NCBI GenBank assembly: GCA_022826745.1
Contig: JAJDUI010000006.1
Location: 135,015-199,014 of the forward strand
Direction: 5' to 3'
DNA from: Thermoanaerobaculia bacterium
Lineage (GTDB): Bacteria; Acidobacteriota; Thermoanaerobaculia; Multivoradales; Multivoraceae
Length of the DNA stretch: 64,000 nt
Shown here in pieces: positions 1-64,000 of the stretch. How positions within the stretch are numbered: position 1 is the stretch's first letter; each line of letters opens with the position of its first letter. The notes under the pieces were generated by a model. That model ran no database searches, had not been told where the DNA came from, and saw only the letters and a list, made by a program, of their open reading frames with translations. The translations under genes were made by a program, and so were the position numbers.

Positions 1-684
1 GCGGATCAGGACCTCCCGGCCGGTCTCCAGCATGTCGCCGGCGGAGACGTTGCGGTTCTCACGGGACAGGGCGGCGGTGACCTCGCTCGGCGTGATGCCG
101 AGCGCGGCCATGCGGTCGGCGGCGAGCTGCACCTGGATCTCCCGCACGCGGCCGCCCTGGATGTCCACCGAGGCGACGCCCTGCAGGCGTTCCAGCCGCC
201 GGCTGATCGTCTGTTCGGCCATGTGGCGGACCTGGCGCGCGTCGCCCGTGCCCGACAGGCCGAGGAAAACGACCGGCATGTCGGAGAGGTTGAACTTGAA
301 CAGGGTCGGTTCCGAAGCGTCTTCGGGCAGCATGCCGCGGACGAAGTCGAGCTGCTCGCGGATGTCGTTCACGACTTCGTTCAGGTCGACGCCCCAGTCG
401 AACTGGGCCTGGATGCTGCTCATGCCCTCCGCGGACATTGAGTTCAACTGGTCGAGGCCGGTGACGGTGGACAGCGCCTGCTCGACCGGCCGGGTGATCA
501 GGCTCTCCATCTCCTCCGGCGCCACGCCTTCGTAGGTCGTGGTGATCGAGACCCGGGGCATGTCGACCTCGGGCATCAGGTCGACGGCGAGCTGGCGCAC
601 CGCGACCAGACCGACCACGACGACACACACGTAGAGCATGGTCACGCCCACCGGGCGGTTGGCCGAGAGACGGGGGAGGTTCAC
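1..684 (-). CDS. RND efflux transporter permease, N-terminal part (cut by window edge)
   Basis: First 228 codons of an AcrB/MMPL-type RND inner-membrane pump; the rest lies beyond base 1. It would exchange protons for export of drugs, metals or other toxic compounds with the adaptor encoded just upstream. The protein begins NLPRLSANRPVGVTML, then a first membrane helix at about residues 12-30 followed by QLAVDLMPEVDMPRVSI, the usual RND N-terminus. Next comes a periplasmic porter segment with EEMESLITRPVEQAL and GVASVDIQGG. The GTG start at 684 is chosen because it follows the adaptor stop by 8 bases and has GAGG overlapping that stop. The frame is open to the window edge. Family assignment is firm; substrate is unknown. 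Confidence 0.93.
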   Translation of the reverse strand, partial: MNLPRLSANRPVGVTMLYVCVVVVGLVAVRQLAVDLMPEVDMPRVSITTTYEGVAPEEMESLITRPVEQALSTVTGLDQLNSMSAEGMSSIQAQFDWGVDLNEVVNDIREQLDFVRGMLPEDASEPTLFKFNLSDMPVVFLGLSGTGDARQVRHMAEQTISRRLERLQGVASVDIQGGRVREIQVQLAADRMAALGITPSEVTAALSRENRNVSAGDMLETGREVLIR

Positions 685-692
685 GAGCGACC

Positions 693-1946
693 TCAGAATC
701 CGGCGGCGCCGGCGGGGGAGGGTTCAGGCTCGTTGGGGACCACCCGCACCGGCGTGCCGTGCCCCAACTGGTTGTGGCCCATCGTCAGCACCAGTTCGCC
801 GACCTCGATCGGGCCGGCGATTGCGCTGTACTCGCCGGAGCGGCCGGCGACGGTGACGGTCCGCCAATGGGCGAGGCCGTCGACCGGCACCATGACGCCC
901 GTGGAGCGCCCGCCGTCCATCGCCACGCGTTCCAGCAGGGCGGTGCCGGGCACGATCAGGGCGTTGTCGAGGTCGCGCAGGCTGACGGAGACGTCGGCGT
1001 ACATGCCCGGCAGGAGCAGTTCGTCCGTCTCGGCAAGCTCACCCTCGACGAGCACGGTGCGGTCGTTGCGGCGGACCTCGCCGGCGACGCGGCGCACGAT
1101 GCCCGAGAACGTCCGTTCGGCCGTGGCCTCGGTGGCCACGTCGAAGGCGGCACCGGTCTGGACCGCCGAAAGGTCCCTTTCGGGAACCCGGAACTGGACC
1201 AGGAGCGGCGCTTCCTCGACCAGGCGCAGGATCGGCGTGCCCGGCTGGACCAGGGCGCCGCGATCCAGGTAGCGGTCCGAGACGACGGCGTCGAACGGCG
1301 CGCGCACGCGGGTGTTGGCGAACTGCTCGGCGAGCAGCGCCTCGCGGGCCGTCGACTGCTGGACCTGGGCCTCGCCGGCGGCCAGGTTCGCCGTTGCCGT
1401 CGCGTACTGGGAGGTGACCTGCTGCTGCTCCTGCTCGGAGAGCAGACCCTGGTCGTACAGTTCCATCGCCCGCTGGTAGTCGGCTTCGACGCCGACCAAC
1501 TCGGCCGCGGCGCGATCCCGGTTCGCTTCGGCGACGCCGAGCTGGCCGCGCGCCTCCTGGAGCTGGTTTCTTACCTCGACGTCCGCGATCACGGCGAGCA
1601 CCGTGCCGGCCGCGACGTGCTGGCCGATGCGGGCCGGTACGTCGACAAGGAGCCCCGAGACCTGGGGCGAGATGTCGGAGACCTCGCCCACGAGTTCGCC
1701 CGAGTAGGCGGTGCGCACGGAAAGGTGTCCGCGCCGCGCGGCGACGGCGCGCACCGGCACTGCCTGCGCCATCGTCGCGTCGCCTGCCTGGCCACCGGCT
1801 CGGGCCTGCGACCCGAAGCCGAATGCGAACACGGCTGCCGCGACGAGCACGACTGCCGCGACGGCAAGCCCCGCCATCTGCGGGCGGCTGATCCGGCGGC
1901 GGCGCCTGGGGTCCGCGCCTTCCTTCGATTGGTGAAACATGGCCAT
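693..1946 (-). CDS. RND efflux periplasmic adaptor (HlyD/MFP family)
   Basis: 417-residue membrane fusion protein linking an RND permease to an outer-membrane channel. An Arg-rich cytoplasmic stub (residues 1-23) is followed by one anchor helix (about 24-46). Then come a lipoyl/barrel-sandwich half (PQVSGLLVDVPARIGQHVAAG), an alpha-helical hairpin rich in Glu/Gln (about 110-190) and the second lipoyl half (TRVRAPFDAVVSDRYLDRGALVQPG). Beta-barrel and membrane-proximal domains complete it. ATG at 1946 is used; a second Met two codons later is equally possible. It ends 8 bases before the permease start, so the two form an operon downstream of the GbsR/MarR-type regulator. Confidence 0.92.
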   Translation of the reverse strand: MAMFHQSKEGADPRRRRRISRPQMAGLAVAAVVLVAAAVFAFGFGSQARAGGQAGDATMAQAVPVRAVAARRGHLSVRTAYSGELVGEVSDISPQVSGLLVDVPARIGQHVAAGTVLAVIADVEVRNQLQEARGQLGVAEANRDRAAAELVGVEADYQRAMELYDQGLLSEQEQQQVTSQYATATANLAAGEAQVQQSTAREALLAEQFANTRVRAPFDAVVSDRYLDRGALVQPGTPILRLVEEAPLLVQFRVPERDLSAVQTGAAFDVATEATAERTFSGIVRRVAGEVRRNDRTVLVEGELAETDELLLPGMYADVSVSLRDLDNALIVPGTALLERVAMDGGRSTGVMVPVDGLAHWRTVTVAGRSGEYSAIAGPIEVGELVLTMGHNQLGHGTPVRVVPNEPEPSPAGAAGF

Positions 1947-1991
1947 GGGTTCGTCGTTCTCTTTCGTCTGGTGGTTCCGCCGTCGCGTCGT

Positions 1992-2534
1992 CTACGCGCT
2001 TCCGGAGCCGGAGTTGCCCTTGCCGTCCGCCACGGCGCCGAGCACGTACTGGAGGCTGTCGGCGAGGATCGCGTAGAAGCGGATGAGCCGCTCCAGGCGC
2101 TCGACGACGACTTCGCCTCCCGCGTTCGGCGGGAGTGCCTGCTTCATCTGCTCCGCGCTGGCCTGACGGCTGCGGTAGCGATCCGCGATCCGCAGCAGGA
2201 GGCCGGGTTCTTCGTTGATCTGGAAGTAGTCGCGGCGGTCGCCCGGACGGGTCACGCGCTGGATGACGCCCATGTTCTCCAGCAGACGGGTGTTCGTGCT
2301 GATGCTGGCGCGGCTGACCCTGAGCCGCTCGGCGAGATGGTCGAAGCGGACCGGGTCGGGCGAGAGGATGAGCAGGCCGACGAGTCGGCCTGCGATCCGG
2401 GGCAGGCGGTCCTCCTCGTGCGCCAGCCCCATCGCTTCGATGAAGCGCTCTTCGGCGGCGTGCAGGCTGAGGTCGGCCGCCGCTGCAGGCTCTGCGGATC
2501 GGTCCGGTGCGGGAGTCGGTTCGGAGACGGTCAT
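1992..2534 (-). CDS. GbsR/MarR-family winged-helix transcriptional regulator
   Basis: 180-residue DNA-binding protein. After a Pro/Ala-rich N-terminus, residues 64-90 form a helix-turn-helix (FDHLAERLRVSRASIS) and residues 91-107 a wing (VIQRVTRPGDRRDYFQI). The C-terminal half is helical and probably dimerises. The 'LRVSRASISTNTRLLENMGVI' type of segment is typical of GbsR-like members of the MarR clan. It is the first gene of the efflux operon (45 bases to the adaptor), so it most likely controls that operon and itself. Ligand unknown. The start codon is only 9 bases from a possible -10 hexamer, so the mRNA may be leaderless. Confidence 0.85.
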   Translation of the reverse strand: MTVSEPTPAPDRSAEPAAAADLSLHAAEERFIEAMGLAHEEDRLPRIAGRLVGLLILSPDPVRFDHLAERLRVSRASISTNTRLLENMGVIQRVTRPGDRRDYFQINEEPGLLLRIADRYRSRQASAEQMKQALPPNAGGEVVVERLERLIRFYAILADSLQYVLGAVADGKGNSGSGSA

Positions 2535-2543
2535 TGGTCACGC

Positions 2544-2572
2544 ATGTTGAATCATCCGGTTTGTTTTGTCAA
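2544..2572 (-). promoter_or_regulatory. Candidate sigma70 promoter of the efflux operon
   Basis: On the minus strand a perfect -35 box TTGACA (2567-2572) is followed after 17 bases by a weak -10 CAACAT (2544-2549). The regulator start codon lies 9 bases further on. This is the best -35 consensus in the window. Seen directly; function inferred. Confidence 0.45.
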
Positions 2573-2627
2573 GACTGAACAGGATGAAGCTGGTGAACGA
2601 AGTGGCCCCTTGCGGGACCCGAGCGAC

Positions 2628-2633
2628 TAGGCT
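2628..2633 (+). promoter_or_regulatory. -10-like hexamer TAGGCT, 7 bases before ATG 2641
   Basis: TAGGCT is followed by 7 bases and then ATG at 2641, with no Shine-Dalgarno sequence between them. It matches the TAnnnT spacing seen at nine other genes here and suggests leaderless transcription. It also supports 2641 as the start of the membrane protein. Confidence 0.35.
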
Positions 2634-2640
2634 CGCCTTC

Positions 2641-3030
2641 ATGTCTTCCTCGCGGCGTGGCTCGGGTCCCCGCTTCGTACCCCTGTTGCTCGGCCTGGCG
2701 ATGCTGGTCTTCGCTCTGGTGCAGATCAACGACCCGGATCCGCTGATCTGGGTGACCTACTACGCCGCGATCGCCTGCGCCTGCACGATCGCCGCCTACC
2801 GGCCGCTGCACCGCGCGGTCTTTCTGGCGCTTGCCGCGGTGACGGCGGCGGGCGTCGTGCTGACGTTCCCGGGGTTTGTCGACTGGCTTCTGAACCGTCC
2901 GACCAGCGACCTCTGGGCCCCGATGTCGGCCAGCAGGATGTACATCGAGCACAGCCGGGAACTCCTGGGCCTGTTGATCGCCGGTGGCTTTCTGGTCGCC
3001 GCGGACCGGCTGTCGCGACGTGGTCGCTAA
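2641..3030 (+). CDS. TMEM220-like small integral membrane protein
   Basis: About 129 residues, mostly hydrophobic. After MSSSRRGSGPRF come four predicted helices: about 13-30 (PLLLGLAMLVFALVQI), 36-52, 58-76 and a last one near 105-122. The motif QINDPDPLIWVTYYAAI is the hallmark loop of the TMEM220 family, found in bacteria and animals and without known function. An in-frame ATG exists at 2584, but the segment it adds is not hydrophobic and the family begins close to the first helix, so 2641 is preferred. It is transcribed divergently from the efflux operon and ends before a stack of hairpins. Family assignment is from motif memory only. Confidence 0.6.
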   Translation: MSSSRRGSGPRFVPLLLGLAMLVFALVQINDPDPLIWVTYYAAIACACTIAAYRPLHRAVFLALAAVTAAGVVLTFPGFVDWLLNRPTSDLWAPMSASRMYIEHSRELLGLLIAGGFLVAADRLSRRGR

Positions 3031-3034
3031 TGGT

Positions 3035-3110
3035 CGCCGCTCCGCGGCGGCGTCTCTATCCCGTGGGTCAGAAGACCCACGGCTACAGACCCGGGGTCAC
3101 TCGACCCCGG
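3035..3110. repeat. Dispersed double-hairpin repeat (copy 1) plus terminator-like stem
   Basis: Three adjacent inverted repeats lie between two convergent genes: CGCCGC/GCGGCG (3035-3049), CCGTGGGTC with loop AGAA and GACCCACGG (3061-3082), and CCGGGGTC with loop ACTC and GACCCCGG (3091-3110). The last overlaps the stop codon of the minus-strand gene. The first two match the layout of repeats at 4438-4477 and 21167-21201: a GCCGC/GCGGC stem, then a longer stem with a GAA-containing tetraloop. It could also end transcription from both sides; no T-tract is present. Confidence 0.6.
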
Positions 3111-4395
3111 CGCTCATCATGAAGCCCATCATCATCTCGTCGGTGGAGGGCTGGCCGAAGCGCACCGTGCGAGTCGAGTCGAAGCCGTAGCGCGCCGCTT
3201 TCTCGGCCGAGTTGTCGTACCAGGCGGTGTACTCGATTCGTGTGCCCTTCGGGATGCGCTTCATCTGGTCGTAGTAGTAGACGGTCTGCCAGGAGAAGTC
3301 GAACTCGGGCACGTCGAGCAGCACTTCCGTGGTGCCGTCGGGGTAGAACGCCTCGAAGCGTGCGGCCTTGCCTCGCATGTGCATGTGCGGCATGAGCGCG
3401 ATGATGTCCGTGTCGCGCCGGGCAACGGTGGAGTAGGGGCCGACCTGGTGGTTGCCGTCGTTCGGCGGGATGGCGAACGTGAAGTTCATGATCGGCCGGA
3501 GCCCCGACCCGAGCGAACGCTCGACGGGTTCGTCCGCGAAGACGAAGCCGATGGACGACTGGTCCCACTTGCCGGTGCCTTCGCCTGCCTCCTTGTGGTA
3601 GTGGATGTCGAACGTCACCCGTGAGCCCTTCCTGAGCAGGAAACCGTAGCCCTCCGGATACCGGTTCGCGTCGCTGCCGGAGGAGACGCCGCCCATGTAG
3701 CTGCCCGCGTTCTCGGGCGACGGGGCGATCTGATCCTGGTTCGGAAACTCGGGCGGCGCCGGCAATTCACCGTTCTCGTCGGGCGGCAGCAGGTGGAGGT
3801 TGAAGTGGTGGATGATGTCGCTGTCCGGCTTGCACTGGAAGGCCACGACCCAGCGGTCTTCCGGCAGGTCCTCCTCGGTCAGCACGTAGGAGAACGCGGC
3901 ATAGAGGTCGTCCACGTCGTCCTCGACGAAGTAGGGCTCCGGCATCGTCACGACGAGGTCGGGCTCGCCGACCACCCAGCCGCCGGTGCTCGGAAACTCG
4001 CGCGGCGGCGGGGCTTCGGCGGCGTCGCCGGGGGCCGCGCCGCTGCCGGCCCAGTCGACCAGGGTCTCGATCTCCGCCTGGTTGAGCACCCGTTCGTTGG
4101 CGAAGGTGCCGTCGTGCTGCGGGTGCGCGTCCCAGGGCGGCATTTCGCGGGCCGCGACCGTCCGGGCGATCGACCGGGCCCAGGGCCGCACCTCGGTGTA
4201 GGTGGTCAGCGCCATCGGCGCCCGCATGCCGCCGTAGTTCGCGCCGGCCGGCCGGTGACAGTCCTGGCAGTGCATCTGGAGCACGGGCAGCACGTCGGCG
4301 TAGAAGGTCGGCTCGTCGCGGTCGGCGGCGGCGACGGGCGCGGCGACGAGGAGGGCGAGAGCTAGCAGCAGACAGCGCGAGATCGACGGCTTCAT
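3097..4395 (-). CDS. Exported cytochrome c / PHM-like copper monooxygenase fold protein
   Basis: 432 residues with a signal peptide (cleavage near residue 24). The N-terminal domain has a c-heme motif C43-x2-C46-H47 preceded by FYADVLPVLQMH, as in Planctomycete-type cytochromes. Residues about 140-430 resemble the two-domain fold of copper type II ascorbate-dependent monooxygenases (PHM/DBM). Candidate ligands for both coppers are present: H196-H197 (IIHHFN), H265/H267 (DIHYH), H337-x-H339 (PHMHMRGK) and a Met in DEMMMGFMM (421-427). Such fusions occur in Acidobacteriota and Planctomycetota; no substrate is established to my knowledge. The gene stands alone, convergent with the TMEM220-like gene, with a possible leaderless start (TACCCT 6 bases upstream). 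Confidence 0.8.
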   Translation of the reverse strand: MKPSISRCLLLALALLVAAPVAAADRDEPTFYADVLPVLQMHCQDCHRPAGANYGGMRAPMALTTYTEVRPWARSIARTVAAREMPPWDAHPQHDGTFANERVLNQAEIETLVDWAGSGAAPGDAAEAPPPREFPSTGGWVVGEPDLVVTMPEPYFVEDDVDDLYAAFSYVLTEEDLPEDRWVVAFQCKPDSDIIHHFNLHLLPPDENGELPAPPEFPNQDQIAPSPENAGSYMGGVSSGSDANRYPEGYGFLLRKGSRVTFDIHYHKEAGEGTGKWDQSSIGFVFADEPVERSLGSGLRPIMNFTFAIPPNDGNHQVGPYSTVARRDTDIIALMPHMHMRGKAARFEAFYPDGTTEVLLDVPEFDFSWQTVYYYDQMKRIPKGTRIEYTAWYDNSAEKAARYGFDSTRTVRFGQPSTDEMMMGFMMSAGVE

Positions 4396-4401
4396 GGCGG
4401 G

Positions 4402-4407
4402 AGGGTA
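4402..4407 (-). promoter_or_regulatory. -10-like hexamer TACCCT, 6 bases before ATG 4395
   Basis: On the minus strand TGG-TACCCT (TG one base upstream, as in an extended -10) is followed by CCCGCC and then the ATG. No Shine-Dalgarno sequence fits between, so a leaderless mRNA is likely. Confidence 0.4.
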
Positions 4408-4437
4408 CCAGCGAAAGCCCGCAGCCGGAGTGGCGCT

Positions 4438-4477
4438 GCCGCTTCGCGGCGCGCCGGATGCCGGCCAGAAGGCCGGC
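4438..4477. repeat. Dispersed double-hairpin repeat (copy 2)
   Basis: GCCGC-TTC-GCGGC (4438-4450) is followed by GCCGGCC, loop AGAA, GGCCGGC (4460-4477) and then GCACCC. It lies between the smc 3' end and the cytochrome-PHM gene. The second stem and flank nearly match the copy inside the giant gene at 21184-21201. REP-like in size and structure. Confidence 0.6.
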
Positions 4478-4505
4478 GCACCCAGGCCGGCGGACCCAGT
4501 GGAGC

Positions 4506-7500
4506 TCAGGCGGTCGCCAACTGCTGCTCGGGGTGCATCTCGTCGACGTCGACGCCGACGATCTTCGAGACGCCGCGTTCCTCCATCGTCACGCCGTAGA
4601 GCGTGCTCGCGGCCTGCATCGTCAGCTTGTTGTGGGTGATGACGAGGAACTGGGTTTCCGCCGACATCCGCTGCAGCATGTCCACGAAGCGCAGGATGTT
4701 CGCGTCGTCCAGCGGCGCGTCGACTTCGTCGAGGATGCAGAACGGGGACGGCTTGGTCTGGAAGAGGGCGAACAGCAGGGCGATCGCAGCCAGCGCCTTC
4801 TCACCGCCCGAGAGCAGCATGATGTTCTGGGCGCGCTTTCCCGGCGGCCGCGCGGTGATCTCGATGCCGCAGTCCAGCGGGTCCTCCTCGTCCATCAGGC
4901 GCATCTCCGCGTCACCGCCACGGAAGAGCTCGGTGAAGGTCCGGCCGAAGTTCTCGTTGACCTCGCTGAAGGCGGCGACGAAACGCTCGGAGGAGGTTCT
5001 GTCGATGTCGCGGATCGTGCGCTTCAGGCTCTCGACGGAGGACGCCACGTCGGTGCGCTGTCCGGTCAGGAACGCGTGGCGCTCCTGCTGTTCGTCGTAC
5101 TCGTCGGCCGCGAGGACGTTGACCGGACCCATCCGCTCCAGCAGGGTGCGCCGGCGTTCGAGTTCCTCGGTCATGGCCTCGAGGTCCGGGGCTTCGCCGT
5201 CCGGCGGCGCCGTCGTCTCCTGCGCGACAAGTTCGCGCCGGAACTCCTCGCGGTAGTCCCCTTCGAGGTGTTCGGCGTCCTGGCGCAGACCCGCCTGCCG
5301 CACGCGCAGGTCCTCGATCCGGTCACGCTGTTCGTCGCGCCGGGCGCCGAGATCGTGCATTCGGGCCTCGATCTCGCGCCCGCGACTCCGCTCTTCCTCG
5401 AGAGCTTCCTGGGCGCCGGTCGCTTCGTCTCTCGCGCTCGTCCGTTCGGCCAGGGCGTCGTCGAGTTCCTCCTTCGCCCGAGTGGATGCTTCCTCGAGTT
5501 CGATGAGGCGGCCGCGCAGCCGCTCCTGCTCGGCGAGCCACTCGTCGTCGGCCTCGCGCAGACTAGCGATGCGCCGCTCTACTCTCTCGGTCTCGTTTCG
5601 CTCGGTGGCGGAGCGCTCCTCGATCAGTTCGAGCTGGCCCTGGCGGCCGGCGCCCGCCGTGACGCGTTCCTCGCGTTCTTCCCGGGCCCGCTCGACGGCG
5701 GCGGCCGCTTCCTGGACGGCTCGTTCCAGACTGCGGTGAACCGTCTCGCGGGCTTCGATGTCGGCCTGGATCTGTGCCTGCCGACTCTCCGTTTCGGTGA
5801 TCCTGCGGATCAGTTCGTCGCGCTCGGTCTCGGCCGCCGCGCTTTCCCGAGCCTGGACGGCGCGCCGTTCGGTGATGTCCTGGAGGCGGGCCTTGGCGAC
5901 AGCGAGCTGTTCCCGGAGCTCGGCCGCGGCCTGCTCGATCCGCCGACCCTCCAGGGCGGCGTCGCGGCCGCGCCCGGCGGCTTCATCGATCTCGCCGCTG
6001 AGTGTCGTGCAACGCTCCTCGAGTTCGTCCGTACGTCGGACGAGGTCGTCGAGCTCGCGTTGACGGCCCAGGGCGCCCGGCGCCGCGCCCTCGCCGCGCA
6101 CGGTGACGCGGCCGGCCTCGATCCAGAGCCGGTCCCGGCACAGAAAGGCGATGTCCGGGTTGTCCGCCGCCAGGCGCTCCGCCGCCTCGGGGCTGGAGAC
6201 GAGGCAGCCGGGCGGGAGCGAGGCGCGCAGTTCCTCGGGCAGGCCGAGCGCCGTCCACACGTCGCCGACGATCTCCGGATCGTCGAGTTCCACGGGTTCC
6301 GTGAGGCCGTGAAGCGGCTTCCGCGCCTCGGCCGGCCGAAGGAGCGTGACCTGGTGGTCGAAGCCGGCGAGAGCGCGGGCGACGGCGACCGCATCTTCGT
6401 CGCCGGGGGCCAGCACGGCGTTCCTCAGGGGTCCAAGGAAGAGGTCCAGGCTGTCTTCCCAGCCCGCCGGCACGTTCACTTCGTCGCCGAGGAAGCGGGG
6501 CTCCGAAAGCCCCAGTTCAAGCAGCGCGTCGCGGATCCCGGCCCGGAGTTCCTCGTCTCGCTGACCGAGTTCGCGGAGGACGGCCGCTCGTTTCTGTGCT
6601 TCGACCAGCTCCTCGCGGCGCGTTTCCAGTTCGACCTGGGCCGCCTGCCGCCGGTGCCGGCTCGCTTCGAGGGCCGCGGCTGCCCGCTGGGCGGCCTGGG
6701 TTTCGGCGGTCAGGGCGATGTCCAGCGTCTCCACGTTGGCGCCCACGCTCTTGACGTCGACGTCGATGGAACGGAGCGCATCCCTGCTGCGTTCCAGCGT
6801 CGTTTCGGCGCGGTCGCGGCGGTCGACCGCCTTCTCGTTGACGATCCGCTCGGTGACCAGGCGGCTCTTCAACTCGTCGATCCCCATGTGCGATGCCGCC
6901 TGTTCCTCGAGCAGATCCCGATGCCGCCTGCGCGCGTCCTCGATCGCGGCATCGGCCTCGTCGATCCGCCGGCGGTCGTCATGGACCTTCGCCAGCGCGT
7001 CTTCGCGCTCCGAGAGGAACATCTGCCGGCGTCCGGCGAGGACGGCGAGCGCCTCCTCGGCCGCCGACAGTTCGCGCCGCCGCGTCTCTTCGCTTCGGGC
7101 GCCCCCTTCGAGCCGCTCGGCGATTTCCGTCCGGGTGGCGCGGGCGCCCTTGATCAGCTCCTGGCGCCCCTCGATCGTCGCCAGCAGGGTGGCCTGACGT
7201 TCGTGCGAGCGGACGGCCTCTTCGGTGCGTGCGTCGATGGCCTGGCGGCACTCTGCGAGTTTCGCGTTGCCGCGGGCCATCTCCGCCAGGAGTTCGGCCT
7301 CCCGGTCGGCTTTCTGTCCGAGAGCCGACCCGAGTTCCTCGAGCTCTCCCTGGAGCCTGGCCCAACGTGCCAGGAGCACGGCGTCAAGCAGTTCGCGGTA
7401 GGCGTCCCGGCGTTCGCGGTGGCGTCGGGCGGCGTTCGCCTGCCTCTTGAGGGAGCGAAGACTGCGCTCGACCTCGGAGACGATGTCGTCGAGCCGGAGC

Positions 7501-8066
7501 AGGTCGGCGGTCGCGTCCTCGAGCTTCAGGCTGGCGAGCCGCTTGCGGTTCTTGTAGCGGGTGATCCCGGCCGCTTCCTCGATCAGCTTGCGGCGTTCCT
7601 GGGGCTTGCCGGAGAGAATCATGCCGATTCGCCCCTGCTCGATCACGGAGTAGGCGCGGATGCCCAGACCCGTGTCCATCAGGATGTCCCGGATGTCCTT
7701 CAGCCGGGCCACCCGATCGTTCAACCGGTACTGGCCCTCGCCGCCGCGGAAGATCCGCCGCCCGATCGTGATGCGGCCGTCCTCGGCGTTCTCGACGCTG
7801 CCGTCGGTGAGGAAGGTGAGGCTGACCTCCGCCATCCCCAGGGGCTTGCGCTGGCCGCTGCCGTTGAATATGACTTCCTCCATGGAACTGCCGCGGAGCG
7901 ACTTGGGGCTCTGCTCGCCGAGCACCCAGGTGATGGCCTCCGCCAGGTTGCTCTTGCCGCAGCCGTTCGGTCCGACGATCGCCGTGATGCCGCGGGCGAA
8001 GCGGCTCGTCACCGGGTCGACGAAGGTCTTGAAGCCATTGACTTCAAGGCTTTCCAGTTTGAGCAT
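4506..8066 (-). CDS. smc: Chromosome segregation protein SMC
   Basis: 1186 residues, the normal length of bacterial SMC. Walker A is GPNGCGKSN at residues 32-40 (MLKLESLEVNGFKTFVDP precedes it). Two long coiled-coil arms run from about 165 to 500 and 670 to 1020, with a hinge between at about 500-660 (GWEDSLDLFLGPLRNAVL; LRASLPPGCLVSSPEAA). The C-terminal ATPase lobe holds the signature LLSGGEKALAAIALLFA and Walker B CILDEVDAPLDDAN. It dimerises and, with ScpA/ScpB (not encoded here), organises and segregates the chromosome. The gene is monocistronic and faces away from the pyr operon. A very long open frame runs antisense to it, as expected at this G+C content. Confidence 0.98.
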   Translation of the reverse strand: MLKLESLEVNGFKTFVDPVTSRFARGITAIVGPNGCGKSNLAEAITWVLGEQSPKSLRGSSMEEVIFNGSGQRKPLGMAEVSLTFLTDGSVENAEDGRITIGRRIFRGGEGQYRLNDRVARLKDIRDILMDTGLGIRAYSVIEQGRIGMILSGKPQERRKLIEEAAGITRYKNRKRLASLKLEDATADLLRLDDIVSEVERSLRSLKRQANAARRHRERRDAYRELLDAVLLARWARLQGELEELGSALGQKADREAELLAEMARGNAKLAECRQAIDARTEEAVRSHERQATLLATIEGRQELIKGARATRTEIAERLEGGARSEETRRRELSAAEEALAVLAGRRQMFLSEREDALAKVHDDRRRIDEADAAIEDARRRHRDLLEEQAASHMGIDELKSRLVTERIVNEKAVDRRDRAETTLERSRDALRSIDVDVKSVGANVETLDIALTAETQAAQRAAAALEASRHRRQAAQVELETRREELVEAQKRAAVLRELGQRDEELRAGIRDALLELGLSEPRFLGDEVNVPAGWEDSLDLFLGPLRNAVLAPGDEDAVAVARALAGFDHQVTLLRPAEARKPLHGLTEPVELDDPEIVGDVWTALGLPEELRASLPPGCLVSSPEAAERLAADNPDIAFLCRDRLWIEAGRVTVRGEGAAPGALGRQRELDDLVRRTDELEERCTTLSGEIDEAAGRGRDAALEGRRIEQAAAELREQLAVAKARLQDITERRAVQARESAAAETERDELIRRITETESRQAQIQADIEARETVHRSLERAVQEAAAAVERAREEREERVTAGAGRQGQLELIEERSATERNETERVERRIASLREADDEWLAEQERLRGRLIELEEASTRAKEELDDALAERTSARDEATGAQEALEEERSRGREIEARMHDLGARRDEQRDRIEDLRVRQAGLRQDAEHLEGDYREEFRRELVAQETTAPPDGEAPDLEAMTEELERRRTLLERMGPVNVLAADEYDEQQERHAFLTGQRTDVASSVESLKRTIRDIDRTSSERFVAAFSEVNENFGRTFTELFRGGDAEMRLMDEEDPLDCGIEITARPPGKRAQNIMLLSGGEKALAAIALLFALFQTKPSPFCILDEVDAPLDDANILRFVDMLQRMSAETQFLVITHNKLTMQAASTLYGVTMEERGVSKIVGVDVDEMHPEQQLATA

Positions 8067-8107
8067 GGTTGGCGTGGCGGGGAACCGGGCCTTTCCGGCC
8101 CTTGGGG

Positions 8108-8137
8108 AAGATAACAGGATTCATGCATAAGTCACAA
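8108..8137 (-). promoter_or_regulatory. Candidate smc promoter
   Basis: Minus strand: -35 TTGTGA (8132-8137), 18-base spacer, -10 TATCTT (8108-8113). About 40 bases of leader follow before the smc ATG at 8066, including a GGGCC/GGCCC hairpin (8087-8101). The -35 overlaps a CACAA-GTAG-TTGTG inverted repeat (8133-8146) that could bind a regulator. Confidence 0.35.
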
Positions 8138-8196
8138 GTAGTTGTGCCGGCGGCCGCTCCCGTCCACAACATGTGGCGTCTCCGGCGCGCCGCTGA

Positions 8197-8202
8197 TACG
8201 CT
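8197..8202 (+). promoter_or_regulatory. Extended -10-like TGA-TACGCT, 9 bases before GTG 8212
   Basis: TG-A-TACGCT precedes the pyrR GTG by 9 bases with no clear Shine-Dalgarno between, so the pyr operon mRNA may be leaderless. That would leave no room for a classical PyrR-controlled attenuator in the leader. Confidence 0.35.
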
Positions 8203-8211
8203 GCCGCGGCG

Positions 8212-8765
8212 GTGAGCGCGCTGACGGTCAAGAGAACGCTGTTCGACACGGCCCAGATGGCGCGGATGATGCGCCGGATGGCCGCGGAGGTGGTCGAGCG
8301 CGCGGGCGGCACCGACTCGCTGTTGCTGGTCGGCGTGCGCACCCGCGGCGTGCCGCTGGCCGACTTCGTCGCCGCCGAGATCAAGCGCACCGAGGGCGTC
8401 GAGGTGCCGGTGGGGGTGCTCGACATCACGCTCTACCGCGACGATCTCTCGACCATCGCGCCGCAGCCGGTGGTCAAGGAAAGCGTGATGCCGGTTCCGA
8501 TCGACGACCGGATCGTCGTGCTCTGCGACGACGTGCTCTACAGCGGCCGCACGATCCGGGCCGCGATGGACGCCCTGATCATGGACTACGGCCGGCCGCG
8601 GGCGATCCGCCTGGCGGTGCTGATCGACCGGGGCCACCGGGAACTGCCGATCCACGCGGACTGCGTCGGCGAACACGTCCAGACGACGGACAGCGAAGTG
8701 ATCAAGGTCTCCTACGCCGCCACCGACGGCGGCAAGGAGATGGTCGAGCTGCTCGAGCGCGAGGG

Positions 8766-8769
<4 letters not shown>
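8212..8769 (+). CDS. pyrR: PyrR bifunctional regulator / uracil phosphoribosyltransferase
   Basis: 185 residues, standard PyrR length. The PRPP-binding loop [17 protein letters not shown] lies at about residues 101-117. The N-terminal [23 protein letters not shown] and the central [19 protein letters not shown] match PyrR, which binds pyr mRNA when UMP is high and also converts uracil plus PRPP to UMP. It is the first gene of a pyrR-pyrB-pyrC operon. GTG start; its TGA stop overlaps the pyrB GTG by GTGA. The short upstream region makes a Bacillus-type attenuator unlikely to lie before pyrR, so its regulatory role here is unclear. Confidence 0.95.
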
Positions 8770-9715
<946 letters not shown>

Positions 9716-9719
<4 letters not shown>

Positions 9720-11050
9720 GCGGATCGCTGTTGATTCGCGGGGGCCGGGTCGTCGACCCGACCCAGGAGCTCGACGGCCCGGCCGACGTCCTGATCGAGG
9801 GCGGCAGGGTGACGGCCTGCGGCCCCGGCCTTCCTGCGGCGGAGAGCGCGCGCGAGGTCGACGCCGCGGGTCTGGTCGTCGTCCCCGGCCTGATCGACAT
9901 GCACGTCCACCTGCGCGAGCCGGGCCAGGAGTACAAGGAGACGATCGACACCGGCACCCGGGCAGCCGCGGCGGGAGGGTTCACGGCCGTCGCCTGCATG
10001 CCGAACACCGACCCCGTGAACGACGACCCGTCCCTGACGGAGTTCATGCTCAAGCAGGCGGAGCGGGCGGGCTGGGCCCGGGTTTATCCGATCGCGGCGG
10101 TCAGCCGCCGGCTGGAGGGCCGCGAGTTGACGGAATTCGGGGCCCAGCGGCGATCCGGGGCGGTCGCCGTCTCGGACGACGGCCGGCCGGTCTGGAGTGC
10201 CGCGTTGATGCGCCAGGCGCTGCGATACGCCCGGCACTTCGACCTGCCGGTCATTCAGCACGCCGAGGAGCTCGCACTCTCGGGCGACGGCGTCATGCAC
10301 GAGGGACGCTTCTCGACCCGGCTCGGCGTCGAGGGGATCCCCGGCGCCGCGGACGACGTGATGGTCTCCCGCGACCTGCTGCTCGTGGCCGACACCGGGG
10401 GCCGCTACCACCTGGCGCACATGTCGACGGCGCGGAGCCTGGACCTGATCCGGGCTGCCAGGGCCGATGGCCAGCGGGTTACCTGCGAGGTCTCGGCCCA
10501 TCACCTGCTGCTGACGGACGAGGACGTCTTCGACTCGGGGCTGGACCCGAACTTCAAGATGCACCCGCCGCTCAGAAGCGCGGCCGACCGGGACGCCCTG
10601 GTCCTTGGCCTCGCCGACGGTTCGATCGACGCGATCGCGAGCGATCACGCTCCCCACCACCCGGACGAGAAGGAGCTCGACTTCGTCGCTTCGCCGAACG
10701 GCATCGTCGGGCTCGAGACGACGCTCAGCCTTTGCCTGGACCGGCTGGTGGCGAAGGGCGTGATCGACCTGGCGCGCCTCGTCGATCTGCTGTCGACGGC
10801 GCCGGCGCGGATCCTCGGCGTAGCAGGCGGCAGCCTCGCTCCCGGCTCGCCCGGCGACGTGACCCTGATCGATCTGGAGCGCCAGGTAGAGGTCGACCCG
10901 GCCGCCTTCCGGAGCAGGTCGCGCAACACGCCGTTCGCGGGATGGAAGCTGCGCGGCGCGCCGGCCGGCACGGTGGTCGGCGGTCGCCGGATCGAGTCAG
11001 CCGGAGTGCCCCGAACGGGTGCGGGCGAGATCCCTGCTCTTCTGGTGTAG
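9716..11050 (+). CDS. pyrC: Dihydroorotase (class I type)
   Basis: 444 residues, amidohydrolase fold; cyclises N-carbamoyl-aspartate to dihydroorotate. The metal motif [15 protein letters not shown] is near residue 62, with AVSDDGRPV, the HLAHMST segment and [15 protein letters not shown] further on. Substrate-binding NTDPVND is present. Start GTG at 9716 overlaps the pyrB stop by four bases (GTGA), so all three pyr genes are translationally coupled. The metal-binding residues appear intact, so this is an active enzyme rather than the inactive PyrX form that accompanies some ATCases. Confidence 0.95.
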
Positions 11051-11110
11051 TACGCTACGCCGTCCTGATGGCGGCTTCCCGATGTTGGCGGGAGGCGGGA
11101 GAGGGATTCG

Positions 11111-14100
11111 TTGGTTTCCTTGATTACGGGTTTGGCTGAACAGTGCCGCCGTGCGGTTGCGTGCGCTTCGTTGCTGCTGGCTCTGGCCGTGCTGGTGCTG
11201 TCGGCCTCGGCCGCCCAGGCGCAACGTCTGCTGACGCTCGTGCCGGGGGTGGGCGTGGCGTCGTCCACGGACGGCCCGGGTCCGTCCATCGGCCCGCTGC
11301 CCGCGGCGGTGCAGGTCGACCTGGAACTGCTGCGTGACGATCCGGCGTGGCTGGAGGTGCCCACGCCGGACGGCGACGTGCTGTCGGCGGAGCGGAGCGT
11401 GTTCGAGGACCGGGGCGACGGCGACCTGATGTGGTCCGGCGGTCAGCCCGGCGCGGGGTACGACACGGTGGTGCTGACCGTGGAGGGCGGCCGCCTGGTG
11501 GGCCATTTCGCCGCGGCCGGCGGCGGCGCGTACCGGATTCACGCGAACGATGACGGCCGCGGCGGCCTGGCGCCGATCGGAGGGCCGGACCCGGACTCGC
11601 CCGTGCCGTTGTGCGGAGTGCACGAGGATGCGGAGGAGTTCCATGACGCGGCCCCACGCGTCGCGGCGGCAGCTCACGGGGCGGACCCTCCCCGCCGCGT
11701 CAGCAACCCCCAGAGCCATGATCGCCTGGACATTCTCGCCGTCTACACCGCCACGGCGGCGGAGAACTGGGCCGCGATCGGCGGCCCCCATGCGGCGATC
11801 CGCCACGCCGGCGACTACCTGAAGATGGTGTTCCGCAACAATCAACTCGGCGTCGAGCCGCACATCGTGCACATCGCGGAGGCGCCGGAGGCCATCGACC
11901 GGGCGGGGAGGGGTCCCGCCTGGCGGAGCTACTTCAACCCCGTTGCGAGGTTGATTGGGGACAGTGGCGAACTGTTGCGTCTGCGTCACGAGCATCGGGC
12001 GGATCTCGTCCATGTCTTTGTGGGCGAGGACCCGCGGTTGCTGGGCGTCTGCGGTAGCGCGCAAACGCTGGCTGTTGGCCGGACGGCCGAGGATTTCGTC
12101 CTTCTTGGCGCGCGTTCCAGCACTGTGGGCACTTACGGTGGGAGGAGCTGGGGCACGAACGACCCGACGTACTGCCGGGGCGACGTTCTTACGTTCGTTC
12201 ACGAGATCGGCCACAGTCTGGGCGCCCATCACGATCCGGACAACGTCTCCCAACCGGACAGACTGTTCAGACCTTACGCCATGGGCCATGCGGACCACGA
12301 CGCCATGCCGAGCCTGGGCACGGCGATGAGTCTCAGAGGCCAGGTCGAGCCGTTCTTCTCGACCCCGCGGATCCGCCCCTGGGGCGCGGTGCTCGGCGTC
12401 GCCGACGAGCAGGACAACGAGCGTCTTCTGCGGGAGACGGTTCACATGGGCGTCCGCTACAGCGACTACCTGGAGCCGCTGGAGGACCTTCCGGCGCAGC
12501 CGACCGGCCTGCGCGTCCGATTGGACGGCGGCGTCGCGCGCCTCACCTGGCAAGACAACGCTCCGGACGCGGATGGTTACATCGTGGACTACAGCCGCCT
12601 TCACGAGCCTGTCGAGGGCGGCCGTACGGGTGCAACGATTCCTCTTTCTCTTTGGGCCACGGAGCCAGGCTCGCGGCACGACTTCTTCGTTCAGGCGCGG
12701 AAGGGCGGCAAGCGGTCCGTACGCAGCGATGAAGTCAGTCTCTACGTCCCCGGCGAACGGATCGAGGCGCCCTCGGACGTTTCGCTCGTGATCGGCTCGA
12801 GTCAAGTCGAGGTCATGTGGACGGACAACTCGGACAACGAGGAGTGGTTCGACCTGCAGCTTCTCCGGGAGGGCGAGTTGGTCTCGCGGAGGCGGGTGGC
12901 GGCGGATAGCGAGGAGTCCGTTCTTTTGTGGGTGGAAACCCGGGGCGGCGTCGAGTATGGCGTCCGGGTGTTCGCGTTCTCGGATGCGGGCGTGTCCGAA
13001 AGCAGCGAGGTGGCGACCTTCCAATGGTCGTCGAGACCCACCCCCAGAATCTCCGCGACGGCCATCGGGCCGACGACGGTGCGCGTGGCCATTCTGGGCG
13101 ACCCGACCAGCTTCAGGGCGTACGCTGACCTTGCCGAGTGGGACCATTCGCGCGGCGCCGACGCGTCGCGCTCCGCTTCAGGCGGCTACTGGGCGGACTT
13201 CGAGGGTCTGGCCCGGGGCGGTCGGTACAGGTTCTCGGTTAGCGTCCCCCGTTCCGGCCCGAGGTCCATTGTCGATCTGACCCTGGGCGAGCGCGGCGCG
13301 GGTCCCGTGCCGCCCTCGGACCTTTCCCTGGAGAGGACGGACGATGGAGGCTACCGTCTACACTGGCGGGACAACTCGAGCGACGAACTCGGCTTCGAGG
13401 TTCAGCGGGCCGGAATCAACGGCCGCCCATGGTTCAGGGTGGCGATCGCCCCTGCGAACACGGAATCGGCCGCCATTGGGGTCAGGGAAGCGGCAGGCGG
13501 CGAGTTACGGGTGTTCGCCTACAACGAACGCGGCTTTTCCCGAAGCAGCCCGCGGGTGCTCGGGGTGCCGGGAGTAAGCAACCTGAAGGCCTTGGCCGGT
13601 GACGGGGCGGTTCGGTTGACCTGGAGGGTCCGCCCGACCGAGACTCTGACCGGGATGCAGTTGCGCTGGAAGCCCACGGCCGCCCTGCCGTTCGACGACG
13701 CTGCCGACCCCTGGCGGGACATCTCGGCGTCGGTCGGTGAATGGAGTTTTGACGAGGTCGCCGGGTGGATCAACGGCGACCACACCGTGACGGGCCTGAG
13801 GAACTACACGGAGTACACGTTCGCCTTGCGCGCCTTGTCGAAGTCGGGACCGGTCCTGCAGGAGTGGTGGCCCCACGAGTACCCTTCGACTGCGGCGACG
13901 CCGGGCAGGCCCAGGGGCTCCTGCCATTCGGACGGGGGAACGATCTGCCTTCACAACTCGCGCTTCGAGGTGAAGGCGGAATGGCGGCAGGCTGACGGCT
14001 CGTCCGGGCCAGGTCGGGTGGTTCCCGAGGGCACGGACGACTCCGGTCTGTTCCGGTTCTTCGACCCCTCGAACTGGGAGGTGCTGGTCAAGGTGCTGAA

Positions 14101-14293
14101 CGGCTGCGGGCACAACGGCCGGGTGTGGGTACTGGGCGCATCGACGACCGATCTCGGCTACGAGATCACGGTGACGGACACGATCACCGGGGAGTCGCGC
14201 ACGTACATGAACGAGCCCGGCCAACCGGCGCCGGCGATCGTGGACACTGACGCCTTCTCGGCGCCCTGCGCCGTCGACGCGGCTGCTCGGTAG
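11111..14293 (+). CDS. Secreted metzincin metalloprotease with Fn3 domains and a 4-Cys C-terminal domain
   Basis: 1060 residues with a signal peptide (cleavage after about residue 38, AQA/QR). A propeptide-like region (about 40-205) precedes a reprolysin/M12-like catalytic domain at about 210-450. The zinc motif is H364-E-I-G-H368-S-L-G-A-H-H374, with GTAMS as the likely Met-turn. Fibronectin type III-like modules follow, roughly 460-930 (ARLTWQDNAPDADGYIVDY; QVEVMWTDNSDNEEWFDLQ; YRLHWRDNSSDELGFEVQ). The last about 120 residues (13918-14273) form a Cys-rich domain with FDPSNWEVLVKVLNGC that recurs twice in the protein encoded at 49657. TTG at 11111 is chosen for GGAGAGGG five to six bases upstream; the start is the least certain part. 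Probably degrades external protein. Confidence 0.85.
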   Translation: MVSLITGLAEQCRRAVACASLLLALAVLVLSASAAQAQRLLTLVPGVGVASSTDGPGPSIGPLPAAVQVDLELLRDDPAWLEVPTPDGDVLSAERSVFEDRGDGDLMWSGGQPGAGYDTVVLTVEGGRLVGHFAAAGGGAYRIHANDDGRGGLAPIGGPDPDSPVPLCGVHEDAEEFHDAAPRVAAAAHGADPPRRVSNPQSHDRLDILAVYTATAAENWAAIGGPHAAIRHAGDYLKMVFRNNQLGVEPHIVHIAEAPEAIDRAGRGPAWRSYFNPVARLIGDSGELLRLRHEHRADLVHVFVGEDPRLLGVCGSAQTLAVGRTAEDFVLLGARSSTVGTYGGRSWGTNDPTYCRGDVLTFVHEIGHSLGAHHDPDNVSQPDRLFRPYAMGHADHDAMPSLGTAMSLRGQVEPFFSTPRIRPWGAVLGVADEQDNERLLRETVHMGVRYSDYLEPLEDLPAQPTGLRVRLDGGVARLTWQDNAPDADGYIVDYSRLHEPVEGGRTGATIPLSLWATEPGSRHDFFVQARKGGKRSVRSDEVSLYVPGERIEAPSDVSLVIGSSQVEVMWTDNSDNEEWFDLQLLREGELVSRRRVAADSEESVLLWVETRGGVEYGVRVFAFSDAGVSESSEVATFQWSSRPTPRISATAIGPTTVRVAILGDPTSFRAYADLAEWDHSRGADASRSASGGYWADFEGLARGGRYRFSVSVPRSGPRSIVDLTLGERGAGPVPPSDLSLERTDDGGYRLHWRDNSSDELGFEVQRAGINGRPWFRVAIAPANTESAAIGVREAAGGELRVFAYNERGFSRSSPRVLGVPGVSNLKALAGDGAVRLTWRVRPTETLTGMQLRWKPTAALPFDDAADPWRDISASVGEWSFDEVAGWINGDHTVTGLRNYTEYTFALRALSKSGPVLQEWWPHEYPSTAATPGRPRGSCHSDGGTICLHNSRFEVKAEWRQADGSSGPGRVVPEGTDDSGLFRFFDPSNWEVLVKVLNGCGHNGRVWVLGASTTDLGYEITVTDTITGESRTYMNEPGQPAPAIVDTDAFSAPCAVDAAAR

Positions 14294-14337
14294 CGGACGG
14301 CGCACTCGGGTTGGTTGGCGAGAGGGGAGACGAGCGC

Positions 14338-17300
14338 GTGACGACCGTGAAGACGGGAGGATTGGGCTGCCGTGCGCTTCGGCGTGGAGCGGCGGTGGGG
14401 CTGTTCCTCGCTCTGGCGTTCACGGCCGTCCCGGCGAGAGCGGGCGACAACGCGGCGTTCGTGTCCTACTCCGGCGTGCCGCCGCGGCTGGAACCCGGCG
14501 GCAAGGCGACCGTGACGGTGAGGATGTTGAACACCGGCACGACGACCTGGCGGACGTCGGTTGTCGAGGAGACCAGCGGTGGGACGAAGACGACGACCAG
14601 GACCTCGTTCTCCCTGGACTCGGTCGGCGACGACTGGGGCGTCCAGGGCGTGCCGGTTACCGGCAGCGTGGCGCCGAACGCGCCGCGCAGTTTCCGTTTC
14701 ACGATCACGGCGCCGAGCAAGAGAGGCAGCTACACCTTCCAGTGGCGGATGGCGCGCAACACGTTCGTCACCGAGCGGCCCATCATCCCCGCCAAGCCCG
14801 GCGAGGGGTTCGGCGCGCGCACGGACGCCATGACGATCCTGGTGGAGCCGGACGAGTCGCCGAGTTTCAAGGGGACGGTCGACGACCAGGAGTGGTTGAC
14901 GGGGCGGGCGATTTCGCCGGTGGTGACGCTGCCGGACGCGATGGGCGGAAACGGCGCCTTGTCGTATGCCTTGAGTTGCGCTTTGCCTCCGGGCGTCACG
15001 TTCAACGACACGAGGAGGCGCATCAGCGGCACGCCGAGCAGGGAATGGCCGCGGAAGACCTGCAGGTGGAAGGCGACGGACGTGGACGGCGACACGGATA
15101 CGGAGACGTTCACGATCAGCGCGAAGCGGCCGGTTCTCATCCTGGAACCGACGAAGCTGGAGGTCGAGGAGGGAGAGAGCAAGACCTTCACCGTGAAGCT
15201 GGCGGCGCGGCCGCAGGGCAACGTGACGGTGTCGCTGTCGAGCGCCGACGCTGAAGCGGCGGACGTGGATCACACGAGCCTGACGTTCAACACGGACAAC
15301 TACGGCAGAACGCAGGAGGTGACGGTCGAGGGCAAGCAGGACAAGGACAGGGACAACGAGAGCACGAACATCAGACTTCGCGCGAGCGGCGGCGGCTACG
15401 ACCGCGTGACGGCGTCGCTGCCGGTGGCGGTAACGGACGACGACACCGAACCACCCCCGCCGGAGTTGCCGCCGGTCGACGATCAGGTCTGGCCGAAGGG
15501 CAAGCCGGTCTCGGAGACTCTGCCCGCGGCGACCGGCGGCACTCCGCCGTACACGTACGGCCTGTCGCCGGACCCGCCGTTGCCCGGCGTGACGTTCAAT
15601 CCTTCGACACGGATCCTGTCGGGCACGCCGACGCAGGCGCGGGATGCGGTCGATTACATCTACACCGTGACGGACGCCAAGAACAAGGAGGCCTTCCGGA
15701 AGTTCACGATCGGCGTGGCGGTTCTGGTGGTGAGCCCGGCGAGCCTGGAGATCGCGGAGGGCGGATCCGGCACGTTCAACGTGAAGTTGGCGGCGAAGCC
15801 GAAGGACAGCGTCGTCGTGTCGGTGACGAGCCGGGACACCGGCGCCGTGTCGATGGCTGCGGGCTTGACCAGCCTGACCTTCACCGAGACGAACTACAGC
15901 CGGACGCAGACGGTGACGGTCAACGGCGTGCAGGACACTGACGCATCCGACGAGACCACGATCGTCGATCTGAGCGCGAGTGGCGGCGGCTACGAGGGCG
16001 TCTCGGCCACGGCGGTCGTGAACGTGGACGACGATGAGGAGCCGGTCCAACCCGGCCTGGTGGTGAATCCCGCGAGCCTGACGATCAAGGAGGGTGAGAC
16101 CGCCGAGTTCACGGTGAAGCTGGCGACGCAGCCGACGGCCGGGGTGACGGTCTCGGTGACGAGCGCGAACACCGGAGTGGCGTCGGTGAACAAGGGAAGC
16201 CTGACCTTCAGCAGGACCGGCTACGGCAAAGAGGAGACGGTAACGGTCACGGGCAAACGGAATCCGCCCGGCGACACGACGCGGATCAACCTGCGCGCGA
16301 AGGGCGGCAACTACGCCGGCATCACGAAATCCGTGCCGGTGACGATCGACGGGGCGCCGTCGTTCAGCGAAAGAGCCTCGAACCAGGTGTGGGAAAGAGG
16401 CCGGCGGGTGTCGGTCACGCTGCCCGTGGCGACCGGCGGCAATGGAACGTTGAGGTACGCGCTGTCGCGGCCGTGGCCTGCCGGCGTGACGTTCAACGAT
16501 TCGACACGGGTGCTGTCGGGCACGCCGACGACGCTGCAGACCGCGACGACTTACACGTACACGGTGACGGACTCCGACGGCAACCGCGGGTCCAGCGACA
16601 GGGCCACGCAGACGTTCACGATCGAGGTGGTGGAGCCGGACCCGGACCCGGACCCGGACCCGAACACGTCGCCAGTCTTCAGCGGCAAGGTTCCGGCCCA
16701 GAAGTGGACGAAGGACAAGGCGGTGTCCGTGACGCTGCCGGGAGCGACCGGGGGCGAGGGCGCCCTGACCTACAAGTTGACGCCGAAGCCGCCCGACGGC
16801 GTGACGTTCGACCCGTTGTCACGGCTGCTTTCCGGCAAACCGACAGCGACGCAGTCCGCCACTACCTACACGTACACAGCGGGAGACTCGGACGACGACA
16901 CGTCGGCCGGCGACACGGCCAGGCAGTCCTTCACGATCACGGTGGCCCTTCCGGACACGGCGCCGGAGTTCACCGAGCAGGCCCCGGACCGGCACTGGGT
17001 GACGGGCCAGGCGATCGGGACCGTCACGCTGCCCGCCGCGGCCGGCGGCAACGGAGACCTGACTTATGGGCTGTCGCCCGATCCGCCGGACGGCGTGACC
17101 TTCGACTCCTCGGCACGGACCCTGTCCGGCCGGCCGACCGCGGCGCAGGCCGCCGTGACCTACACCTACACTGCCGCCGACGCGGACGCGAACACCGAAG
17201 ACGGCGACACGGCCACGCAGACCTTCTCGATCACGGTCCGGCGGGTCGGTCTGTTGCTGAGCGAGACGGAACTGGCGGTGGACGAGGGAGTCGGCGGCTC

Positions 17301-20300
17301 GGCCTTCACGGTGAAGCTGGCGTCGCAGCCGACGGCCGGGGTGACGGTGGAGGTGGCGAGTTCCGATCCCGGGGCGGTGGAGGCGACTCCCGCGAGGCTG
17401 ACGTTCACGGCGGTCGACTACGGCGAGCCGCGGCCGGTGACGGTCGCGGGCGTGCCGGACCCCGGCTTCGAGGACGAGACGACGAAGGTCGGCCTGCGGG
17501 CGATCGGCGGCGGTTACGACGGCGTGGTGAAGGTGGTGACGGTTACGGTGGATGACGACGACGTCGACACGGTCCCGGAGCTCGCCGGAGAGTTCGACGC
17601 CCTGGAGTGGCTCGCGGGCCGCGCGATCGACCCGGTCGTGCTGCCCGCGGGGACCGGCGGCAACGCGCCGCTGACGTACTCGCTGCGGCCGGATCCCCCG
17701 GACGGCGTGACGTTCGATCCCGCGACGCGGACGCTGTCGGGCATACCGACGACGCCGCAAGCTGCCACGACGTACACGTACACGGCGGCGGACTCGGACG
17801 AGAACACGTCGGAGACGGATGCCGCCGCGGCGGAGTTCACGATCACGGTGAAGCAGCCGGCCCTCGTGTCGAGCAAGGCGAGCCTGGCCCTTCTGGAAGG
17901 CGGCGCCGGCGGGACGTTCACGGCCAAGCTGGCGGCGCGCCCGAAGAGCGACGTGACGGTGTCGCTCAAGAGCGGCGATGCTGGCGCGGCATCGGTGAAT
18001 CCGGCGAGCCTGACGTTTACCGCGGCCAACCACAACGTGGCGCGGACGGTGACGGTCCAGGGCGTCGAGGACCACGACTTCGACGACGAGACGACGGAGA
18101 TCACGCTCACCGCTGCCGGCGGCGGCTATGACGGCGAGACGGCGACGGTCTCCGTGACGGTGGACGACGACGAGACGGACACGGCGCCGTCGTTCGACGG
18201 CCAGGCGCCGGACCGGGAGTGGACGGCCGATCGGCCGATCACCACGGTCACGCTGCCCGAAGCGACTGGCGGCAACGGCGAGCTGACCTACACGCTCTCG
18301 CCCGACCCGCCCGAGGGCGTCGTGTTCGACCCCGGGACGCGCACGCTCACCGGCACGCCCAAGTCTCCCCAGGACCCAACGGAGTACACCTGGAAGGCAA
18401 CGGACGCGGACCGGAACACGGCGGACGGCGACGCGGCCTCTCAGACCTTCACGATCACGGTGAAGCGCCTGGCCCTCGTGCTGAGCACGACTCGTCTCGA
18501 GTTGAAGGAAGGCGAGACGGACCAGACGCTCACCGTCAAGCTGGGGTCTCCTCCGACGGAGGACGTCACCGTGTCGCTCGCGATGGACAGGGAGATCGTG
18601 ACGACGGATCCGCGTCAACTCATCTTCACGCCCACGAACCATGCAGCGCCCCGGACGGTGACGGCCAAGGGCGCCCAGGACGACGACTTCGACGACGAGA
18701 CGGCGGAGATCACGCTCACCGCTGTCGGCGGCGGCTACGACGGCGAGACGGCGACGGTAACCGTGACGGTGGACGACGACGAGACGGACACGGCCCCGGC
18801 GTTCAACGTCGAGATCGACGACATCGAGTGGATAGCGAATCGGGCGTTCGAGCCGTTCGCCCTGCCGGAGGCTTCAGGCGGCAACGGGGACCTGACCTAC
18901 GCGCTGTCGCCGGAACCTCCGGCGAGCGTGACGTTCGACCCGGCGACGCGGACGCTCTCGGGCACGCCGACGGGAACGCAGGACCCGACGCTGTACACCT
19001 ACACGGCGACGGACGCGGACGGGAACACGGACGCCGCGGACGCGGCCACCCTCACGTTCACGATCGAGGTGTGGCTCGAGGGCCTGGACGACGCCGCCTT
19101 CGTCTCGCAAACGGGCGTGCCGGAGGTGATGCTTGCCGGCGACAGGGCGACGGTGACGGTGCGGATGCGGAACACGGGCCGCACGACGTGGAGATCGGCC
19201 AGCTACAGGCTGGGCTCCCAGCGGCCACAGGACAACGAGATCTGGGGACTGGCCCGCGTGGCGTTGCCTGCCGACGTGGCGCCGGACGAGACGGTGGACC
19301 TGACCTTCGCCATCACGGCGCCGGCGGAGGTGGGCAGCCACAAGTTCCGGTGGCGGATGGTGCGAGGCGCGGCCGGCTGGTTCGGGGGGAAGACGGAGCT
19401 CTCGACGATCGCGGTGGAGGACCCGTCGTTCCTGGGCCGGGAGATTCCGGACCAGACGTGGGTGAAGGACGAGACCGTCGTGTCGCTCACGCTGCCCGAG
19501 GCCAGGGGCGCCGGCGGCGCGTTGACGTACTCGCTCAAGCCCGCCCTGCCCGACGGCGTGACCTTCACGGAAACGACGCGGGTGCTGGCCGGGACGCCGA
19601 CCACGGTGCGGGAGGCGACGGAGTACCGGTACATCGCCACGGATGCCGGCGGCAAGAAGGCGAAGCTCACGTTCGAGATCGCCGTGGAGGAAGGCGTGAT
19701 CGACGACGCGGCCGTCGTGTCGGTGACGGGCCTGCCGTCGAAGATGGCGGCCGGCGGCAAGACGACGGTCACGGTCACGATGACGAACACCGGCACGACG
19801 ACCTGGTCGTCGCCCGCCGGCTACGGCCTGGGCTCCTGGGACCGCTCGGACAAGGACAGGTGGGGCGTGCGCCGGGCGGCCGCGCCCGGGAGCGTGGCCC
19901 CGAACGAGACGGCGGACTTCACGTTCGACGTCACGGCGCCGGAGAAGCCGGGCGTTCATCCCTTCACGTGGCGCATGGTGCGGGACCCGGGCGGGTGGTT
20001 CGGCGCGCACACGGCGGATGTGTCCGTGACGGTGGAGGATCCCTCGTTCGGGGACGAGGCGGTGGCCGACCAGACGTGGATGCAGGGCGAGGAGGTGGAC
20101 GCTCTGGTTCTGCCGGCGGCCGGCGGCACGGCCGGTCCGTTCGGCTACGCGATCTCGCCCGATCTGCCGGACGGCGTGACGTTCGCCGAGTCCACCCGCA
20201 CGGTCTCCGGAACGCCGGAAGCGGCCCAGGCGGCGACGCGGTACAGCTACACGGCGACGGACACGGACGGCGGCACGGCTACGTTGTCGTTCGGCATCAC

Positions 20301-21612
20301 CGTGGAAGCCCTGGCGATGGACGACGCGGCCTTCGTCTCCCAGACGGCCGTGCCGGAGAAGATGGCGGCGGGTGCGGAGACCGTGGTCACGGTGCGGATG
20401 CGGAACACGGGCACGACGACCTGGACTTCCGAGGCAGGCTACGCGCTCGGCTCGCAGCGGCCGGACGACAACGAGCGCTGGGGCCTCAAGCGGGTCTCCC
20501 CGCCGGCTGACGTGGCGCCGGACGCGACGGTGGACTTCGCCTTCACCATCACGGCGCCGACGGACGTCGGCCGCCACGGGTTCCGCTGGCGGATGGTGCG
20601 GGGCGCCGACGGCTGGTTCGGGAGGAAGACGGATCTCCGAACCATCGAGGTGGAGGACCCGTCGTTCGGGGACGCGGCGATCGGCGATCAGAAGTGGGCG
20701 AAGGACGCGGCCATCGCGACCCTGCTCCTGCATGAGGCGGACGGGACGGCCGGACCGTTCACGTACTCGCTGACGCCGGATCTGCCGGACGGCGTGACGT
20801 TCGACGGGTCCAACCGGACGATCTCCGGCAGGCCGACGGCGGTGCTGGAGGAAACGGAGTACGCCTACACGGCGACGGCTGCGAACGGCGGGACGGCGAC
20901 GCTCACGTTCATGGTGACGGTGAGCGAACACGCAGTGGCGGCGGCCGCGGCGCAGGGGGCGGCATCGGCGCCGCCGCCGTCTTCCGGCGTCGCGTTCGAG
21001 TTCCGGAACGGCGGGCTTGGCGGGAGTACCGGAAGCGATGGGGCCGCGGCGGCGGCTTCGGCCGGAACGCCGGGTTGGACGGCCGACTCGGGCGACGCAA
21101 CGATTTCCCGGGTTCCGACTGGCCTCGCGGCCCCGGGTCAGTCCGCCGGCGCTGGCTCGTCTCCTGGCCGCCCGCGGCGGCAAGCCGGCCGGAAGGCCGG
21201 CGCACCGACACTCGGAGGCGCTCCCGGTGACCTTGCGCTGCGGCTGCGCGGCAGCGACGCCGGTGGCGACGAAGCGGACGACGCCGTGGTCACGGAGCAG
21301 TGGATTCCGGTCGAGGGCGGCACGTACCGGCTCTCGGCCTGCATGCTGCGGGAGAACGCGCGCGACAACGTGTTCGTCGACTTCGACGGCGGCGCGGGTC
21401 GCGACGGGGACTTCCCGGACGCCCACATCGTGGCGACGGAAACCGGAACCTGGGAGTGCGGGGCGGTCACGAAGTGCATCCCCGACTCGGTGGGAGCGGT
21501 CCGGGTGCGGGCGGTCCGGGAGGGCGCCAACCTGGGCGACGCCTGGTTCGACCGGATCGAGATGACGCGGCTCGCCGCGTGCGGTAGACGGGGGGCAAAC
21601 CAGCGGCCCTGA
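14338..21612 (+). CDS. Giant secreted Ig-repeat protein (NBR1-FW-like, He_PIG-like and Calx-beta-like domains)
   Basis: About 2424 residues with a signal peptide (VGLFLALAFTAVPARA/GD). By eye it contains four NBR1 'four-tryptophan'-like domains (about 14446-14850, 19084-19420, 19698-20040, 20317-20655) with TVRMRNTGTTTW, RWG, FRWRMV and GWFG. There are about eleven He_PIG-type putative Ig domains (motif YALSPDPPxGVTFDxxTRTLSGTPT). Six Calx-beta-like domains carry ASGGGYDGVTATVxVxVDDDE. A low-complexity Ala/Gly linker and a C-terminal carbohydrate-binding-like module (about 20990-21600) complete it. It is probably a cell-surface adhesin or matrix protein. GTG 14338 is preferred for GAGGGGAG upstream; TTG 14311 is an in-frame alternative. 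A dispersed hairpin repeat sits inside it at 21167-21201. Confidence 0.85.
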   Translation: MTTVKTGGLGCRALRRGAAVGLFLALAFTAVPARAGDNAAFVSYSGVPPRLEPGGKATVTVRMLNTGTTTWRTSVVEETSGGTKTTTRTSFSLDSVGDDWGVQGVPVTGSVAPNAPRSFRFTITAPSKRGSYTFQWRMARNTFVTERPIIPAKPGEGFGARTDAMTILVEPDESPSFKGTVDDQEWLTGRAISPVVTLPDAMGGNGALSYALSCALPPGVTFNDTRRRISGTPSREWPRKTCRWKATDVDGDTDTETFTISAKRPVLILEPTKLEVEEGESKTFTVKLAARPQGNVTVSLSSADAEAADVDHTSLTFNTDNYGRTQEVTVEGKQDKDRDNESTNIRLRASGGGYDRVTASLPVAVTDDDTEPPPPELPPVDDQVWPKGKPVSETLPAATGGTPPYTYGLSPDPPLPGVTFNPSTRILSGTPTQARDAVDYIYTVTDAKNKEAFRKFTIGVAVLVVSPASLEIAEGGSGTFNVKLAAKPKDSVVVSVTSRDTGAVSMAAGLTSLTFTETNYSRTQTVTVNGVQDTDASDETTIVDLSASGGGYEGVSATAVVNVDDDEEPVQPGLVVNPASLTIKEGETAEFTVKLATQPTAGVTVSVTSANTGVASVNKGSLTFSRTGYGKEETVTVTGKRNPPGDTTRINLRAKGGNYAGITKSVPVTIDGAPSFSERASNQVWERGRRVSVTLPVATGGNGTLRYALSRPWPAGVTFNDSTRVLSGTPTTLQTATTYTYTVTDSDGNRGSSDRATQTFTIEVVEPDPDPDPDPNTSPVFSGKVPAQKWTKDKAVSVTLPGATGGEGALTYKLTPKPPDGVTFDPLSRLLSGKPTATQSATTYTYTAGDSDDDTSAGDTARQSFTITVALPDTAPEFTEQAPDRHWVTGQAIGTVTLPAAAGGNGDLTYGLSPDPPDGVTFDSSARTLSGRPTAAQAAVTYTYTAADADANTEDGDTATQTFSITVRRVGLLLSETELAVDEGVGGSAFTVKLASQPTAGVTVEVASSDPGAVEATPARLTFTAVDYGEPRPVTVAGVPDPGFEDETTKVGLRAIGGGYDGVVKVVTVTVDDDDVDTVPELAGEFDALEWLAGRAIDPVVLPAGTGGNAPLTYSLRPDPPDGVTFDPATRTLSGIPTTPQAATTYTYTAADSDENTSETDAAAAEFTITVKQPALVSSKASLALLEGGAGGTFTAKLAARPKSDVTVSLKSGDAGAASVNPASLTFTAANHNVARTVTVQGVEDHDFDDETTEITLTAAGGGYDGETATVSVTVDDDETDTAPSFDGQAPDREWTADRPITTVTLPEATGGNGELTYTLSPDPPEGVVFDPGTRTLTGTPKSPQDPTEYTWKATDADRNTADGDAASQTFTITVKRLALVLSTTRLELKEGETDQTLTVKLGSPPTEDVTVSLAMDREIVTTDPRQLIFTPTNHAAPRTVTAKGAQDDDFDDETAEITLTAVGGGYDGETATVTVTVDDDETDTAPAFNVEIDDIEWIANRAFEPFALPEASGGNGDLTYALSPEPPASVTFDPATRTLSGTPTGTQDPTLYTYTATDADGNTDAADAATLTFTIEVWLEGLDDAAFVSQTGVPEVMLAGDRATVTVRMRNTGRTTWRSASYRLGSQRPQDNEIWGLARVALPADVAPDETVDLTFAITAPAEVGSHKFRWRMVRGAAGWFGGKTELSTIAVEDPSFLGREIPDQTWVKDETVVSLTLPEARGAGGALTYSLKPALPDGVTFTETTRVLAGTPTTVREATEYRYIATDAGGKKAKLTFEIAVEEGVIDDAAVVSVTGLPSKMAAGGKTTVTVTMTNTGTTTWSSPAGYGLGSWDRSDKDRWGVRRAAAPGSVAPNETADFTFDVTAPEKPGVHPFTWRMVRDPGGWFGAHTADVSVTVEDPSFGDEAVADQTWMQGEEVDALVLPAAGGTAGPFGYAISPDLPDGVTFAESTRTVSGTPEAAQAATRYSYTATDTDGGTATLSFGITVEALAMDDAAFVSQTAVPEKMAAGAETVVTVRMRNTGTTTWTSEAGYALGSQRPDDNERWGLKRVSPPADVAPDATVDFAFTITAPTDVGRHGFRWRMVRGADGWFGRKTDLRTIEVEDPSFGDAAIGDQKWAKDAAIATLLLHEADGTAGPFTYSLTPDLPDGVTFDGSNRTISGRPTAVLEETEYAYTATAANGGTATLTFMVTVSEHAVAAAAAQGAASAPPPSSGVAFEFRNGGLGGSTGSDGAAAAASAGTPGWTADSGDATISRVPTGLAAPGQSAGAGSSPGRPRRQAGRKAGAPTLGGAPGDLALRLRGSDAGGDEADDAVVTEQWIPVEGGTYRLSACMLRENARDNVFVDFDGGAGRDGDFPDAHIVATETGTWECGAVTKCIPDSVGAVRVRAVREGANLGDAWFDRIEMTRLAACGRRGANQRP
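14446..20655 (+). repeat. Internal domain repeats: 4 NBR1-FW-like units among He_PIG- and Calx-beta-like units
   Basis: Order read from the translation: FW, PIG, Calx, PIG, Calx, Calx, PIG, PIG, PIG, Calx, PIG, Calx, PIG, Calx, PIG, FW, PIG, FW, PIG, FW, then a final PIG ending near 20930. Units are about 280-340 bases. Neighbouring Calx units at 17860-18175 and 18475-18785 keep near-identical DNA around GACGGTGGACGACGACGAG, suggesting recent internal duplication. Confidence 0.7.
16636..16665 (+). repeat. Hexanucleotide repeat CCGGAC, four perfect copies plus one variant
   Basis: CCGGAC repeats in frame and encodes a Pro-Asp linker (PDPDPDPDPN) between two He_PIG-like domains of the giant protein. 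Copy-number change would alter linker length without a frameshift. Confidence 0.8.
21167..21201. repeat. Dispersed double-hairpin repeat (copy 3), inside a coding region
   Basis: GCCGC-CC-GCGGC (21167-21178) is followed by GCCGGCC, loop GGAA, GGCCGGC (21184-21201) and GCACC. It matches the intergenic copy at 4438-4477 but lies in the low-complexity linker of the giant protein, where it is translated as GRPRRQAGRKAGAPT. That stretch is basic, unlike the acidic repeats around it. Confidence 0.6.
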
Positions 21613-21743
21613 AGCAAAGGAACGCGGCGGTCCCTTGGCCCGTCACCGTCAGGCCCCGTTTGGAGATCCCGTTCTGGTCCCAGCCTCCGCCCCCGCCGGT
21701 GCCTTGGGGTGCGGACTTGCTTCCACCATCTTTCGCGGTCGCA

Positions 21744-21756
21744 GGCACCTGGTGCC
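21744..21756. terminator. Short hairpin between convergent genes
   Basis: GGCAC-CTG-GTGCC lies six bases before the stop of the SDR gene and about 130 bases after the stop of the giant gene. It is the only stem-loop I could see in this 149-base gap and could serve either gene. No T-run follows, so the call is weak. Confidence 0.25.
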
Positions 21757-21761
21757 CGGTC

Positions 21762-22568
21762 CTAGCCGATGCTCCGGCCTCCATCGACGTCGAGGCAGAC
21801 GCCGGTGAGGAAGGCGGCGTCGTCGGAGGCGAGGTAGGCGACGGCGGCCGCCACGTCGGCCGGTTCGGCGAGCCGGCCGAGCGGAATCGTCTCCTGAAGG
21901 ACTTCGCGTCCCGAGTCGTCCAGCCGCCGCCCTCCCGAGGGGCCCTTCATGAAGTCCGTGTCGGCGGCGACCGGATTCACCGCGTTGACGCGGATCCCGG
22001 ACGAAGCGAGTTCCGCGGCCAGGCCGCGGGTCATCGTTATCACCGCTCCCTTCGTTGCGTTGTAGGCGGTGATCAGCGGCCGGGGGCGGACGGCACCGAT
22101 CGAGGCGGTGTTCACGATGACGCCGCCTCCACGCTCGATCAGCCGGGGCACGCCGTGCACCGCGCCCAGGTAGACGCTCTTCGTGTTCACTTCGAAGACC
22201 CGGTCGTAGTCGGCTTCGGCGAGTTTCCAGAGCGGCCTCGCCCGGTGGCAGTAGCCCGCGTTGTTCACGAGGATGTCGATGCCGCCGAACACGCCGCAGA
22301 CGCGTTCCATCAGGCACCGCAGGTCGTCGCCCTGGGAGACGTCGACCGTCTCGAAGAGAACCTGGGCGCCGCGCCCGGCGAGTTGGGCCGTCGTCCTTTT
22401 GCCCTTGCGTGAATCGATGTCCGCGAGCGCGACGGCCGCGCCTTCTTCGGCGAGTCTTCGCGCGATGGCGCGGCCGAAACCGCCGGCGGCGCCGGTCACG
22501 ACGGCGACCTTGCCGGCGAAGCGGGTACCGCCGCGCGCGATGTCGTTCTTGCTGTCCGAGTCGTTCAT
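21762..22568 (-). CDS. SDR family NAD(P)-dependent oxidoreductase
   Basis: 268 residues, classical short-chain dehydrogenase/reductase. The cofactor motif TGAAGGFGRAIA is at about residues 25-36, DID at the end of beta-2 suggests NAD preference, and NNAG follows in beta-4. The catalytic Ser is in NTASIG, with Y-x3-K in AYNATK, and the C-terminal DVDGG is typical. A Shine-Dalgarno GAGGGG precedes the ATG by 9 bases. It is divergent from the TcuA-like gene with 66 bases between; shared regulation and a joint catabolic role are possible. Substrate unknown. Confidence 0.9.
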   Translation of the reverse strand: MNDSDSKNDIARGGTRFAGKVAVVTGAAGGFGRAIARRLAEEGAAVALADIDSRKGKRTTAQLAGRGAQVLFETVDVSQGDDLRCLMERVCGVFGGIDILVNNAGYCHRARPLWKLAEADYDRVFEVNTKSVYLGAVHGVPRLIERGGGVIVNTASIGAVRPRPLITAYNATKGAVITMTRGLAAELASSGIRVNAVNPVAADTDFMKGPSGGRRLDDSGREVLQETIPLGRLAEPADVAAAVAYLASDDAAFLTGVCLDVDGGRSIG

Positions 22569-22634
22569 GGTGAGTATCCCCTCAGGTTTCGGGCGGCTAC
22601 GCTACCCGGGTTCGGCGCCGAGAGAGGCGGGTTG

Positions 22635-24128
22635 ATGGAAGAGCGAGCAGCACTCAAGCGGCGTGTCGTCGTGGTCGGCGCCGGCAACGCGGCGCTTTGC
22701 GCCGCCCTCGCGGCCCGGGAGGAAGGCGCGTCGGTGACCGTGCTGGAGCGCGCGCCGCGGGCCGAACGCGGTGGAAACAGCCGCTTCACGATGGCGGCGA
22801 TGCGCTTTGTCTACGACGGCCTCGACGATCTCCGCGAGGTGGCCGCCGCTCTGAGCGAGGAGGACGTCGAGGCCAGCGACTTCGGAACGTACCCGGCGCG
22901 GCGCTTCATCGAGGATCTCGAACGGACCGGCGGCGGTCAGGCGAACCCGGAACTGGTCGAGACTCTGGTGGGGGAGAGCCGGCGGACGCTGCGCTGGATG
23001 CGCGGCCGGGGGGTCGAGTTCGTTCCCCTCTACGCGGGTCAGGCGTTCGAGGTCGACGGCAAGCGACGTTTCTGGGGCGGTCTGACGCTGCAGGCACGGG
23101 GAGGCGGCCCCGGGCTGGTGGCGGCTCTCGAGCGGGCGGCGGAGAAGGCGGGCATCTCGACGCGCTACGGATGCCGGGCGGTCGGCCTGCGGCTGGAGGA
23201 AGGCGCCGTGTGCGGCGTCGAGGTCGAGGAGGCGTCCGGTCGGAGGATCCTGGAGGCCGACGGCGTGGTCCTCGCCAGCGGCGGCTTCGAGGCGAACGGC
23301 GACTGGCGGCGCCGCCACCTCGGCGAAGGCTGGGAGGAGGCCAAGGTTCGGGGCAGCCGCTTCAACACGGGCGATGGCATCCGCATGGCCCTCGAAGCGG
23401 GCGCCGGACGGGCCGGGCAGTGGTCCGGCTGCCACGCTGTGGCCTGGGACCTGAACGCGCCGGAGGTCGGCAACCTCGAGGTTCGTCACCGCTACCAGAA
23501 GCACAGCTATCCGCTCGGCATCGTCGTCAACGCGAGGGGAGAGCGGTTTCTCGACGAGGGCGCCGACTTCCGGAACTACACCTACGCCAGGTACGGCCGC
23601 GAGGTGCTGGAGCAGCCGGGCCGCTTCGCCTGGCAGGTGTTCGACGCGCAGGTGGCTCACCTGCTGCGGGACGAGTATCGGAAGGCGCACGCGACGCGGG
23701 TCGAGGCGGACTCGCTGCCGGAACTCGCCGCGCGACTCGGCGGCGTGGACGCCCCGGCGTTCCTGCGGACGGTCGGCGAGTTCAACGCCGCGGTGCGTCG
23801 GGAAGTGCGTTTCGACCCCAGCGTCCGCGATGGCCGCGCGACCCGCGGTCTCGCCCTGAACAAGTCGAACTGGGCCAACGCGCTCGAGGCGCCGCCGTTC
23901 GAAGCCTTCGCCGTGACCTGCGGCATCACGTTCACCTTCGGGGGCCTTTCGGTCGATCGCCGCGCCAGGGTGCTCGACGACGATGGACGGCCGATCCCGC
24001 GTCTGTTCGCGGCGGGCGAACTCGTCGGCGGCCTGTTCTACGACAACTATCCGGGAGGCTCCGGACTGACCGCGGGCGCGGTGTTCGGCCGCCTGGCCGG
24101 CAGGGGGGCGGGCCGTCTCGATGCCTGA
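22635..24128 (+). CDS. FAD-dependent tricarballylate dehydrogenase-like flavoprotein (TcuA-like)
   Basis: About 497 residues, FAD_binding_2 (fumarate reductase/succinate dehydrogenase flavoprotein) family. The N-terminal VVVVGAGNAALCAALAAREE, then VLERAPRAERGGNSRFT, follow TcuA, which oxidises tricarballylate to cis-aconitate. FAD-contact motifs near the C-terminus are FGGLSVDRRARVLDD and GELVGGLFYDNYPGGSGLTAG. ATG at 22635 is used; a TTG one codon earlier is possible. No tcuB (the Fe-S/heme partner that re-oxidises TcuA) or tcuC transporter is nearby, so the substrate may differ. The stop overlaps the next start by eight bases. Confidence 0.75.
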   Translation: MEERAALKRRVVVVGAGNAALCAALAAREEGASVTVLERAPRAERGGNSRFTMAAMRFVYDGLDDLREVAAALSEEDVEASDFGTYPARRFIEDLERTGGGQANPELVETLVGESRRTLRWMRGRGVEFVPLYAGQAFEVDGKRRFWGGLTLQARGGGPGLVAALERAAEKAGISTRYGCRAVGLRLEEGAVCGVEVEEASGRRILEADGVVLASGGFEANGDWRRRHLGEGWEEAKVRGSRFNTGDGIRMALEAGAGRAGQWSGCHAVAWDLNAPEVGNLEVRHRYQKHSYPLGIVVNARGERFLDEGADFRNYTYARYGREVLEQPGRFAWQVFDAQVAHLLRDEYRKAHATRVEADSLPELAARLGGVDAPAFLRTVGEFNAAVRREVRFDPSVRDGRATRGLALNKSNWANALEAPPFEAFAVTCGITFTFGGLSVDRRARVLDDDGRPIPRLFAAGELVGGLFYDNYPGGSGLTAGAVFGRLAGRGAGRLDA

Positions 24129-25164
24129 GTCTTCAGCCGACGGCAGCGTTCGCCTCGGGAGCGTGCAGATCCACGGCCCCAAGGGCCGTGTGCGGTATCT
24201 CGAGGTGACTACGGCGAGACTTCAGCTCGGGTTGGCGGCCTCGATCCTCGTTTGCGCCCTCGTCGTCAACGCCGTGCTGGTCGCGCCGACCGTGGCGCGT
24301 TCCCAGTTCTCGAGGGCCGAACAGGTCGAGGTGTTCGAGGAACATCGGCGACTGGCGGCCCGTTTCGAAGCTCTGGCGGAACGCTACTCGGAGGTTCGCC
24401 AGTTGGCGTCGGAGCTGGACAGTCGACTGTGCAAGATCGTCCTGGCGTACGGCGTCGGGGCGCCTGCGAACGAAGGGTGCGGCGAGGCGGTCGAGGTCCT
24501 GGAGGAACCCGCGCTGACCCTGCGGCAGGGCCAGGTGGTGCTGATCGAGTCAGGCGTCGAGGAAGACGTGGAGCGCGTGACCGGGCGCATCGAGGGCCGC
24601 TTGCAGGCGGCGCTGGAGGTTGAGCAGGCCGACCCCGACCTCGTCGAGCTGACGCCGTCCGCGGTTCCGCTCCGGGGCGACGACTTCGTTCTCGTCGCTC
24701 CGTTCGGACAGACGCGGAATCGGGTCACGGGCGACGACGAGTTTCACCACGGCATCGATCTCGCGGCTTCCGCCGGCGCTCCGGTCCTGGCCACGGCGGC
24801 CGGTCGGGTGACCTATGCGGGGCGGGGCGCCGCTCTGGGCCGTGCCTGGATTCGCTACGGGCGCATCGTCGGAATTCGGCATGGAGACCGGTTCATCACC
24901 CTGTTCGGACATCTGGAAACGACGGAAGTCCGGGCAGGCGAAGCGGTCAGCCGGGGACAGCGCATCGGCACGGTCGGGGCGACGGGATGGAGCGTGGAGC
25001 CGAACCTCCACTACCGCGTGCTGCGCCGGCGCGTCGATGGCGGCTACGACGCCGTCGATCCCCGCATCCACATACTGGACTACCGCTGGAACGAGGAGCG
25101 CTTCATCGCCTCCGACCGGACGCCGGCGGATCCTCTGACGCTCCCGGCAACGTTGCGGAGATAG
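24121..25164 (+). CDS. M23-fold (LytM/DD-peptidase-like) protein, possibly inactive
   Basis: 347 residues: a cytoplasmic N-terminus, one membrane anchor (about 34-56), a coiled-coil-rich region (about 62-170) and a C-terminal M23 domain (about 185-320). Zinc ligands H209 and D213 (HHGID) and H297 (LHYRV) are kept, as is H264 (LFGHL). The residue normally a catalytic His in the HxH motif is Asn295 (PNLHY). This is the pattern of degenerate LytM proteins that activate amidases rather than cut peptidoglycan. It starts inside the end of the TcuA-like gene (8-base overlap) and is followed 17 bases later by the HAD gene. Confidence 0.85.
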   Translation: MPESSADGSVRLGSVQIHGPKGRVRYLEVTTARLQLGLAASILVCALVVNAVLVAPTVARSQFSRAEQVEVFEEHRRLAARFEALAERYSEVRQLASELDSRLCKIVLAYGVGAPANEGCGEAVEVLEEPALTLRQGQVVLIESGVEEDVERVTGRIEGRLQAALEVEQADPDLVELTPSAVPLRGDDFVLVAPFGQTRNRVTGDDEFHHGIDLAASAGAPVLATAAGRVTYAGRGAALGRAWIRYGRIVGIRHGDRFITLFGHLETTEVRAGEAVSRGQRIGTVGATGWSVEPNLHYRVLRRRVDGGYDAVDPRIHILDYRWNEERFIASDRTPADPLTLPATLRR

Positions 25165-25181
25165 AACAGGAGAACTTGTTC

Positions 25182-25847
25182 ATGGGTTATCAGGCAGTCA
25201 TCTTCGACCTGGGTGGAGTCGTCTTCGGCTCCCCGTTGCACGCCATCCGGCGCTACGAACAGGCGAACGGGATCGAGGAGAACTTCGTCAACCGCCTGGT
25301 CGTGGCGGCCGGGCCGGGAGGATCCTGGCAGCGAATGGAGCGCGGCGAGCTGGTCATGGGGCCGGGGTTCTTCGCCGCCTTCGACGACGACGTAAGGGCG
25401 GCCGATCCCTCGGTGGCCGAGCGTTTCTCGGCCGAAGAGATGATGGCGGCGATCGCCGAGGAGTCGAAGCCCAGGCCGCAGATGATCGACGCCCTGCGGC
25501 GCCTGCGCGCCAGCGGCTACACGGTGGCGGCGCTGACGAACAACTGGGTCAGCGAAGAGGAACGGGAACCCGCGAGCGCCGAGGAGGCCGCGATGCGCGC
25601 CGAGGTACGCGAACTCTTCGATGACTACGTCGAATCGAGCGTCGTCGGCCTGCGCAAGCCGGATCCGGAGATCTACCGCCTGGCCTGTGGCCGGCTCGGG
25701 ATCGAACCACGCGAGGCGGTGTTCCTGGACGACATCGGGTCGAACCTGAAGAGCGCCCGGGCGCTCGGCATGACCACGATCAAGGTCGACGATCCGGACG
25801 ACGCCCTCGCCGAGCTATGGCGGACGCTGGCTACTCCGGCAGGGTGA
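25182..25847 (+). CDS. HAD-superfamily hydrolase (epoxide-hydrolase N-terminal/ACAD10-like type)
   Basis: 221 residues. The nucleophile Asp is in VIFDLGGVVFGSP near the N-terminus, motif II is LTNNW, the Lys of motif III is in GLRKPDPEIY, and motif IV is FLDDIGSNLKSARALGM. The DxG form of motif I and the cap between motifs I and II fit the sEH-N/ACAD10 branch, which includes phosphatases of sugar phosphates or lipids. ATG at 25182 is chosen for AGGAG at 25168-25172. The frame is open further upstream without homology. Its stop overlaps the convergent lipoprotein gene by 17 bases. Confidence 0.85.
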   Translation: MGYQAVIFDLGGVVFGSPLHAIRRYEQANGIEENFVNRLVVAAGPGGSWQRMERGELVMGPGFFAAFDDDVRAADPSVAERFSAEEMMAAIAEESKPRPQMIDALRRLRASGYTVAALTNNWVSEEEREPASAEEAAMRAEVRELFDDYVESSVVGLRKPDPEIYRLACGRLGIEPREAVFLDDIGSNLKSARALGMTTIKVDDPDDALAELWRTLATPAG

Positions 25848-26622
25848 ACGCGAGATCGACCATGGCGGTCAGGCCGTCGAGGAGCGTGACTCCGGAGCGT
25901 TGGCTGCCGAGGCGTTCGTGCCAGGCTTCGATCGTGTAGGTGCCGGCGGGGAGTCCTGGTATCTCGAAAGAGCCGTCCGGTTCGGTGACGGCGAAGTAGG
26001 GGTGGTTGAAGACGGCGACGTAGCTCGACATCCACGGGTGGACGTCGCACTTGATCCGAAAAGCGGGCTCCTCGTCCGTGAACGAGAAGGTGGCCTGCTT
26101 GATGGCCGCCGGCATGGCCCGGTTGAAGGGGCGGTTGACCTCGGACAGCGAGTGGACGTTGTGGAGCAGCTCGTCCGAGTTCAGCACCTTGAGGTCCTGG
26201 CCCACCATGATGCCGGCGACGCGGGGCGTGTAGCGGCAGCCCTGCTGATCGATGACGGGCGGCTCCGCAGGCGGGTAGGGCCCTTCCGGAAGGTTGTCGG
26301 CGACGTAGACGAGGACGTTGGCCAGGCCGGCCTGATCGTCGACCACGAGAAGCTCGGGGTACACCGGTTCGCTGTGCTTGGCCGCGCAGGCGGGGTCGGC
26401 ATCCATGCTGAGCGGCCGGAGTTCCGGCACGTCGCCGTCGAAGCGGACGGAACCGGCGATCGTGCTCGTCCCCAGGGGTTCGGCGGGCGGGGCTTCAGCC
26501 GCTGGCGCTGCGCCGCCGGTCCCGTCGGGCGCGGCGTCGCCGCAGCCGGCGAGTGCGAGGAAGGGCAGGATGAGAACCGCCGCGAGAGCCGGGCGAAGCG
26601 ATGGAGTCAGTGGACAGGTCAT
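25831..26622 (-). CDS. Lipoprotein with cupredoxin-like and carboxypeptidase-regulatory-like domains
   Basis: 263 residues. A lipobox LALAGC (Cys27) predicts a membrane-anchored lipoprotein. After an Ala/Pro linker comes a cupredoxin-like core with conserved [41 protein letters not shown] and [13 protein letters not shown]. The last two supply plausible copper ligands (His, Cys, His, Met). The C-terminus ([19 protein letters not shown]) is CarboxypepD_reg-like. It is clearly homologous to the protein at 30197, with ActC-ActD-ActF between them. It may carry electrons between quinol oxidoreductase and oxidase; that role is inference. Its gene is divergent from actC. Confidence 0.75.
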
Positions 26623-26628
26623 GCGTCC

Positions 26629-26634
26629 ATTCTA
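26629..26634 (-). promoter_or_regulatory. -10-like TAGAAT, 6 bases before ATG 26622
   Basis: TAGAAT (5/6 to TATAAT) is followed by GGACGC and then the ATG. Transcription starting at the usual distance would begin at the start codon, giving a leaderless mRNA. Confidence 0.45.
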
Positions 26635-26665
26635 CGGGTCATTCGGGGCGGTTCGGCGCGTTTCC

Positions 26666-26694
26666 TTGACCCGGATAGGGGCCGGTGTTAGCTT
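26666..26694 (+). promoter_or_regulatory. Candidate promoter of the actC respiratory operon
   Basis: -35 TTGACC (26666-26671), 17-base spacer, -10 TAGCTT (26689-26694) with TG one base upstream of the -10. It gives a leader of about 58 bases before actC ATG 26759. It lies back to back with the TAGAAT promoter of the cupredoxin lipoprotein. Confidence 0.45.
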
Positions 26695-26758
26695 CCGCGC
26701 GATTCGTGGCCCGGCTTGGCCCCCTGAGGGCAACCGCCGCCCTACTTCTTCGCCCTCG

Positions 26759-28219
26759 ATGGCACAGAGTCAGGACAATACGCACGAGCCCGTCGCCGGA
26801 CGTGCGCCGCTGATCGTCGGCGGCTACGACTTCCGTTCCCTGACGGAAGCGGTCGCGGTGCCGGTCGAGCGCAAGACGCCGATCGGCTGGTGGTTCTTCT
26901 TCCTGCCGTCGCTGGCGATGCTGGGCCTGTTCGGGGTTTCGATCGGCTGGCTGTTCTGGGAGGGCACCGGCATCTGGGGCCTGAACAACCCGGTCAACTG
27001 GGGCTTCGCGATCGTCAACTTCGTCTTCTGGGTCGGCATCGGCCACGCCGGCACGCTGATCTCCGCCATCCTCTTCCTGTTCCGGCAGAAGTGGCGGACG
27101 TCGATCAACCGCGCCGCGGAGGCGATGACGATCTTCGCGGTCATGTGCGCCCTGGTGTTTCCCGGCATCCACGTCGGCCGTGTGTGGGTCGCCTACTGGA
27201 TGTTCCCGCTGCCGAACCAGATGGACATGTGGCCGAACTTCCGCAGTCCGCTGATCTGGGACGTGTTCGCGGTGTCGATCTACGGCACGGTGTCCCTGAT
27301 GTTCTGGTACGTGGGCCTGATCCCGGACCTCGCGACGATTCGCGACCGGGCCAAGACCAGGATCCGCAAGATCGCCTACGGCATCTTCGCGCTGGGCTGG
27401 CGCGGCTCGCACCGCAACTGGCTCCACTACGAGCGGGCCTACCTGATGCTCGCCGGGCTGGCGACTCCGCTGGTCCTCTCGGTCCACTCCGTCGTGTCGA
27501 TGGACTTCGCCACCGCCCAGTTGCCCGGCTGGCACACGACGATCTTCCCGCCCTACTTCGTCGCCGGCGCCATCTTCTCCGGCTTCGCGATGGTCATGAC
27601 CCTGATGCTGATCTGCCGGGTCCTGTTCAGGATGGAGGACATCATCACGATGCGCCACCTCGAGAACATGGCCAAGATCATGCTGCTCACGGGCTGCATG
27701 GTCGGCTACGCGTACGGCATCGAGATGTTCATCGCCTGGTACAGCGGCAACCCCTACGAGCAGTTCGCCTTCGCCAACCGGGCGCTGGGCCCCTACGCCT
27801 GGGCCTACTGGATCATGGTGAGCTGCAATGTGATCACGCCGCAGTTGTTCTGGTTCAAGAAGATGCGCAACCACATCGGCTGGCTGTTCATCTCGTCGAT
27901 CCTGATCAACATCGGCATGTGGTTCGAGCGCTTCGTGATCGTCACTTCGTCGCTCCACCGCGACTTCCTGCCCGCGAACTGGGACTACTACCAGGCCACC
28001 TTCTGGGACTTCGCGTCGCTGATCGGCAGCTTCGGCCTGTTCTTCACGATGTTCTGCCTGTTCGCCCGCTTCCTGCCGATGGTGGCCACGGCGGAGGTCA
28101 AGACCGTGCTGCCAGAGGCGGATCCGCACCAGGGCGAGGAACTGGTGCGCGTGGTGCCCGCCGGGTCGGGGGTGGAGCCCTCGCCGCAGGCGGCGCCGGC
28201 CGGTGGGGGAGGCGCCTGA
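26759..28219 (+). CDS. actC: Alternative complex III subunit ActC (NrfD/PsrC-type quinol oxidoreductase membrane subunit)
   Basis: 486 residues, about ten transmembrane helices, NrfD/PsrC family. The ActC type is recognised by [17 protein letters not shown], the [19 protein letters not shown] segment, [24 protein letters not shown] and the [17 protein letters not shown] block. In characterised ACIII, ActC binds and oxidises quinol in the membrane and passes electrons to ActB/ActA. ATG 26759 is used; upstream open frame has no similarity. The usual actA and actB are not upstream: the neighbouring gene is the divergent cupredoxin lipoprotein. actD follows one base after the stop. Confidence 0.9.
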
Positions 28220-28220
28220 C

Positions 28221-28829
28221 ATGGGCCTGATGACCCTGGACGTGCCGGAAGCGACGGCGGGTTACAGCCACTACGGCGTGCTTGCCCGCTTCGAGACCGC
28301 CAAGGCGCTCTACCGTGCCTGTGAGGCGGTTCGCGACGCCGGGTACTCGAAGTGGGACGCGCTGACGCCGTTCCCGGTCCATGGACTCGAGAAGGCGATG
28401 GGGTTGAAGCCGTCCAAGCTGCCGTTTCTCGTGCTGGCGACGGGGCTTTCCGGCGCCGGCCTGGGCTTCGCGCTGCAGAGCTGGGTCCACATCAAGGCCT
28501 ACCCGCTGGTCATCAGCGGCAAGCCGCTGTTCACCTGGCCCGCGTTCGTACCGGTGACCTTCGAGCTCGGTGTGCTCGGGGCCGCGTTGGGGGCGGTGCT
28601 CGGGATGTTCGCCTTCAACAAGTTGCCGACGTACCACCATCCGCTGTTCCGGTCGGAGAACTTCACCCGGGTCACGGACGACGGGCTGTTCATCGCCATC
28701 GAGGCCTGGGATCCCAAGTACGACGACCGGGACACCGCGGAGTTCCTGAGCGGGCTCGGGGCGGTGGAGGTGGAGCACGTGCCGATCGACGATCCGGCGG
28801 AAGAGGGTGACGGGGGAGGCGCCGCCTGA
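28221..28829 (+). CDS. actD: Alternative complex III subunit ActD (DUF3341)
   Basis: 202 residues. A soluble N-terminal part (YGVLARFETAKALYRACEAVRDAGYSKWDALTPFPVHGLEKAMG) precedes two membrane helices at about 65-85 and 110-130 (FELGVLGAALGAVLGMFAF). The C-terminus runs through LPTYHHPLF and the IEAWDPKYDD stretch. This is the standard DUF3341/ActD layout. ActD is a structural membrane subunit of ACIII with no cofactor. ATG 28221 follows the actC stop by one base, and its stop overlaps the actF ATG by one base (TGATG). Confidence 0.9.
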   Translation: MGLMTLDVPEATAGYSHYGVLARFETAKALYRACEAVRDAGYSKWDALTPFPVHGLEKAMGLKPSKLPFLVLATGLSGAGLGFALQSWVHIKAYPLVISGKPLFTWPAFVPVTFELGVLGAALGAVLGMFAFNKLPTYHHPLFRSENFTRVTDDGLFIAIEAWDPKYDDRDTAEFLSGLGAVEVEHVPIDDPAEEGDGGGAA

Positions 28830-30064
28830 TGGCTCACGGGCCTCGCATCGTTCGTCTGGACCAGTTGGTCATCCGGCCGGGAAGCGGCTGGGCGCGCCTG
28901 CCTCTGATCGCGGGTGCGGTCGGCCTCGTCTTTACCGTCGTGTCGATCGTGCTGGCGACGGGCTCCAAGGAGAGCACGAAGCAGTTCTTCCACTCCTGGC
29001 TCGTGGCCGTCGTCTTCTTCCTCTGCATCGGCCTCGGCTGCCTGTTCTTCGTGTTGATCCACCACGCGACGAAGGCCGGCTGGGGCGTCGTGGTGCGCCG
29101 CCTGGCCGAGAACCTGGCGTGCACGGTGCCGGTGCTGGCGGTCCTCTTCATTCCGGTCGTGGCGCTGGGCATGTACGACCTGTTCCACTGGACCCACGCC
29201 GACGCGGTGGCGCATGACCGCTTGCTGCAGGTCAAGGAGCCGTGGCTCAACGAGACCGGTTTCTGGATTCGGACGGTGATCTACTTCGTCGTCTGGAGCG
29301 GGTTGGCCCTCTACTTCCGCAACACGTCGCGGCGGCAGGATGAGAGCGGAGACGAAGCGCTCTCCCACCGAATGGCGCGATTCAGTCCCGTTGCCGTCGC
29401 CCTGTTCGCGGTGACGCTGACCTTCGCCGGTTTCGACTGGCTGATGTCGCTGGAGCCGCATTGGTACTCGACGATGTTCGGCGTCTACTTCTTCGCCGGC
29501 ACGGTCGTCTCGGCGTTCGCGGCGCTGACCGTCTTCACGCTGGCGTTCGAACGGTCGGGCCACTTCCGGGGCGTGGTCACCGGCGAGCACTTCCACGATC
29601 TCGGCAAGCTGCTGTTCGCCTTCACCGTGTTCTGGGCCTACATCGCTTTCAGCCAGTTCTTCCTCATCTGGTACGCGAACATCCCCGAGGAGACGAACTG
29701 GTTCCTCAGCCGGCTGGACGGCACGGACCTCAATCCGGCGAGCTGGCGGCCGGCGACCCTGCTGCTGGCCATCGGCCACTTCGCCGTCCCGTTCTTCTTC
29801 CTCATGCCCCGGACGATCAAGCGCAACCGCACCCTGCTGCTGATCGGGGCCGTCTGGATGCTGGCCATCCACCTCTGGGACGTGTTCTGGCTGGTCATGC
29901 CGAACCTGCACCGGGAGATGACGTTCAGCCTGCTGGACGTGACCTCCCTGCTTGGCGTCGGCGGCGTGTTCCTGGCCACCGCGGGCTGGCTCCTGGGCCG
30001 CGGCTCGCTGGTGCCGTCCCGGGATCCGCGGCTCGTCGAGTCCCTGGCCTTCGAGAACATCTGA
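28829..30064 (+). CDS. actF: Alternative complex III subunit ActF
   Basis: 411 residues, about ten transmembrane helices. The ActF-typical segments are FHSWLVAVVFFLCIGLGCLFF, HHATKAGWGVVVRR, FAGFDWLMSLEPHWYSTMFG and LWDVFWLVMPNLHR. ActF is the second NrfD-like membrane subunit of ACIII and is thought to conduct protons. It directly follows actD; the monoheme cytochrome ActE that normally lies between D and F is missing. The next gene, 132 bases away, encodes a cupredoxin-like protein and then cytochrome oxidase subunits. Confidence 0.9.
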   Translation: MAHGPRIVRLDQLVIRPGSGWARLPLIAGAVGLVFTVVSIVLATGSKESTKQFFHSWLVAVVFFLCIGLGCLFFVLIHHATKAGWGVVVRRLAENLACTVPVLAVLFIPVVALGMYDLFHWTHADAVAHDRLLQVKEPWLNETGFWIRTVIYFVVWSGLALYFRNTSRRQDESGDEALSHRMARFSPVAVALFAVTLTFAGFDWLMSLEPHWYSTMFGVYFFAGTVVSAFAALTVFTLAFERSGHFRGVVTGEHFHDLGKLLFAFTVFWAYIAFSQFFLIWYANIPEETNWFLSRLDGTDLNPASWRPATLLLAIGHFAVPFFFLMPRTIKRNRTLLLIGAVWMLAIHLWDVFWLVMPNLHREMTFSLLDVTSLLGVGGVFLATAGWLLGRGSLVPSRDPRLVESLAFENI

Positions 30065-30115
30065 GGCCGAGAACATCCGAAGCACTCGGGGCCGCACGTC
30101 CGTCAGCCGTTCGTC

Positions 30116-30153
30116 TTGTTCCACCCGCCGGTCCTTGCTACGCTGCGCAGCGT
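30116..30153 (+). promoter_or_regulatory. Candidate promoter with palindromic operator before the cupredoxin-cox operon
   Basis: -35-like TTGTTC (30116-30121), 17-base spacer, extended -10 TGC-TACGCT (30139-30144). A perfect 14-base palindrome ACGCTGC/GCAGCGT (30140-30153) overlaps the -10 and would place a bound protein over the transcription start. Function inferred. Confidence 0.4.
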
Positions 30154-30196
30154 TCCGGGACCTCTTGCAACACTCTCCCTGTCAAGGAGCATCGAC

Positions 30197-30913
30197 ATGA
30201 TTCCGAAGCAGACGATCCGCGTCTGTGCCGTTCTTCTCGCCTTCGCCCTGGCTTCCTCTTCGGTTGCGCTCGGCGGCACGATTGTCGGCAAGGTCACCTA
30301 CGAAGGCCGTACGCCCCCGCAGCGTCCGATGAGGATGGACGCGGACCCGAAGTGCGCCGAGAAGCACAGCGGCACGGTTCTCGACCAGACCTTCATGATC
30401 GGGGATGGCGGCGCCTTCGCCAACGTCTTCCTCGTGATCACCGAGGGCCTCGAAGGGAAGTCCTTCGACACGCCTTCGCAGCCCGTGGTCATGGACCAGA
30501 ACGGCTGCATCTACACGCCGCGCGTCATGGGCATCCAGGTCGGGCAGCAGTTCAAGGTGAAGAACTCGGACGGCCTGCTGCACAACGTCCACTCGCTGTC
30601 CAAGGACAACCCTCCGTTCAACCGGGCGATGCCGGCCAGCGTGACCGAGGCCGACTACAGCTTCGACAAGACGGAGCGCTTCCGAATCAAGTGCGACGTT
30701 CATCCCTGGATGACTTCCTGGGTGACGGTCGTCGACCACCCCTTCTACGCGGTGTCGGGCGCCGACGGCTCCTTCCGCATCGAGAACGTACCGGCCGGCA
30801 CCTACACGATCGAGGCCCGGCATGAGTTCGAGAGGTTCAAGATCTACTCCGAGACCGTCGAGGTCGGCGACAGCGGCACCGTGACGGCGAACTTCGTGTT
30901 CAAGCCGGAGTAG
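30197..30913 (+). CDS. Periplasmic cupredoxin-like protein of the oxidase locus
   Basis: 238 residues, signal peptide (VLLAFALASSSVALG/GT) without a lipobox. The core shares DADPKCAEKHSGTV, YTPRVMGIQVGQQFKVKNSD, LLHNVHS, NRAMPAS and [14 protein letters not shown] with the lipoprotein at 25831. His in LLHNVHS and Cys-x2-His-x2-Met in KCDVHPWM are plausible copper ligands, though the spacing differs from plastocyanin. The C-terminal [18 protein letters not shown] is CarboxypepD_reg-like. AAGGAG at 30184-30189 fixes the ATG. It precedes coxA by 40 bases and likely forms one operon with it. Candidate electron donor to the CuA centre in place of a cytochrome c. Confidence 0.75.
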   Translation: MIPKQTIRVCAVLLAFALASSSVALGGTIVGKVTYEGRTPPQRPMRMDADPKCAEKHSGTVLDQTFMIGDGGAFANVFLVITEGLEGKSFDTPSQPVVMDQNGCIYTPRVMGIQVGQQFKVKNSDGLLHNVHSLSKDNPPFNRAMPASVTEADYSFDKTERFRIKCDVHPWMTSWVTVVDHPFYAVSGADGSFRIENVPAGTYTIEARHEFERFKIYSETVEVGDSGTVTANFVFKPE

Positions 30914-30953
30914 ACGAGGAACCTCAGCAAGTAGCCAGAAAGGAGCGGCGTCC

Positions 30954-32711
30954 ATGGCGGAGCCCGTTCACGCTTCACCTGCACACGACGAGCATCATCA
31001 CGACCAGAGTTTCTGGCGGAAGTACATCTTCTCGACCGATCACAAGGTGATCGGCGTCCAGTACTCGGTCACGGGTCTGGCGTTTCTCTTCTTCGGGTTC
31101 GTCCTGATGATGGTGATGCGCTGGAATCTCGCCTACCCGGGCGAGCCGATCCCCTTCATCGGTTCGCTCCTCGGCGAGAACCGGGCGCCCGGCGGCATCA
31201 TGCTGCCGGACTTCTACAACGAGCTCGGCGCGATGCACGGCACGATCATGGTGTTCCTCGGCGTCGTGCCGCTGGCGGTCGGCGGCTTCGGCAACTTCGT
31301 CATGCCGCTGCAGCTCGGCGCCCCGGACATGGCCTTCCCGCGGATCAACATGATCAGCTACTGGTGCCTGTTCCTGGGCGGCGTCACGATGTTCGCCAGC
31401 TTCTTCCTGCCGAATGGCGCCGCGGGCAACGGCTGGACCTCCTACTCGCCCCTCGCCGACATTGCGCTGAACGGCCAGACCGCCTGGCTGATCGGGATGA
31501 TCTTCCTGATCACGTCGTCTCTGCTGGGCGCCGTCAACTTCATCACCACGGCGATCCAGCTCCGCGCGCCGGGGATGACCTGGATGCGCCTGCCGTTCTT
31601 CTGCTGGGCGCAGATCGTGACCGCCTTCCTCCTGCTGCTGGCCTTCCCGCCGCTCGAGGCCGCGGGCGTGCTGCAGTTGATGGACCGGGTCGCGAACACC
31701 AGCTTCTTCATCCCGGAGGGTCTGGTCGTAGGCGGCGAGGTGCTCGAACGGAGCGGAGGCGGCAGTCCGCTGCTCTGGCAGCACCTGTTCTGGTTCCTGG
31801 CCCACCCCGAGGTCTACGTCCTCATCCTGCCGGCGATGGGGATCGTCGCCGAGGTGATCGCGAACAACAGCCGGAAGCCGCTCTGGGGCTACCGCTCGAT
31901 GGTCTACTCGCTGATCTTCCTCGGCTTCATGAGCTTCATCGTCTGGGCGCACCACATGTTCATCACGGGCATGGGCTCGGTGATGTCCACCTTCTTCCAG
32001 ACGACGACGATGATCATCTCGATCCCGTCGGTCATCATCCTGAGCGCGCTGTTCATCTCGCTATGGGGCGGTTCCATCCGCTACAACACGCCGATGCTGT
32101 TCGCGCTCGGCTTCCTGCCGATGTTCGGCATCGGAGGGCTGACCGGGCTACCGCTCGGTCTCTCGGCGGCCGACATCCCGCTCCACGACACGTACTACGT
32201 GATCGGCCACTTCCACTACGTCGTGGCGCCCGGAACCCTGTTCGCGCTGTTCGCCGGTGTCTACTACTGGTTCCCCAAGGTGACGGGGCGCAAGATGAAC
32301 GAGTTCCTGGGCCAACTCCACTTCTGGCCGTCGCTCGTCTTCATGAACGGGGTCTTCTTCCCGATGATGATCCAGGGCCTGAACGGCGTTTCGCGACGGC
32401 TCGCGGACGGCGGCATCAGCTACGACTTCGCTGGCGAGGTCGCGGGTCTCAACCGGATGATGTCGGTTTCGGCCTGGTGCCTGGCGCTGGCCCAGATTCC
32501 GTTCATCATCAACTTCTTCATGAGCATCCGCAACGGCGAGAAGGCCGGCCGCAACCCCTGGAACTCGACGACCGTCGAGTGGCTGGCGCCGTCGCCGGCG
32601 CCGCACGGGAACTTCGATCAGGAGATCGTGGTCACGCGTGGACCGTACGAGTACAGCGTCCCCGGTAGCGACAAGGACTACGTCCCACAGGCCGAACCGG
32701 CCTCAACCTGA
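30954..32711 (+). CDS. coxA: Cytochrome c oxidase subunit I (heme-copper oxidase)
   Basis: 585 residues, about 12 helices. Heme a ligands are H95 (MHGTIM) and H421; heme a3 ligand is H419 (GHFHYV). CuB ligands are H284 with crosslink Tyr288 (HPEVY) and H333-H334 (WAHHMF). D-channel D125 (GAPDMAFP) and E286 (HPEVY) are kept, so it is A-type. The position of the K-channel lysine (GVKV in classic A-type enzymes) is isoleucine 362 (PSVIILSAL), which is unusual. The enzyme reduces oxygen to water and pumps protons. A Shine-Dalgarno AAAGGAG precedes the ATG. Confidence 0.97.
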   Translation: MAEPVHASPAHDEHHHDQSFWRKYIFSTDHKVIGVQYSVTGLAFLFFGFVLMMVMRWNLAYPGEPIPFIGSLLGENRAPGGIMLPDFYNELGAMHGTIMVFLGVVPLAVGGFGNFVMPLQLGAPDMAFPRINMISYWCLFLGGVTMFASFFLPNGAAGNGWTSYSPLADIALNGQTAWLIGMIFLITSSLLGAVNFITTAIQLRAPGMTWMRLPFFCWAQIVTAFLLLLAFPPLEAAGVLQLMDRVANTSFFIPEGLVVGGEVLERSGGGSPLLWQHLFWFLAHPEVYVLILPAMGIVAEVIANNSRKPLWGYRSMVYSLIFLGFMSFIVWAHHMFITGMGSVMSTFFQTTTMIISIPSVIILSALFISLWGGSIRYNTPMLFALGFLPMFGIGGLTGLPLGLSAADIPLHDTYYVIGHFHYVVAPGTLFALFAGVYYWFPKVTGRKMNEFLGQLHFWPSLVFMNGVFFPMMIQGLNGVSRRLADGGISYDFAGEVAGLNRMMSVSAWCLALAQIPFIINFFMSIRNGEKAGRNPWNSTTVEWLAPSPAPHGNFDQEIVVTRGPYEYSVPGSDKDYVPQAEPAST

Positions 32712-32732
32712 CCGTTCGAGGACCCCAAAGAG

Positions 32733-33332
32733 ATGGAAATCCCCTACACGGTAGAGGCCCACCCCGAAACCGGCCTCAACAACGGCAAGATCGGCATCTG
32801 GCTGTTCCTGACCTCGGAGGTCATGCTGTTCGGGGCGCTGTTCGCCACGTTCATCATGCTGCGCATCGGGTCGGACGGCAACTGGGCCGCGATGCAGGCG
32901 GAAGCGGAGCTCAACATTCCGCTGGCGACGCTCAATACCGCCGTGCTGATCGCCTCCAGTCTGACGATGGTCATGGCCTGGGCGTCGCTGATGCGCGGGC
33001 AGTTGGGGCGGTTCAAGCTGTTCGGCTGGGCGACCGTCGGCTGCGGCGGCATCTTCCTGGTGATCAAGTACTTCGAGTACACGGCGAAGTTCGAGCACCA
33101 CCACTACCCCGAGTCGAACACCTTCCTCGCCATCTACTTCGCCATGACCGGGCTCCACGCCCTGCACGTGATCGGCGGCATGGCCTGGAATGCCTACTTC
33201 ACCGGGCCGGGATCGAAGCTGTTCCACACGAACCGGCAGTGGCTGACCGACCGGGTCGAGCACTCGGGTCTGTTCTGGCACTTCGTCGACCTGGTCTGGA
33301 TCTTCCTCTTCCCCGTCTTCTACCTGCTGTAG
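32733..33332 (+). CDS. coxC: Cytochrome c oxidase subunit III
   Basis: 199 residues, five helices, the short form of subunit III. Typical segments are GIWLFLTSEVMLFGALFATF, the HHHYPESNTFLAIYFAMTGLHALHVIGG run and the C-terminal EHSGLFWHFVDLVWIFLFPVFYLL. It stabilises subunit I and delivers oxygen and protons; it carries no cofactor. It lies 21 bases after coxA in the same operon. Confidence 0.95.
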   Translation: MEIPYTVEAHPETGLNNGKIGIWLFLTSEVMLFGALFATFIMLRIGSDGNWAAMQAEAELNIPLATLNTAVLIASSLTMVMAWASLMRGQLGRFKLFGWATVGCGGIFLVIKYFEYTAKFEHHHYPESNTFLAIYFAMTGLHALHVIGGMAWNAYFTGPGSKLFHTNRQWLTDRVEHSGLFWHFVDLVWIFLFPVFYLL

Positions 33333-33333
33333 C

Positions 33334-33349
33334 GGGCGTTTCTCCGCCC
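33334..33349. other. Small stem-loop between coxC and coxD
   Basis: GGGCG with a six-base loop and CGCCC, directly after the coxC stop. It could be an mRNA processing or stability element; there is no T-tract, so full termination is unlikely. Confidence 0.25.
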
Positions 33350-33383
33350 TTGACCCCGGTTACCCTGGAGCGAGTCGCATCCC

Positions 33384-33713
33384 ATGAGTGAACACGTCGA
33401 TATCGACAAGCAGGTCCGCATCTACTTCCTGGTGTTCGGCGCCCTGATGGTCGGCACTGCCGCCACGGTAGGCGCGTACTATCTGGAGGTCTCGGTGCCG
33501 GTGGCCCTGACCATCGGTCTGTTCATCGCCAGCGTCAAGGCGTCCCTGGTCGCCTGCTTCTTCATGCACCTGATCGACGAGAAGAAGATCATCTACTGGA
33601 CGCTGGCGCTGACCGTGGCCTTCTTCATCGCTCTGATGGCGCTGCCGCTCCTGACCTCGGTGGCGGACCAGGTCGGGGAGTTCGCGGAAGTCGAGGCGCA
33701 CGAACCTCACTGA
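33384..33713 (+). CDS. coxD: Cytochrome c oxidase subunit IV (prokaryotic)
   Basis: 109 residues, three predicted helices. Contains KASLVACFFMHLIDEKK, the conserved loop of the bacterial COX4/CyoD-like family, and a short acidic C-terminus. It is a small structural subunit with no cofactor. Location between coxC and coxB supports the assignment. Confidence 0.88.
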   Translation: MSEHVDIDKQVRIYFLVFGALMVGTAATVGAYYLEVSVPVALTIGLFIASVKASLVACFFMHLIDEKKIIYWTLALTVAFFIALMALPLLTSVADQVGEFAEVEAHEPH

Positions 33714-33732
33714 CTGCGTTGCTGATCCAGCC

Positions 33733-34206
33733 ATGAACCTGAAGGTCATCCACATCGTCTTCGTCGGCAGCGCCATCCTCCTCGCGCTGTTCTTCGGCGG
33801 GTGGTGTCTGGCGCAGGGCAGCGCGTACGCTGTCGGCGCCGTCCTGTCCTTCGCGGCCGCGGCGGCACTCGTCTGGTACGGCATCTGGTTCTGGCGCAAG
33901 ATCACGACCCCCGAGGAGGAGTGGGCTCGCCGCCGGAAGCTGTTCCACACCGTTCCCCTGCTGGCCGGATTCTGGCTCTTCGGCTCCGACCGTGCCGCCT
34001 GGGCCTGTTCGGTCTGCTACGGCGCCGCCGAGGGCACGATGATCGATGCGGCCCGTGCCGGCGTCTGGTTCCTGCTGGCGGCGGTCTTCGTGCTGCAGGG
34101 CGCCTTCGTTCTCTTCTTTCTCTATCTCCGGCGCCGCGCGCGCCGCCTTCGGACCGACCCGGTGCCGCCCTGGTGGAGCACCGTTGAGGAGCCTGTCAAG
34201 TCATGA
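33733..34206 (+). CDS. Membrane protein with CxxC motif in the oxidase operon, function unknown
   Basis: 157 residues. Two N-terminal helices (about 5-27 and 33-52), a basic loop (EEEWARRRKLFH), a hydrophobic stretch with the periplasm-facing motif ACSVCYGAAEGTMIDAARAG (about 94-113), a further helix (about 114-135) and an Arg-rich tail. The CxxCY motif is not a heme site because the His is replaced by Tyr. It might bind copper or form a disulfide during CuA or CuB assembly; this is inference. The stop overlaps coxB ATG by four bases (ATGA), so it is translationally coupled to subunit II. Confidence 0.65.
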   Translation: MNLKVIHIVFVGSAILLALFFGGWCLAQGSAYAVGAVLSFAAAAALVWYGIWFWRKITTPEEEWARRRKLFHTVPLLAGFWLFGSDRAAWACSVCYGAAEGTMIDAARAGVWFLLAAVFVLQGAFVLFFLYLRRRARRLRTDPVPPWWSTVEEPVKS

Positions 34207-35006
34207 TGGATGCCATGTTCCCGGCCGCGGCGTCGGAGCACGCCGGCCGGATCGACAACATGATCGACGCGGTGCACTACCTGATGCTCGCGCTCTTCAT
34301 CGTCTGGGCCGCGTTCTTCGTGTACGTGCTGATGCGCTTCCGCGCCAGCCGCAACCCGAAGGCGGACTACGTCGGCGTCAAGAGCAAGATGAGCACCTAC
34401 GGCGAGGTCGCCGTCGCGATCGCGGAGGGGATTCTCCTGCTCGGCTTCTCGATCCCGATGTGGGCGGAGCGTGTCGACGAAGTGCCGCCGGAGTCTGAAT
34501 CGACTGTGGTGCGGGTCGTGGCGCAACAGTTCGCCTGGAACGTCTGGTATCCCGGCGCCGATGGCGAGTTCGGCGCGCAGGACCTGTCACTGATCGACGA
34601 AGCGACGAATCCGATCGGCCTCGATCGTGACGATCCGGCCGGCGCGGACGACATCTGGACGGTGAACCAGTTGCATCTCCCGGTCGACAAGGCGGCGATC
34701 ATCCACCTGTCGTCCAAGGACGTGATCCACAGCTTCAATCTGCCGAACATGCGGATCAAGCAGGACACGATCCCGGGCATCTCGATTCCGGTCTGGTTCG
34801 TGCCCACCAAGACGACGGCCCAGATTCGCGAGCAGACCGGCAACCCGGACTACGTCTACGAGATCGCCTGCGCCCAGCTTTGCGGCAACAGCCACTACTC
34901 GATGCGCGGCTTCCTGACCGTGCACACCGAGGAGGAGTTCCAGGTCTGGCTCGACGAGGAAGCGTCCTACCTCACCGGCAGCGACGACGACTTCTTCGAC
35001 TTCTAG
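34203..35006 (+). CDS. coxB: Cytochrome c oxidase subunit II
   Basis: 267 residues. Two N-terminal helices (about 22-46 and 67-88), then the periplasmic CuA domain. CuA ligands are intact: H176 (VIHSFNLP), C223-x3-C227-x3-H231-x2-M234 (CAQLCGNSHYSM). A long insert (about 118-150, LIDEATNPIGLDRDDPAGADD) precedes the CuA fold. There is no fused cytochrome c domain: the protein ends about 30 residues after the CuA loop with an acidic tail, so this is not a caa3-type subunit. ATG 34203 overlaps the preceding stop. Confidence 0.95.
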   Translation: MMDAMFPAAASEHAGRIDNMIDAVHYLMLALFIVWAAFFVYVLMRFRASRNPKADYVGVKSKMSTYGEVAVAIAEGILLLGFSIPMWAERVDEVPPESESTVVRVVAQQFAWNVWYPGADGEFGAQDLSLIDEATNPIGLDRDDPAGADDIWTVNQLHLPVDKAAIIHLSSKDVIHSFNLPNMRIKQDTIPGISIPVWFVPTKTTAQIREQTGNPDYVYEIACAQLCGNSHYSMRGFLTVHTEEEFQVWLDEEASYLTGSDDDFFDF

Positions 35007-35049
35007 CCTCAGAGAGCGCCGCCGCGGTCGCGGGTGTACGCTCTGAGGC
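35006..35049. terminator. Long inverted repeat filling the coxB-GH109 gap
   Basis: GCCTCAGAGAGCG (35006-35018) pairs with CGCTCTGAGGC (35039-35049) with one bulge. The loop itself contains CCGCG-GT-CGCGG. The stem begins at the last base of the coxB stop and ends one base before the next ATG. It may terminate the cox operon or act as an operator, since its right arm covers the -10-like TACGCT at 35037-35042. Confidence 0.45.
35037..35042 (+). promoter_or_regulatory. -10-like TACGCT, 7 bases before ATG 35050
   Basis: GTG-TACGCT followed by seven bases and ATG, without a Shine-Dalgarno sequence; likely leaderless start of the GH109-like gene. Confidence 0.35.
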
Positions 35050-36444
35050 ATGACCGCGCCGACACCCCTCTGGGGACGCCGCGAACTGCTGAAGGCGGCC
35101 TGGCTCGGGCCTGCCGCCGCGGCCGCCGCGGTTAGCGCCCGGGCCGCTGCCGGGCAGGAACCCGACGACGCCGAGGCTGCTGGCCAGCCGGACGAAGCGG
35201 CGCTCGAGGCGTACCGCGCCGGTTTCGCCGCGCCGGCACTCGAGCGCGTGCGAATCGGATTCGTCGGCGTCGGTCTCCAGGGCGGCAGCCATGTGCGCAA
35301 CTTCCTGCGCATCGACGGCGTCGACGTCGTCGCGATCTGCGACATCGACGAGCCCCGCGCCGAGGAGGTGGCCTCGTGGGTCGTCGACGCGGACAACGAG
35401 CCGCCGGAGCTCTACACGCGAGGGGATACCGACTTCAAACGCCTGTGCGAGCGCGACGACATCGACCTCGTGTTCAACGCGACTCCCTGGCGGTGGCACG
35501 TTCCGGTCTGCGTCGAAGCGATGGAGACGGGGAAGCACACGGCGGTCGAGGTGCCGGCCGCGATCACGCTCGAGGGCTGCTGGCGCCTCGTCGAGACCGC
35601 CGAACGCACCGCGCGGCACTGCGTGATGATGGAGAACTGCAACTACGGCCGCAGCGAGATGATGGTCCTCAACATGGTGCGTCAGGGTCTGCTGGGCGAT
35701 CTTCTCCACGGTGAGGCCGCCTACATCCACGACCTGCGGTCGATCAAGTTCTCGGACGCGAACGAGGGACTCTGGCGCCTCCAGCACTCGGTCGAACGGA
35801 ACGCGAACCTCTATCCGACCCACGGACTCGGACCGGTGGCCCAGTGCATGGACATCAACCGGGGCGACTGCTTCGACTACCTCGTCTCGCTGTCGAGCCC
35901 GGCGAAGGGGCTGGCGCTCTATGCGAAGGAGCGCTTCGGCGACGACGATCCGCGCGCCGTGGTTCGCTACGCCCTGGGCGACATGAACTCGAGCCTGATC
36001 CGGACGCGGCGCGGGCGGAGCATCCTGCTGCAGCACGACACGACGACGCCCAGGCCTTACAGCCGGCTCAACCTCGTGCAGGGTACGCGCGGCGTGTTCG
36101 CGGGCTTCCCCGACCGCATCTTCATCGAAGGCGAGGCCGAGGGGCACGACTGGAGCGATGTCGAGCCCTACCGGGAGCGCTTCGAGCATCCGTTGTGGAC
36201 GGAGCGGGCCGGCGATGCCGAGGGCGCCGGCCATGGCGGCATGGACTACCTCGAGGACTACCGGCTGATCCGCTGCCTCCTCGAGGGCACGCCGATGGAC
36301 ATGGACGTCTACGACGCGGCGGCGCTGTCGGCGCCCGTCGAACTGAGCGAACTCTCGGTGGCGCGGGGCAGCGAGCCGGTCGAGTTCCCGGACTTCACCC
36401 GCGGCGCGTACCGGACGCGGCCGCCCCTGGGGATCGTCGCCTGA
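35050..36444 (+). CDS. GH109-like Gfo/Idh/MocA family protein (Tat-exported)
   Basis: 464 residues. A twin-arginine signal (GRRELLKAAWLGPAAAAAAV) predicts folded export. The Rossmann motif is RIGFVGVGLQGGSHV and the family motif EVPAAITLEGCW matches the EVP loop of Gfo/Idh proteins. Segments NLYPTHGLGPVAQCMDINRGD and FDYLVSLSSP are close to GH109 enzymes (alpha-N-acetylgalactosaminidases using tightly bound NAD by oxidation-elimination). It probably removes terminal sugars from glycans outside the cytoplasm. It overlaps the following glycosyltransferase start (CTGA). Confidence 0.8.
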   Translation: MTAPTPLWGRRELLKAAWLGPAAAAAAVSARAAAGQEPDDAEAAGQPDEAALEAYRAGFAAPALERVRIGFVGVGLQGGSHVRNFLRIDGVDVVAICDIDEPRAEEVASWVVDADNEPPELYTRGDTDFKRLCERDDIDLVFNATPWRWHVPVCVEAMETGKHTAVEVPAAITLEGCWRLVETAERTARHCVMMENCNYGRSEMMVLNMVRQGLLGDLLHGEAAYIHDLRSIKFSDANEGLWRLQHSVERNANLYPTHGLGPVAQCMDINRGDCFDYLVSLSSPAKGLALYAKERFGDDDPRAVVRYALGDMNSSLIRTRRGRSILLQHDTTTPRPYSRLNLVQGTRGVFAGFPDRIFIEGEAEGHDWSDVEPYRERFEHPLWTERAGDAEGAGHGGMDYLEDYRLIRCLLEGTPMDMDVYDAAALSAPVELSELSVARGSEPVEFPDFTRGAYRTRPPLGIVA

Positions 36445-37475
36445 GAGTCGCCTATCTTCTGCCCGGCGCCGCCCTCTATGGTGGCGTCAAGGTCGTCTTC
36501 CAGCATGCCCGGGCCTTGAAACGGTTGGGGGTCGAGGTCACGGTCCATTCGCCGGATCCCTGCCCGGACTGGTTCGACGGCGTACGCGCCTTCTACCGGC
36601 AGGTTCCGGCGCTCGAACCTCGTTCTTTACCTCGGGTCGAGGTGGCGGTCGGTACGCTGGCTCCGACGGTCGCTCCCGCGGTCGAGATCGCCGAGCGGCT
36701 GGCCTGCCACCTCTGCCAGGGGTACGAGCCGGGCCACGACACGCTCGAGCCGGCAGGGCGCGAGGCGATGCGGGCGGCCTACGATCTGCCCGCGTTGAAG
36801 CTGGTCGTCTCGCCGCACCTCGTGCGTACCCTCCGCGATCGGCACGGCGTCGAAGCGCGGTGGATACCCCAGCCCTTCGAGCCGGACCTGTTTCGGCCAC
36901 CGGAACGGGAGCGCGCCGACGATGGCCGGCTGCGAGTCCTCGTCAGCGGGCACTGGGAACTGGAAGTCAAGGGAGTCGCCTGGTGCCTGCGCGCTCTGAG
37001 ACCTCTCTTCGAGAGTACGGGCGGAGGGATCGAGATCGTGCGCCTGTCGCTCGACGCGGACGAGGAGGAGCTGGCCTTCTGGCCGGAGGCGGATCGCCGT
37101 CGGCACGTGGCGCCGGCGGACGTTCCCGCGCTGATCCAGGGCGTCGATCTCTGCGTCGGACCGTCGTCGCCTCTCGAGGGCTTCGGCCTGCTCGCACTCG
37201 AGGCGATGGGCTGCGCGCGTCCCTGCGTTCTGACGGACATCCCCTCACACCGGGACCTCGATCCGGAAGGCCGGGCCTCCATCAAGGTGCCGTTCGGTGA
37301 CGGGGAGGCGCTTCGAGCCGCGGTGGAACGCTTGTGGCGAGACCGGAACCTGCGGCGGAGACTCGGCAGGGCGGGGCGCACGATCGCCGGGACCTATACG
37401 GAACGCCGCACCGGTGAAGCGCTCATGCAGGCCTTCGCCGCCGACCCGGCGGATCAACAGAAGATCGAGACGTAG
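36441..37475 (+). CDS. GT4-type glycosyltransferase, probable CTG start
   Basis: 344 residues. The N-terminus LRVAYLLPGAALYGGVKVVFQHA is the classic GT-B opening, normally MRVAYLLPG. The C-terminal nucleotide-sugar domain has RVLVSGHWELEVKGV, the LCVGPSSPLEGFGLLALEAMGC loop with catalytic E-x7-E and PCVLTDIPSHRDL. No ATG, GTG or TTG lies at the homologous position or in the in-frame sequence just upstream. CTG 36441 overlaps the preceding stop as CTGA and has TGGGG eight bases before it, so CTG initiation is inferred. The 3' end overlaps the convergent methyltransferase by 22 bases. Confidence 0.8.
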   Translation: MRVAYLLPGAALYGGVKVVFQHARALKRLGVEVTVHSPDPCPDWFDGVRAFYRQVPALEPRSLPRVEVAVGTLAPTVAPAVEIAERLACHLCQGYEPGHDTLEPAGREAMRAAYDLPALKLVVSPHLVRTLRDRHGVEARWIPQPFEPDLFRPPERERADDGRLRVLVSGHWELEVKGVAWCLRALRPLFESTGGGIEIVRLSLDADEEELAFWPEADRRRHVAPADVPALIQGVDLCVGPSSPLEGFGLLALEAMGCARPCVLTDIPSHRDLDPEGRASIKVPFGDGEALRAAVERLWRDRNLRRRLGRAGRTIAGTYTERRTGEALMQAFAADPADQQKIET

Positions 37476-38554
37476 AAGCCGGCCGTCGCCAGACTCTCGC
37501 GGTCAGGCGCCATGGAGTCGGGCAGTGCATCGATTCGCGCCGGCAGGGGAGTGACCTGGGCATCGATCCGGTAGTGGTCGAAGCCGGCCGCGCGCAGCCA
37601 CTCCTCGAGAGTGCGGCGGGTGAAGAAGCGGACGTGGGTCGCGCATAGCAGACCCATCGGGATGTAGTCCCAGCGTCCGGCGATGAGGTCCTCCACGACC
37701 GAGTAGTGGCCTACATTGGGCACCGAGAAGACCATGCGTCCGCCGGGACGGAGCCAGCCGGCGGCGCGTTCGAGGAACGCCTGGCCGTCGGTCAGGTGCT
37801 CGAAGAGCTCGAAAGCGACGATCGCGTCGAACTTCTCTCCTGGTTCCACGGTCTGGACATCGCCGTGGATCACCCGGTCGAGCCGGCTCTCGGCTGCCGC
37901 GGCCGCTTCGGGATTCAGTTCGATTCCGACGGTGCGGCAGCCGAAGCGTTGCTTGATCAGGGCCGCGGTCGCCCCGCGGCCGCAGCCGATCTCCAGCACC
38001 GACGACTCGGACTCGAGATGCTCGGGAAGCAGGGGCAGGACGTCTGCGCGCTCTCCGCCGTAGTAGTCGATGAACTCGTAGCAGAGGCCGGCTCGCGGAC
38101 CGGAAGGCCGCGCCCCCGACGCCCACCGCGCCGCGGCGGCCGGAGAAAGCAACACGGCTGGGCAGGTGTCCGGCTCGGGCGCTTCGGCGCCGGCGGCCGG
38201 GGCGTCGTCTGCCAGCCACCTGGACTCCGCCAGTTCGAAGTCGGCCAGGGTGAACAGGTCGTTGCTCGCCTCCGAACCGGTGGTCGTCAAGTCGGTGGCG
38301 TAGACCGCGCCAACGCCCGAGTCGGCTGCCAGCTCTTCGCGCATCCGGCGCAGTGAGGACCGGCCGATCAGGACGCGGTGCGATGACAGAACAAGCACTG
38401 CCTCGGCGTTGTCGGGCAGCTTCTCGGGCATTGACGCGACCGTGTCGACGCCGCCGAACGCGGCGCGTGCCTCACCGCCCAGCCAGCGGCGGAGGTACCA
38501 CCACTCGGCCGAGGCCTCGGCCTCGGCGTCCCAGGGCAGGACCAGCAGGAGCAT
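37454..38554 (-). CDS. SAM-dependent methyltransferase with N-terminal glycosyltransferase-like region
   Basis: 366 residues. The C-terminal half (about 180-366) is a class I methyltransferase: motif I VLEIGCGRGATAALIKQRFG, then GIELNPEAAAAAE, FDAIVAFELFEHLTD and LRPGGRMVFSVPNVGHYSVVEDL. The N-terminal half (MLLLVLPWDAEAEASAEWWY; PDNAEAVLVLSSHRVLIGRSSLRRM) lacks SAM motifs and resembles parts of glycan-synthesis proteins. Such proteins modify surface polysaccharide sugars. ATG 38554 is used because family similarity starts there; a -10-like TACGAT is six bases upstream. It is convergent with the glycosyltransferase, suggesting a small surface-glycan locus. Confidence 0.82.
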   Translation of the reverse strand: MLLLVLPWDAEAEASAEWWYLRRWLGGEARAAFGGVDTVASMPEKLPDNAEAVLVLSSHRVLIGRSSLRRMREELAADSGVGAVYATDLTTTGSEASNDLFTLADFELAESRWLADDAPAAGAEAPEPDTCPAVLLSPAAAARWASGARPSGPRAGLCYEFIDYYGGERADVLPLLPEHLESESSVLEIGCGRGATAALIKQRFGCRTVGIELNPEAAAAAESRLDRVIHGDVQTVEPGEKFDAIVAFELFEHLTDGQAFLERAAGWLRPGGRMVFSVPNVGHYSVVEDLIAGRWDYIPMGLLCATHVRFFTRRTLEEWLRAAGFDHYRIDAQVTPLPARIDALPDSMAPDRESLATAGFYVSIFC

Positions 38555-38560
38555 GAGGTG

Positions 38561-38566
38561 ATCGTA
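38561..38566 (-). promoter_or_regulatory. -10-like TACGAT, 6 bases before ATG 38554
   Basis: Minus strand TACGAT-CACCTC-ATG. The CACCTC is not a Shine-Dalgarno sequence, so a leaderless start is likely. Confidence 0.35.
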
Positions 38567-38580
38567 TGCGGGCCGAGGCC

Positions 38581-38700
38581 CTACGAGTCCCTCTTCTTCG
38601 CGATCACCGACGCGATGATGTGGAGGGGAATCGTCACGAACAGAGCCAGTGGCTGCACGACCAGTGCGGAGACGTGGAGGATGAGGAAGAGGCAGGTCAT
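38581..38700 (-). CDS. Small hydrophobic membrane protein, 39 residues
   Basis: ATG at 38700 opens a 39-residue frame (MTCLFLILHVSALVVQPLAL, then FVTIPLHIIASVIAKKRDS) ending with TAG at 38581. One long hydrophobic segment (residues 3-33) with Pro-containing motif QPLALFVTIPLH ends in a basic tail, fitting a single-pass protein with positive-inside C-terminus. It sits in the gap between the monooxygenase stop (38718) and the methyltransferase start (38554) on the same strand. I recall similar approximately 40-residue proteins in other bacteria but cannot confirm. Function unknown. Confidence 0.5.
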   Translation of the reverse strand: MTCLFLILHVSALVVQPLALFVTIPLHIIASVIAKKRDS

Positions 38701-38717
38701 TTGCGGACGAAGCGCTG

Positions 38718-39788
38718 CTACAGGCGGGCCATGATCTCGTCGTGGAACTGCTGGATGACCCGTTCCTGGGTGGCGAGGGAGGGCAGCAGCATGAGCTGGT
38801 CCAGGCCGGCGTCGGAGAGGGTGCGAACCTGGGAACGTACCTCCTCGGCCGTACCGGCAAGGCAGGAGGCGCGGATGAGGGCGGGCGTGACGAACTTCTC
38901 TTCCTCCGGCAGGGAGTAGGTGCAGTGGCCGGCGTGGACGCGAAGGTGGCGTCCTCGCGCCGGAGTCCGCTCGACCAGGGCGCAGTACTCGTCCCACACC
39001 GGCCGCACGTGCGGAGGCGGTTCCCGGTCGAACTGCTGCTGCTGGTCGTAGAGGTAGTGCAGGCCCGAGAGCACGAAGGGGCCGCACTCCTCGATCACCC
39101 GCGGCGAGGTCAGATCCTCGCCGGGCTCGAGGATCACGGCCGTTGTGAGCGAGCAGGTGTAGAAGCCGTCGCGGTCGAAGCTCCGGCCGGCCGCCTCGGC
39201 GCCGCGGCGGCAGTTCTCGATCGCGCGGTCGAACAGCGAGGCGTTCGGCGGGATCGACATGACCAGGCCGTCGCCGACTTCGCCGGCCAGACCCTGGCTC
39301 TTCGGGCCGAAACCGGAGACGTACATCGGAATCCGCGGCTCCGTGGCGATGAAGCCCTGTTCTTCCATCAGGAAGCGCAGCGGCTCGGTTCGGCCGCGGA
39401 AGGTGAAGTCGACCTCCTGGCCGTCGAGCAGCGCCCGCACCACCCGCAGGTACTCGCCGAACTCGGCGACGCCGACCGGGCGGTGACCCATCAGCCGGAG
39501 CGCCGTGTTCCCGGCGCCGATGCCGAGGAAGGTGCGTCCGGGAGCGATCCGGTTGATCGTCGCGATGCTATGCGCCGTCACCGGCGCGATCCGCGTGCCG
39601 GTGATCGCGACGCCGGTCCCCAGCTTGATCCGACTCGTCCGCTCAGCCGCCAGCGCGAGCACGGCGTAGCAGTCCGACCAGATCATCTGGCTGTCCGCCA
39701 CCCACGCATGGCCGTAGCCGAGGGCTTCCGCCTTCTCGATGTAGCCGATGTCGTCGATCTTGCTGGCGACGCAGATGCCGAAGTCCAT
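38718..39788 (-). CDS. LLM-class (luciferase-like, possibly F420-dependent) oxidoreductase
   Basis: About 356 residues, TIM-barrel flavin-dependent oxidoreductase. Features: MDFGICVASKIDDIGYIEKAEALGYGHAWVAD at the start, TSRIKLGTGV, the TAHSIATINRIAPGRTFLGIGAGN nucleotide region and IPMYVSGFGPKSQGLAGEVGDG. The C-terminus ends with SDAGLDQLMLLP. The arrangement resembles F420-dependent mer-type members, but FMN use cannot be excluded. Start 39788 is preferred over 39815 because the family begins at MDFG and a TACACT hexamer lies nine bases upstream. It is divergent from the DUF1553 gene. Confidence 0.82.
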   Translation of the reverse strand: MDFGICVASKIDDIGYIEKAEALGYGHAWVADSQMIWSDCYAVLALAAERTSRIKLGTGVAITGTRIAPVTAHSIATINRIAPGRTFLGIGAGNTALRLMGHRPVGVAEFGEYLRVVRALLDGQEVDFTFRGRTEPLRFLMEEQGFIATEPRIPMYVSGFGPKSQGLAGEVGDGLVMSIPPNASLFDRAIENCRRGAEAAGRSFDRDGFYTCSLTTAVILEPGEDLTSPRVIEECGPFVLSGLHYLYDQQQQFDREPPPHVRPVWDEYCALVERTPARGRHLRVHAGHCTYSLPEEEKFVTPALIRASCLAGTAEEVRSQVRTLSDAGLDQLMLLPSLATQERVIQQFHDEIMARL

Positions 39789-39797
39789 GGGGGCGGC

Positions 39798-39803
39798 AGT
39801 GTA
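39798..39803 (-). promoter_or_regulatory. -10-like TACACT, 9 bases before ATG 39788
   Basis: Minus strand GAG-TACACT followed by GCCGCCCCC and the ATG; no Shine-Dalgarno. Supports 39788 rather than 39815 as the start. Confidence 0.4.
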
Positions 39804-39884
39804 CTCGCAGCGCACCGCGGCAGGGACGAAGCGCGCGCTAACATGCCGCCGGTACGTAAGCGGTTGCAGGGACGGCGGAGACGC

Positions 39885-42800
39885 ATGAGTTCACGAATGG
39901 CCAGAGTTACGAGTTCATTTCTCTGTGTTTTCGGTCTGGTGCTAGTAGGCGGGGGAGTCGCCCACGCAGCCACGGCGCCGGACTTCGAGTCGGAAGTACT
40001 GCCGGTGCTGAAGAGCCGGTGCTTTGCCTGTCACGGACCGCTCAGACAGCGGGGGAACCTGCGGCTCGACTCGCGGCCGGCGATGTTGATCGGGGGCGGT
40101 CGGGGAGCGGCGATCGTGCCTGGAGATGCCGAGGCGAGTCTGCTCGTCGCGGCGATTCGGCGCGAGGACGAACTGGAGATGCCGCCGCCTCGAGCGCTCG
40201 AGGAGGCCGAGCAGGACCTGCTGGAGGCGTGGATCGAGGCGGGGGCGGAGTGGCCTCTGGCGCACGAGGAAGAGGTTGGAGGAGTCGGCGTCGCTGCGCG
40301 GGAGGTTCCGCCGGTGGAGCACGACTTCACGGGGCCGGGCGAGCCCCTTTCCTTCCATCGCGACGTGCGGCCGATCCTCTCGGATCACTGCTACGAGTGC
40401 CACGGTCCGGACGTGGCCGTGCGTCAGGCGGGGCTGCGCCTCGACCAGGCGGAGTCGGCGTTGGGCGTTCTGCCCTCGGGTCGCCGGGCGCTGGTGCCGG
40501 GCAGCCTGGACCAGAGCCAGTTGTTCCAGCGGATCGCGGCAGCCGAGGCCCTCGACCGGATGCCCCCTCCCCACGCGGCCTCGACGCTGTCCGACCGGGA
40601 GATCGAGACACTGGGCCGGTTCATCCTCCAGGGTGCCGAGTTCGAGGATCATTGGGCGTACCGGCCGCCGCGGCGGCCCGAACCGCCCGCGGTCGCGGAC
40701 CGCGATTGGGCGCACGGCGAGATCGACCGCTTTGTCCTGGCCCGGCTGGAGAGCGAGGGCCTCGCTCCCGCGCCCGAGGCGTCCCGCCGCACGCTCGCGC
40801 GCCGTCTGTCGCTCGATCTGACCGGGCTGCCGCCGGCTCCGGCCGACGTCGACGCCTTCGTGGCCGACCCCTCGCCGGACGCCTACGAGCGTCTCGTGGG
40901 CCGGCTGCTCGCGTCCGAGCGCTACGGGGAGCACATGGCGCGCTCCTGGCTGGACGCGGCCCGCTACGCCGACACGAACGGCTACCACATCGACAACGAG
41001 CGGTTCATGTGGCGCTGGCGCGACTGGGTGATCGACGCCTTCAACGCGAACCAGCCGTTCGACGAGTTCACCGTCGACCAGCTTGCCGGCGACCTGCTGC
41101 CGGATCCGACGCCGGAGCAGTTGCTGGCGACCGGTTTCCACCGGAACCACATGATCAACTTCGAGGGCGGCGCGATCCCGGAGGAGTACCGGGTCCAGTA
41201 CGTCTTCGACCGCACGGACACGACGGCCACGGTGTGGATGGGGCTGACCGCGGGTTGCGCCAAGTGCCACGACCACAAGTTCGATCCGATCAGCCAGCGC
41301 GAGTACTACCAGCTCGCGGCCTTCTTCAACACGGTCGACGAGGTCGGGCTCGACGGCAGCCAGGGCAACGCGGAGCCGAAGGTGCCGGCGCCGGACCCGG
41401 GCCAGCGGGCAGCGCTCGAGGAACTCAGGGCGGAACTCGGGCCGCTGGATGCGCTGCTCGACGACGTGAACGGGGACGCAGGCGCGGCCCAGGCCGCGTG
41501 GCAGGAAGAGTGGGACCGCCGGCTGACCGAAAGGTGGCGGCCGCTGGTTCCGGTCTCGCTCGAGTCGACCGCCGGCGCCCGGATGACCGTTCTCGACGAC
41601 GGCTCGATCGAAGTGTCGGGCGACAACCCGGTGACCGACGTGTACGTGATCGAGGCGGAGACCGACCTCGACCGGGTCGCCGCGCTGCGCCTGGAGGCGC
41701 TTCGCGATCGATCCGACCCGTCGCTGGGGATCGGCCGAGCCGCGGACGGCAGCTTCGTGCTGACCGAGATCGAAGTGCTGGCGACTCCGCTGGCCGGCGG
41801 CCAGCCACGGGACGTGGCCTTCGTCGACGCCCATGCCGACTACGCGACGCCGTCCCTGGGTCCGGAACTGGCGGTGGACGGAGACCTGGAAACCGGCTTT
41901 GGCGCGGGCTACGTGACTCGGGCTACCGCCCGGACGGCGGTCTTCCGGGCCGCCCCGCCTGATGCCGGCGACGGCGGACGCCTCGAGCCGCCTCATTCCG
42001 GCGGCGCCCGGTTGCGGATCGTCCTGCGGCAGGAGTCGAGCTACCAGCACAAGACGATGCGCCGGTTCCGTCTCTCGGTCTCCGGAGCGCCCGGGGCGTT
42101 CCAAGCGCTGGAGCCCAAACTGCTGCCGCCGCCGTACGGCGGTCTCGCGGCGGCGTACCGCGACTTCGAGTACCTGGTCGGGCTGCCCGCGGATCAACGG
42201 ACCGAGGAGCAGGCGACGACGCTTCGCCATCGGTTCCGTCGCGGCCACTGGTCTCCCTGGCGGCCGCACGAGGCCCGCTACGCCGAGCTCTCGGAGCGCC
42301 TTGCCGGGATCGAGGCCGCCGTACCGACGACGATGGTCATGCGCGAGATGGCCGAGCCGCGGCCCACCTTCCTGCTGCGCCGCGGCGAGTACGACCAGCA
42401 GACGGACGAAGTCGACGCGGTCGTCCCCGCGGTTCTGCCGCCGATCCCCGAAGACCTCCCGAAGAACCGGCTGGGCCTGGCGCGTTGGCTGGTGAGCGGC
42501 GACCACCCGCTCACCGCGCGGGTGACCGCGAACCGCATCTGGCAGAAGTTCTTCGGTCGCGGCCTGGTCGCGACCTCCGGCGACTTCGGTGCCCAGGGCG
42601 AGTGGCCGTCCCATCCCGAGCTGCTCGACTGGCTGGCGACCGAACTGGTCCGGCAGGACTGGGATCTGAAGGCGCTCCAGAAGACGATCGTGATGTCCTC
42701 GACCTACCGCCAGACTTCGAAGGCGACGCCGGCGCTGATCGAGCGCGACCCGGAGAACCGGCTGCTGGCGCGGGCGTCCCGCTTTCGCCTCGACGCCGAG

Positions 42801-43427
42801 GTGATTCGGGACGGTGCGCTGGCCGTCTCCGGCCTGCTGGTGGAGAAGCTGGGCGGCCCGAGCGTCAAGCCCTATCAGCCGCCCGGCCTTTGGCGGGAGA
42901 TCGGCTACGAGAGCCGCGGTCGCTTCAGCGCCGGCATCTTCGAGCAGGACCACGGCGAGGCGCTCTACCGGCGCAGCCTGTACACGTTCTGGAAGCGCAC
43001 GGTGCCGCCGCCGAACATGCTCGTTTTCGACGCGCCGAACCGGGAGACGTGCGTGGTGGAGCGCTCGCGGTCGAACACGCCGCTTCAGGCGCTGGTCCTG
43101 ATGAACGACCCGCAGTTCGTCGAGGCGGCGCGCGTGCTGGCGGAAGACCTGCTCGCAGGGGGGGCCGAAACCGGCGACGCGGGCCTCGTCGACGGTCTCT
43201 TCCGGCGGGTGCTGGCCCGGCCGGCGTCGACCGTGGAGCGGCAGGCGGTGCTCGATCTCGTCGCCGATCTGAGACCCCGGTACGAACGGGACCCGGCGGC
43301 CGCCGACGCGTTGCTGAAGGTCGGCGAGCGGCCGGCCGGCGGTAAAGCCCCCGGTACGGAGCTGGCGGCCTGGAGCGTGGCCGCGAGCGCGGTGCTGAAC
43401 CTTGACGAGGCGGTGACCAGACGATGA
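39885..43427 (+). CDS. PSD1/DUF1549-DUF1553 cytochrome c protein (Planctomycete type)
   Basis: 1180 residues, exported (SSFLCVFGLVLVGGGVAHA/AT). Two N-terminal Planctomycete cytochrome domains carry CFACH and CYECH. The DUF1549 domain follows (EIDRFVLARLESEGLAPAPEA; RYGEHMARSWLDAARYADTNGYH) with a third heme motif CAKCHDHKFDPI. After a carbohydrate-binding-like middle comes DUF1553 (LARWLVSGDHPLTARVTANR; LRQDWDLKALQKTIVMSSTYRQ; NMLVFDAPNRETCVVERSRSNTPLQAL). ATG 39885 has GGAG four bases upstream. The stop overlaps the DUF1501 start by ATGA. These pairs are found with sulfatases and polysaccharide use, but the biochemical role is unknown. Confidence 0.93.
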   Translation: MSSRMARVTSSFLCVFGLVLVGGGVAHAATAPDFESEVLPVLKSRCFACHGPLRQRGNLRLDSRPAMLIGGGRGAAIVPGDAEASLLVAAIRREDELEMPPPRALEEAEQDLLEAWIEAGAEWPLAHEEEVGGVGVAAREVPPVEHDFTGPGEPLSFHRDVRPILSDHCYECHGPDVAVRQAGLRLDQAESALGVLPSGRRALVPGSLDQSQLFQRIAAAEALDRMPPPHAASTLSDREIETLGRFILQGAEFEDHWAYRPPRRPEPPAVADRDWAHGEIDRFVLARLESEGLAPAPEASRRTLARRLSLDLTGLPPAPADVDAFVADPSPDAYERLVGRLLASERYGEHMARSWLDAARYADTNGYHIDNERFMWRWRDWVIDAFNANQPFDEFTVDQLAGDLLPDPTPEQLLATGFHRNHMINFEGGAIPEEYRVQYVFDRTDTTATVWMGLTAGCAKCHDHKFDPISQREYYQLAAFFNTVDEVGLDGSQGNAEPKVPAPDPGQRAALEELRAELGPLDALLDDVNGDAGAAQAAWQEEWDRRLTERWRPLVPVSLESTAGARMTVLDDGSIEVSGDNPVTDVYVIEAETDLDRVAALRLEALRDRSDPSLGIGRAADGSFVLTEIEVLATPLAGGQPRDVAFVDAHADYATPSLGPELAVDGDLETGFGAGYVTRATARTAVFRAAPPDAGDGGRLEPPHSGGARLRIVLRQESSYQHKTMRRFRLSVSGAPGAFQALEPKLLPPPYGGLAAAYRDFEYLVGLPADQRTEEQATTLRHRFRRGHWSPWRPHEARYAELSERLAGIEAAVPTTMVMREMAEPRPTFLLRRGEYDQQTDEVDAVVPAVLPPIPEDLPKNRLGLARWLVSGDHPLTARVTANRIWQKFFGRGLVATSGDFGAQGEWPSHPELLDWLATELVRQDWDLKALQKTIVMSSTYRQTSKATPALIERDPENRLLARASRFRLDAEVIRDGALAVSGLLVEKLGGPSVKPYQPPGLWREIGYESRGRFSAGIFEQDHGEALYRRSLYTFWKRTVPPPNMLVFDAPNRETCVVERSRSNTPLQALVLMNDPQFVEAARVLAEDLLAGGAETGDAGLVDGLFRRVLARPASTVERQAVLDLVADLRPRYERDPAAADALLKVGERPAGGKAPGTELAAWSVAASAVLNLDEAVTRR

Positions 43428-44941
43428 ACGGAAAGAAGACCGACTCCTTCTGTAGCGCCCGCGGCCCGCGACCGGGCACGGATCCCCAGGCCGACTACGC
43501 GCTCGGCGTGAACCGGCGGCAGTTCTTCGGCCTGGCGAGCACGGGCATCGGCGTCGCGGCGCTCTCTTCGCTGCTCGATCCGGGGCCTTCGTGGGCTGTT
43601 CGCAACGATGCGTCGCGGGCGTTGGGAGCCCTTCAGGGCACTCACTTCCCGGCCAGGGCGAAGCGGGTGATCTACCTGTTCCAGTCCGGTGCGCCGTCCC
43701 AGCTCGACCTCTTCGACTACAAGCCGCGCCTGGCCGAGTGGCACGGCGAGGAGCTTCCGGCGTCGGTTCGGGGTGATCAGCGGGTGACGGGCATGACGGC
43801 CAACCAGACATCGTTCCCGATCACGGCGTCGATGTTCGAGTTCGCGCGGCACGGCGAGAGCGGCGCCTGGGTCAGCGAGCTGATGCCCCGGACGGCGGAA
43901 ATCGTCGACAAGCTCTGCTTCCTCAAGGCGGTGAACACGGAGGCGATCAACCACGATCCAGGCATCACCTATCTGCAGACGGGACACCAGCAGCCGGGCC
44001 GACCGAGCCTGGGCGCCTGGCTGAGCTATGGCATCGGTTCCGAGAACAACGACCTGCCGGCCTTCATCGTGCTGATCTCCCAGGGCAGCGCCAGGCGCGA
44101 GTCCCAGGCGCTCTTTCAGCGGCTATGGGGCGCCGGCTTCCTGCCGTCGGAGCACCAGGGCGTCAACCTGCGGGCGGCGGAGGACCCGGTCCTCTACCTG
44201 TCCGACCCGCCGGGAATCGATCGTGGCATCCGGCGGCGGATGCTGGACGTCGTGGCCGAGCTCAACGAGCAGCACCACGAGGAGTTCGGCGACCCGGAGA
44301 TCGCGGCCCGGATCGCCCAGTACGAGATGGCCTACCGGATGCAGGCATCGGTGCCCGAACTCGTCGACACGTCGGGCGAGCCCCAGAGCACCTTCGACCT
44401 CTACGGCGAGGACGCGCGCACCCCGGGGACCTACGCCGCGAACTGCCTGCTGGCGCGGCGGCTGGCGGAACGCGACGTACGCTTCATCCAGCTCTACCAT
44501 CGCGGCTGGGACCAGCACGGCGATCTGCCGAGCGACATCCGCCTGCAGTGCGGCGACGTCGACCGGGCGTCGGCGGCCCTGGTCACGGACCTGGAGCAGC
44601 GGGGACTGCTGGAAGACACTCTCGTCGTCTGGGGCGGCGAGTTCGGCCGCACCGTGTACTGCCAGGGGACACTGGCCGAGGACAACTACGGCCGGGACCA
44701 CCACGGCCGCTGCTACACGGTGTGGATGGCGGGAGCCGGCATCGAACCGGGCAAGACGCACGGCGAGACGGACGACCACTGCTACAACATCGTCTCGGGC
44801 GGCGTGCACATCCACGACCTGAACGCGACGATCCTCCACCAGCTCGGGATCGACCATGAGCGCCTCGTCTACCGCTACAGTGGTCGGGACTTCCGATTGA
44901 CGGACGTCCATGGCCGGGTCGTGAAGGAGATCCTCGCGTAG
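43424..44941 (+). CDS. DUF1501 family protein (Tat-exported)
   Basis: 505 residues. A twin-arginine signal NRRQFFGLASTGIGVAALSSLL starts at about residue 30. The alkaline-phosphatase-like core includes RVIYLFQSGAPSQLDLFDYKPRLAEWHGEELP, the YLQTGHQQPGRPSLGAWLSYGIGS segment and VVWGGEFGRTVYCQG, then DNYGRDHHGRCYTVWMAGAGI and VHIHDLNATILHQLGIDHERL. Always paired with DUF1553 proteins and probably a periplasmic partner of the multi-heme protein. Catalytic role not established. Confidence 0.93.
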   Translation: MNGKKTDSFCSARGPRPGTDPQADYALGVNRRQFFGLASTGIGVAALSSLLDPGPSWAVRNDASRALGALQGTHFPARAKRVIYLFQSGAPSQLDLFDYKPRLAEWHGEELPASVRGDQRVTGMTANQTSFPITASMFEFARHGESGAWVSELMPRTAEIVDKLCFLKAVNTEAINHDPGITYLQTGHQQPGRPSLGAWLSYGIGSENNDLPAFIVLISQGSARRESQALFQRLWGAGFLPSEHQGVNLRAAEDPVLYLSDPPGIDRGIRRRMLDVVAELNEQHHEEFGDPEIAARIAQYEMAYRMQASVPELVDTSGEPQSTFDLYGEDARTPGTYAANCLLARRLAERDVRFIQLYHRGWDQHGDLPSDIRLQCGDVDRASAALVTDLEQRGLLEDTLVVWGGEFGRTVYCQGTLAEDNYGRDHHGRCYTVWMAGAGIEPGKTHGETDDHCYNIVSGGVHIHDLNATILHQLGIDHERLVYRYSGRDFRLTDVHGRVVKEILA

Positions 44942-45006
44942 CGGGGCCGGTCACCTGCCTTGCATCGCGTCGTGCCGGCGGCGTCCACGCTCAGAGGAGG
45001 AATCGA

Positions 45007-45423
45007 ATGAACTGGGGTAGAGCAATCGGTGCCGGTCTGGCGGCTGGTTTCGTTCAGAACATCGCCAACTTCGTCATGCACGGCCTGGTGCTTGGCGGCA
45101 TGTACCTGGATCAGCCCGCGTTCGTGCAGGAACCGGAGAACATGGCGATGCAGATCGTGTGGTTCCTGGTGATCGCGCTTGTCCTGGGCGTGGTGGCGAG
45201 TCTGCTGTTCGCGTCGAGCCGGCAGTCCTGGCAGCCGGGCGTGAAGGGCGGACTCCACTTCGGCGTGCTGCTGGGGGCGGTCGTCGGCTTTCAGCAGTTC
45301 TACCTGACGCTGGTGGTCAACGACTTCCCGTACCACGTCGCCTGGTTGTGGCTCGCGGTGGACGTCATCTCCTTCGGCATCGGCGGCATGGTGCTGGGCG
45401 CCGTCTACAAGCGGGCGGAGTAG
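45007..45423 (+). CDS. Four-helix membrane protein of unknown function
   Basis: 138 residues, four predicted helices at about 5-30 (IGAGLAAGFVQNIANFVMHGLVLGGMY), 47-66, 77-100 and 108-130. It starts right after a strong Shine-Dalgarno GAGGAGG (about nine bases from ATG). Amphipathic polar residues (Gln, Asn, His) sit inside the first helix. Resembles short conserved membrane proteins of the DUF1761 type in size and layout, but I cannot assign it. Upstream of, but separated by 162 bases from, the ammonium transporter. Confidence 0.7.
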   Translation: MNWGRAIGAGLAAGFVQNIANFVMHGLVLGGMYLDQPAFVQEPENMAMQIVWFLVIALVLGVVASLLFASSRQSWQPGVKGGLHFGVLLGAVVGFQQFYLTLVVNDFPYHVAWLWLAVDVISFGIGGMVLGAVYKRAE

Positions 45424-45457
45424 CGCCGGCGGTCCAGGGCCTTCTGGGGACTGCCGC

Positions 45458-45463
45458 TACAAT
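45458..45463 (+). promoter_or_regulatory. Candidate -10 TACAAT before the ammonium transporter
   Basis: TACAAT (5/6) about 120 bases before the amt ATG; no good -35 at 16-18 bases upstream. The leader that follows has a CCTC-rich stem near 45540-45565. No sigma54-type GG-N10-GC site was recognised. Confidence 0.3.
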
Positions 45464-45585
45464 GCTCATGTCCCGAGCGCGGTCCTGGCGTTCCGCCTTG
45501 GGTCGGTCAGCGAAGAACCTGGTCACGCGTCGTCGACGCCCTCGCAAGAGGGGGCGGGGCCTCCACCACTAGCCGGAGGAAACGA

Positions 45586-46992
45586 ATGAAGCCCCAGTTC
45601 GAGCCGCTCTTGTCACGATCGATCGTTCTCAAGGTAGTTCTCGCTGGCGTTGGACTGCTGTTCGTGGCGTCCGCTGCCGGCGCCCAGGTGTCCGGGGAGG
45701 TCGCCTACGTCTTCAATACGTACGCCTTCCTGGTCTGGGGCGCGTTCATCATGTGGATGTGCGCCGGCTTCACCATGCTCGAGGCGGGCTCCGTGCGGAC
45801 GAAGAACGCCTCCGTCATCTGCATGAAGAACATCGGCCTGTACTCGATCGCGGGGATCGCGTACTACGCGATCGGCTACAACCTGATGTATGTCGATGTG
45901 AGCGGCTGGATCGGTTCGGTTTCGCTCTTCTTCGAAGCGTCGGCGGACGAGATGGCCTTCCTCGGCGGCGACGCCGACAAGGCGGCCGCCGTCGTTGGAA
46001 GCGGCTACTCCGAGATGTCGAGCTGGTTCTTCCAGATGACGTTCGTGGCCACGACGGCCTCGATCGTGTCGGGGGCTCTCGCCGAGCGGGTCAAGCTCTG
46101 GTCCTTCCTCATCTTCACGGCCGTGCTGACCGCGGTTCTGTACCCGATCGTCGGGGCCTGGACCTGGGGCGGCGGCTGGCTGGCCGAGCGCGGTTTCCAG
46201 GACTTCGCCGGTTCGACGATCGTCCACTCGACCGGTGGATGGGCGGCGCTGGCCGGCATCATCATGGTCGGCGCGAGGCGCGGCAAGTTCCGCGACGACG
46301 GCAGCGTCAAGGCAACGCCGCCTTCCAATGTGCCGATCGTCACGCTCGGGGTCTTCATCCTCTGGATGGGCTGGTTCGGGTTCAACGGCGGCTCGCAGCT
46401 TGCGCTGGGCGGCGCCAGCGATGCCACGGCGATGGGCAACCTGCTGATCAACACGAACCTCGGCGCCGCGGCTGGCGTCGTCGCGGCCCTCGTCCTGTCA
46501 CGGCCGCTGCTGGGCCGGGTCGACCTCCTGGCCGTGCTCAACGGCGCTCTGGGCGGACTGGTCGGCGTGACCGCCGGGCCGGACCTGGTGGGCCACCACT
46601 GGGCGCTCTTGATCGGCGCCATCGGCGGCGTGGTCACGGTCGCCGGCATGAAGCTGCTCGAGCGGATGAAGCTGGACGACGTCGTCGGCGCCGTTCCGGT
46701 TCACCTGTTCGCCGGCATCTGGGGCACCCTCGCCGTCTGCATCGCGGCCGGCGGCAGCTTCGTGCCGCAGGTCATCGGCATCGTCGTGATCGGCGTCTTC
46801 GTCTTCGGGGTTTCCCTGCTCGTGTGGTGGGTGCTCGAGAAGACGATCGGCGTCCGGGTTTCGCCGGAAGTCGAGGAACTCGGTCAGGACATGACCGAAC
46901 TGGGCATCGAGTCCTACCCCGAGTTCATCCTGATGCCCGACGAGGACGACATGCAGGCGGCCAAGGCGGCGCAGGACCAGGCAAGGAGCTGA
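45586..46992 (+). CDS. amt: Ammonium transporter (Amt family)
   Basis: 468 residues with an N-terminal signal-like segment and eleven helices. The pore's twin histidines are in STIVHSTGGWAAL and VPVHLFAGIWGT. The external recruitment region has MWMCAGFTMLEAGSVRTKNASVICMKN. The signature LGVFILWMGWFGFNGGSQLALG and NTNLGAAAGVV are present. Conducts ammonium uptake for nitrogen nutrition. A PII gene (glnK) usually follows amt but is absent here; the next gene is an amidohydrolase. CCGGAGGAAACGA precedes the ATG. Confidence 0.95.
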   Translation: MKPQFEPLLSRSIVLKVVLAGVGLLFVASAAGAQVSGEVAYVFNTYAFLVWGAFIMWMCAGFTMLEAGSVRTKNASVICMKNIGLYSIAGIAYYAIGYNLMYVDVSGWIGSVSLFFEASADEMAFLGGDADKAAAVVGSGYSEMSSWFFQMTFVATTASIVSGALAERVKLWSFLIFTAVLTAVLYPIVGAWTWGGGWLAERGFQDFAGSTIVHSTGGWAALAGIIMVGARRGKFRDDGSVKATPPSNVPIVTLGVFILWMGWFGFNGGSQLALGGASDATAMGNLLINTNLGAAAGVVAALVLSRPLLGRVDLLAVLNGALGGLVGVTAGPDLVGHHWALLIGAIGGVVTVAGMKLLERMKLDDVVGAVPVHLFAGIWGTLAVCIAAGGSFVPQVIGIVVIGVFVFGVSLLVWWVLEKTIGVRVSPEVEELGQDMTELGIESYPEFILMPDEDDMQAAKAAQDQARS

Positions 46993-47016
46993 GTCGGCCG
47001 CCAGAGGCCGATGGTG

Positions 47017-47022
47017 TAGCTT
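47017..47022 (+). promoter_or_regulatory. -10-like TAGCTT, 6 bases before GTG 47029
   Basis: GTG-TAGCTT-CGCCAG-GTG; the context GTGTAGCTTCGCC closely resembles the actC -10 (GTGTTAGCTTCCGC). Suggests a leaderless start of the amidohydrolase. Confidence 0.4.
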
Positions 47023-47028
47023 CGCCAG

Positions 47029-48117
47029 GTGTTCGCCAGGACGGCCGGGCCGGGGATCGGAGCGCCGCTGCTCGTCGCGGCGTGGCTGGTCACGGCGTCG
47101 GCCGGCTGGGCGGAGTCGAACGAACCGAAGTTCCACGACGTCCACTTCCACCTGACGAACTACGTCCAGCGGGGCATCACGCTGAGCGAGTTCCTCGAGA
47201 TCGCGACGAACGACGCCGGGCGCACGGCGGTGTTCGGCATCCCGCTGCAGCAGAAGTGGGACTACTTTGAGTCGGGCGACCGCGCGCCGGACTACTACCT
47301 GCACTCGGATTCGGCGCTGTACTACTACTCCTTCGTCGATGCGATCATCGCCGAGGAGTACCAGCAGTTGCCGCCCGAGGACCAGGCGCGCTTCGACCCG
47401 ATGATCACGGGCTTCAACCCGACGGACATGTATGCCGCGGACCACATCCGCCGCGTGCTGGAGCACTACCCCGGCGTCTTCTCCGGCATCGGGGAGTTCT
47501 CGATCCACAAGGAGTTCGTGACCTCGAAGATCCTCGGCCATACCGCGAGTTTGCGGAATCCGGCGCTCGACCGCGTGCTCGACTTCGCCGCCGAAGTGGG
47601 CCTCGTGGTGATCTTCCACAACGACATCGACGTCGTGCTGCCCACGGAGGCGCACGAGCCGGTGCACCTGGAGCCCGTGCGGGAGTTCTTCCGGGCCCAT
47701 CCCGACGTCACGATCATCTGGGCCCATACCGGCCTGGGCCGGTTCGTGGCGCCCGCCGCGGACCATGTGGAACTGCTCGACGCCCTGCTCTCCGACGAGA
47801 CGTTCTCCCATGTGCACTGCGACCTGTCCTGGGACGAAGTGGCGAAGTACATCGTGCGCGACGAAGCCTCACTCGAAGCCTGGACCGCGCTGCTCGAACG
47901 CCATCCCGACCGTTTTCTGTTCGGGACGGATTCCGTTGCGCCGGGCGGCCGGGACAGCTACCTCAAAACGTGGCACGACTACGCGCCGCTCTGGGACAGG
48001 CTCGGCGAATCGACGCTACAGGCGATCACGATCGGCAACTACGAGCGCGTCTTCGACGAGGCGAACCGCAAGGTGCGGGCGTGGGAGGAGCGAATGCTGA
48101 AGAGGAGACCGGAATGA
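47029..48117 (+). CDS. Exported amidohydrolase-family metal-dependent hydrolase
   Basis: 362 residues, signal peptide (LLVAAWLVTASAGWA/ES). Metal ligands of the amidohydrolase-2 fold: HxH in FHDVHFHLTNY, a Lys/His region GIGEFSIHKEF, H in VIFHNDIDV and IIWAHTGLGRF, and Asp in FLFGTDSVAPGG. Similar to TIM-barrel hydrolases/decarboxylases acting on cyclic or carboxylated substrates. GTG start. Its stop overlaps the ATG of the CmcJ-like gene (ATGA), so the two are translationally coupled and may act on one pathway. Confidence 0.82.
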   Translation: MFARTAGPGIGAPLLVAAWLVTASAGWAESNEPKFHDVHFHLTNYVQRGITLSEFLEIATNDAGRTAVFGIPLQQKWDYFESGDRAPDYYLHSDSALYYYSFVDAIIAEEYQQLPPEDQARFDPMITGFNPTDMYAADHIRRVLEHYPGVFSGIGEFSIHKEFVTSKILGHTASLRNPALDRVLDFAAEVGLVVIFHNDIDVVLPTEAHEPVHLEPVREFFRAHPDVTIIWAHTGLGRFVAPAADHVELLDALLSDETFSHVHCDLSWDEVAKYIVRDEASLEAWTALLERHPDRFLFGTDSVAPGGRDSYLKTWHDYAPLWDRLGESTLQAITIGNYERVFDEANRKVRAWEERMLKRRPE

Positions 48118-49376
48118 GTGCGAATCACGTTGCGACGGCTACGGAAACGGGCGCGCCGGCCTACGTGCCGCCCCTGCAGCTCACCAAGGGGCAGCCGCCG
48201 CCCGTGGCGGCGAACGGAGGCCTGTCCTACATGTCGTTCGACCGGGACGGGGATGCGGGAACCGCCGCGGCGACCGAGGCGACCTTCCGCCAGGTTGCCG
48301 AGGGGCACGAGAAGGCGTTCGCCGACATGCTGGACGACGCTCCTCCCGGGCCGATCGAGACGAAGTGGGGCCCCGGCTTTCGTCGCTACAGGGAGTGCCT
48401 CGAGTACATTCGGGCGAACAACATCGAAGCGCCTGAAGGCGGTCTCGCGCTGCCGCTGCGCTACTCCGTCCGCGAGGAGCCGTCGTACTCGATCGTCTCG
48501 TCCAACGCCCTCTGGCGGGACCCGGCGCGACGGGCCGACGCGGAGGCGCTGCGCCGGTACGAACGGGACATCGCGCGGGGATGCCTGTACTTCCCCCACG
48601 TGATGCGCGACGCGCGACGAATCGAGGAGGTCTACCCGGGGCTCAAGCCCGACAGCGCCGAGTGCATGGACCGGCTTGGCCTCTCGCTGGGGCACTGCGA
48701 GTCGACGTGCGAGAACTTCTACGACGCGGCGGAGGTGGAGCGCGTGTTCTACCCGGAGGTGGAGAAGCTCCTGCTCGAGTTCTTCCCGGACGCGACGGAC
48801 GCCTTCGTGTACAACCACGACGTGTTCGACAAGGACTATCAGGGAGACCGCACCGAGGACCAGGACAACAAGAACCCCGGCGTGAATGCCAACTACGCAA
48901 ACCTCGTGCACAACGATCTGAACGACAACAGCGGCCGCGTACGCTGCCGCGAGCTGCTCACCAGGAACCTGCGGAACTTCGGCCGCGAGCAGCACTACAC
49001 CGAAGAGCAGGCGGACGCGAAGATGTCGAGGCGCTTCATGTCGATCAATCTCGCCAAGCCGATGGAGACCGTGCGCCAGAATCCCTTCGTTCTCTGCGCC
49101 TGGCCTTCTTTCGCCGACCAGCCGTACATCACGAACTACCGGATCTACGACGACCGCGTCGGCGAGACCACCCGCTTCACCTACCGCCCGCACCACGAGT
49201 GGTACTGGTTTCCCCAGCAGACGCCCACCGAGGTCTCGATGCTCAAGTGCTACGACTCGGTCACCGATGGCTCCGTCTCGCGCTGGTCCTTCCACACTGC
49301 CTGCATCGACCCGACCGCGCCCGACGATGCGCCCTGCCGGAGGAACGTCGTGGTGCGCTCGTACGTGTTTTTCTAG
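48114..49376 (+). CDS. CmcJ/NvfI-family oxidoreductase-like protein
   Basis: 420 residues. The layout matches CmcJ/NvfI-type non-heme iron oxygenase-like proteins of secondary metabolism: FVYNHDVFDKD, the VHNDLNDNSGRVR segment (putative metal His and Asp), INLAKPMETVRQNPFVLCAW, and the C-terminal HHEWYWFPQQTPTEVSMLKCYDS with RWSFHTACIDPTAP. Members include a cephalosporin methoxylation protein and fungal isomerases. It lacks a signal peptide, unlike the amidohydrolase it is coupled to. ATG 48114 overlaps the previous stop. Confidence 0.7.
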   Translation: MSANHVATATETGAPAYVPPLQLTKGQPPPVAANGGLSYMSFDRDGDAGTAAATEATFRQVAEGHEKAFADMLDDAPPGPIETKWGPGFRRYRECLEYIRANNIEAPEGGLALPLRYSVREEPSYSIVSSNALWRDPARRADAEALRRYERDIARGCLYFPHVMRDARRIEEVYPGLKPDSAECMDRLGLSLGHCESTCENFYDAAEVERVFYPEVEKLLLEFFPDATDAFVYNHDVFDKDYQGDRTEDQDNKNPGVNANYANLVHNDLNDNSGRVRCRELLTRNLRNFGREQHYTEEQADAKMSRRFMSINLAKPMETVRQNPFVLCAWPSFADQPYITNYRIYDDRVGETTRFTYRPHHEWYWFPQQTPTEVSMLKCYDSVTDGSVSRWSFHTACIDPTAPDDAPCRRNVVVRSYVFF

Positions 49377-49407
49377 AGAGCTTCGCGACAGAAACGACAC
49401 GAAGTGA

Positions 49408-49644
49408 GTTGCCGTCCGTGCGCTCTCTGACGGGCGAACGGACTGCGTCACCGGTGTCCACGCGGATGTCGGCGGCGGCCTCTCGGAAGGCGTGCTGCTC
49501 TGGATATGGTCGAAGGCCTGGTCGGCTGGCCTTGCCTTCCGGCTCTCGATCGTCGAGCTGCTGAAGCCGCTTTCTCGCACGCCTAGAATCTCAGAAAACT
49601 CACGCCAGCACCGCAATAATCGCGCAACTATCGCGTTACTGTGA
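49408..49644 (+). pseudogene. Decayed fragment similar to DUF2235 (T6SS phospholipase-like) hydrolase
   Basis: The 280-base gap after the CmcJ-like gene holds an open stretch without a proper start. It reads ...CVTGVHADVGGGLSEG, then VLLWIWSKAWSAGLAFRLS. DUF2235 proteins have GVHSDVGGGYPE followed by LSDIALxWMxxKAxxAGLxF, so order and spacing fit with a short deletion. The stretch is bounded by TGA (49405-49407 and 49642-49644). It looks like a relic of a lost gene; the match is from memory and short. Confidence 0.35.
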
Positions 49645-49656
49645 TACACGACTTGC

Positions 49657-52600
49657 GTGAAGCTTGCTGGCTGCATTGTGTGCCTTCTGGCGTTGACCGC
49701 TTCAGCAGCAGCGGCGGATCAGGGTCCGGACTACACGGACTGCGTGCCGTCGTCGCCGCAACTGACGTTCGAGCCCGGATACGCGGTGAGCATGTGCTTC
49801 GAGTACGAACGGGGCGGCGAGTGGGTCCAGGCGGACGCGGCCGACTTCGGGCTCGGCTCGCGACGGTCGGGCCTGCTCTGGTTCTTCGAGGCGGACAATG
49901 CCGAGGTGCTGGTCAAGGTGCTGGACGGGTGTGCCGTCAACGGCCATCGCTGGGTGTTCGCCGCGCCGGTGACGACGCTCGCCTTCAACTTGTGGGTCGA
50001 GGAGACGGCGACCGGAAACTCGTGGGTACACCGGAACCCGCGCGGCGGCCGGACCGCGACGACAGAGAGCGATCTGACGGCCTTCCCGTGCGGTCCGGCG
50101 GCGGCTTCAGCCGCCCCGGAGCGCGCCGGCGCCTCGTTGCCGCGGCCGACGACCGACATCGCGCAGACCGGCGCCGGGGGAACCCCGGACTGCGAACCCG
50201 AGCCCGTGACGACCCTCGCCGGCTTCACGGTCAGCATGTGCGTCGAACACGAGAGGGACGGCGAAGTGGTGGTGACGCGGGCGCGGGACTATGGCCTGAA
50301 CTCCCGGCAGTCCGCCCTCCTGTACTTCTTCGAGCGCGACAACGCGGAGGTGCTGGTCAAGGTGCTGGACGGGTGCGCCCTCAACGGCCACCGCTGGGTG
50401 TTCGTCGCGCCGGTGACCACCCTCGCGTTCAACCTGTCGATCGACCCGCCCGGCGGCGGCGCGTCCTGGACGCATACGAACAGCCTCGACCGGACCGCGT
50501 CGGCCAGAAGCGACCTCGAGGCGTTTGACTGTGCCGACGACGAGCAGCCGGGAGGCCCCGACTCTCTCGCTGGCCAGGTCGTGGGCTACCGGGGCGCCTG
50601 GTCGGACGTCGAGGCGATTCTGACCGCGAAGGGCGTCCTCCGGGTCGCGACCCCCAACGCCTTCGGCCGCTTCCGGTTCGACAACCTGGCTGCCGGCGAG
50701 TACGCCGTCAAGGTGTACGCGAACGGCCATCGCGCGACGCCTGCACGCCTGATCGACGTTCCCTACGACGGCCGCATGGAGTTGTTCGACCTGACGCCGA
50801 TTCCCACGGACCCGTTCGTCTTCCACTGGGAAGAGGACCAGAGCACCGCGGGCACCGAGTACTCGGCGGCCGTCAACCGGCCGCACGTGATCGAGTTCGA
50901 GGGCGAGGCGGTCACTGTGGCCGACAACTCGTCGGCGAACGTCCTGGCCCACGACTACAACATGCTGCTGGTGGATTCCGACGAGGCTTCGTGGTCGCAG
51001 GAGCACGCCTGGCGGCTGTTGACGACGATGCGTTCCATACCGCAGGAGACGAGGGATCCGTACGACGCTCAGTCGCTGGCCGCTTCGCAGTGGCTGCTGA
51101 CGCCCAGGCACCTGGAGGGCGACATCGAGGTGAGGACGGACGGGCCTTCCCCGGTCGTCCTGATCTCCGAGGCCGCCTTCGTGAACGCGAATCCCCGCGT
51201 GGCGACCGTCGACGGCAAGCGGGGAATCTGGTTCTCGAAGCGACTGCACCACGCCCTGGTGCGGTACGTGACGGATGATGGCCGCGACGTCGAGGCCTAC
51301 GAGAGGATCTTCGAGGAACGCTACGGCGTCACGACGGAGCCACACGACTACGCCGCCCTGACGCAGTGGACCACCGGCGAGGGCGCCGGCCGTTTCCAGC
51401 CGTTCCACGCGGAGGAGATCGTCACGCTGCTCAACATGTTCGAGGAGTTCCCGAGCGGCATGCACAAGACGCCGGGTCTCACTCACCTCGTTCGGCGGCT
51501 CGATGGCACGCCTCATCCCCTGTACCCGGGAGCACCGGCCGTAGCCTGGCCGGACGCCGGCTACATCGAGTTCATGGACGTTGCCTTCCTGTCGAGCGCC
51601 ATCGACGGCATCCACCGCCTGATCATTCACGAGAAGGCGCACTTCCTCTGGGCACACGTCTTCGACCAACGGACCCGCGAGGACTGGATCGAACTCGGCG
51701 GCTGGTACGAGGACCCCACGCAGCCGTCGGGCTGGTCCACGACCAAGACGACGGAGTTCGCCTCCGCGTACGCCCACCTGCTTAACCCGAACGAGGACAT
51801 GGCCGAGTCCATCGCCTACTTCATCATCACGCCGGACAAGCTGAGGTCCCGGTCTGTCGCCAAGTACGAGTTCGTGCGGGACCGGATCATGCAGGGGAAC
51901 CTGTATCTCTCCCGGATCCGGGAGGACCTGACCTTCCAGGTGTACAACCTGTTTCCGGACTACGTGTTCCCGGGCAAGGTCCGCCGCGTCGACATCAGCG
52001 TGACGGGCGGAGCCGAGCAGGACAAGGAGTTCCGCATCGAGATCGAGCTGCATGCGCTCGACCGGGATCTGGAGGGCGCCGCCTCAGCGTTCTCCCGAGT
52101 GTTCAGCAGTGCCGGTACGTACTTCGATCTGTGGCTCCACCCCGTGGACGGGCAGGGCAGGAGAATCGAGCTGGGCACCGTTCTCGTGGGCACGCAGAAG
52201 CTGAGCAGGTACAGCAAGGCGGGGTACTGGCGTCCGGGCCAACTCAAGATCAGCGACCGGGTCGGCAACAAGCGCTTCCAGAGAGGCGACGACTTCGGAT
52301 GGAAGCTCTATCTCGACAACTTCCTCGAGGACTGGACGCCGCCGGAGTACGTTCCCCGGACCGCCCGTCTCGACAGGGGCCCGGAAAGGGTCGTGGAAGG
52401 CCGCGTCGTCCAGTCGATCGAAGCGACCTGGGAGGTGAGTGAGAACAACCTCATGCGGGAGGGCTGGCCCTGCCATGCATCCATCAACGACGAGATTCTC
52501 TCGACGTATGCGCTGGGTGAGTATGGGCCTTTCGAGTCCGCCGGGAACCTGTGCCGGGCGCGCTTTCTCATGCCGGATTACATGCCGTCTTCGACGTACT

Positions 52601-53091
52601 CCCTGAACTACGTCACGATGGTCGATCGGGCCAGAAACTGGGGTGGCGCCAGGTTCACCAGCGAGCCCGGGGACGAGGAGCCTCAACGGATTCGGCTCCG
52701 TACGGCCAACCCCGACACGGAACCGCCCGAGCTCGACCTGAACAGGATGAGTATCGACGCGGAACCCACGAATCCTGAACAACCGAACGGCGAGACGATC
52801 GTCAGGTTCAGCTTTCGTGTGCGCGACGACATCTCGGGCTACATGAGCGGGAGAATCTACATACTCGATCCACAGGGGATAAGCCACCTCGTCTACGTGC
52901 CCTATGCGGACCGCGACCTTGTCTTTCCGCGGGGCGATCCCACCAGGTGGGAGGAGCTCACCGTCGTGCATGTCCTGCCGCCCGGCTCGGCGCCGGGAAC
53001 CTGGGGCGTTTCGAACTTATGGCTCGTCGACCGGGCCCACAACTTCGTTCACCACGACTTCACCGAAGTGATCCACTTCACGGTGGAGTGA
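49657..53091 (+). CDS. Secreted putative HExxH metallopeptidase with two N-terminal 4-Cys domains (paralog A)
   Basis: 1144 residues, GTG start, signal peptide ending AAAA/DQG. Two copies of a Cys-bounded domain (about 49735-50091 and 50191-50532) carry FFEADNAEVLVKVLDGC and NGHRWVF, the same domain that ends the protease at 11111. A CarboxypepD_reg-like module follows (GVLRVATPNAFGRFRFDNLAAGEYAVKVYANGHRA, split here from memory of the fold). The core has H658-E-K-A-H662 (IIHEKAHFLWAH) and NEDMAESIAYF with E717 55 residues later, a gluzincin-like zinc site. Ig-like modules end the protein. No Shine-Dalgarno is visible. Function: probable extracellular peptidase or binding protein. Confidence 0.75.
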   Translation: MKLAGCIVCLLALTASAAAADQGPDYTDCVPSSPQLTFEPGYAVSMCFEYERGGEWVQADAADFGLGSRRSGLLWFFEADNAEVLVKVLDGCAVNGHRWVFAAPVTTLAFNLWVEETATGNSWVHRNPRGGRTATTESDLTAFPCGPAAASAAPERAGASLPRPTTDIAQTGAGGTPDCEPEPVTTLAGFTVSMCVEHERDGEVVVTRARDYGLNSRQSALLYFFERDNAEVLVKVLDGCALNGHRWVFVAPVTTLAFNLSIDPPGGGASWTHTNSLDRTASARSDLEAFDCADDEQPGGPDSLAGQVVGYRGAWSDVEAILTAKGVLRVATPNAFGRFRFDNLAAGEYAVKVYANGHRATPARLIDVPYDGRMELFDLTPIPTDPFVFHWEEDQSTAGTEYSAAVNRPHVIEFEGEAVTVADNSSANVLAHDYNMLLVDSDEASWSQEHAWRLLTTMRSIPQETRDPYDAQSLAASQWLLTPRHLEGDIEVRTDGPSPVVLISEAAFVNANPRVATVDGKRGIWFSKRLHHALVRYVTDDGRDVEAYERIFEERYGVTTEPHDYAALTQWTTGEGAGRFQPFHAEEIVTLLNMFEEFPSGMHKTPGLTHLVRRLDGTPHPLYPGAPAVAWPDAGYIEFMDVAFLSSAIDGIHRLIIHEKAHFLWAHVFDQRTREDWIELGGWYEDPTQPSGWSTTKTTEFASAYAHLLNPNEDMAESIAYFIITPDKLRSRSVAKYEFVRDRIMQGNLYLSRIREDLTFQVYNLFPDYVFPGKVRRVDISVTGGAEQDKEFRIEIELHALDRDLEGAASAFSRVFSSAGTYFDLWLHPVDGQGRRIELGTVLVGTQKLSRYSKAGYWRPGQLKISDRVGNKRFQRGDDFGWKLYLDNFLEDWTPPEYVPRTARLDRGPERVVEGRVVQSIEATWEVSENNLMREGWPCHASINDEILSTYALGEYGPFESAGNLCRARFLMPDYMPSSTYSLNYVTMVDRARNWGGARFTSEPGDEEPQRIRLRTANPDTEPPELDLNRMSIDAEPTNPEQPNGETIVRFSFRVRDDISGYMSGRIYILDPQGISHLVYVPYADRDLVFPRGDPTRWEELTVVHVLPPGSAPGTWGVSNLWLVDRAHNFVHHDFTEVIHFTVE

Positions 53092-53100
53092 GGCGGCGGG
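50560..53100 (+). repeat. Tandem duplication, unit A
   Basis: From GAC at 50560 to just past the stop of paralog A, the DNA aligns with 53231-55774 over about 2.5 kb with long near-identical runs, for example around 50815-51100 versus 53485-53770. The shared segment includes the first 3'-flanking bases (GTGGAGTGAGGCGGCGGG). Confidence 0.9.
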
Positions 53101-53107
53101 TCGGCAG

Positions 53108-55765
53108 ATGGGAGCGAGAACGGACTGCTTCAGTCGTTTCTTCCTGAGGATGCACGTCGTCAGGCTCTCCGGCGTCGTCGTGTGGGTGCTCGCGTTGAGC
53201 GGTCCGGCGGCAGCGGCGGATCAAGGTACGGACTCCCTCACTGGTCAGGTGGTCGGCTATCGGGGCGTCTGGCAGGACGTCGAGGTGATGCTGACCGCGA
53301 AGGGGGTCCTCCGCGTCGCGACTCCGGACTCCCTCGGCCACTTCCGCTTCGACGGCCTCGCGGCCGGCACGTACGCCGTCAAGGTCTACGCGGAAGGTCA
53401 CCGCGCGACGCCGGCTCGCATGGTCGACGTCCCGCAGTGGGGCGACCGTCTGGACCCGTTCGATCTGACGCCGATTCCCGCGGACCCGTTCGTCTTCCAC
53501 TGGGAAGAGGACCAGAGCACTGCGGGCACCGAGTACTCGGCGGCCGTCAACCGGCCGCACGTGATCGAGTTCGAGGGCGAGACGGTCACGTTGGCCGACA
53601 ACTCGTCGGCCAACGTCCTGGCTCACGACTACAACATGCTGCTGGTGGATTCCGACGAGGCTTCGTGGTCGCAGGAGCACGCCTGGCGGCTGTTGACGAC
53701 GATGCGTTCCATTCCGCAGGAGACGAGGGATCCGTACGGCGCTCAGTCGCTGGCCGCTTCGCAGTGGCTGCTGACGCCCAGGTACCTGGAGGGCGACATC
53801 GAGCTGAGGACGGACGGGCCTTCTCCCGTCGTCCTGGTTTCCGAGGCTGCCTTCGTGAACGCGACTCCGCGGATAGCGACGGTGGACGGCAGGCGGGGAG
53901 TCTGGTTCTCGAAGCGGCTGCACCACGCCCTGGTGCGCTACGTGACGGACAACGGCCGCGACGTCGACGCGTACGAGAGGATCTTCGAGGAACGCTATGG
54001 CGTCACGACGGAGATACGCGACTACGCCGCCCTGACGCAATGGACCACCGGCGAGGGCGCCGGCCGTTTCCAGCGCTTCCACGCGGAGGAGATCATCACG
54101 CTGCTCAACATGCTCGAGGAGTTTCCGAGCGGCATGCACACGACGCCGGGCCTTACTCACCTCGTTCGGCGCCTCGACGGCACGCCCAATCCCCTGAGCC
54201 CATTGGCCCCGGCCATCGCCTGGACTCAAGCGGGCTACATCGAGTTCATGGACATCGCCTTCCTGTCGAGCGCCATCGACGGCATCCACCGCCTGATCAT
54301 TCACGAGAAGGCCCACTTTCTCTGGGCTCACGTCTTCGACCAGCGGACCCGCGACGATTGGGCCCGGCTCGGCGGCTGGTACGAGGACCCCGGGCAGCCG
54401 TCGGGCTGGTCCACGACCAGCACGACGGAGTTCGTCTCCGCGTACGCGCACCTAAGTAACCCGAACGAGGACATGGCCGAGTCCATCGCCTACTTCATCA
54501 TCACGCCGGACAAGCTGAGGTCCCGATCGGTCGCCAAGTACGAGTTCGTGCGGGACCGGATCATGCAGGGAGACCTGTATCTCTCCCGGTTCCGGGAGGA
54601 CTTGACCTTCCAGGTGTACAACCTGTTTCCGGACTACGTGTTCCCGGGCAGGGTCCGCCGCGTCGACATCACGGTGACGGGTGGAGCCGAGCAGGACAAG
54701 GAGATCCGCGTCGAGATCGAGTTGCATGCGCTCGACCGGGATCTGGAGGGCGCCGCATGGGCGGGCACCCGAGTTTTCAGCAGTGTCGGTACGTTCTTCG
54801 ACCTGACGCTCTTCCCCGTGGACGGGAACGGCAGGAGGATCGAGCAGGGGACGGTACTCGTCGGCACGATCAGGCTGAGCCGGTACAGCAAGGCGGGGTA
54901 CTGGGTTCCGGGGCAACTCAAGCTGGGCGACAGGGTCGGCAACGAGCGCTACCAGAGAGGCGACGACTTCGGATGGAAGCTCTACATCGACAACCCCCTC
55001 GAGGACTGGACGCCGCCGGAGTACGTTCCCGCGACCGCCCGTCTCGACAGGGGCCCGGAAGGGGTTGTGGAAGGCCGCGTCGTCCAGTCGATCGAAGCGA
55101 GCTGGGAGGTGAGCGAGGACAACCTGATGCGGGAGAGCTGGCCCTGCCACGCATCCATCAACGACGAGATTCTCTCGACGTACGCGCTGGGAGAGTACGG
55201 GCGTTTCGAGCCCGACGGGAACCTGTGCCGGGTGCGCTTTCTCATGCCGGACTACAGGCCGTCTTCGACGTACTCCCTGAACTTCGTCGACATGGTCGAT
55301 CGGGCCAGCAACTGGGGTGCCGCCTGGTTCACCAGTGAGCCCGGGGACGAGGATCCTCAACGGATCCGGGTGCGTACGGCCAACCCGGACACGGAACCGC
55401 CCGAGCTCGACCTGAACAGGATGAGCATCGACGCGGAACCCACGAATCCTGAACAACCGAACGGCGAGACGATCGTCAGGTTCACTTTTCGCGTGCGCGA
55501 CAACATCTCGGGCTACATGAGTGGGGCGGTCGTCTTTCTCGATCCACAGGGGATAGAGCACTTCGTCTACGTGCGCTATGCGGACCGCCACCTCCTCTTT
55601 CCGCGGGGCGATCCCACCAGGTGGGAGGAGCTCACGGTCGTGCATGTCCTGCCTCCCGGATCGGCACCGGGAACCTGGGGCGTTTCCAACCTGCGGCTCG
55701 CCGACCGGGCCCAGAACTTCGTGCATCACGATTTCACGGAAGTGATCCACTTCACGGTGGAGTGA
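53108..55765 (+). CDS. Secreted putative HExxH metallopeptidase (paralog B, without the 4-Cys domains)
   Basis: 885 residues (873 if ATG 53150 is the start, which gives a cleaner signal peptide, VVRLSGVVVWVLALSGPAAA). The mature start AAADQGTDSL joins the signal region directly to the CarboxypepD_reg-like module. It lacks exactly the 277-codon block (49732-50562) holding the two 4-Cys domains of paralog A. Otherwise co-linear: H399-E-K-A-H, NEDMAESIAYF, and the C-terminal Ig-like module GDPTRWEELTVVHVLPPGSA. It starts 16 bases after paralog A. Sequence divergence is modest, so both copies seem maintained. Confidence 0.75.
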   Translation: MGARTDCFSRFFLRMHVVRLSGVVVWVLALSGPAAAADQGTDSLTGQVVGYRGVWQDVEVMLTAKGVLRVATPDSLGHFRFDGLAAGTYAVKVYAEGHRATPARMVDVPQWGDRLDPFDLTPIPADPFVFHWEEDQSTAGTEYSAAVNRPHVIEFEGETVTLADNSSANVLAHDYNMLLVDSDEASWSQEHAWRLLTTMRSIPQETRDPYGAQSLAASQWLLTPRYLEGDIELRTDGPSPVVLVSEAAFVNATPRIATVDGRRGVWFSKRLHHALVRYVTDNGRDVDAYERIFEERYGVTTEIRDYAALTQWTTGEGAGRFQRFHAEEIITLLNMLEEFPSGMHTTPGLTHLVRRLDGTPNPLSPLAPAIAWTQAGYIEFMDIAFLSSAIDGIHRLIIHEKAHFLWAHVFDQRTRDDWARLGGWYEDPGQPSGWSTTSTTEFVSAYAHLSNPNEDMAESIAYFIITPDKLRSRSVAKYEFVRDRIMQGDLYLSRFREDLTFQVYNLFPDYVFPGRVRRVDITVTGGAEQDKEIRVEIELHALDRDLEGAAWAGTRVFSSVGTFFDLTLFPVDGNGRRIEQGTVLVGTIRLSRYSKAGYWVPGQLKLGDRVGNERYQRGDDFGWKLYIDNPLEDWTPPEYVPATARLDRGPEGVVEGRVVQSIEASWEVSEDNLMRESWPCHASINDEILSTYALGEYGRFEPDGNLCRVRFLMPDYRPSSTYSLNFVDMVDRASNWGAAWFTSEPGDEDPQRIRVRTANPDTEPPELDLNRMSIDAEPTNPEQPNGETIVRFTFRVRDNISGYMSGAVVFLDPQGIEHFVYVRYADRHLLFPRGDPTRWEELTVVHVLPPGSAPGTWGVSNLRLADRAQNFVHHDFTEVIHFTVE

Positions 55766-55774
55766 GGCGGCGGG
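53231..55774 (+). repeat. Tandem duplication, unit B
   Basis: Second unit of the duplication described at 50560-53100; it extends through the stop into GTGAGGCGGCGGG, after which the flanks diverge. Confidence 0.9.
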
Positions 55775-55850
55775 GCCGACAGGCGGGGGCCCGGAGCGTG
55801 GATCGAATGCACCTGGTCGATTCGCGACGACGCCTGAGCGCGGCCGAGGA

Positions 55851-55938
55851 GCGGGCGTAGCGCCCGCGTGTCAACGACTCGTTGACCTGGTCAACACGGC
55901 TGCGCACGGTTTCTCGCGCGAAACCGGCCGCCGGTTTC
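55851..55938. terminator. Cluster of three stem-loops between convergent genes
   Basis: GCGGGCG-TAG-CGCCCGC (55851-55867), GTCAACG-ACT-CGTTGAC (55870-55886) and GAAACCGG-CCG-CCGGTTTC (55920-55938). An alternative stem GTTTC...GAAAC (about 55909-55924) competes with the last. They lie in the 213-base gap after paralog B and before the end of the cytochrome-PhoD gene, so bidirectional termination is likely. No other feature is seen in this gap. Confidence 0.5.
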
Positions 55939-55978
55939 TCGCATTCCCCAAGTCAGGAAGCTCCGGGTGGCGTCGCGT

Positions 55979-57391
55979 CTACTTCGGCTGCAACTCCGAC
56001 AACCGCAGCGTCTGGCGCAGCAGGCGCCGGTTCGCGACGCTCCGGACCTCGACCCGGACCTCGGGGTCGGCGGCGGTCCAGTCGACCTCGATGTAGCCGA
56101 AGCCCGGCTCGCGCGTGGCCTGGCCGACGCGGTGCCGGTTCGGGCCGATCCCGGCCGTCTCGCGGCGGTTGAGCGGACCGGACGTGAAGTCCCATAGCGG
56201 ATAGGGCGCCTCGCCGTCGAGGCGCGAGACGTCGGCCCAGGGAGTGTCGCCGCTCAGCAGCAGGACGCCGGTCGCGCCGGTGTCCCGGACCAGGTCGATC
56301 AGCCGCCGGCGCTCGTTCGGCATGTTCGCCCAGCTTTCCCGGCCGGTGAACTCCATGACGAAGGGGATGCTGGTGGCGATCAGGCGCAGGTCGGCCGGTT
56401 GCCGAAGCTGCTCTTCGAGCCAGCGCCACTGCTCCTCGCTCAGCATTCGGGCGCGCTCGTGGTCGTTCGCCAGGTAGGGGCCCATGCCCAGGAGTTCCCG
56501 CCTCCGGGCTTCGTCGGGCGATACGCGCCAGAGCGGCCCGCGACCGTACCGGGTATCCAGCAGGATGACCTGAAGGCGCCGACCCGGCGGCCCGAAGCGT
56601 TGGGAAGTGTAGACACCTTGCTGTTGCCGTCGCGGCGATCCGCTGGGTTCATTCCAGAAGTCCAGGAAGACCTCTTGCGACTCGGCCCGCTTGCCGAAGT
56701 CGGCGCCGCCGTCCTCGCGGCCGAAGTCCAGGTCGTTCCAGGTTGCCAGGAAGCGGCTCTGCCGGCGCAGCTCGGCGAACCCCGGCTTCGTCGTCAGCTT
56801 GTCGTACTGCAGGCGGAGTTGCTGCATGTCTTCCGTACCGGCCAGGACGCTGTTGCCGAGCATCAACGTGAGCTGGGGCCTGAGCGCGAGCACGGTGTCC
56901 CAGACCGGCTGCGCCCGGTCCTGGTCGGCGCTGGAACCGAAGGCGATGCGGCTGATGACCTCCCGGGTCAATGTGTCGGCGGCCCGGCGACGCCGGTGGA
57001 GGGACCAGACGTAGGCCGTCAGTGCATCGACGTCGCCTTCGTCGAGTTCCATACCGCCGAGCGGCCACATCTCGTACTTGCCGCCAAACCGGCGGCCCGC
57101 GCCGTGGCGGAAGCCGGTTTCGATCGCGTTGCGCACGGCGGCAAGCGATCCGTCGCCGTGAAGCCACTCTTCGTCGGTCAGGTCCGGTCCGCGGCGGTTC
57201 CCCTGGCCTTCCCAGTGGTGGCACACCGGGCACGTGCCGCCGCGGTAGATCACCGCGCCCCGTTCGACCGCCGCCGGGTCGGCGGCGCCGAGGGCGGGTC
57301 CGGCCGCCCAGGCGAGGACGACGACGAAGAGGACGCCGAGACGGAGAAACCGGCGCCGGCGGCGCCGGACACCTGACCCGATGCACGGCAT
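55979..57391 (-). CDS. Cytochrome c fused to a PhoD-like phosphatase domain that lacks metal ligands
   Basis: 470 residues, exported (basic start, then FLRLGVLFVVVLAWAAGPALG). Residues about 38-135 form a cytochrome c domain: C54-x2-C57-H58 and a likely axial Met114 (LGGMELDEGDVDALTAYVWSL). Residues about 145-470 match PhoD-type alkaline phosphatases in order: RIAFGSSADQD, QPVWDTV, TEDMQQLRLQYDKL, RVQ-like LQVILLDTRYGRGPLW and YPLWDFTSGPLN. But metal-site motifs are altered: GNS (179-181) for GDN, WNDLD (218-222) for WDDHD, and GDTP (381-384) for GDRH. It is probably a redox or binding protein, not a phosphatase. Confidence 0.8.
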   Translation of the reverse strand: MPCIGSGVRRRRRRFLRLGVLFVVVLAWAAGPALGAADPAAVERGAVIYRGGTCPVCHHWEGQGNRRGPDLTDEEWLHGDGSLAAVRNAIETGFRHGAGRRFGGKYEMWPLGGMELDEGDVDALTAYVWSLHRRRRAADTLTREVISRIAFGSSADQDRAQPVWDTVLALRPQLTLMLGNSVLAGTEDMQQLRLQYDKLTTKPGFAELRRQSRFLATWNDLDFGREDGGADFGKRAESQEVFLDFWNEPSGSPRRQQQGVYTSQRFGPPGRRLQVILLDTRYGRGPLWRVSPDEARRRELLGMGPYLANDHERARMLSEEQWRWLEEQLRQPADLRLIATSIPFVMEFTGRESWANMPNERRRLIDLVRDTGATGVLLLSGDTPWADVSRLDGEAPYPLWDFTSGPLNRRETAGIGPNRHRVGQATREPGFGYIEVDWTAADPEVRVEVRSVANRRLLRQTLRLSELQPK

Positions 57392-57489
57392 GCGCGGGAA
57401 TGTAGCGCACGAGCGGGCCGGGTCGCCTCGCGGCGTCGCGCCGCAGATCGGGAGATCACCAGGGCGGGTTCACAAGGGGGAGTTCGGGG

Positions 57490-57495
57490 TATCGT
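57490..57495 (+). promoter_or_regulatory. -10-like TATCGT, 9 bases before ATG 57505
   Basis: GGGG-TATCGT-TTCGCCCCG-ATG; no Shine-Dalgarno. Leaderless start proposed for the carbonic anhydrase. Confidence 0.35.
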
Positions 57496-57504
57496 TTCGC
57501 CCCG

Positions 57505-58194
57505 ATGTGTGGGAGGTTCAAAGTACCCGCATGGGGCTATGAGGCGCACAACGGCCCGGCGGTCTGGGGGCAACTCGACCCGGTGTACCAGGTGTGTTCC
57601 CTGGGAGGGGAGCAGTCGCCGATCGACTTGAGTTGCGCCCGTCGCGAGGAGCTCGTGCCCGTCGGCTTCGACTACCGGTCGTCGCCGGCAACCGTCGAGA
57701 ACACCGGGCATTCGATCCAGGTCAACCCGGCTTCCGGCAACGGCATCGTTGTCGACGGAGTGCGATACGAGCTGGAGCAGTTCCACTTTCACCACGCCGC
57801 CGAGCACACGGTCGAGGGTGTTCGCCTGCCGCTGGAAATGCACTTCGTGCACCGGAGCGAAGGCGGCGCGCTGGCCGTGGTCGGGGTCCTGTTCCACGAG
57901 GGACCGGAGAACCGGGCCCTGGCGACGTTCTGGGACCCTCTGCCCGCCGAGGCCGGGCCGCCGCGCGCCGTTCCGGAGGCGGTCGACGTGCCGGCCCTGT
58001 TGCCTGAGCGCCGCACGACCTGGCGGTACCGCGGTTCGCTCACCACGCCGCCGTGTACGGAAGGCGTCGCCTGGATCGTCCTGACCGAGACACTGACGCT
58101 GTCGGCCGGCCAGATCGAGGCCTTCGCGGCGATCTTCCCGAACAACTACCGGCCGGTGCAGCCGCTGGGCGATCGCGTACTCGTTCGCGGATGA
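57505..58194 (+). CDS. Alpha-type carbonic anhydrase
   Basis: 229 residues. Hydrates CO2 to bicarbonate. Zinc ligands: two His in QFHFHHAAEHTVEG and the third in LEMHFVHR; the gatekeeper Thr is in SLTTPPCTEGV, and QSPIDLS is the usual N-terminal signature. Bacterial alpha-CAs are generally exported, but this one starts MCGRFKVPAWGYEAHNGP directly at the fold, with no signal peptide. Either it is cytoplasmic or the export signal lies in a different start not seen upstream. Monocistronic, divergent from the cytochrome-PhoD gene. Confidence 0.93.
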   Translation: MCGRFKVPAWGYEAHNGPAVWGQLDPVYQVCSLGGEQSPIDLSCARREELVPVGFDYRSSPATVENTGHSIQVNPASGNGIVVDGVRYELEQFHFHHAAEHTVEGVRLPLEMHFVHRSEGGALAVVGVLFHEGPENRALATFWDPLPAEAGPPRAVPEAVDVPALLPERRTTWRYRGSLTTPPCTEGVAWIVLTETLTLSAGQIEAFAAIFPNNYRPVQPLGDRVLVRG

Positions 58195-58206
58195 GGCCGC
58201 GGGCCG

Positions 58207-59445
58207 CTAGTTTGCGGCCCGCACCAGCCGCAGCATGGCGTCGCTGACCGCGTAGGAGAACCGCGGGTCGTTGATGTTCGCGTCGACCTCGGTGACGGGC
58301 ACCGCCCGCCGCAGGTTCTCGCGCAGGGCATGGAACAGCGCGTCGTCGGCCGCCGGGTCGTGGAACGGTCCGCCGGGGGCCGAGAGCGTGGATACGCCGC
58401 CCAGCGGCAGGTAGACCTCGACCGGGCCGGTGGAGGCGTTCAGCTTGGCGGCGAGGACCTGGCCGAGCTCGGCGGACTCTTCGCGCGACGTGCGCATCAG
58501 GGTCATGTTGTCGCTCTGGCGGTGGAAGGTGCGGCCCTCGAACTCGCGCGGAACGGTGTCCCGGGCGAAGAAGCTGACCATGTCGAGGCAGCCGGGCACG
58601 ACGATGGCGGGCGTGCCGCTCCTCGCCGCCGCCTCCAGTCGCGAAGGGCCGGCGGTGCGCACGCCGCCGACCAGTTCATCCGCGCACTCCGTGGTCGTCA
58701 GGTCGAGGACGCCGCGCACGAAGCCGGCCTCGATCAGACTCTCCATCGTGCGGCCGCCGGCGCCCGTGGCCTGGAAGACGAGTACCTCGAGTCCCTCCGT
58801 CTCCAGTTGGCGCCGGCAAGCATCCACGCAGGAGGTGGCGCTCCTGAACGTCGAGGCCGCGATCAGGGGACGGTCGTCGCCGCCTTCGATCTCGACCCGG
58901 GCCATGGCGCAGATTGCCGCGGCGGCGCGGCTCAGGACCTGCCGGCTGACCCGGTTGATGCCGTCGATGTCGACGATCGACGGCACCATGACGATGTCCT
59001 TGACGCCGACGTAGCCGGAGGCGTCTCCGCCGGCCATGGTCGACACCATGACCTTGGGTACGCCCAGAGGCAGGGCGCGCATCGCGGTCGTCGCCATCGC
59101 CGTGCCGGCGCGGCCGCCCAGACCGACGATCGCGTCGAAGCTCTCCCGCCGGTAGCTGCGCCGGACGACCTCCTCGGCGCCGGCGGACATGGCCGCGATC
59201 GCGCGCTTACGATCGGCCGCCTGCGCGAGTTGCTCGACCTTCTCGCCGCCTGCGCAGGCGACTTCGCGACGGCTCACGTCGGGGAACCAGCTTCCGTCGA
59301 GGGCGGGCTCGCCCAGCACGCCGAGGTCGATGACGAACGCCCGGCAGCCCCAGTCGCGGACGATGCGGTCCACGAGATAGGAGGCTTCGCCGCCCTTCGT
59401 GTCGAGGGTTGCCAGGACGGCGATCGTGCAGGGGGCCTGGGGCAC
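58207..59445 (-). CDS. Tm-1-like ATP-binding domain protein (UPF0261)
   Basis: 412 residues. The N-terminus TIAVLATLDTKGGEASYLVDRI, the IVGLGGRAGTAMATTAMRALPLGVPKVMVST segment, DIVMVPSIVDIDGINRV and FHATGAGG-like VFQATGAGGRTMESLIEAG define the UPF0261/Tm-1 family. Members bind ATP and are related to the tomato Tm-1 resistance protein's N-terminal domain. The TIM-barrel partner often adjacent is absent. GTG start with TAGGAT nine bases upstream. Cellular role unknown. Confidence 0.9.
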   Translation of the reverse strand: MPQAPCTIAVLATLDTKGGEASYLVDRIVRDWGCRAFVIDLGVLGEPALDGSWFPDVSRREVACAGGEKVEQLAQAADRKRAIAAMSAGAEEVVRRSYRRESFDAIVGLGGRAGTAMATTAMRALPLGVPKVMVSTMAGGDASGYVGVKDIVMVPSIVDIDGINRVSRQVLSRAAAAICAMARVEIEGGDDRPLIAASTFRSATSCVDACRRQLETEGLEVLVFQATGAGGRTMESLIEAGFVRGVLDLTTTECADELVGGVRTAGPSRLEAAARSGTPAIVVPGCLDMVSFFARDTVPREFEGRTFHRQSDNMTLMRTSREESAELGQVLAAKLNASTGPVEVYLPLGGVSTLSAPGGPFHDPAADDALFHALRENLRRAVPVTEVDANINDPRFSYAVSDAMLRLVRAAN

Positions 59446-59454
59446 AGCAGACCC

Positions 59455-59460
59455 ATCCTA
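59455..59460 (-). promoter_or_regulatory. -10-like TAGGAT, 9 bases before GTG 59445
   Basis: Minus strand CCG-TAGGAT followed by nine bases and the GTG. Another TAGGAT on the plus strand (about 59497-59502) precedes the divergent gene at 59533, which would then have a leader of about 25-30 bases. Confidence 0.35.
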
Positions 59461-59532
59461 CGGAGGGGAGGCTCTCGAAGACAAGATCCCGGCGTGTAGG
59501 ATCGGCGACCGCCCGCGCCACGAGAACCCTTC

Positions 59533-62472
59533 ATGAAGTACGCCGTCTCCCAGACTCTCGGCCTGGCACTGGCTCTTTGCCTGGCTCCTGCGCTCGGCGC
59601 CGGGGCGAACGCGCAGGAGTTGATGCCGGACCACGACGCCTCGCGCCGGGAGCGGCTCGACTACGCCGGGGAGCGCTTCCGCACGCCGGACGGATTCGCC
59701 GTGGAATCGGCGGCCGCGGCCGGCCTCTTCGGCTCGGTCGTCAACATGACCTTCGACGCCGCGGGCAGGCCGTTGCTGGCGCTTGAGGGCGAAGGACTGG
59801 TGCTGCTCGAGGACGGCGACGGCGACGGCCTGTACGACCGGCGCATCGACTTCGCTCCCCAGGTCGAGACGGCCCATGGCCTGTACGTCATGGGCCCGGG
59901 CGACCTGCTCGTCCACGCGAACGGCCGCGGCCGGCTGGCCGAAGCGGCGGGAGTCGAGGGCAGACGCGGGAGCGGCGGCTCGGTCGACGATACCGGCCTC
60001 TACCGGCTGCGCGACACGGACGGCGATGACCTCGTCGATGACGTCGAGCGGATCGCTCCAGCGAACGGCCGGATCCAGGAGCACGGACCGCACACGATCG
60101 CCCGCGGTCCCGACGGCGGCCTCTACGTCCTCTACGGCAACTACTCGTCGCCCGAAGTCGGCCTCGCGCCGACCTCGCCGCTGCGCGAGCTGCAGGAGGA
60201 TCAACTCCTGCCGCCGATCCTCGACCCCCGGGGCCATGCGAACAGCCTGCGTGCGCCGGGGGGCACGATCTACCGCCTCGACCTGGATACCAACACCTGG
60301 GAGCGGCTCTCGGGAGGCCTGCGCAACCCCTTCGATCTGGCGATCGGCGCGGCGGGAGAGATCTTCGCCTACGAGGCGGACATGGAGTGGGACCGCGGAC
60401 TGCCCTGGTTCCGGCCCACCCGGGTCGTCCACCTGATTCCGGCGGGCGACTACGGCTGGCGCACCGGCTCGGGCAAGATCGCCTTCCACGAGATCGACAC
60501 GTTGCCCGGCGTGGTCGACCTCGGCCGCGGATCGCCGGTGGGCGTCGCCTTCTACCACCACCACGCCTACCCCGATCGCTACCAGGGCGCCTACTTCATG
60601 GGCGACTGGTCGCGGGGCCGGATCCGGGTCCTGTTCCCCGAGCGAGACGGCGCCACCTGGAGCGGGGAGGCCCACGACTTCGTCCTCGGCGAACCGCTGA
60701 ACGTGACGGATCTCGATGTCGGACCGGACGGTTTCCTCTACTTCGCGACCGGCGGCCGCGGCACGTCGGGCGGTCTCTACCGGGTGAGCCATGAGCGAGC
60801 GGGCGAGGCGGTCGCGGCCACCGGCACGGAGGCCGCGGTACGCCAGCCGATGCCCCGCTCCGGCTGGGGCAGAGAGGCGATCCGGCGCGCTCGCGGCGAG
60901 GCGGGCGCGAACTGGGCGCCGGAGCTGTGGGCGATCGTTCGCGACGCTGGAGCAGAGCCGATCGACCGCATCCGCGCACTTGAACTGCTCCAGGTGCATG
61001 GCCCGCGACCGACGCTGGAGGAAGCGGCGGCGCTCCTCGACTCGGACGCGCCGCTGGTGCGGGCGGCCGCGGCAACCCTGCTAGGCGCGCAGCCGTTCGC
61101 CCAGGCGCAGGAACCCCTGCGCGGCGCGCTCGGCGACGCCGACCCGCTGGTCGCCCGGCGCGCGGCCGAAGCCCTCGTGCGCTCGGGCCTCGATCTGCGC
61201 GCCCGGGGCATCGAGGTCGCAACCTCCGATGCCCTCTACGGCCTGCTCGACCACGAGGATCGGTTTCTCCGCTACGCGGCCCGGGAGGCGATCCAGCGCA
61301 TCCCTCATGGCTACTGGGTCGACCAGGCGTTCATGGCCTCTCCGGGGCAGCGGCCTCGCGGCTACTTCGAGGCGGCGCTGGCGATGATCTACAGCCTGGA
61401 ACACAAGATCGAGTACAACTTCCTGACGGGCAGCCTGGTCCGTGTCGCCGGCGTCGAGCTCGACGTGGAAGCCGAGCTCGACTTCCTGCGCCTGGTCGAG
61501 ATCGCCCTGATTCGCGACCCGGCTCCGGACGCTCCGGGGCGCGACGAGTTCCGGGCCGGCCTCGGTCAGGCGCTGGTCGATCGGTACCCGCACGCCGACG
61601 ACCGGACGAACCGCCAGCTCGAGCGATTGCTCGCGTACCTGCAGCCGGACGGGGCCCTGGCGAAGATGGTCGATCGCCTGGAAGACGACCGGCCGCCGGA
61701 GGAGCGGATCCACACCGCCTACTGCCTGCGCACGATGGACGGCGGCTGGACGCCGGAACTGCGCGCCCGGGTCGTGGCCTGGTTCGACGACGCCCGGGAG
61801 TTCCGGGGCGCGGCCAGCATGGAGGGCTACGTCGACGCCATCTGGAGCGACGTCCTGGACCGGTTCCCGGATGAGGACCGGACGGCGGCCGAGGAGCGGC
61901 TCGAAAGCCTGAGGGCCGAGCGGGCGCGGCGTGCCGCCGCGCTGGTCACCGAAGTCGAGGGCGACCGCCGTGGGAGGAGCGACCTCGCCCAGATGAGCTT
62001 CGAGGAGCTGGCGGAGTACCTGGAGTACGACGTGATGGCCTACGAGCGCTACAACCCCGAGCAGGGCGAGCGGGTGTTCCACCGCGCGCGCTGCTCGGCC
62101 TGTCACGTCTTCGGCGACATCGGCCGCGGCGGCGGCCCGGACCTGTCGACCGTCATCAAGCGCTTCCGCCGCCGTGAAGTCCTGGAGTCGATCATGTTCC
62201 CGTCGCGGGTCATCTCGGACCAGTACCAGGCGGTCGACGTCGAACTCGACGACGGCAGCCTGCACAGCGGGATGGTGGTCGAGGACGCGGCCGAGCGGCT
62301 GACGCTGGTCAACGCCAACGGCGACCGCCTCGACCTGGACAAGGCGCGGCTTCGAAGCCGCGAACCCTCCACGCTCTCGATCATGCCGGAGGGCCTGCTC
62401 GACACGATGACCCTGAGTGACCTGGCCAGCCTGATCCGATTCCTGGACGAGGGGGCCGACGAGGCGCCCTAG
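59533..62472 (+). CDS. PVC-type exported propeller-HEAT-cytochrome c protein
   Basis: 979 residues, signal peptide (LGLALALCLAPALGAGANA/QE). An N-terminal beta-propeller of the PQQ-dependent sugar-dehydrogenase/membrane-bound dehydrogenase type (about 45-420) has GHANSLRAPGGTIYRLDLDT, NPFDLAIGAAGEIFAYEADMEWD and YFMGDWSRGRIRVL. HEAT-like repeats follow (about 470-800). A C-terminal Planctomycete-type cytochrome domain has RARCSACHVFGDIGRGGGPDLS and SIMFPSRVISDQYQ. Domain order matches 'PVC-type heme-binding CxxCH' proteins. Likely a periplasmic sugar or alcohol dehydrogenase. Its 3' end overlaps the sulfatase by 4 bases, tail to tail. Confidence 0.9.
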   Translation: MKYAVSQTLGLALALCLAPALGAGANAQELMPDHDASRRERLDYAGERFRTPDGFAVESAAAAGLFGSVVNMTFDAAGRPLLALEGEGLVLLEDGDGDGLYDRRIDFAPQVETAHGLYVMGPGDLLVHANGRGRLAEAAGVEGRRGSGGSVDDTGLYRLRDTDGDDLVDDVERIAPANGRIQEHGPHTIARGPDGGLYVLYGNYSSPEVGLAPTSPLRELQEDQLLPPILDPRGHANSLRAPGGTIYRLDLDTNTWERLSGGLRNPFDLAIGAAGEIFAYEADMEWDRGLPWFRPTRVVHLIPAGDYGWRTGSGKIAFHEIDTLPGVVDLGRGSPVGVAFYHHHAYPDRYQGAYFMGDWSRGRIRVLFPERDGATWSGEAHDFVLGEPLNVTDLDVGPDGFLYFATGGRGTSGGLYRVSHERAGEAVAATGTEAAVRQPMPRSGWGREAIRRARGEAGANWAPELWAIVRDAGAEPIDRIRALELLQVHGPRPTLEEAAALLDSDAPLVRAAAATLLGAQPFAQAQEPLRGALGDADPLVARRAAEALVRSGLDLRARGIEVATSDALYGLLDHEDRFLRYAAREAIQRIPHGYWVDQAFMASPGQRPRGYFEAALAMIYSLEHKIEYNFLTGSLVRVAGVELDVEAELDFLRLVEIALIRDPAPDAPGRDEFRAGLGQALVDRYPHADDRTNRQLERLLAYLQPDGALAKMVDRLEDDRPPEERIHTAYCLRTMDGGWTPELRARVVAWFDDAREFRGAASMEGYVDAIWSDVLDRFPDEDRTAAEERLESLRAERARRAAALVTEVEGDRRGRSDLAQMSFEELAEYLEYDVMAYERYNPEQGERVFHRARCSACHVFGDIGRGGGPDLSTVIKRFRRREVLESIMFPSRVISDQYQAVDVELDDGSLHSGMVVEDAAERLTLVNANGDRLDLDKARLRSREPSTLSIMPEGLLDTMTLSDLASLIRFLDEGADEAP

Positions 62473-64000
62473 TCCGGCGGCGCCAGGGGTTGGGAGTCGT
62501 CGCCGCGGATCGCCTCGAGTTCCGCGGTCAGCCGCTCCACGATGTCGGGCCGGTCGAGGTAGAGGTCGTTCGTCTCGGCCGGATCGGCGACGAGTTCGTA
62601 GAGTTGTCCGGCGGCGCCGCCGGGTTCAGGGGCGAGTTGCCGTGGTTGGGTGAAGCCGCCCGAACCGAGCCCTTCGATCAGCTTCCACTTCCGGGGGGCC
62701 TCCGGGCCGTCCAGGTCGTGGGAACGGATGGCGAACATCCCGCGCGAGCTGTGGTGAATCAGCGAGTTGCGGGGCGCCTGCGCGTCCTCTTCGCCGCGGA
62801 GCAGAGCTCCGAGATCGACGCTGTCCTCGGCGGCTCCATCGGGAACCTCGGCCTGCAGGATGGAGGTCACGGTGCGGAAGACGTCGACCAGGCCGGCCAG
62901 CTCTTCACGCACCGAACCGGCCGGAAAACGGCCCGGCCAGCGGGCCAGGAAGGGGACGCGGTGGCCGCCCTCGTGGATGTCGGCCTTCTGGCCCCGCAGC
63001 GATCCGTTCGCGCGGTGTCCGGTCTCCTCGATGTCCGCTTCGATCCAGTGGGCGCCGTTGTCGCTCGTGAACAGGACCAGGGTGTTCGAGGCGAGATCGA
63101 GCGAGTCGAGAGTGTCGAGCAGGCGGCCGACGCCGGCGTCGACCTGGGCGACGAAGTCGCCGTAGACGCCGGCGCCGCTCGCGCCTTCGAACTCCGGCAG
63201 CGGCATCCAGGGCGTGTGGGGCGAGGGCAGCGGCAGGTAGAGAAAGAACGGGCGGCCGTCCCCGGCTGCGGCTCGCTGCTCCAGGTAGCGTCCGGCGCGC
63301 TCGAACAGGGTCGGCGTGACCTGGAGGAAGTCGAAGCCCGGGGCGATGTCGCCGGCGCGCCAGTAGCCGCCTCCTCCGTACCGCCGCATTGAACTGTCCT
63401 CGACCGTTTCGGTCGCCGCCTCGAACACGCCCTCGTCCTCGATGTAGAGGTACGGCTCCATGTCGAGGGAGGCGGGGATCCCGAAGTAGTGCTCGAAGCC
63501 GGCGGTGACCGGCCCCGGGCGAAGCGGGGCGTCGTAGTCGGTCCGGCCGGGCTCCCCGTCGTCGGGAGCCGGATCGGCGCCGAGTCCGAGATGCCACTTG
63601 CCGATGCCGGCGGTGGCGTAGCCGAGGGACTGGAGGAACCCTGGCAGGGTGACGCGCTCCGGTTCGAGCAGGGCGGTGGATCGCCCGTTCAGCACGCCGC
63701 GCTTCAGCCTGGAGCGCCAGGCGTAGCGGCCGGCGAGGAGCGCGTAGCGGGTCGGCGTGCAGACCGACGACGGACTGTGGGCGTCCGTCAGCCGTACGCC
63801 CTCGTTCGCGAGCCGGTCGAGGTTGGGGGTCGGGATCCGTGATTCCGGGTTGTAGGCGCCGATGTCCCCGTAGCCAAGGTCATCGGCGAGGATCAGCAGG
63901 ACGTTCGGCCGCTCGGGTTCCGGCACGTTGTCCGGTGCGGGCTCTGTCACGCAAGCCTGAAGCAGCACCGTGGCGATGGCTGCGCAGGTCGCGACGGCCA
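62469..64000 (-). CDS. Sulfatase lipoprotein (5' end beyond the window)
   Basis: At least 499 residues. Sulfatase fold: metal motif NVLLILADDLGYGD, active-site C-T-P-T-R in SSVCTPTRYALLAGR (Cys converted to formylglycine), GIGKWHLG and VLFTSDNGAHW. The frame continues upstream of the GTG at 63968 as AVATCAAIATVLLQACVTEP; this is a lipoprotein signal with lipobox LLQAC, and the codon straddling base 64000 ends in TG. So the true start is probably at 64001, just outside. Hydrolyses sulfate esters of polysaccharides outside the cell. Maturation needs FGE or anSME, not encoded here. Confidence 0.93.
   Translation of the reverse strand, partial: AVATCAAIATVLLQACVTEPAPDNVPEPERPNVLLILADDLGYGDIGAYNPESRIPTPNLDRLANEGVRLTDAHSPSSVCTPTRYALLAGRYAWRSRLKRGVLNGRSTALLEPERVTLPGFLQSLGYATAGIGKWHLGLGADPAPDDGEPGRTDYDAPLRPGPVTAGFEHYFGIPASLDMEPYLYIEDEGVFEAATETVEDSSMRRYGGGGYWRAGDIAPGFDFLQVTPTLFERAGRYLEQRAAAGDGRPFFLYLPLPSPHTPWMPLPEFEGASGAGVYGDFVAQVDAGVGRLLDTLDSLDLASNTLVLFTSDNGAHWIEADIEETGHRANGSLRGQKADIHEGGHRVPFLARWPGRFPAGSVREELAGLVDVFRTVTSILQAEVPDGAAEDSVDLGALLRGEEDAQAPRNSLIHHSSRGMFAIRSHDLDGPEAPRKWKLIEGLGSGGFTQPRQLAPEPGGAAGQLYELVADPAETNDLYLDRPDIVERLTAELEAIRGDDSQPLAPPD

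Follow-up and report, generated by a model that had tools for sequence, protein, structure and literature searches.

Does a cytochrome c that is joined to a PhoD-like domain carry a working phosphatase and, if not, what might the former enzyme do for the electron carrier? The question is raised by a single open reading frame (ATG start, 470 amino acids; 55979..57391) on the reverse strand of the window, the 64,000-nucleotide stretch of Thermoanaerobaculia DNA analysed here; all features of the gene given below lie on the same strand. An initial annotation had read the product as a cytochrome c fused to a PhoD-like pseudophosphatase. The fusion itself is borne out by two Pfam matches above cutoff, to Cytochrom_C (PF00034; 33.4 bits versus a cutoff of 21.3, residues 42-131) and to PhoD (PF09423; 38.2 bits versus a cutoff of 27, residues 255-412), and by the structural match described below. 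An Arg-rich N-terminus and a hydrophobic stretch, recognized by eye in the sequence and alignment, form a probable, poorly conserved Sec signal peptide (residues 1-36; 57284..57391), and the product is predicted to be exported and to reside probably in the periplasm. Tat export was considered and rejected, as the orthologs do not share the RRRFL stretch seen in the window species.

The monoheme class I cytochrome c domain (residues 39-135; 56987..57277), whose nearest solved relatives are CcoP and cytochrome c4, contains the invariant heme attachment motif CPVCH (residues 54-58; 57218..57232). The candidate axial methionine is likewise retained: Met108 (57068..57070), within the stretch KYEMWPLGGM, lies where a distal ligand would be expected, is invariant in all fusions and is common to the nearest stand-alone cytochromes. 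The fusion stays below the curated scores both of the CcoP family (TIGR00782; 38.1 bits versus 179.95) and of the PVC-type heme-binding domain family (TIGR02603; 20.6 bits versus 68.15). Neighbouring genes of the stand-alone cytochrome relatives encode a histidine kinase, an ArsP-type permease or an FKBP isomerase but no PhoD; as a hint to a partner, this line was dropped.

An AlphaFold2 model of the fusion, built from a 53-row alignment, has a mean pLDDT of 86, with most of the PhoD part above 90 and the cytochrome part lower. Its best solved match is Bacillus subtilis PhoD (2YEQ; Z 31.3, rmsd 2.6 over 307 residues, VIA-align), and the modelled C-terminal domain (residues 144-468; 55988..56962) thus has the PhoD fold. 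Alignment with 2YEQ confirmed the ligand loss that had been proposed, affecting four predicted iron ligands and two calcium ligands. In B. subtilis PhoD, replacement of the metal-site residues C180, D207, D265, D266, N271, N272 and D436 abolished or strongly cut activity, single changes proved three calcium ligands as well as C180 and D436 to be essential, and the iron is bound by a tyrosine (PMC4223295). With chain number plus 56 as the offset of the alignment, we assigned Y210 and H438 as the remaining iron ligands.

The positions of C180, D207, Y210 and H438 are occupied in all fusions by Ser or Gly154, Asn180, Leu183 and Pro384, and all four predicted iron ligands are therefore lost. The calcium site has five positions: D265 and N271 have changed (to Asn219 and Glu226), D266 and N272 are kept (as Asp220 and Asp227), and D436 varies, with Asp, Asn or His at residue 382. 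In the window species, these changes appear as GNSVL in place of GDNVY (residues 179-183; 56843..56857), WNDLD in place of WDDHD (residues 218-222; 56726..56740) and GDTPW in place of GDRH (residues 381-385; 56237..56251), in agreement with the substitutions first read from the sequence. The fourth proposed change, GSC to GSS (residues 152-154, within GSSA; 56927..56938), holds for the window species and those closest to it; the rest of the genus has GSG, GAG, ASG or GGG. Three further losses had escaped the initial annotation, namely the Tyr of GDNxY (Leu183), the His of WDDHD (Leu221) and the N271-aligned Asn (Glu226).

These losses are concentrated on the ligand positions of the alignment: the 16 intact relatives used share 62 conserved positions, and the fusions have changed six of the nine that are ligands versus 11 of the 53 others (Fisher p 0.01). 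Neither of the findings named at the outset as refuting the initial reading turned up in a fusion: no homolog has intact ligands, and no new Cys or His stands at a lost ligand position, although one vacated position has become Glu. The acids left at the metal site are Asp220 and Asp227, with Asp382 in most orthologs only. Glu226-Asp227 (56711..56716) replaces the Asn-Asp of intact relatives, and its register with N271-N272 of 2YEQ, which hangs on a one-residue insertion, is likely though not certain. Asp220, Glu226 and Asp227 are invariant across the fusions and, together with Asp382 in most species, could hold one calcium ion. The metal site as originally described is thus dismantled, but because of this possible one-calcium site we infer, rather than observe, the loss of phosphatase chemistry. 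Judged by sequence and modelled fold, the domain is a PhoD by descent; judged by its aligned metal site, it is no longer a PhoD phosphatase.

Orthologs of the fusion, 79-97% identical, were identified in 20 of the 21 genomes of the genus, and the same losses are shared by 19 full-length copies (that of the window included) and one copy split by an assembly gap, which excludes a sequencing fluke. A frame break in one genome (G020) is only apparent and caused by a 10-N assembly gap. None of the fusion copies has intact metal ligands, the losses being present in every copy read. Beyond the genus, searches of 149 genomes of the class and of a sample of 396 genomes of the phylum Acidobacteriota gave no full-length match to the fusion. 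Named genomes were scanned with two peptides of the cytochrome part, a query that detects close relatives only; the named records carrying the fusion are Acidobacteriota, of the class Thermoanaerobaculia where stated, and include Candidatus Multivorans thiocomprendens, and the names of several suggest sponge metagenomes as their source. Within the Acidobacteriota surveyed, the pseudophosphatase-cytochrome c fusion is genuine and genus-specific.

In the tree, the PhoD-like domains of the fusions form one clade (support 100/100) whose stem measures about 0.87 changes per site, with slow change afterwards, which indicates a single origin of the fusion. Their nearest relatives are stand-alone, mostly intact PhoDs, with intact proteins (L072-L074, L147) on nearby branches, and the genome's own intact paralog lies in a different part of the tree. 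The simplest account is that fusion, metal loss and rapid change took place in the ancestor of the genus and were followed by constraint.

Degenerate PhoD relatives were also observed elsewhere. Another acidobacterial genus (G319, G245) has an independent, partly degenerate stand-alone lineage (L131, L132, L133) with GDSID or GHSVD, WDDN and KN motifs that retains GDRH. Two further partly degenerate PhoDs (L148:1066-2187 in G489 and L150:3722-4855 in G488) have GDVYY or GDAYY, WGDED and GERH. A cytochrome c7-like gene with four CxxCH motifs lies 32 bases downstream of the former on the same strand, and none was seen near the latter. A PhoD relative in G361 (L076:1312-2451) shows partial ligand loss, with GDAVH and GGRH.

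In its genomic surroundings, the gene is transcribed alone, and no conserved operon partner was found at the genus loci compared. In most species, the upstream order is carbonic anhydrase, UPF0261, PVC-type cytochrome protein and sulfatase. The carbonic anhydrase, of the alpha ("eukaryotic") type and divergent from the fusion (window 57505-58194), was not found at four loci (L052-L055) and is broken at a fifth (L059). In one species (G018, L127), a deletion at the syntenic site has taken out the fusion together with all but about 53 codons of the carbonic anhydrase, and both flanks are intact; the fusion gene is therefore dispensable and not essential everywhere. On its other side, the fusion is adjoined in the window by a 6.6 kb insert (49377-55974) encoding two tandem, near-duplicate secreted proteins with a weak zinc metallopeptidase match, and two other loci (L050, L064) are joined directly without it. 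The genome encodes two cytochrome c assembly family proteins, and its sole COX1 found (window 30954-32711) lies 24 kb from the fusion. A COX2 gene (window 34203-35006) is located about 1.5 kb downstream of COX1.

Median pairwise dN/dS (Nei-Gojobori) was about 0.08 for the cytochrome, about 0.19 for the PhoD-like domain and about 0.145 for the intact paralog. By these ratios, the dead domain is under strong purifying selection after metal loss, and it evolves faster than the cytochrome part. Between 56 and 67% of its positions do not vary across the genus, and the fusions have gained two invariant residues, Trp385 and His311. Conservation is slightly higher in the loops around the old active site than in the remainder of the domain (mean 0.94 versus 0.88, p 0.04), a weak argument that the pocket is used.

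The redox-linked binding or structural role suggested for this fusion at the outset is plausible. The retention of the fusion under selection in nearly every species of the genus, with all four predicted iron ligands gone, probably points to a binding function rather than to phosphate cleavage. We consider it about an even call that the PhoD-fold domain acts in non-catalytic binding or docking and so brings the heme into position for a partner. In this reading, an exported cytochrome c with one heme carries a C-terminal PhoD fold devoid of PhoD chemistry, kept as a binding or docking module whose target would be an anionic ligand or another protein, and this module would keep the cytochrome close to the partner with which it exchanges electrons. 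The heme would conduct the electrons, and the dead domain would supply specificity or an anchor, as in GAP50 and Vps29. The fold and the motif losses identical in all copies read support this reading, as do the single clade with its long stem and later slow change, a dN/dS near that of the intact paralog, the conserved pocket loops, the invariant CxxCH and Met108, the cytochrome c assembly and COX1 genes of the genome, and the match of the model to the GAP50 anchor (3TGH; Z 24.0). However, no adjacent partner gene is conserved, the divergent carbonic anhydrase being absent in several species; the fusion is lost in one species; the pocket signal is weak; and the model is less confident in its cytochrome part. 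It seems improbable that the metal-emptied pocket is a redox-coupled receptor, in which binding of a partner or an anionic ligand is coupled to whether the heme is oxidized or reduced; if true, it would represent a new type of redox sensor in the periplasm, or of adaptor for electron transfer, limited to one acidobacterial genus.

The same observations bear on other explanations. If the invariant Asp220, Glu226 and Asp227 bound one calcium together with Asp382, the domain could be a rebuilt enzyme for which the cytochrome feeds or drains electrons in a new reaction, and Glu226, a good calcium ligand in place of Asn, and the newly invariant Trp385 and His311 are in line with this. We regard it as unlikely, given that all four predicted iron ligands are gone, that Asp382 is Asn or His in relatives, and that three calcium ligands, C180 and D436 are each essential in B. 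subtilis PhoD (PMC4223295). The non-conserved gene neighbours, the faster evolution of the domain relative to the cytochrome and the loss of the gene in one species would also suit a passive passenger that mainly stabilizes or shields the cytochrome and has no specific ligand. A dN/dS of 0.19 over 325 residues, near that of the intact paralog, and the proportion of invariant positions exceed the needs of a spacer and make such a passenger doubtful. To our knowledge, a redox reaction of the kind proposed for a rebuilt enzyme is without precedent in the PhoD fold.

Most fusion-bearing genomes also encode an intact stand-alone paralog (about 40% identity), and the dead domain might pair with this PhoD lipoprotein and tune it by redox state. 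Such a regulatory pseudoenzyme appears very improbable: the intact paralog is missing from G015 (10 contigs, 95% complete), which has the fusion, the fusion is missing from G018, which has the paralog, and the two proteins occupy different parts of the tree. An obligate pairing was rejected since these two genomes break the co-occurrence. Binding or docking remains the reading that we propose. Independently of the role, PhoD is a standard marker of bacterial phosphate acquisition, and because the fusion scores above the Pfam PhoD cutoff without the metal site, gene surveys would miscount it as an alkaline phosphatase.

Compared with known systems, the cytochrome part has its CxxCH, a PDLTDxEW(L/V) stretch and the Met108 region in common with class I cytochromes of the CcoP and cytochrome c4 type and with the small stand-alone cytochromes of Acidobacteriota (L084-L088); it differs in the attached PhoD fold and in lacking an oxidase operon around the gene. 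Small stand-alone PhoD-like proteins of Acidobacteriota (L147, L072-L074, and the lipoprotein-like L031 of this genome) align over the whole domain at 38-48% identity, but keep GSC, GDNxY, WDDHD and GDxH and have no cytochrome. B. subtilis PhoD shares the fold and the motif positions, whereas the fusion, beyond its changed iron and calcium ligands, lacks the C-terminal capping helix and has a cytochrome c domain in front. Plasmodium GAP50 is a purple-acid-phosphatase-fold protein that acts as a membrane anchor, although phosphatase activity has been claimed for it (PMC8949495). Like GAP50, retromer Vps29, which was among the Foldseek matches of the model, uses the metallophosphatase superfold as an anchor or scaffold; both belong to other families and other compartments and have no heme. 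A PhoD-cytochrome c fusion was not reported in the literature searched. While reuse of this superfold as an anchor or scaffold is already known, its combination with a cytochrome is the variation seen here, and the fusion adds a clear case, of single origin and under later purifying selection, in which a metallophosphatase fold has lost its metals, found another use and been attached to an electron carrier.
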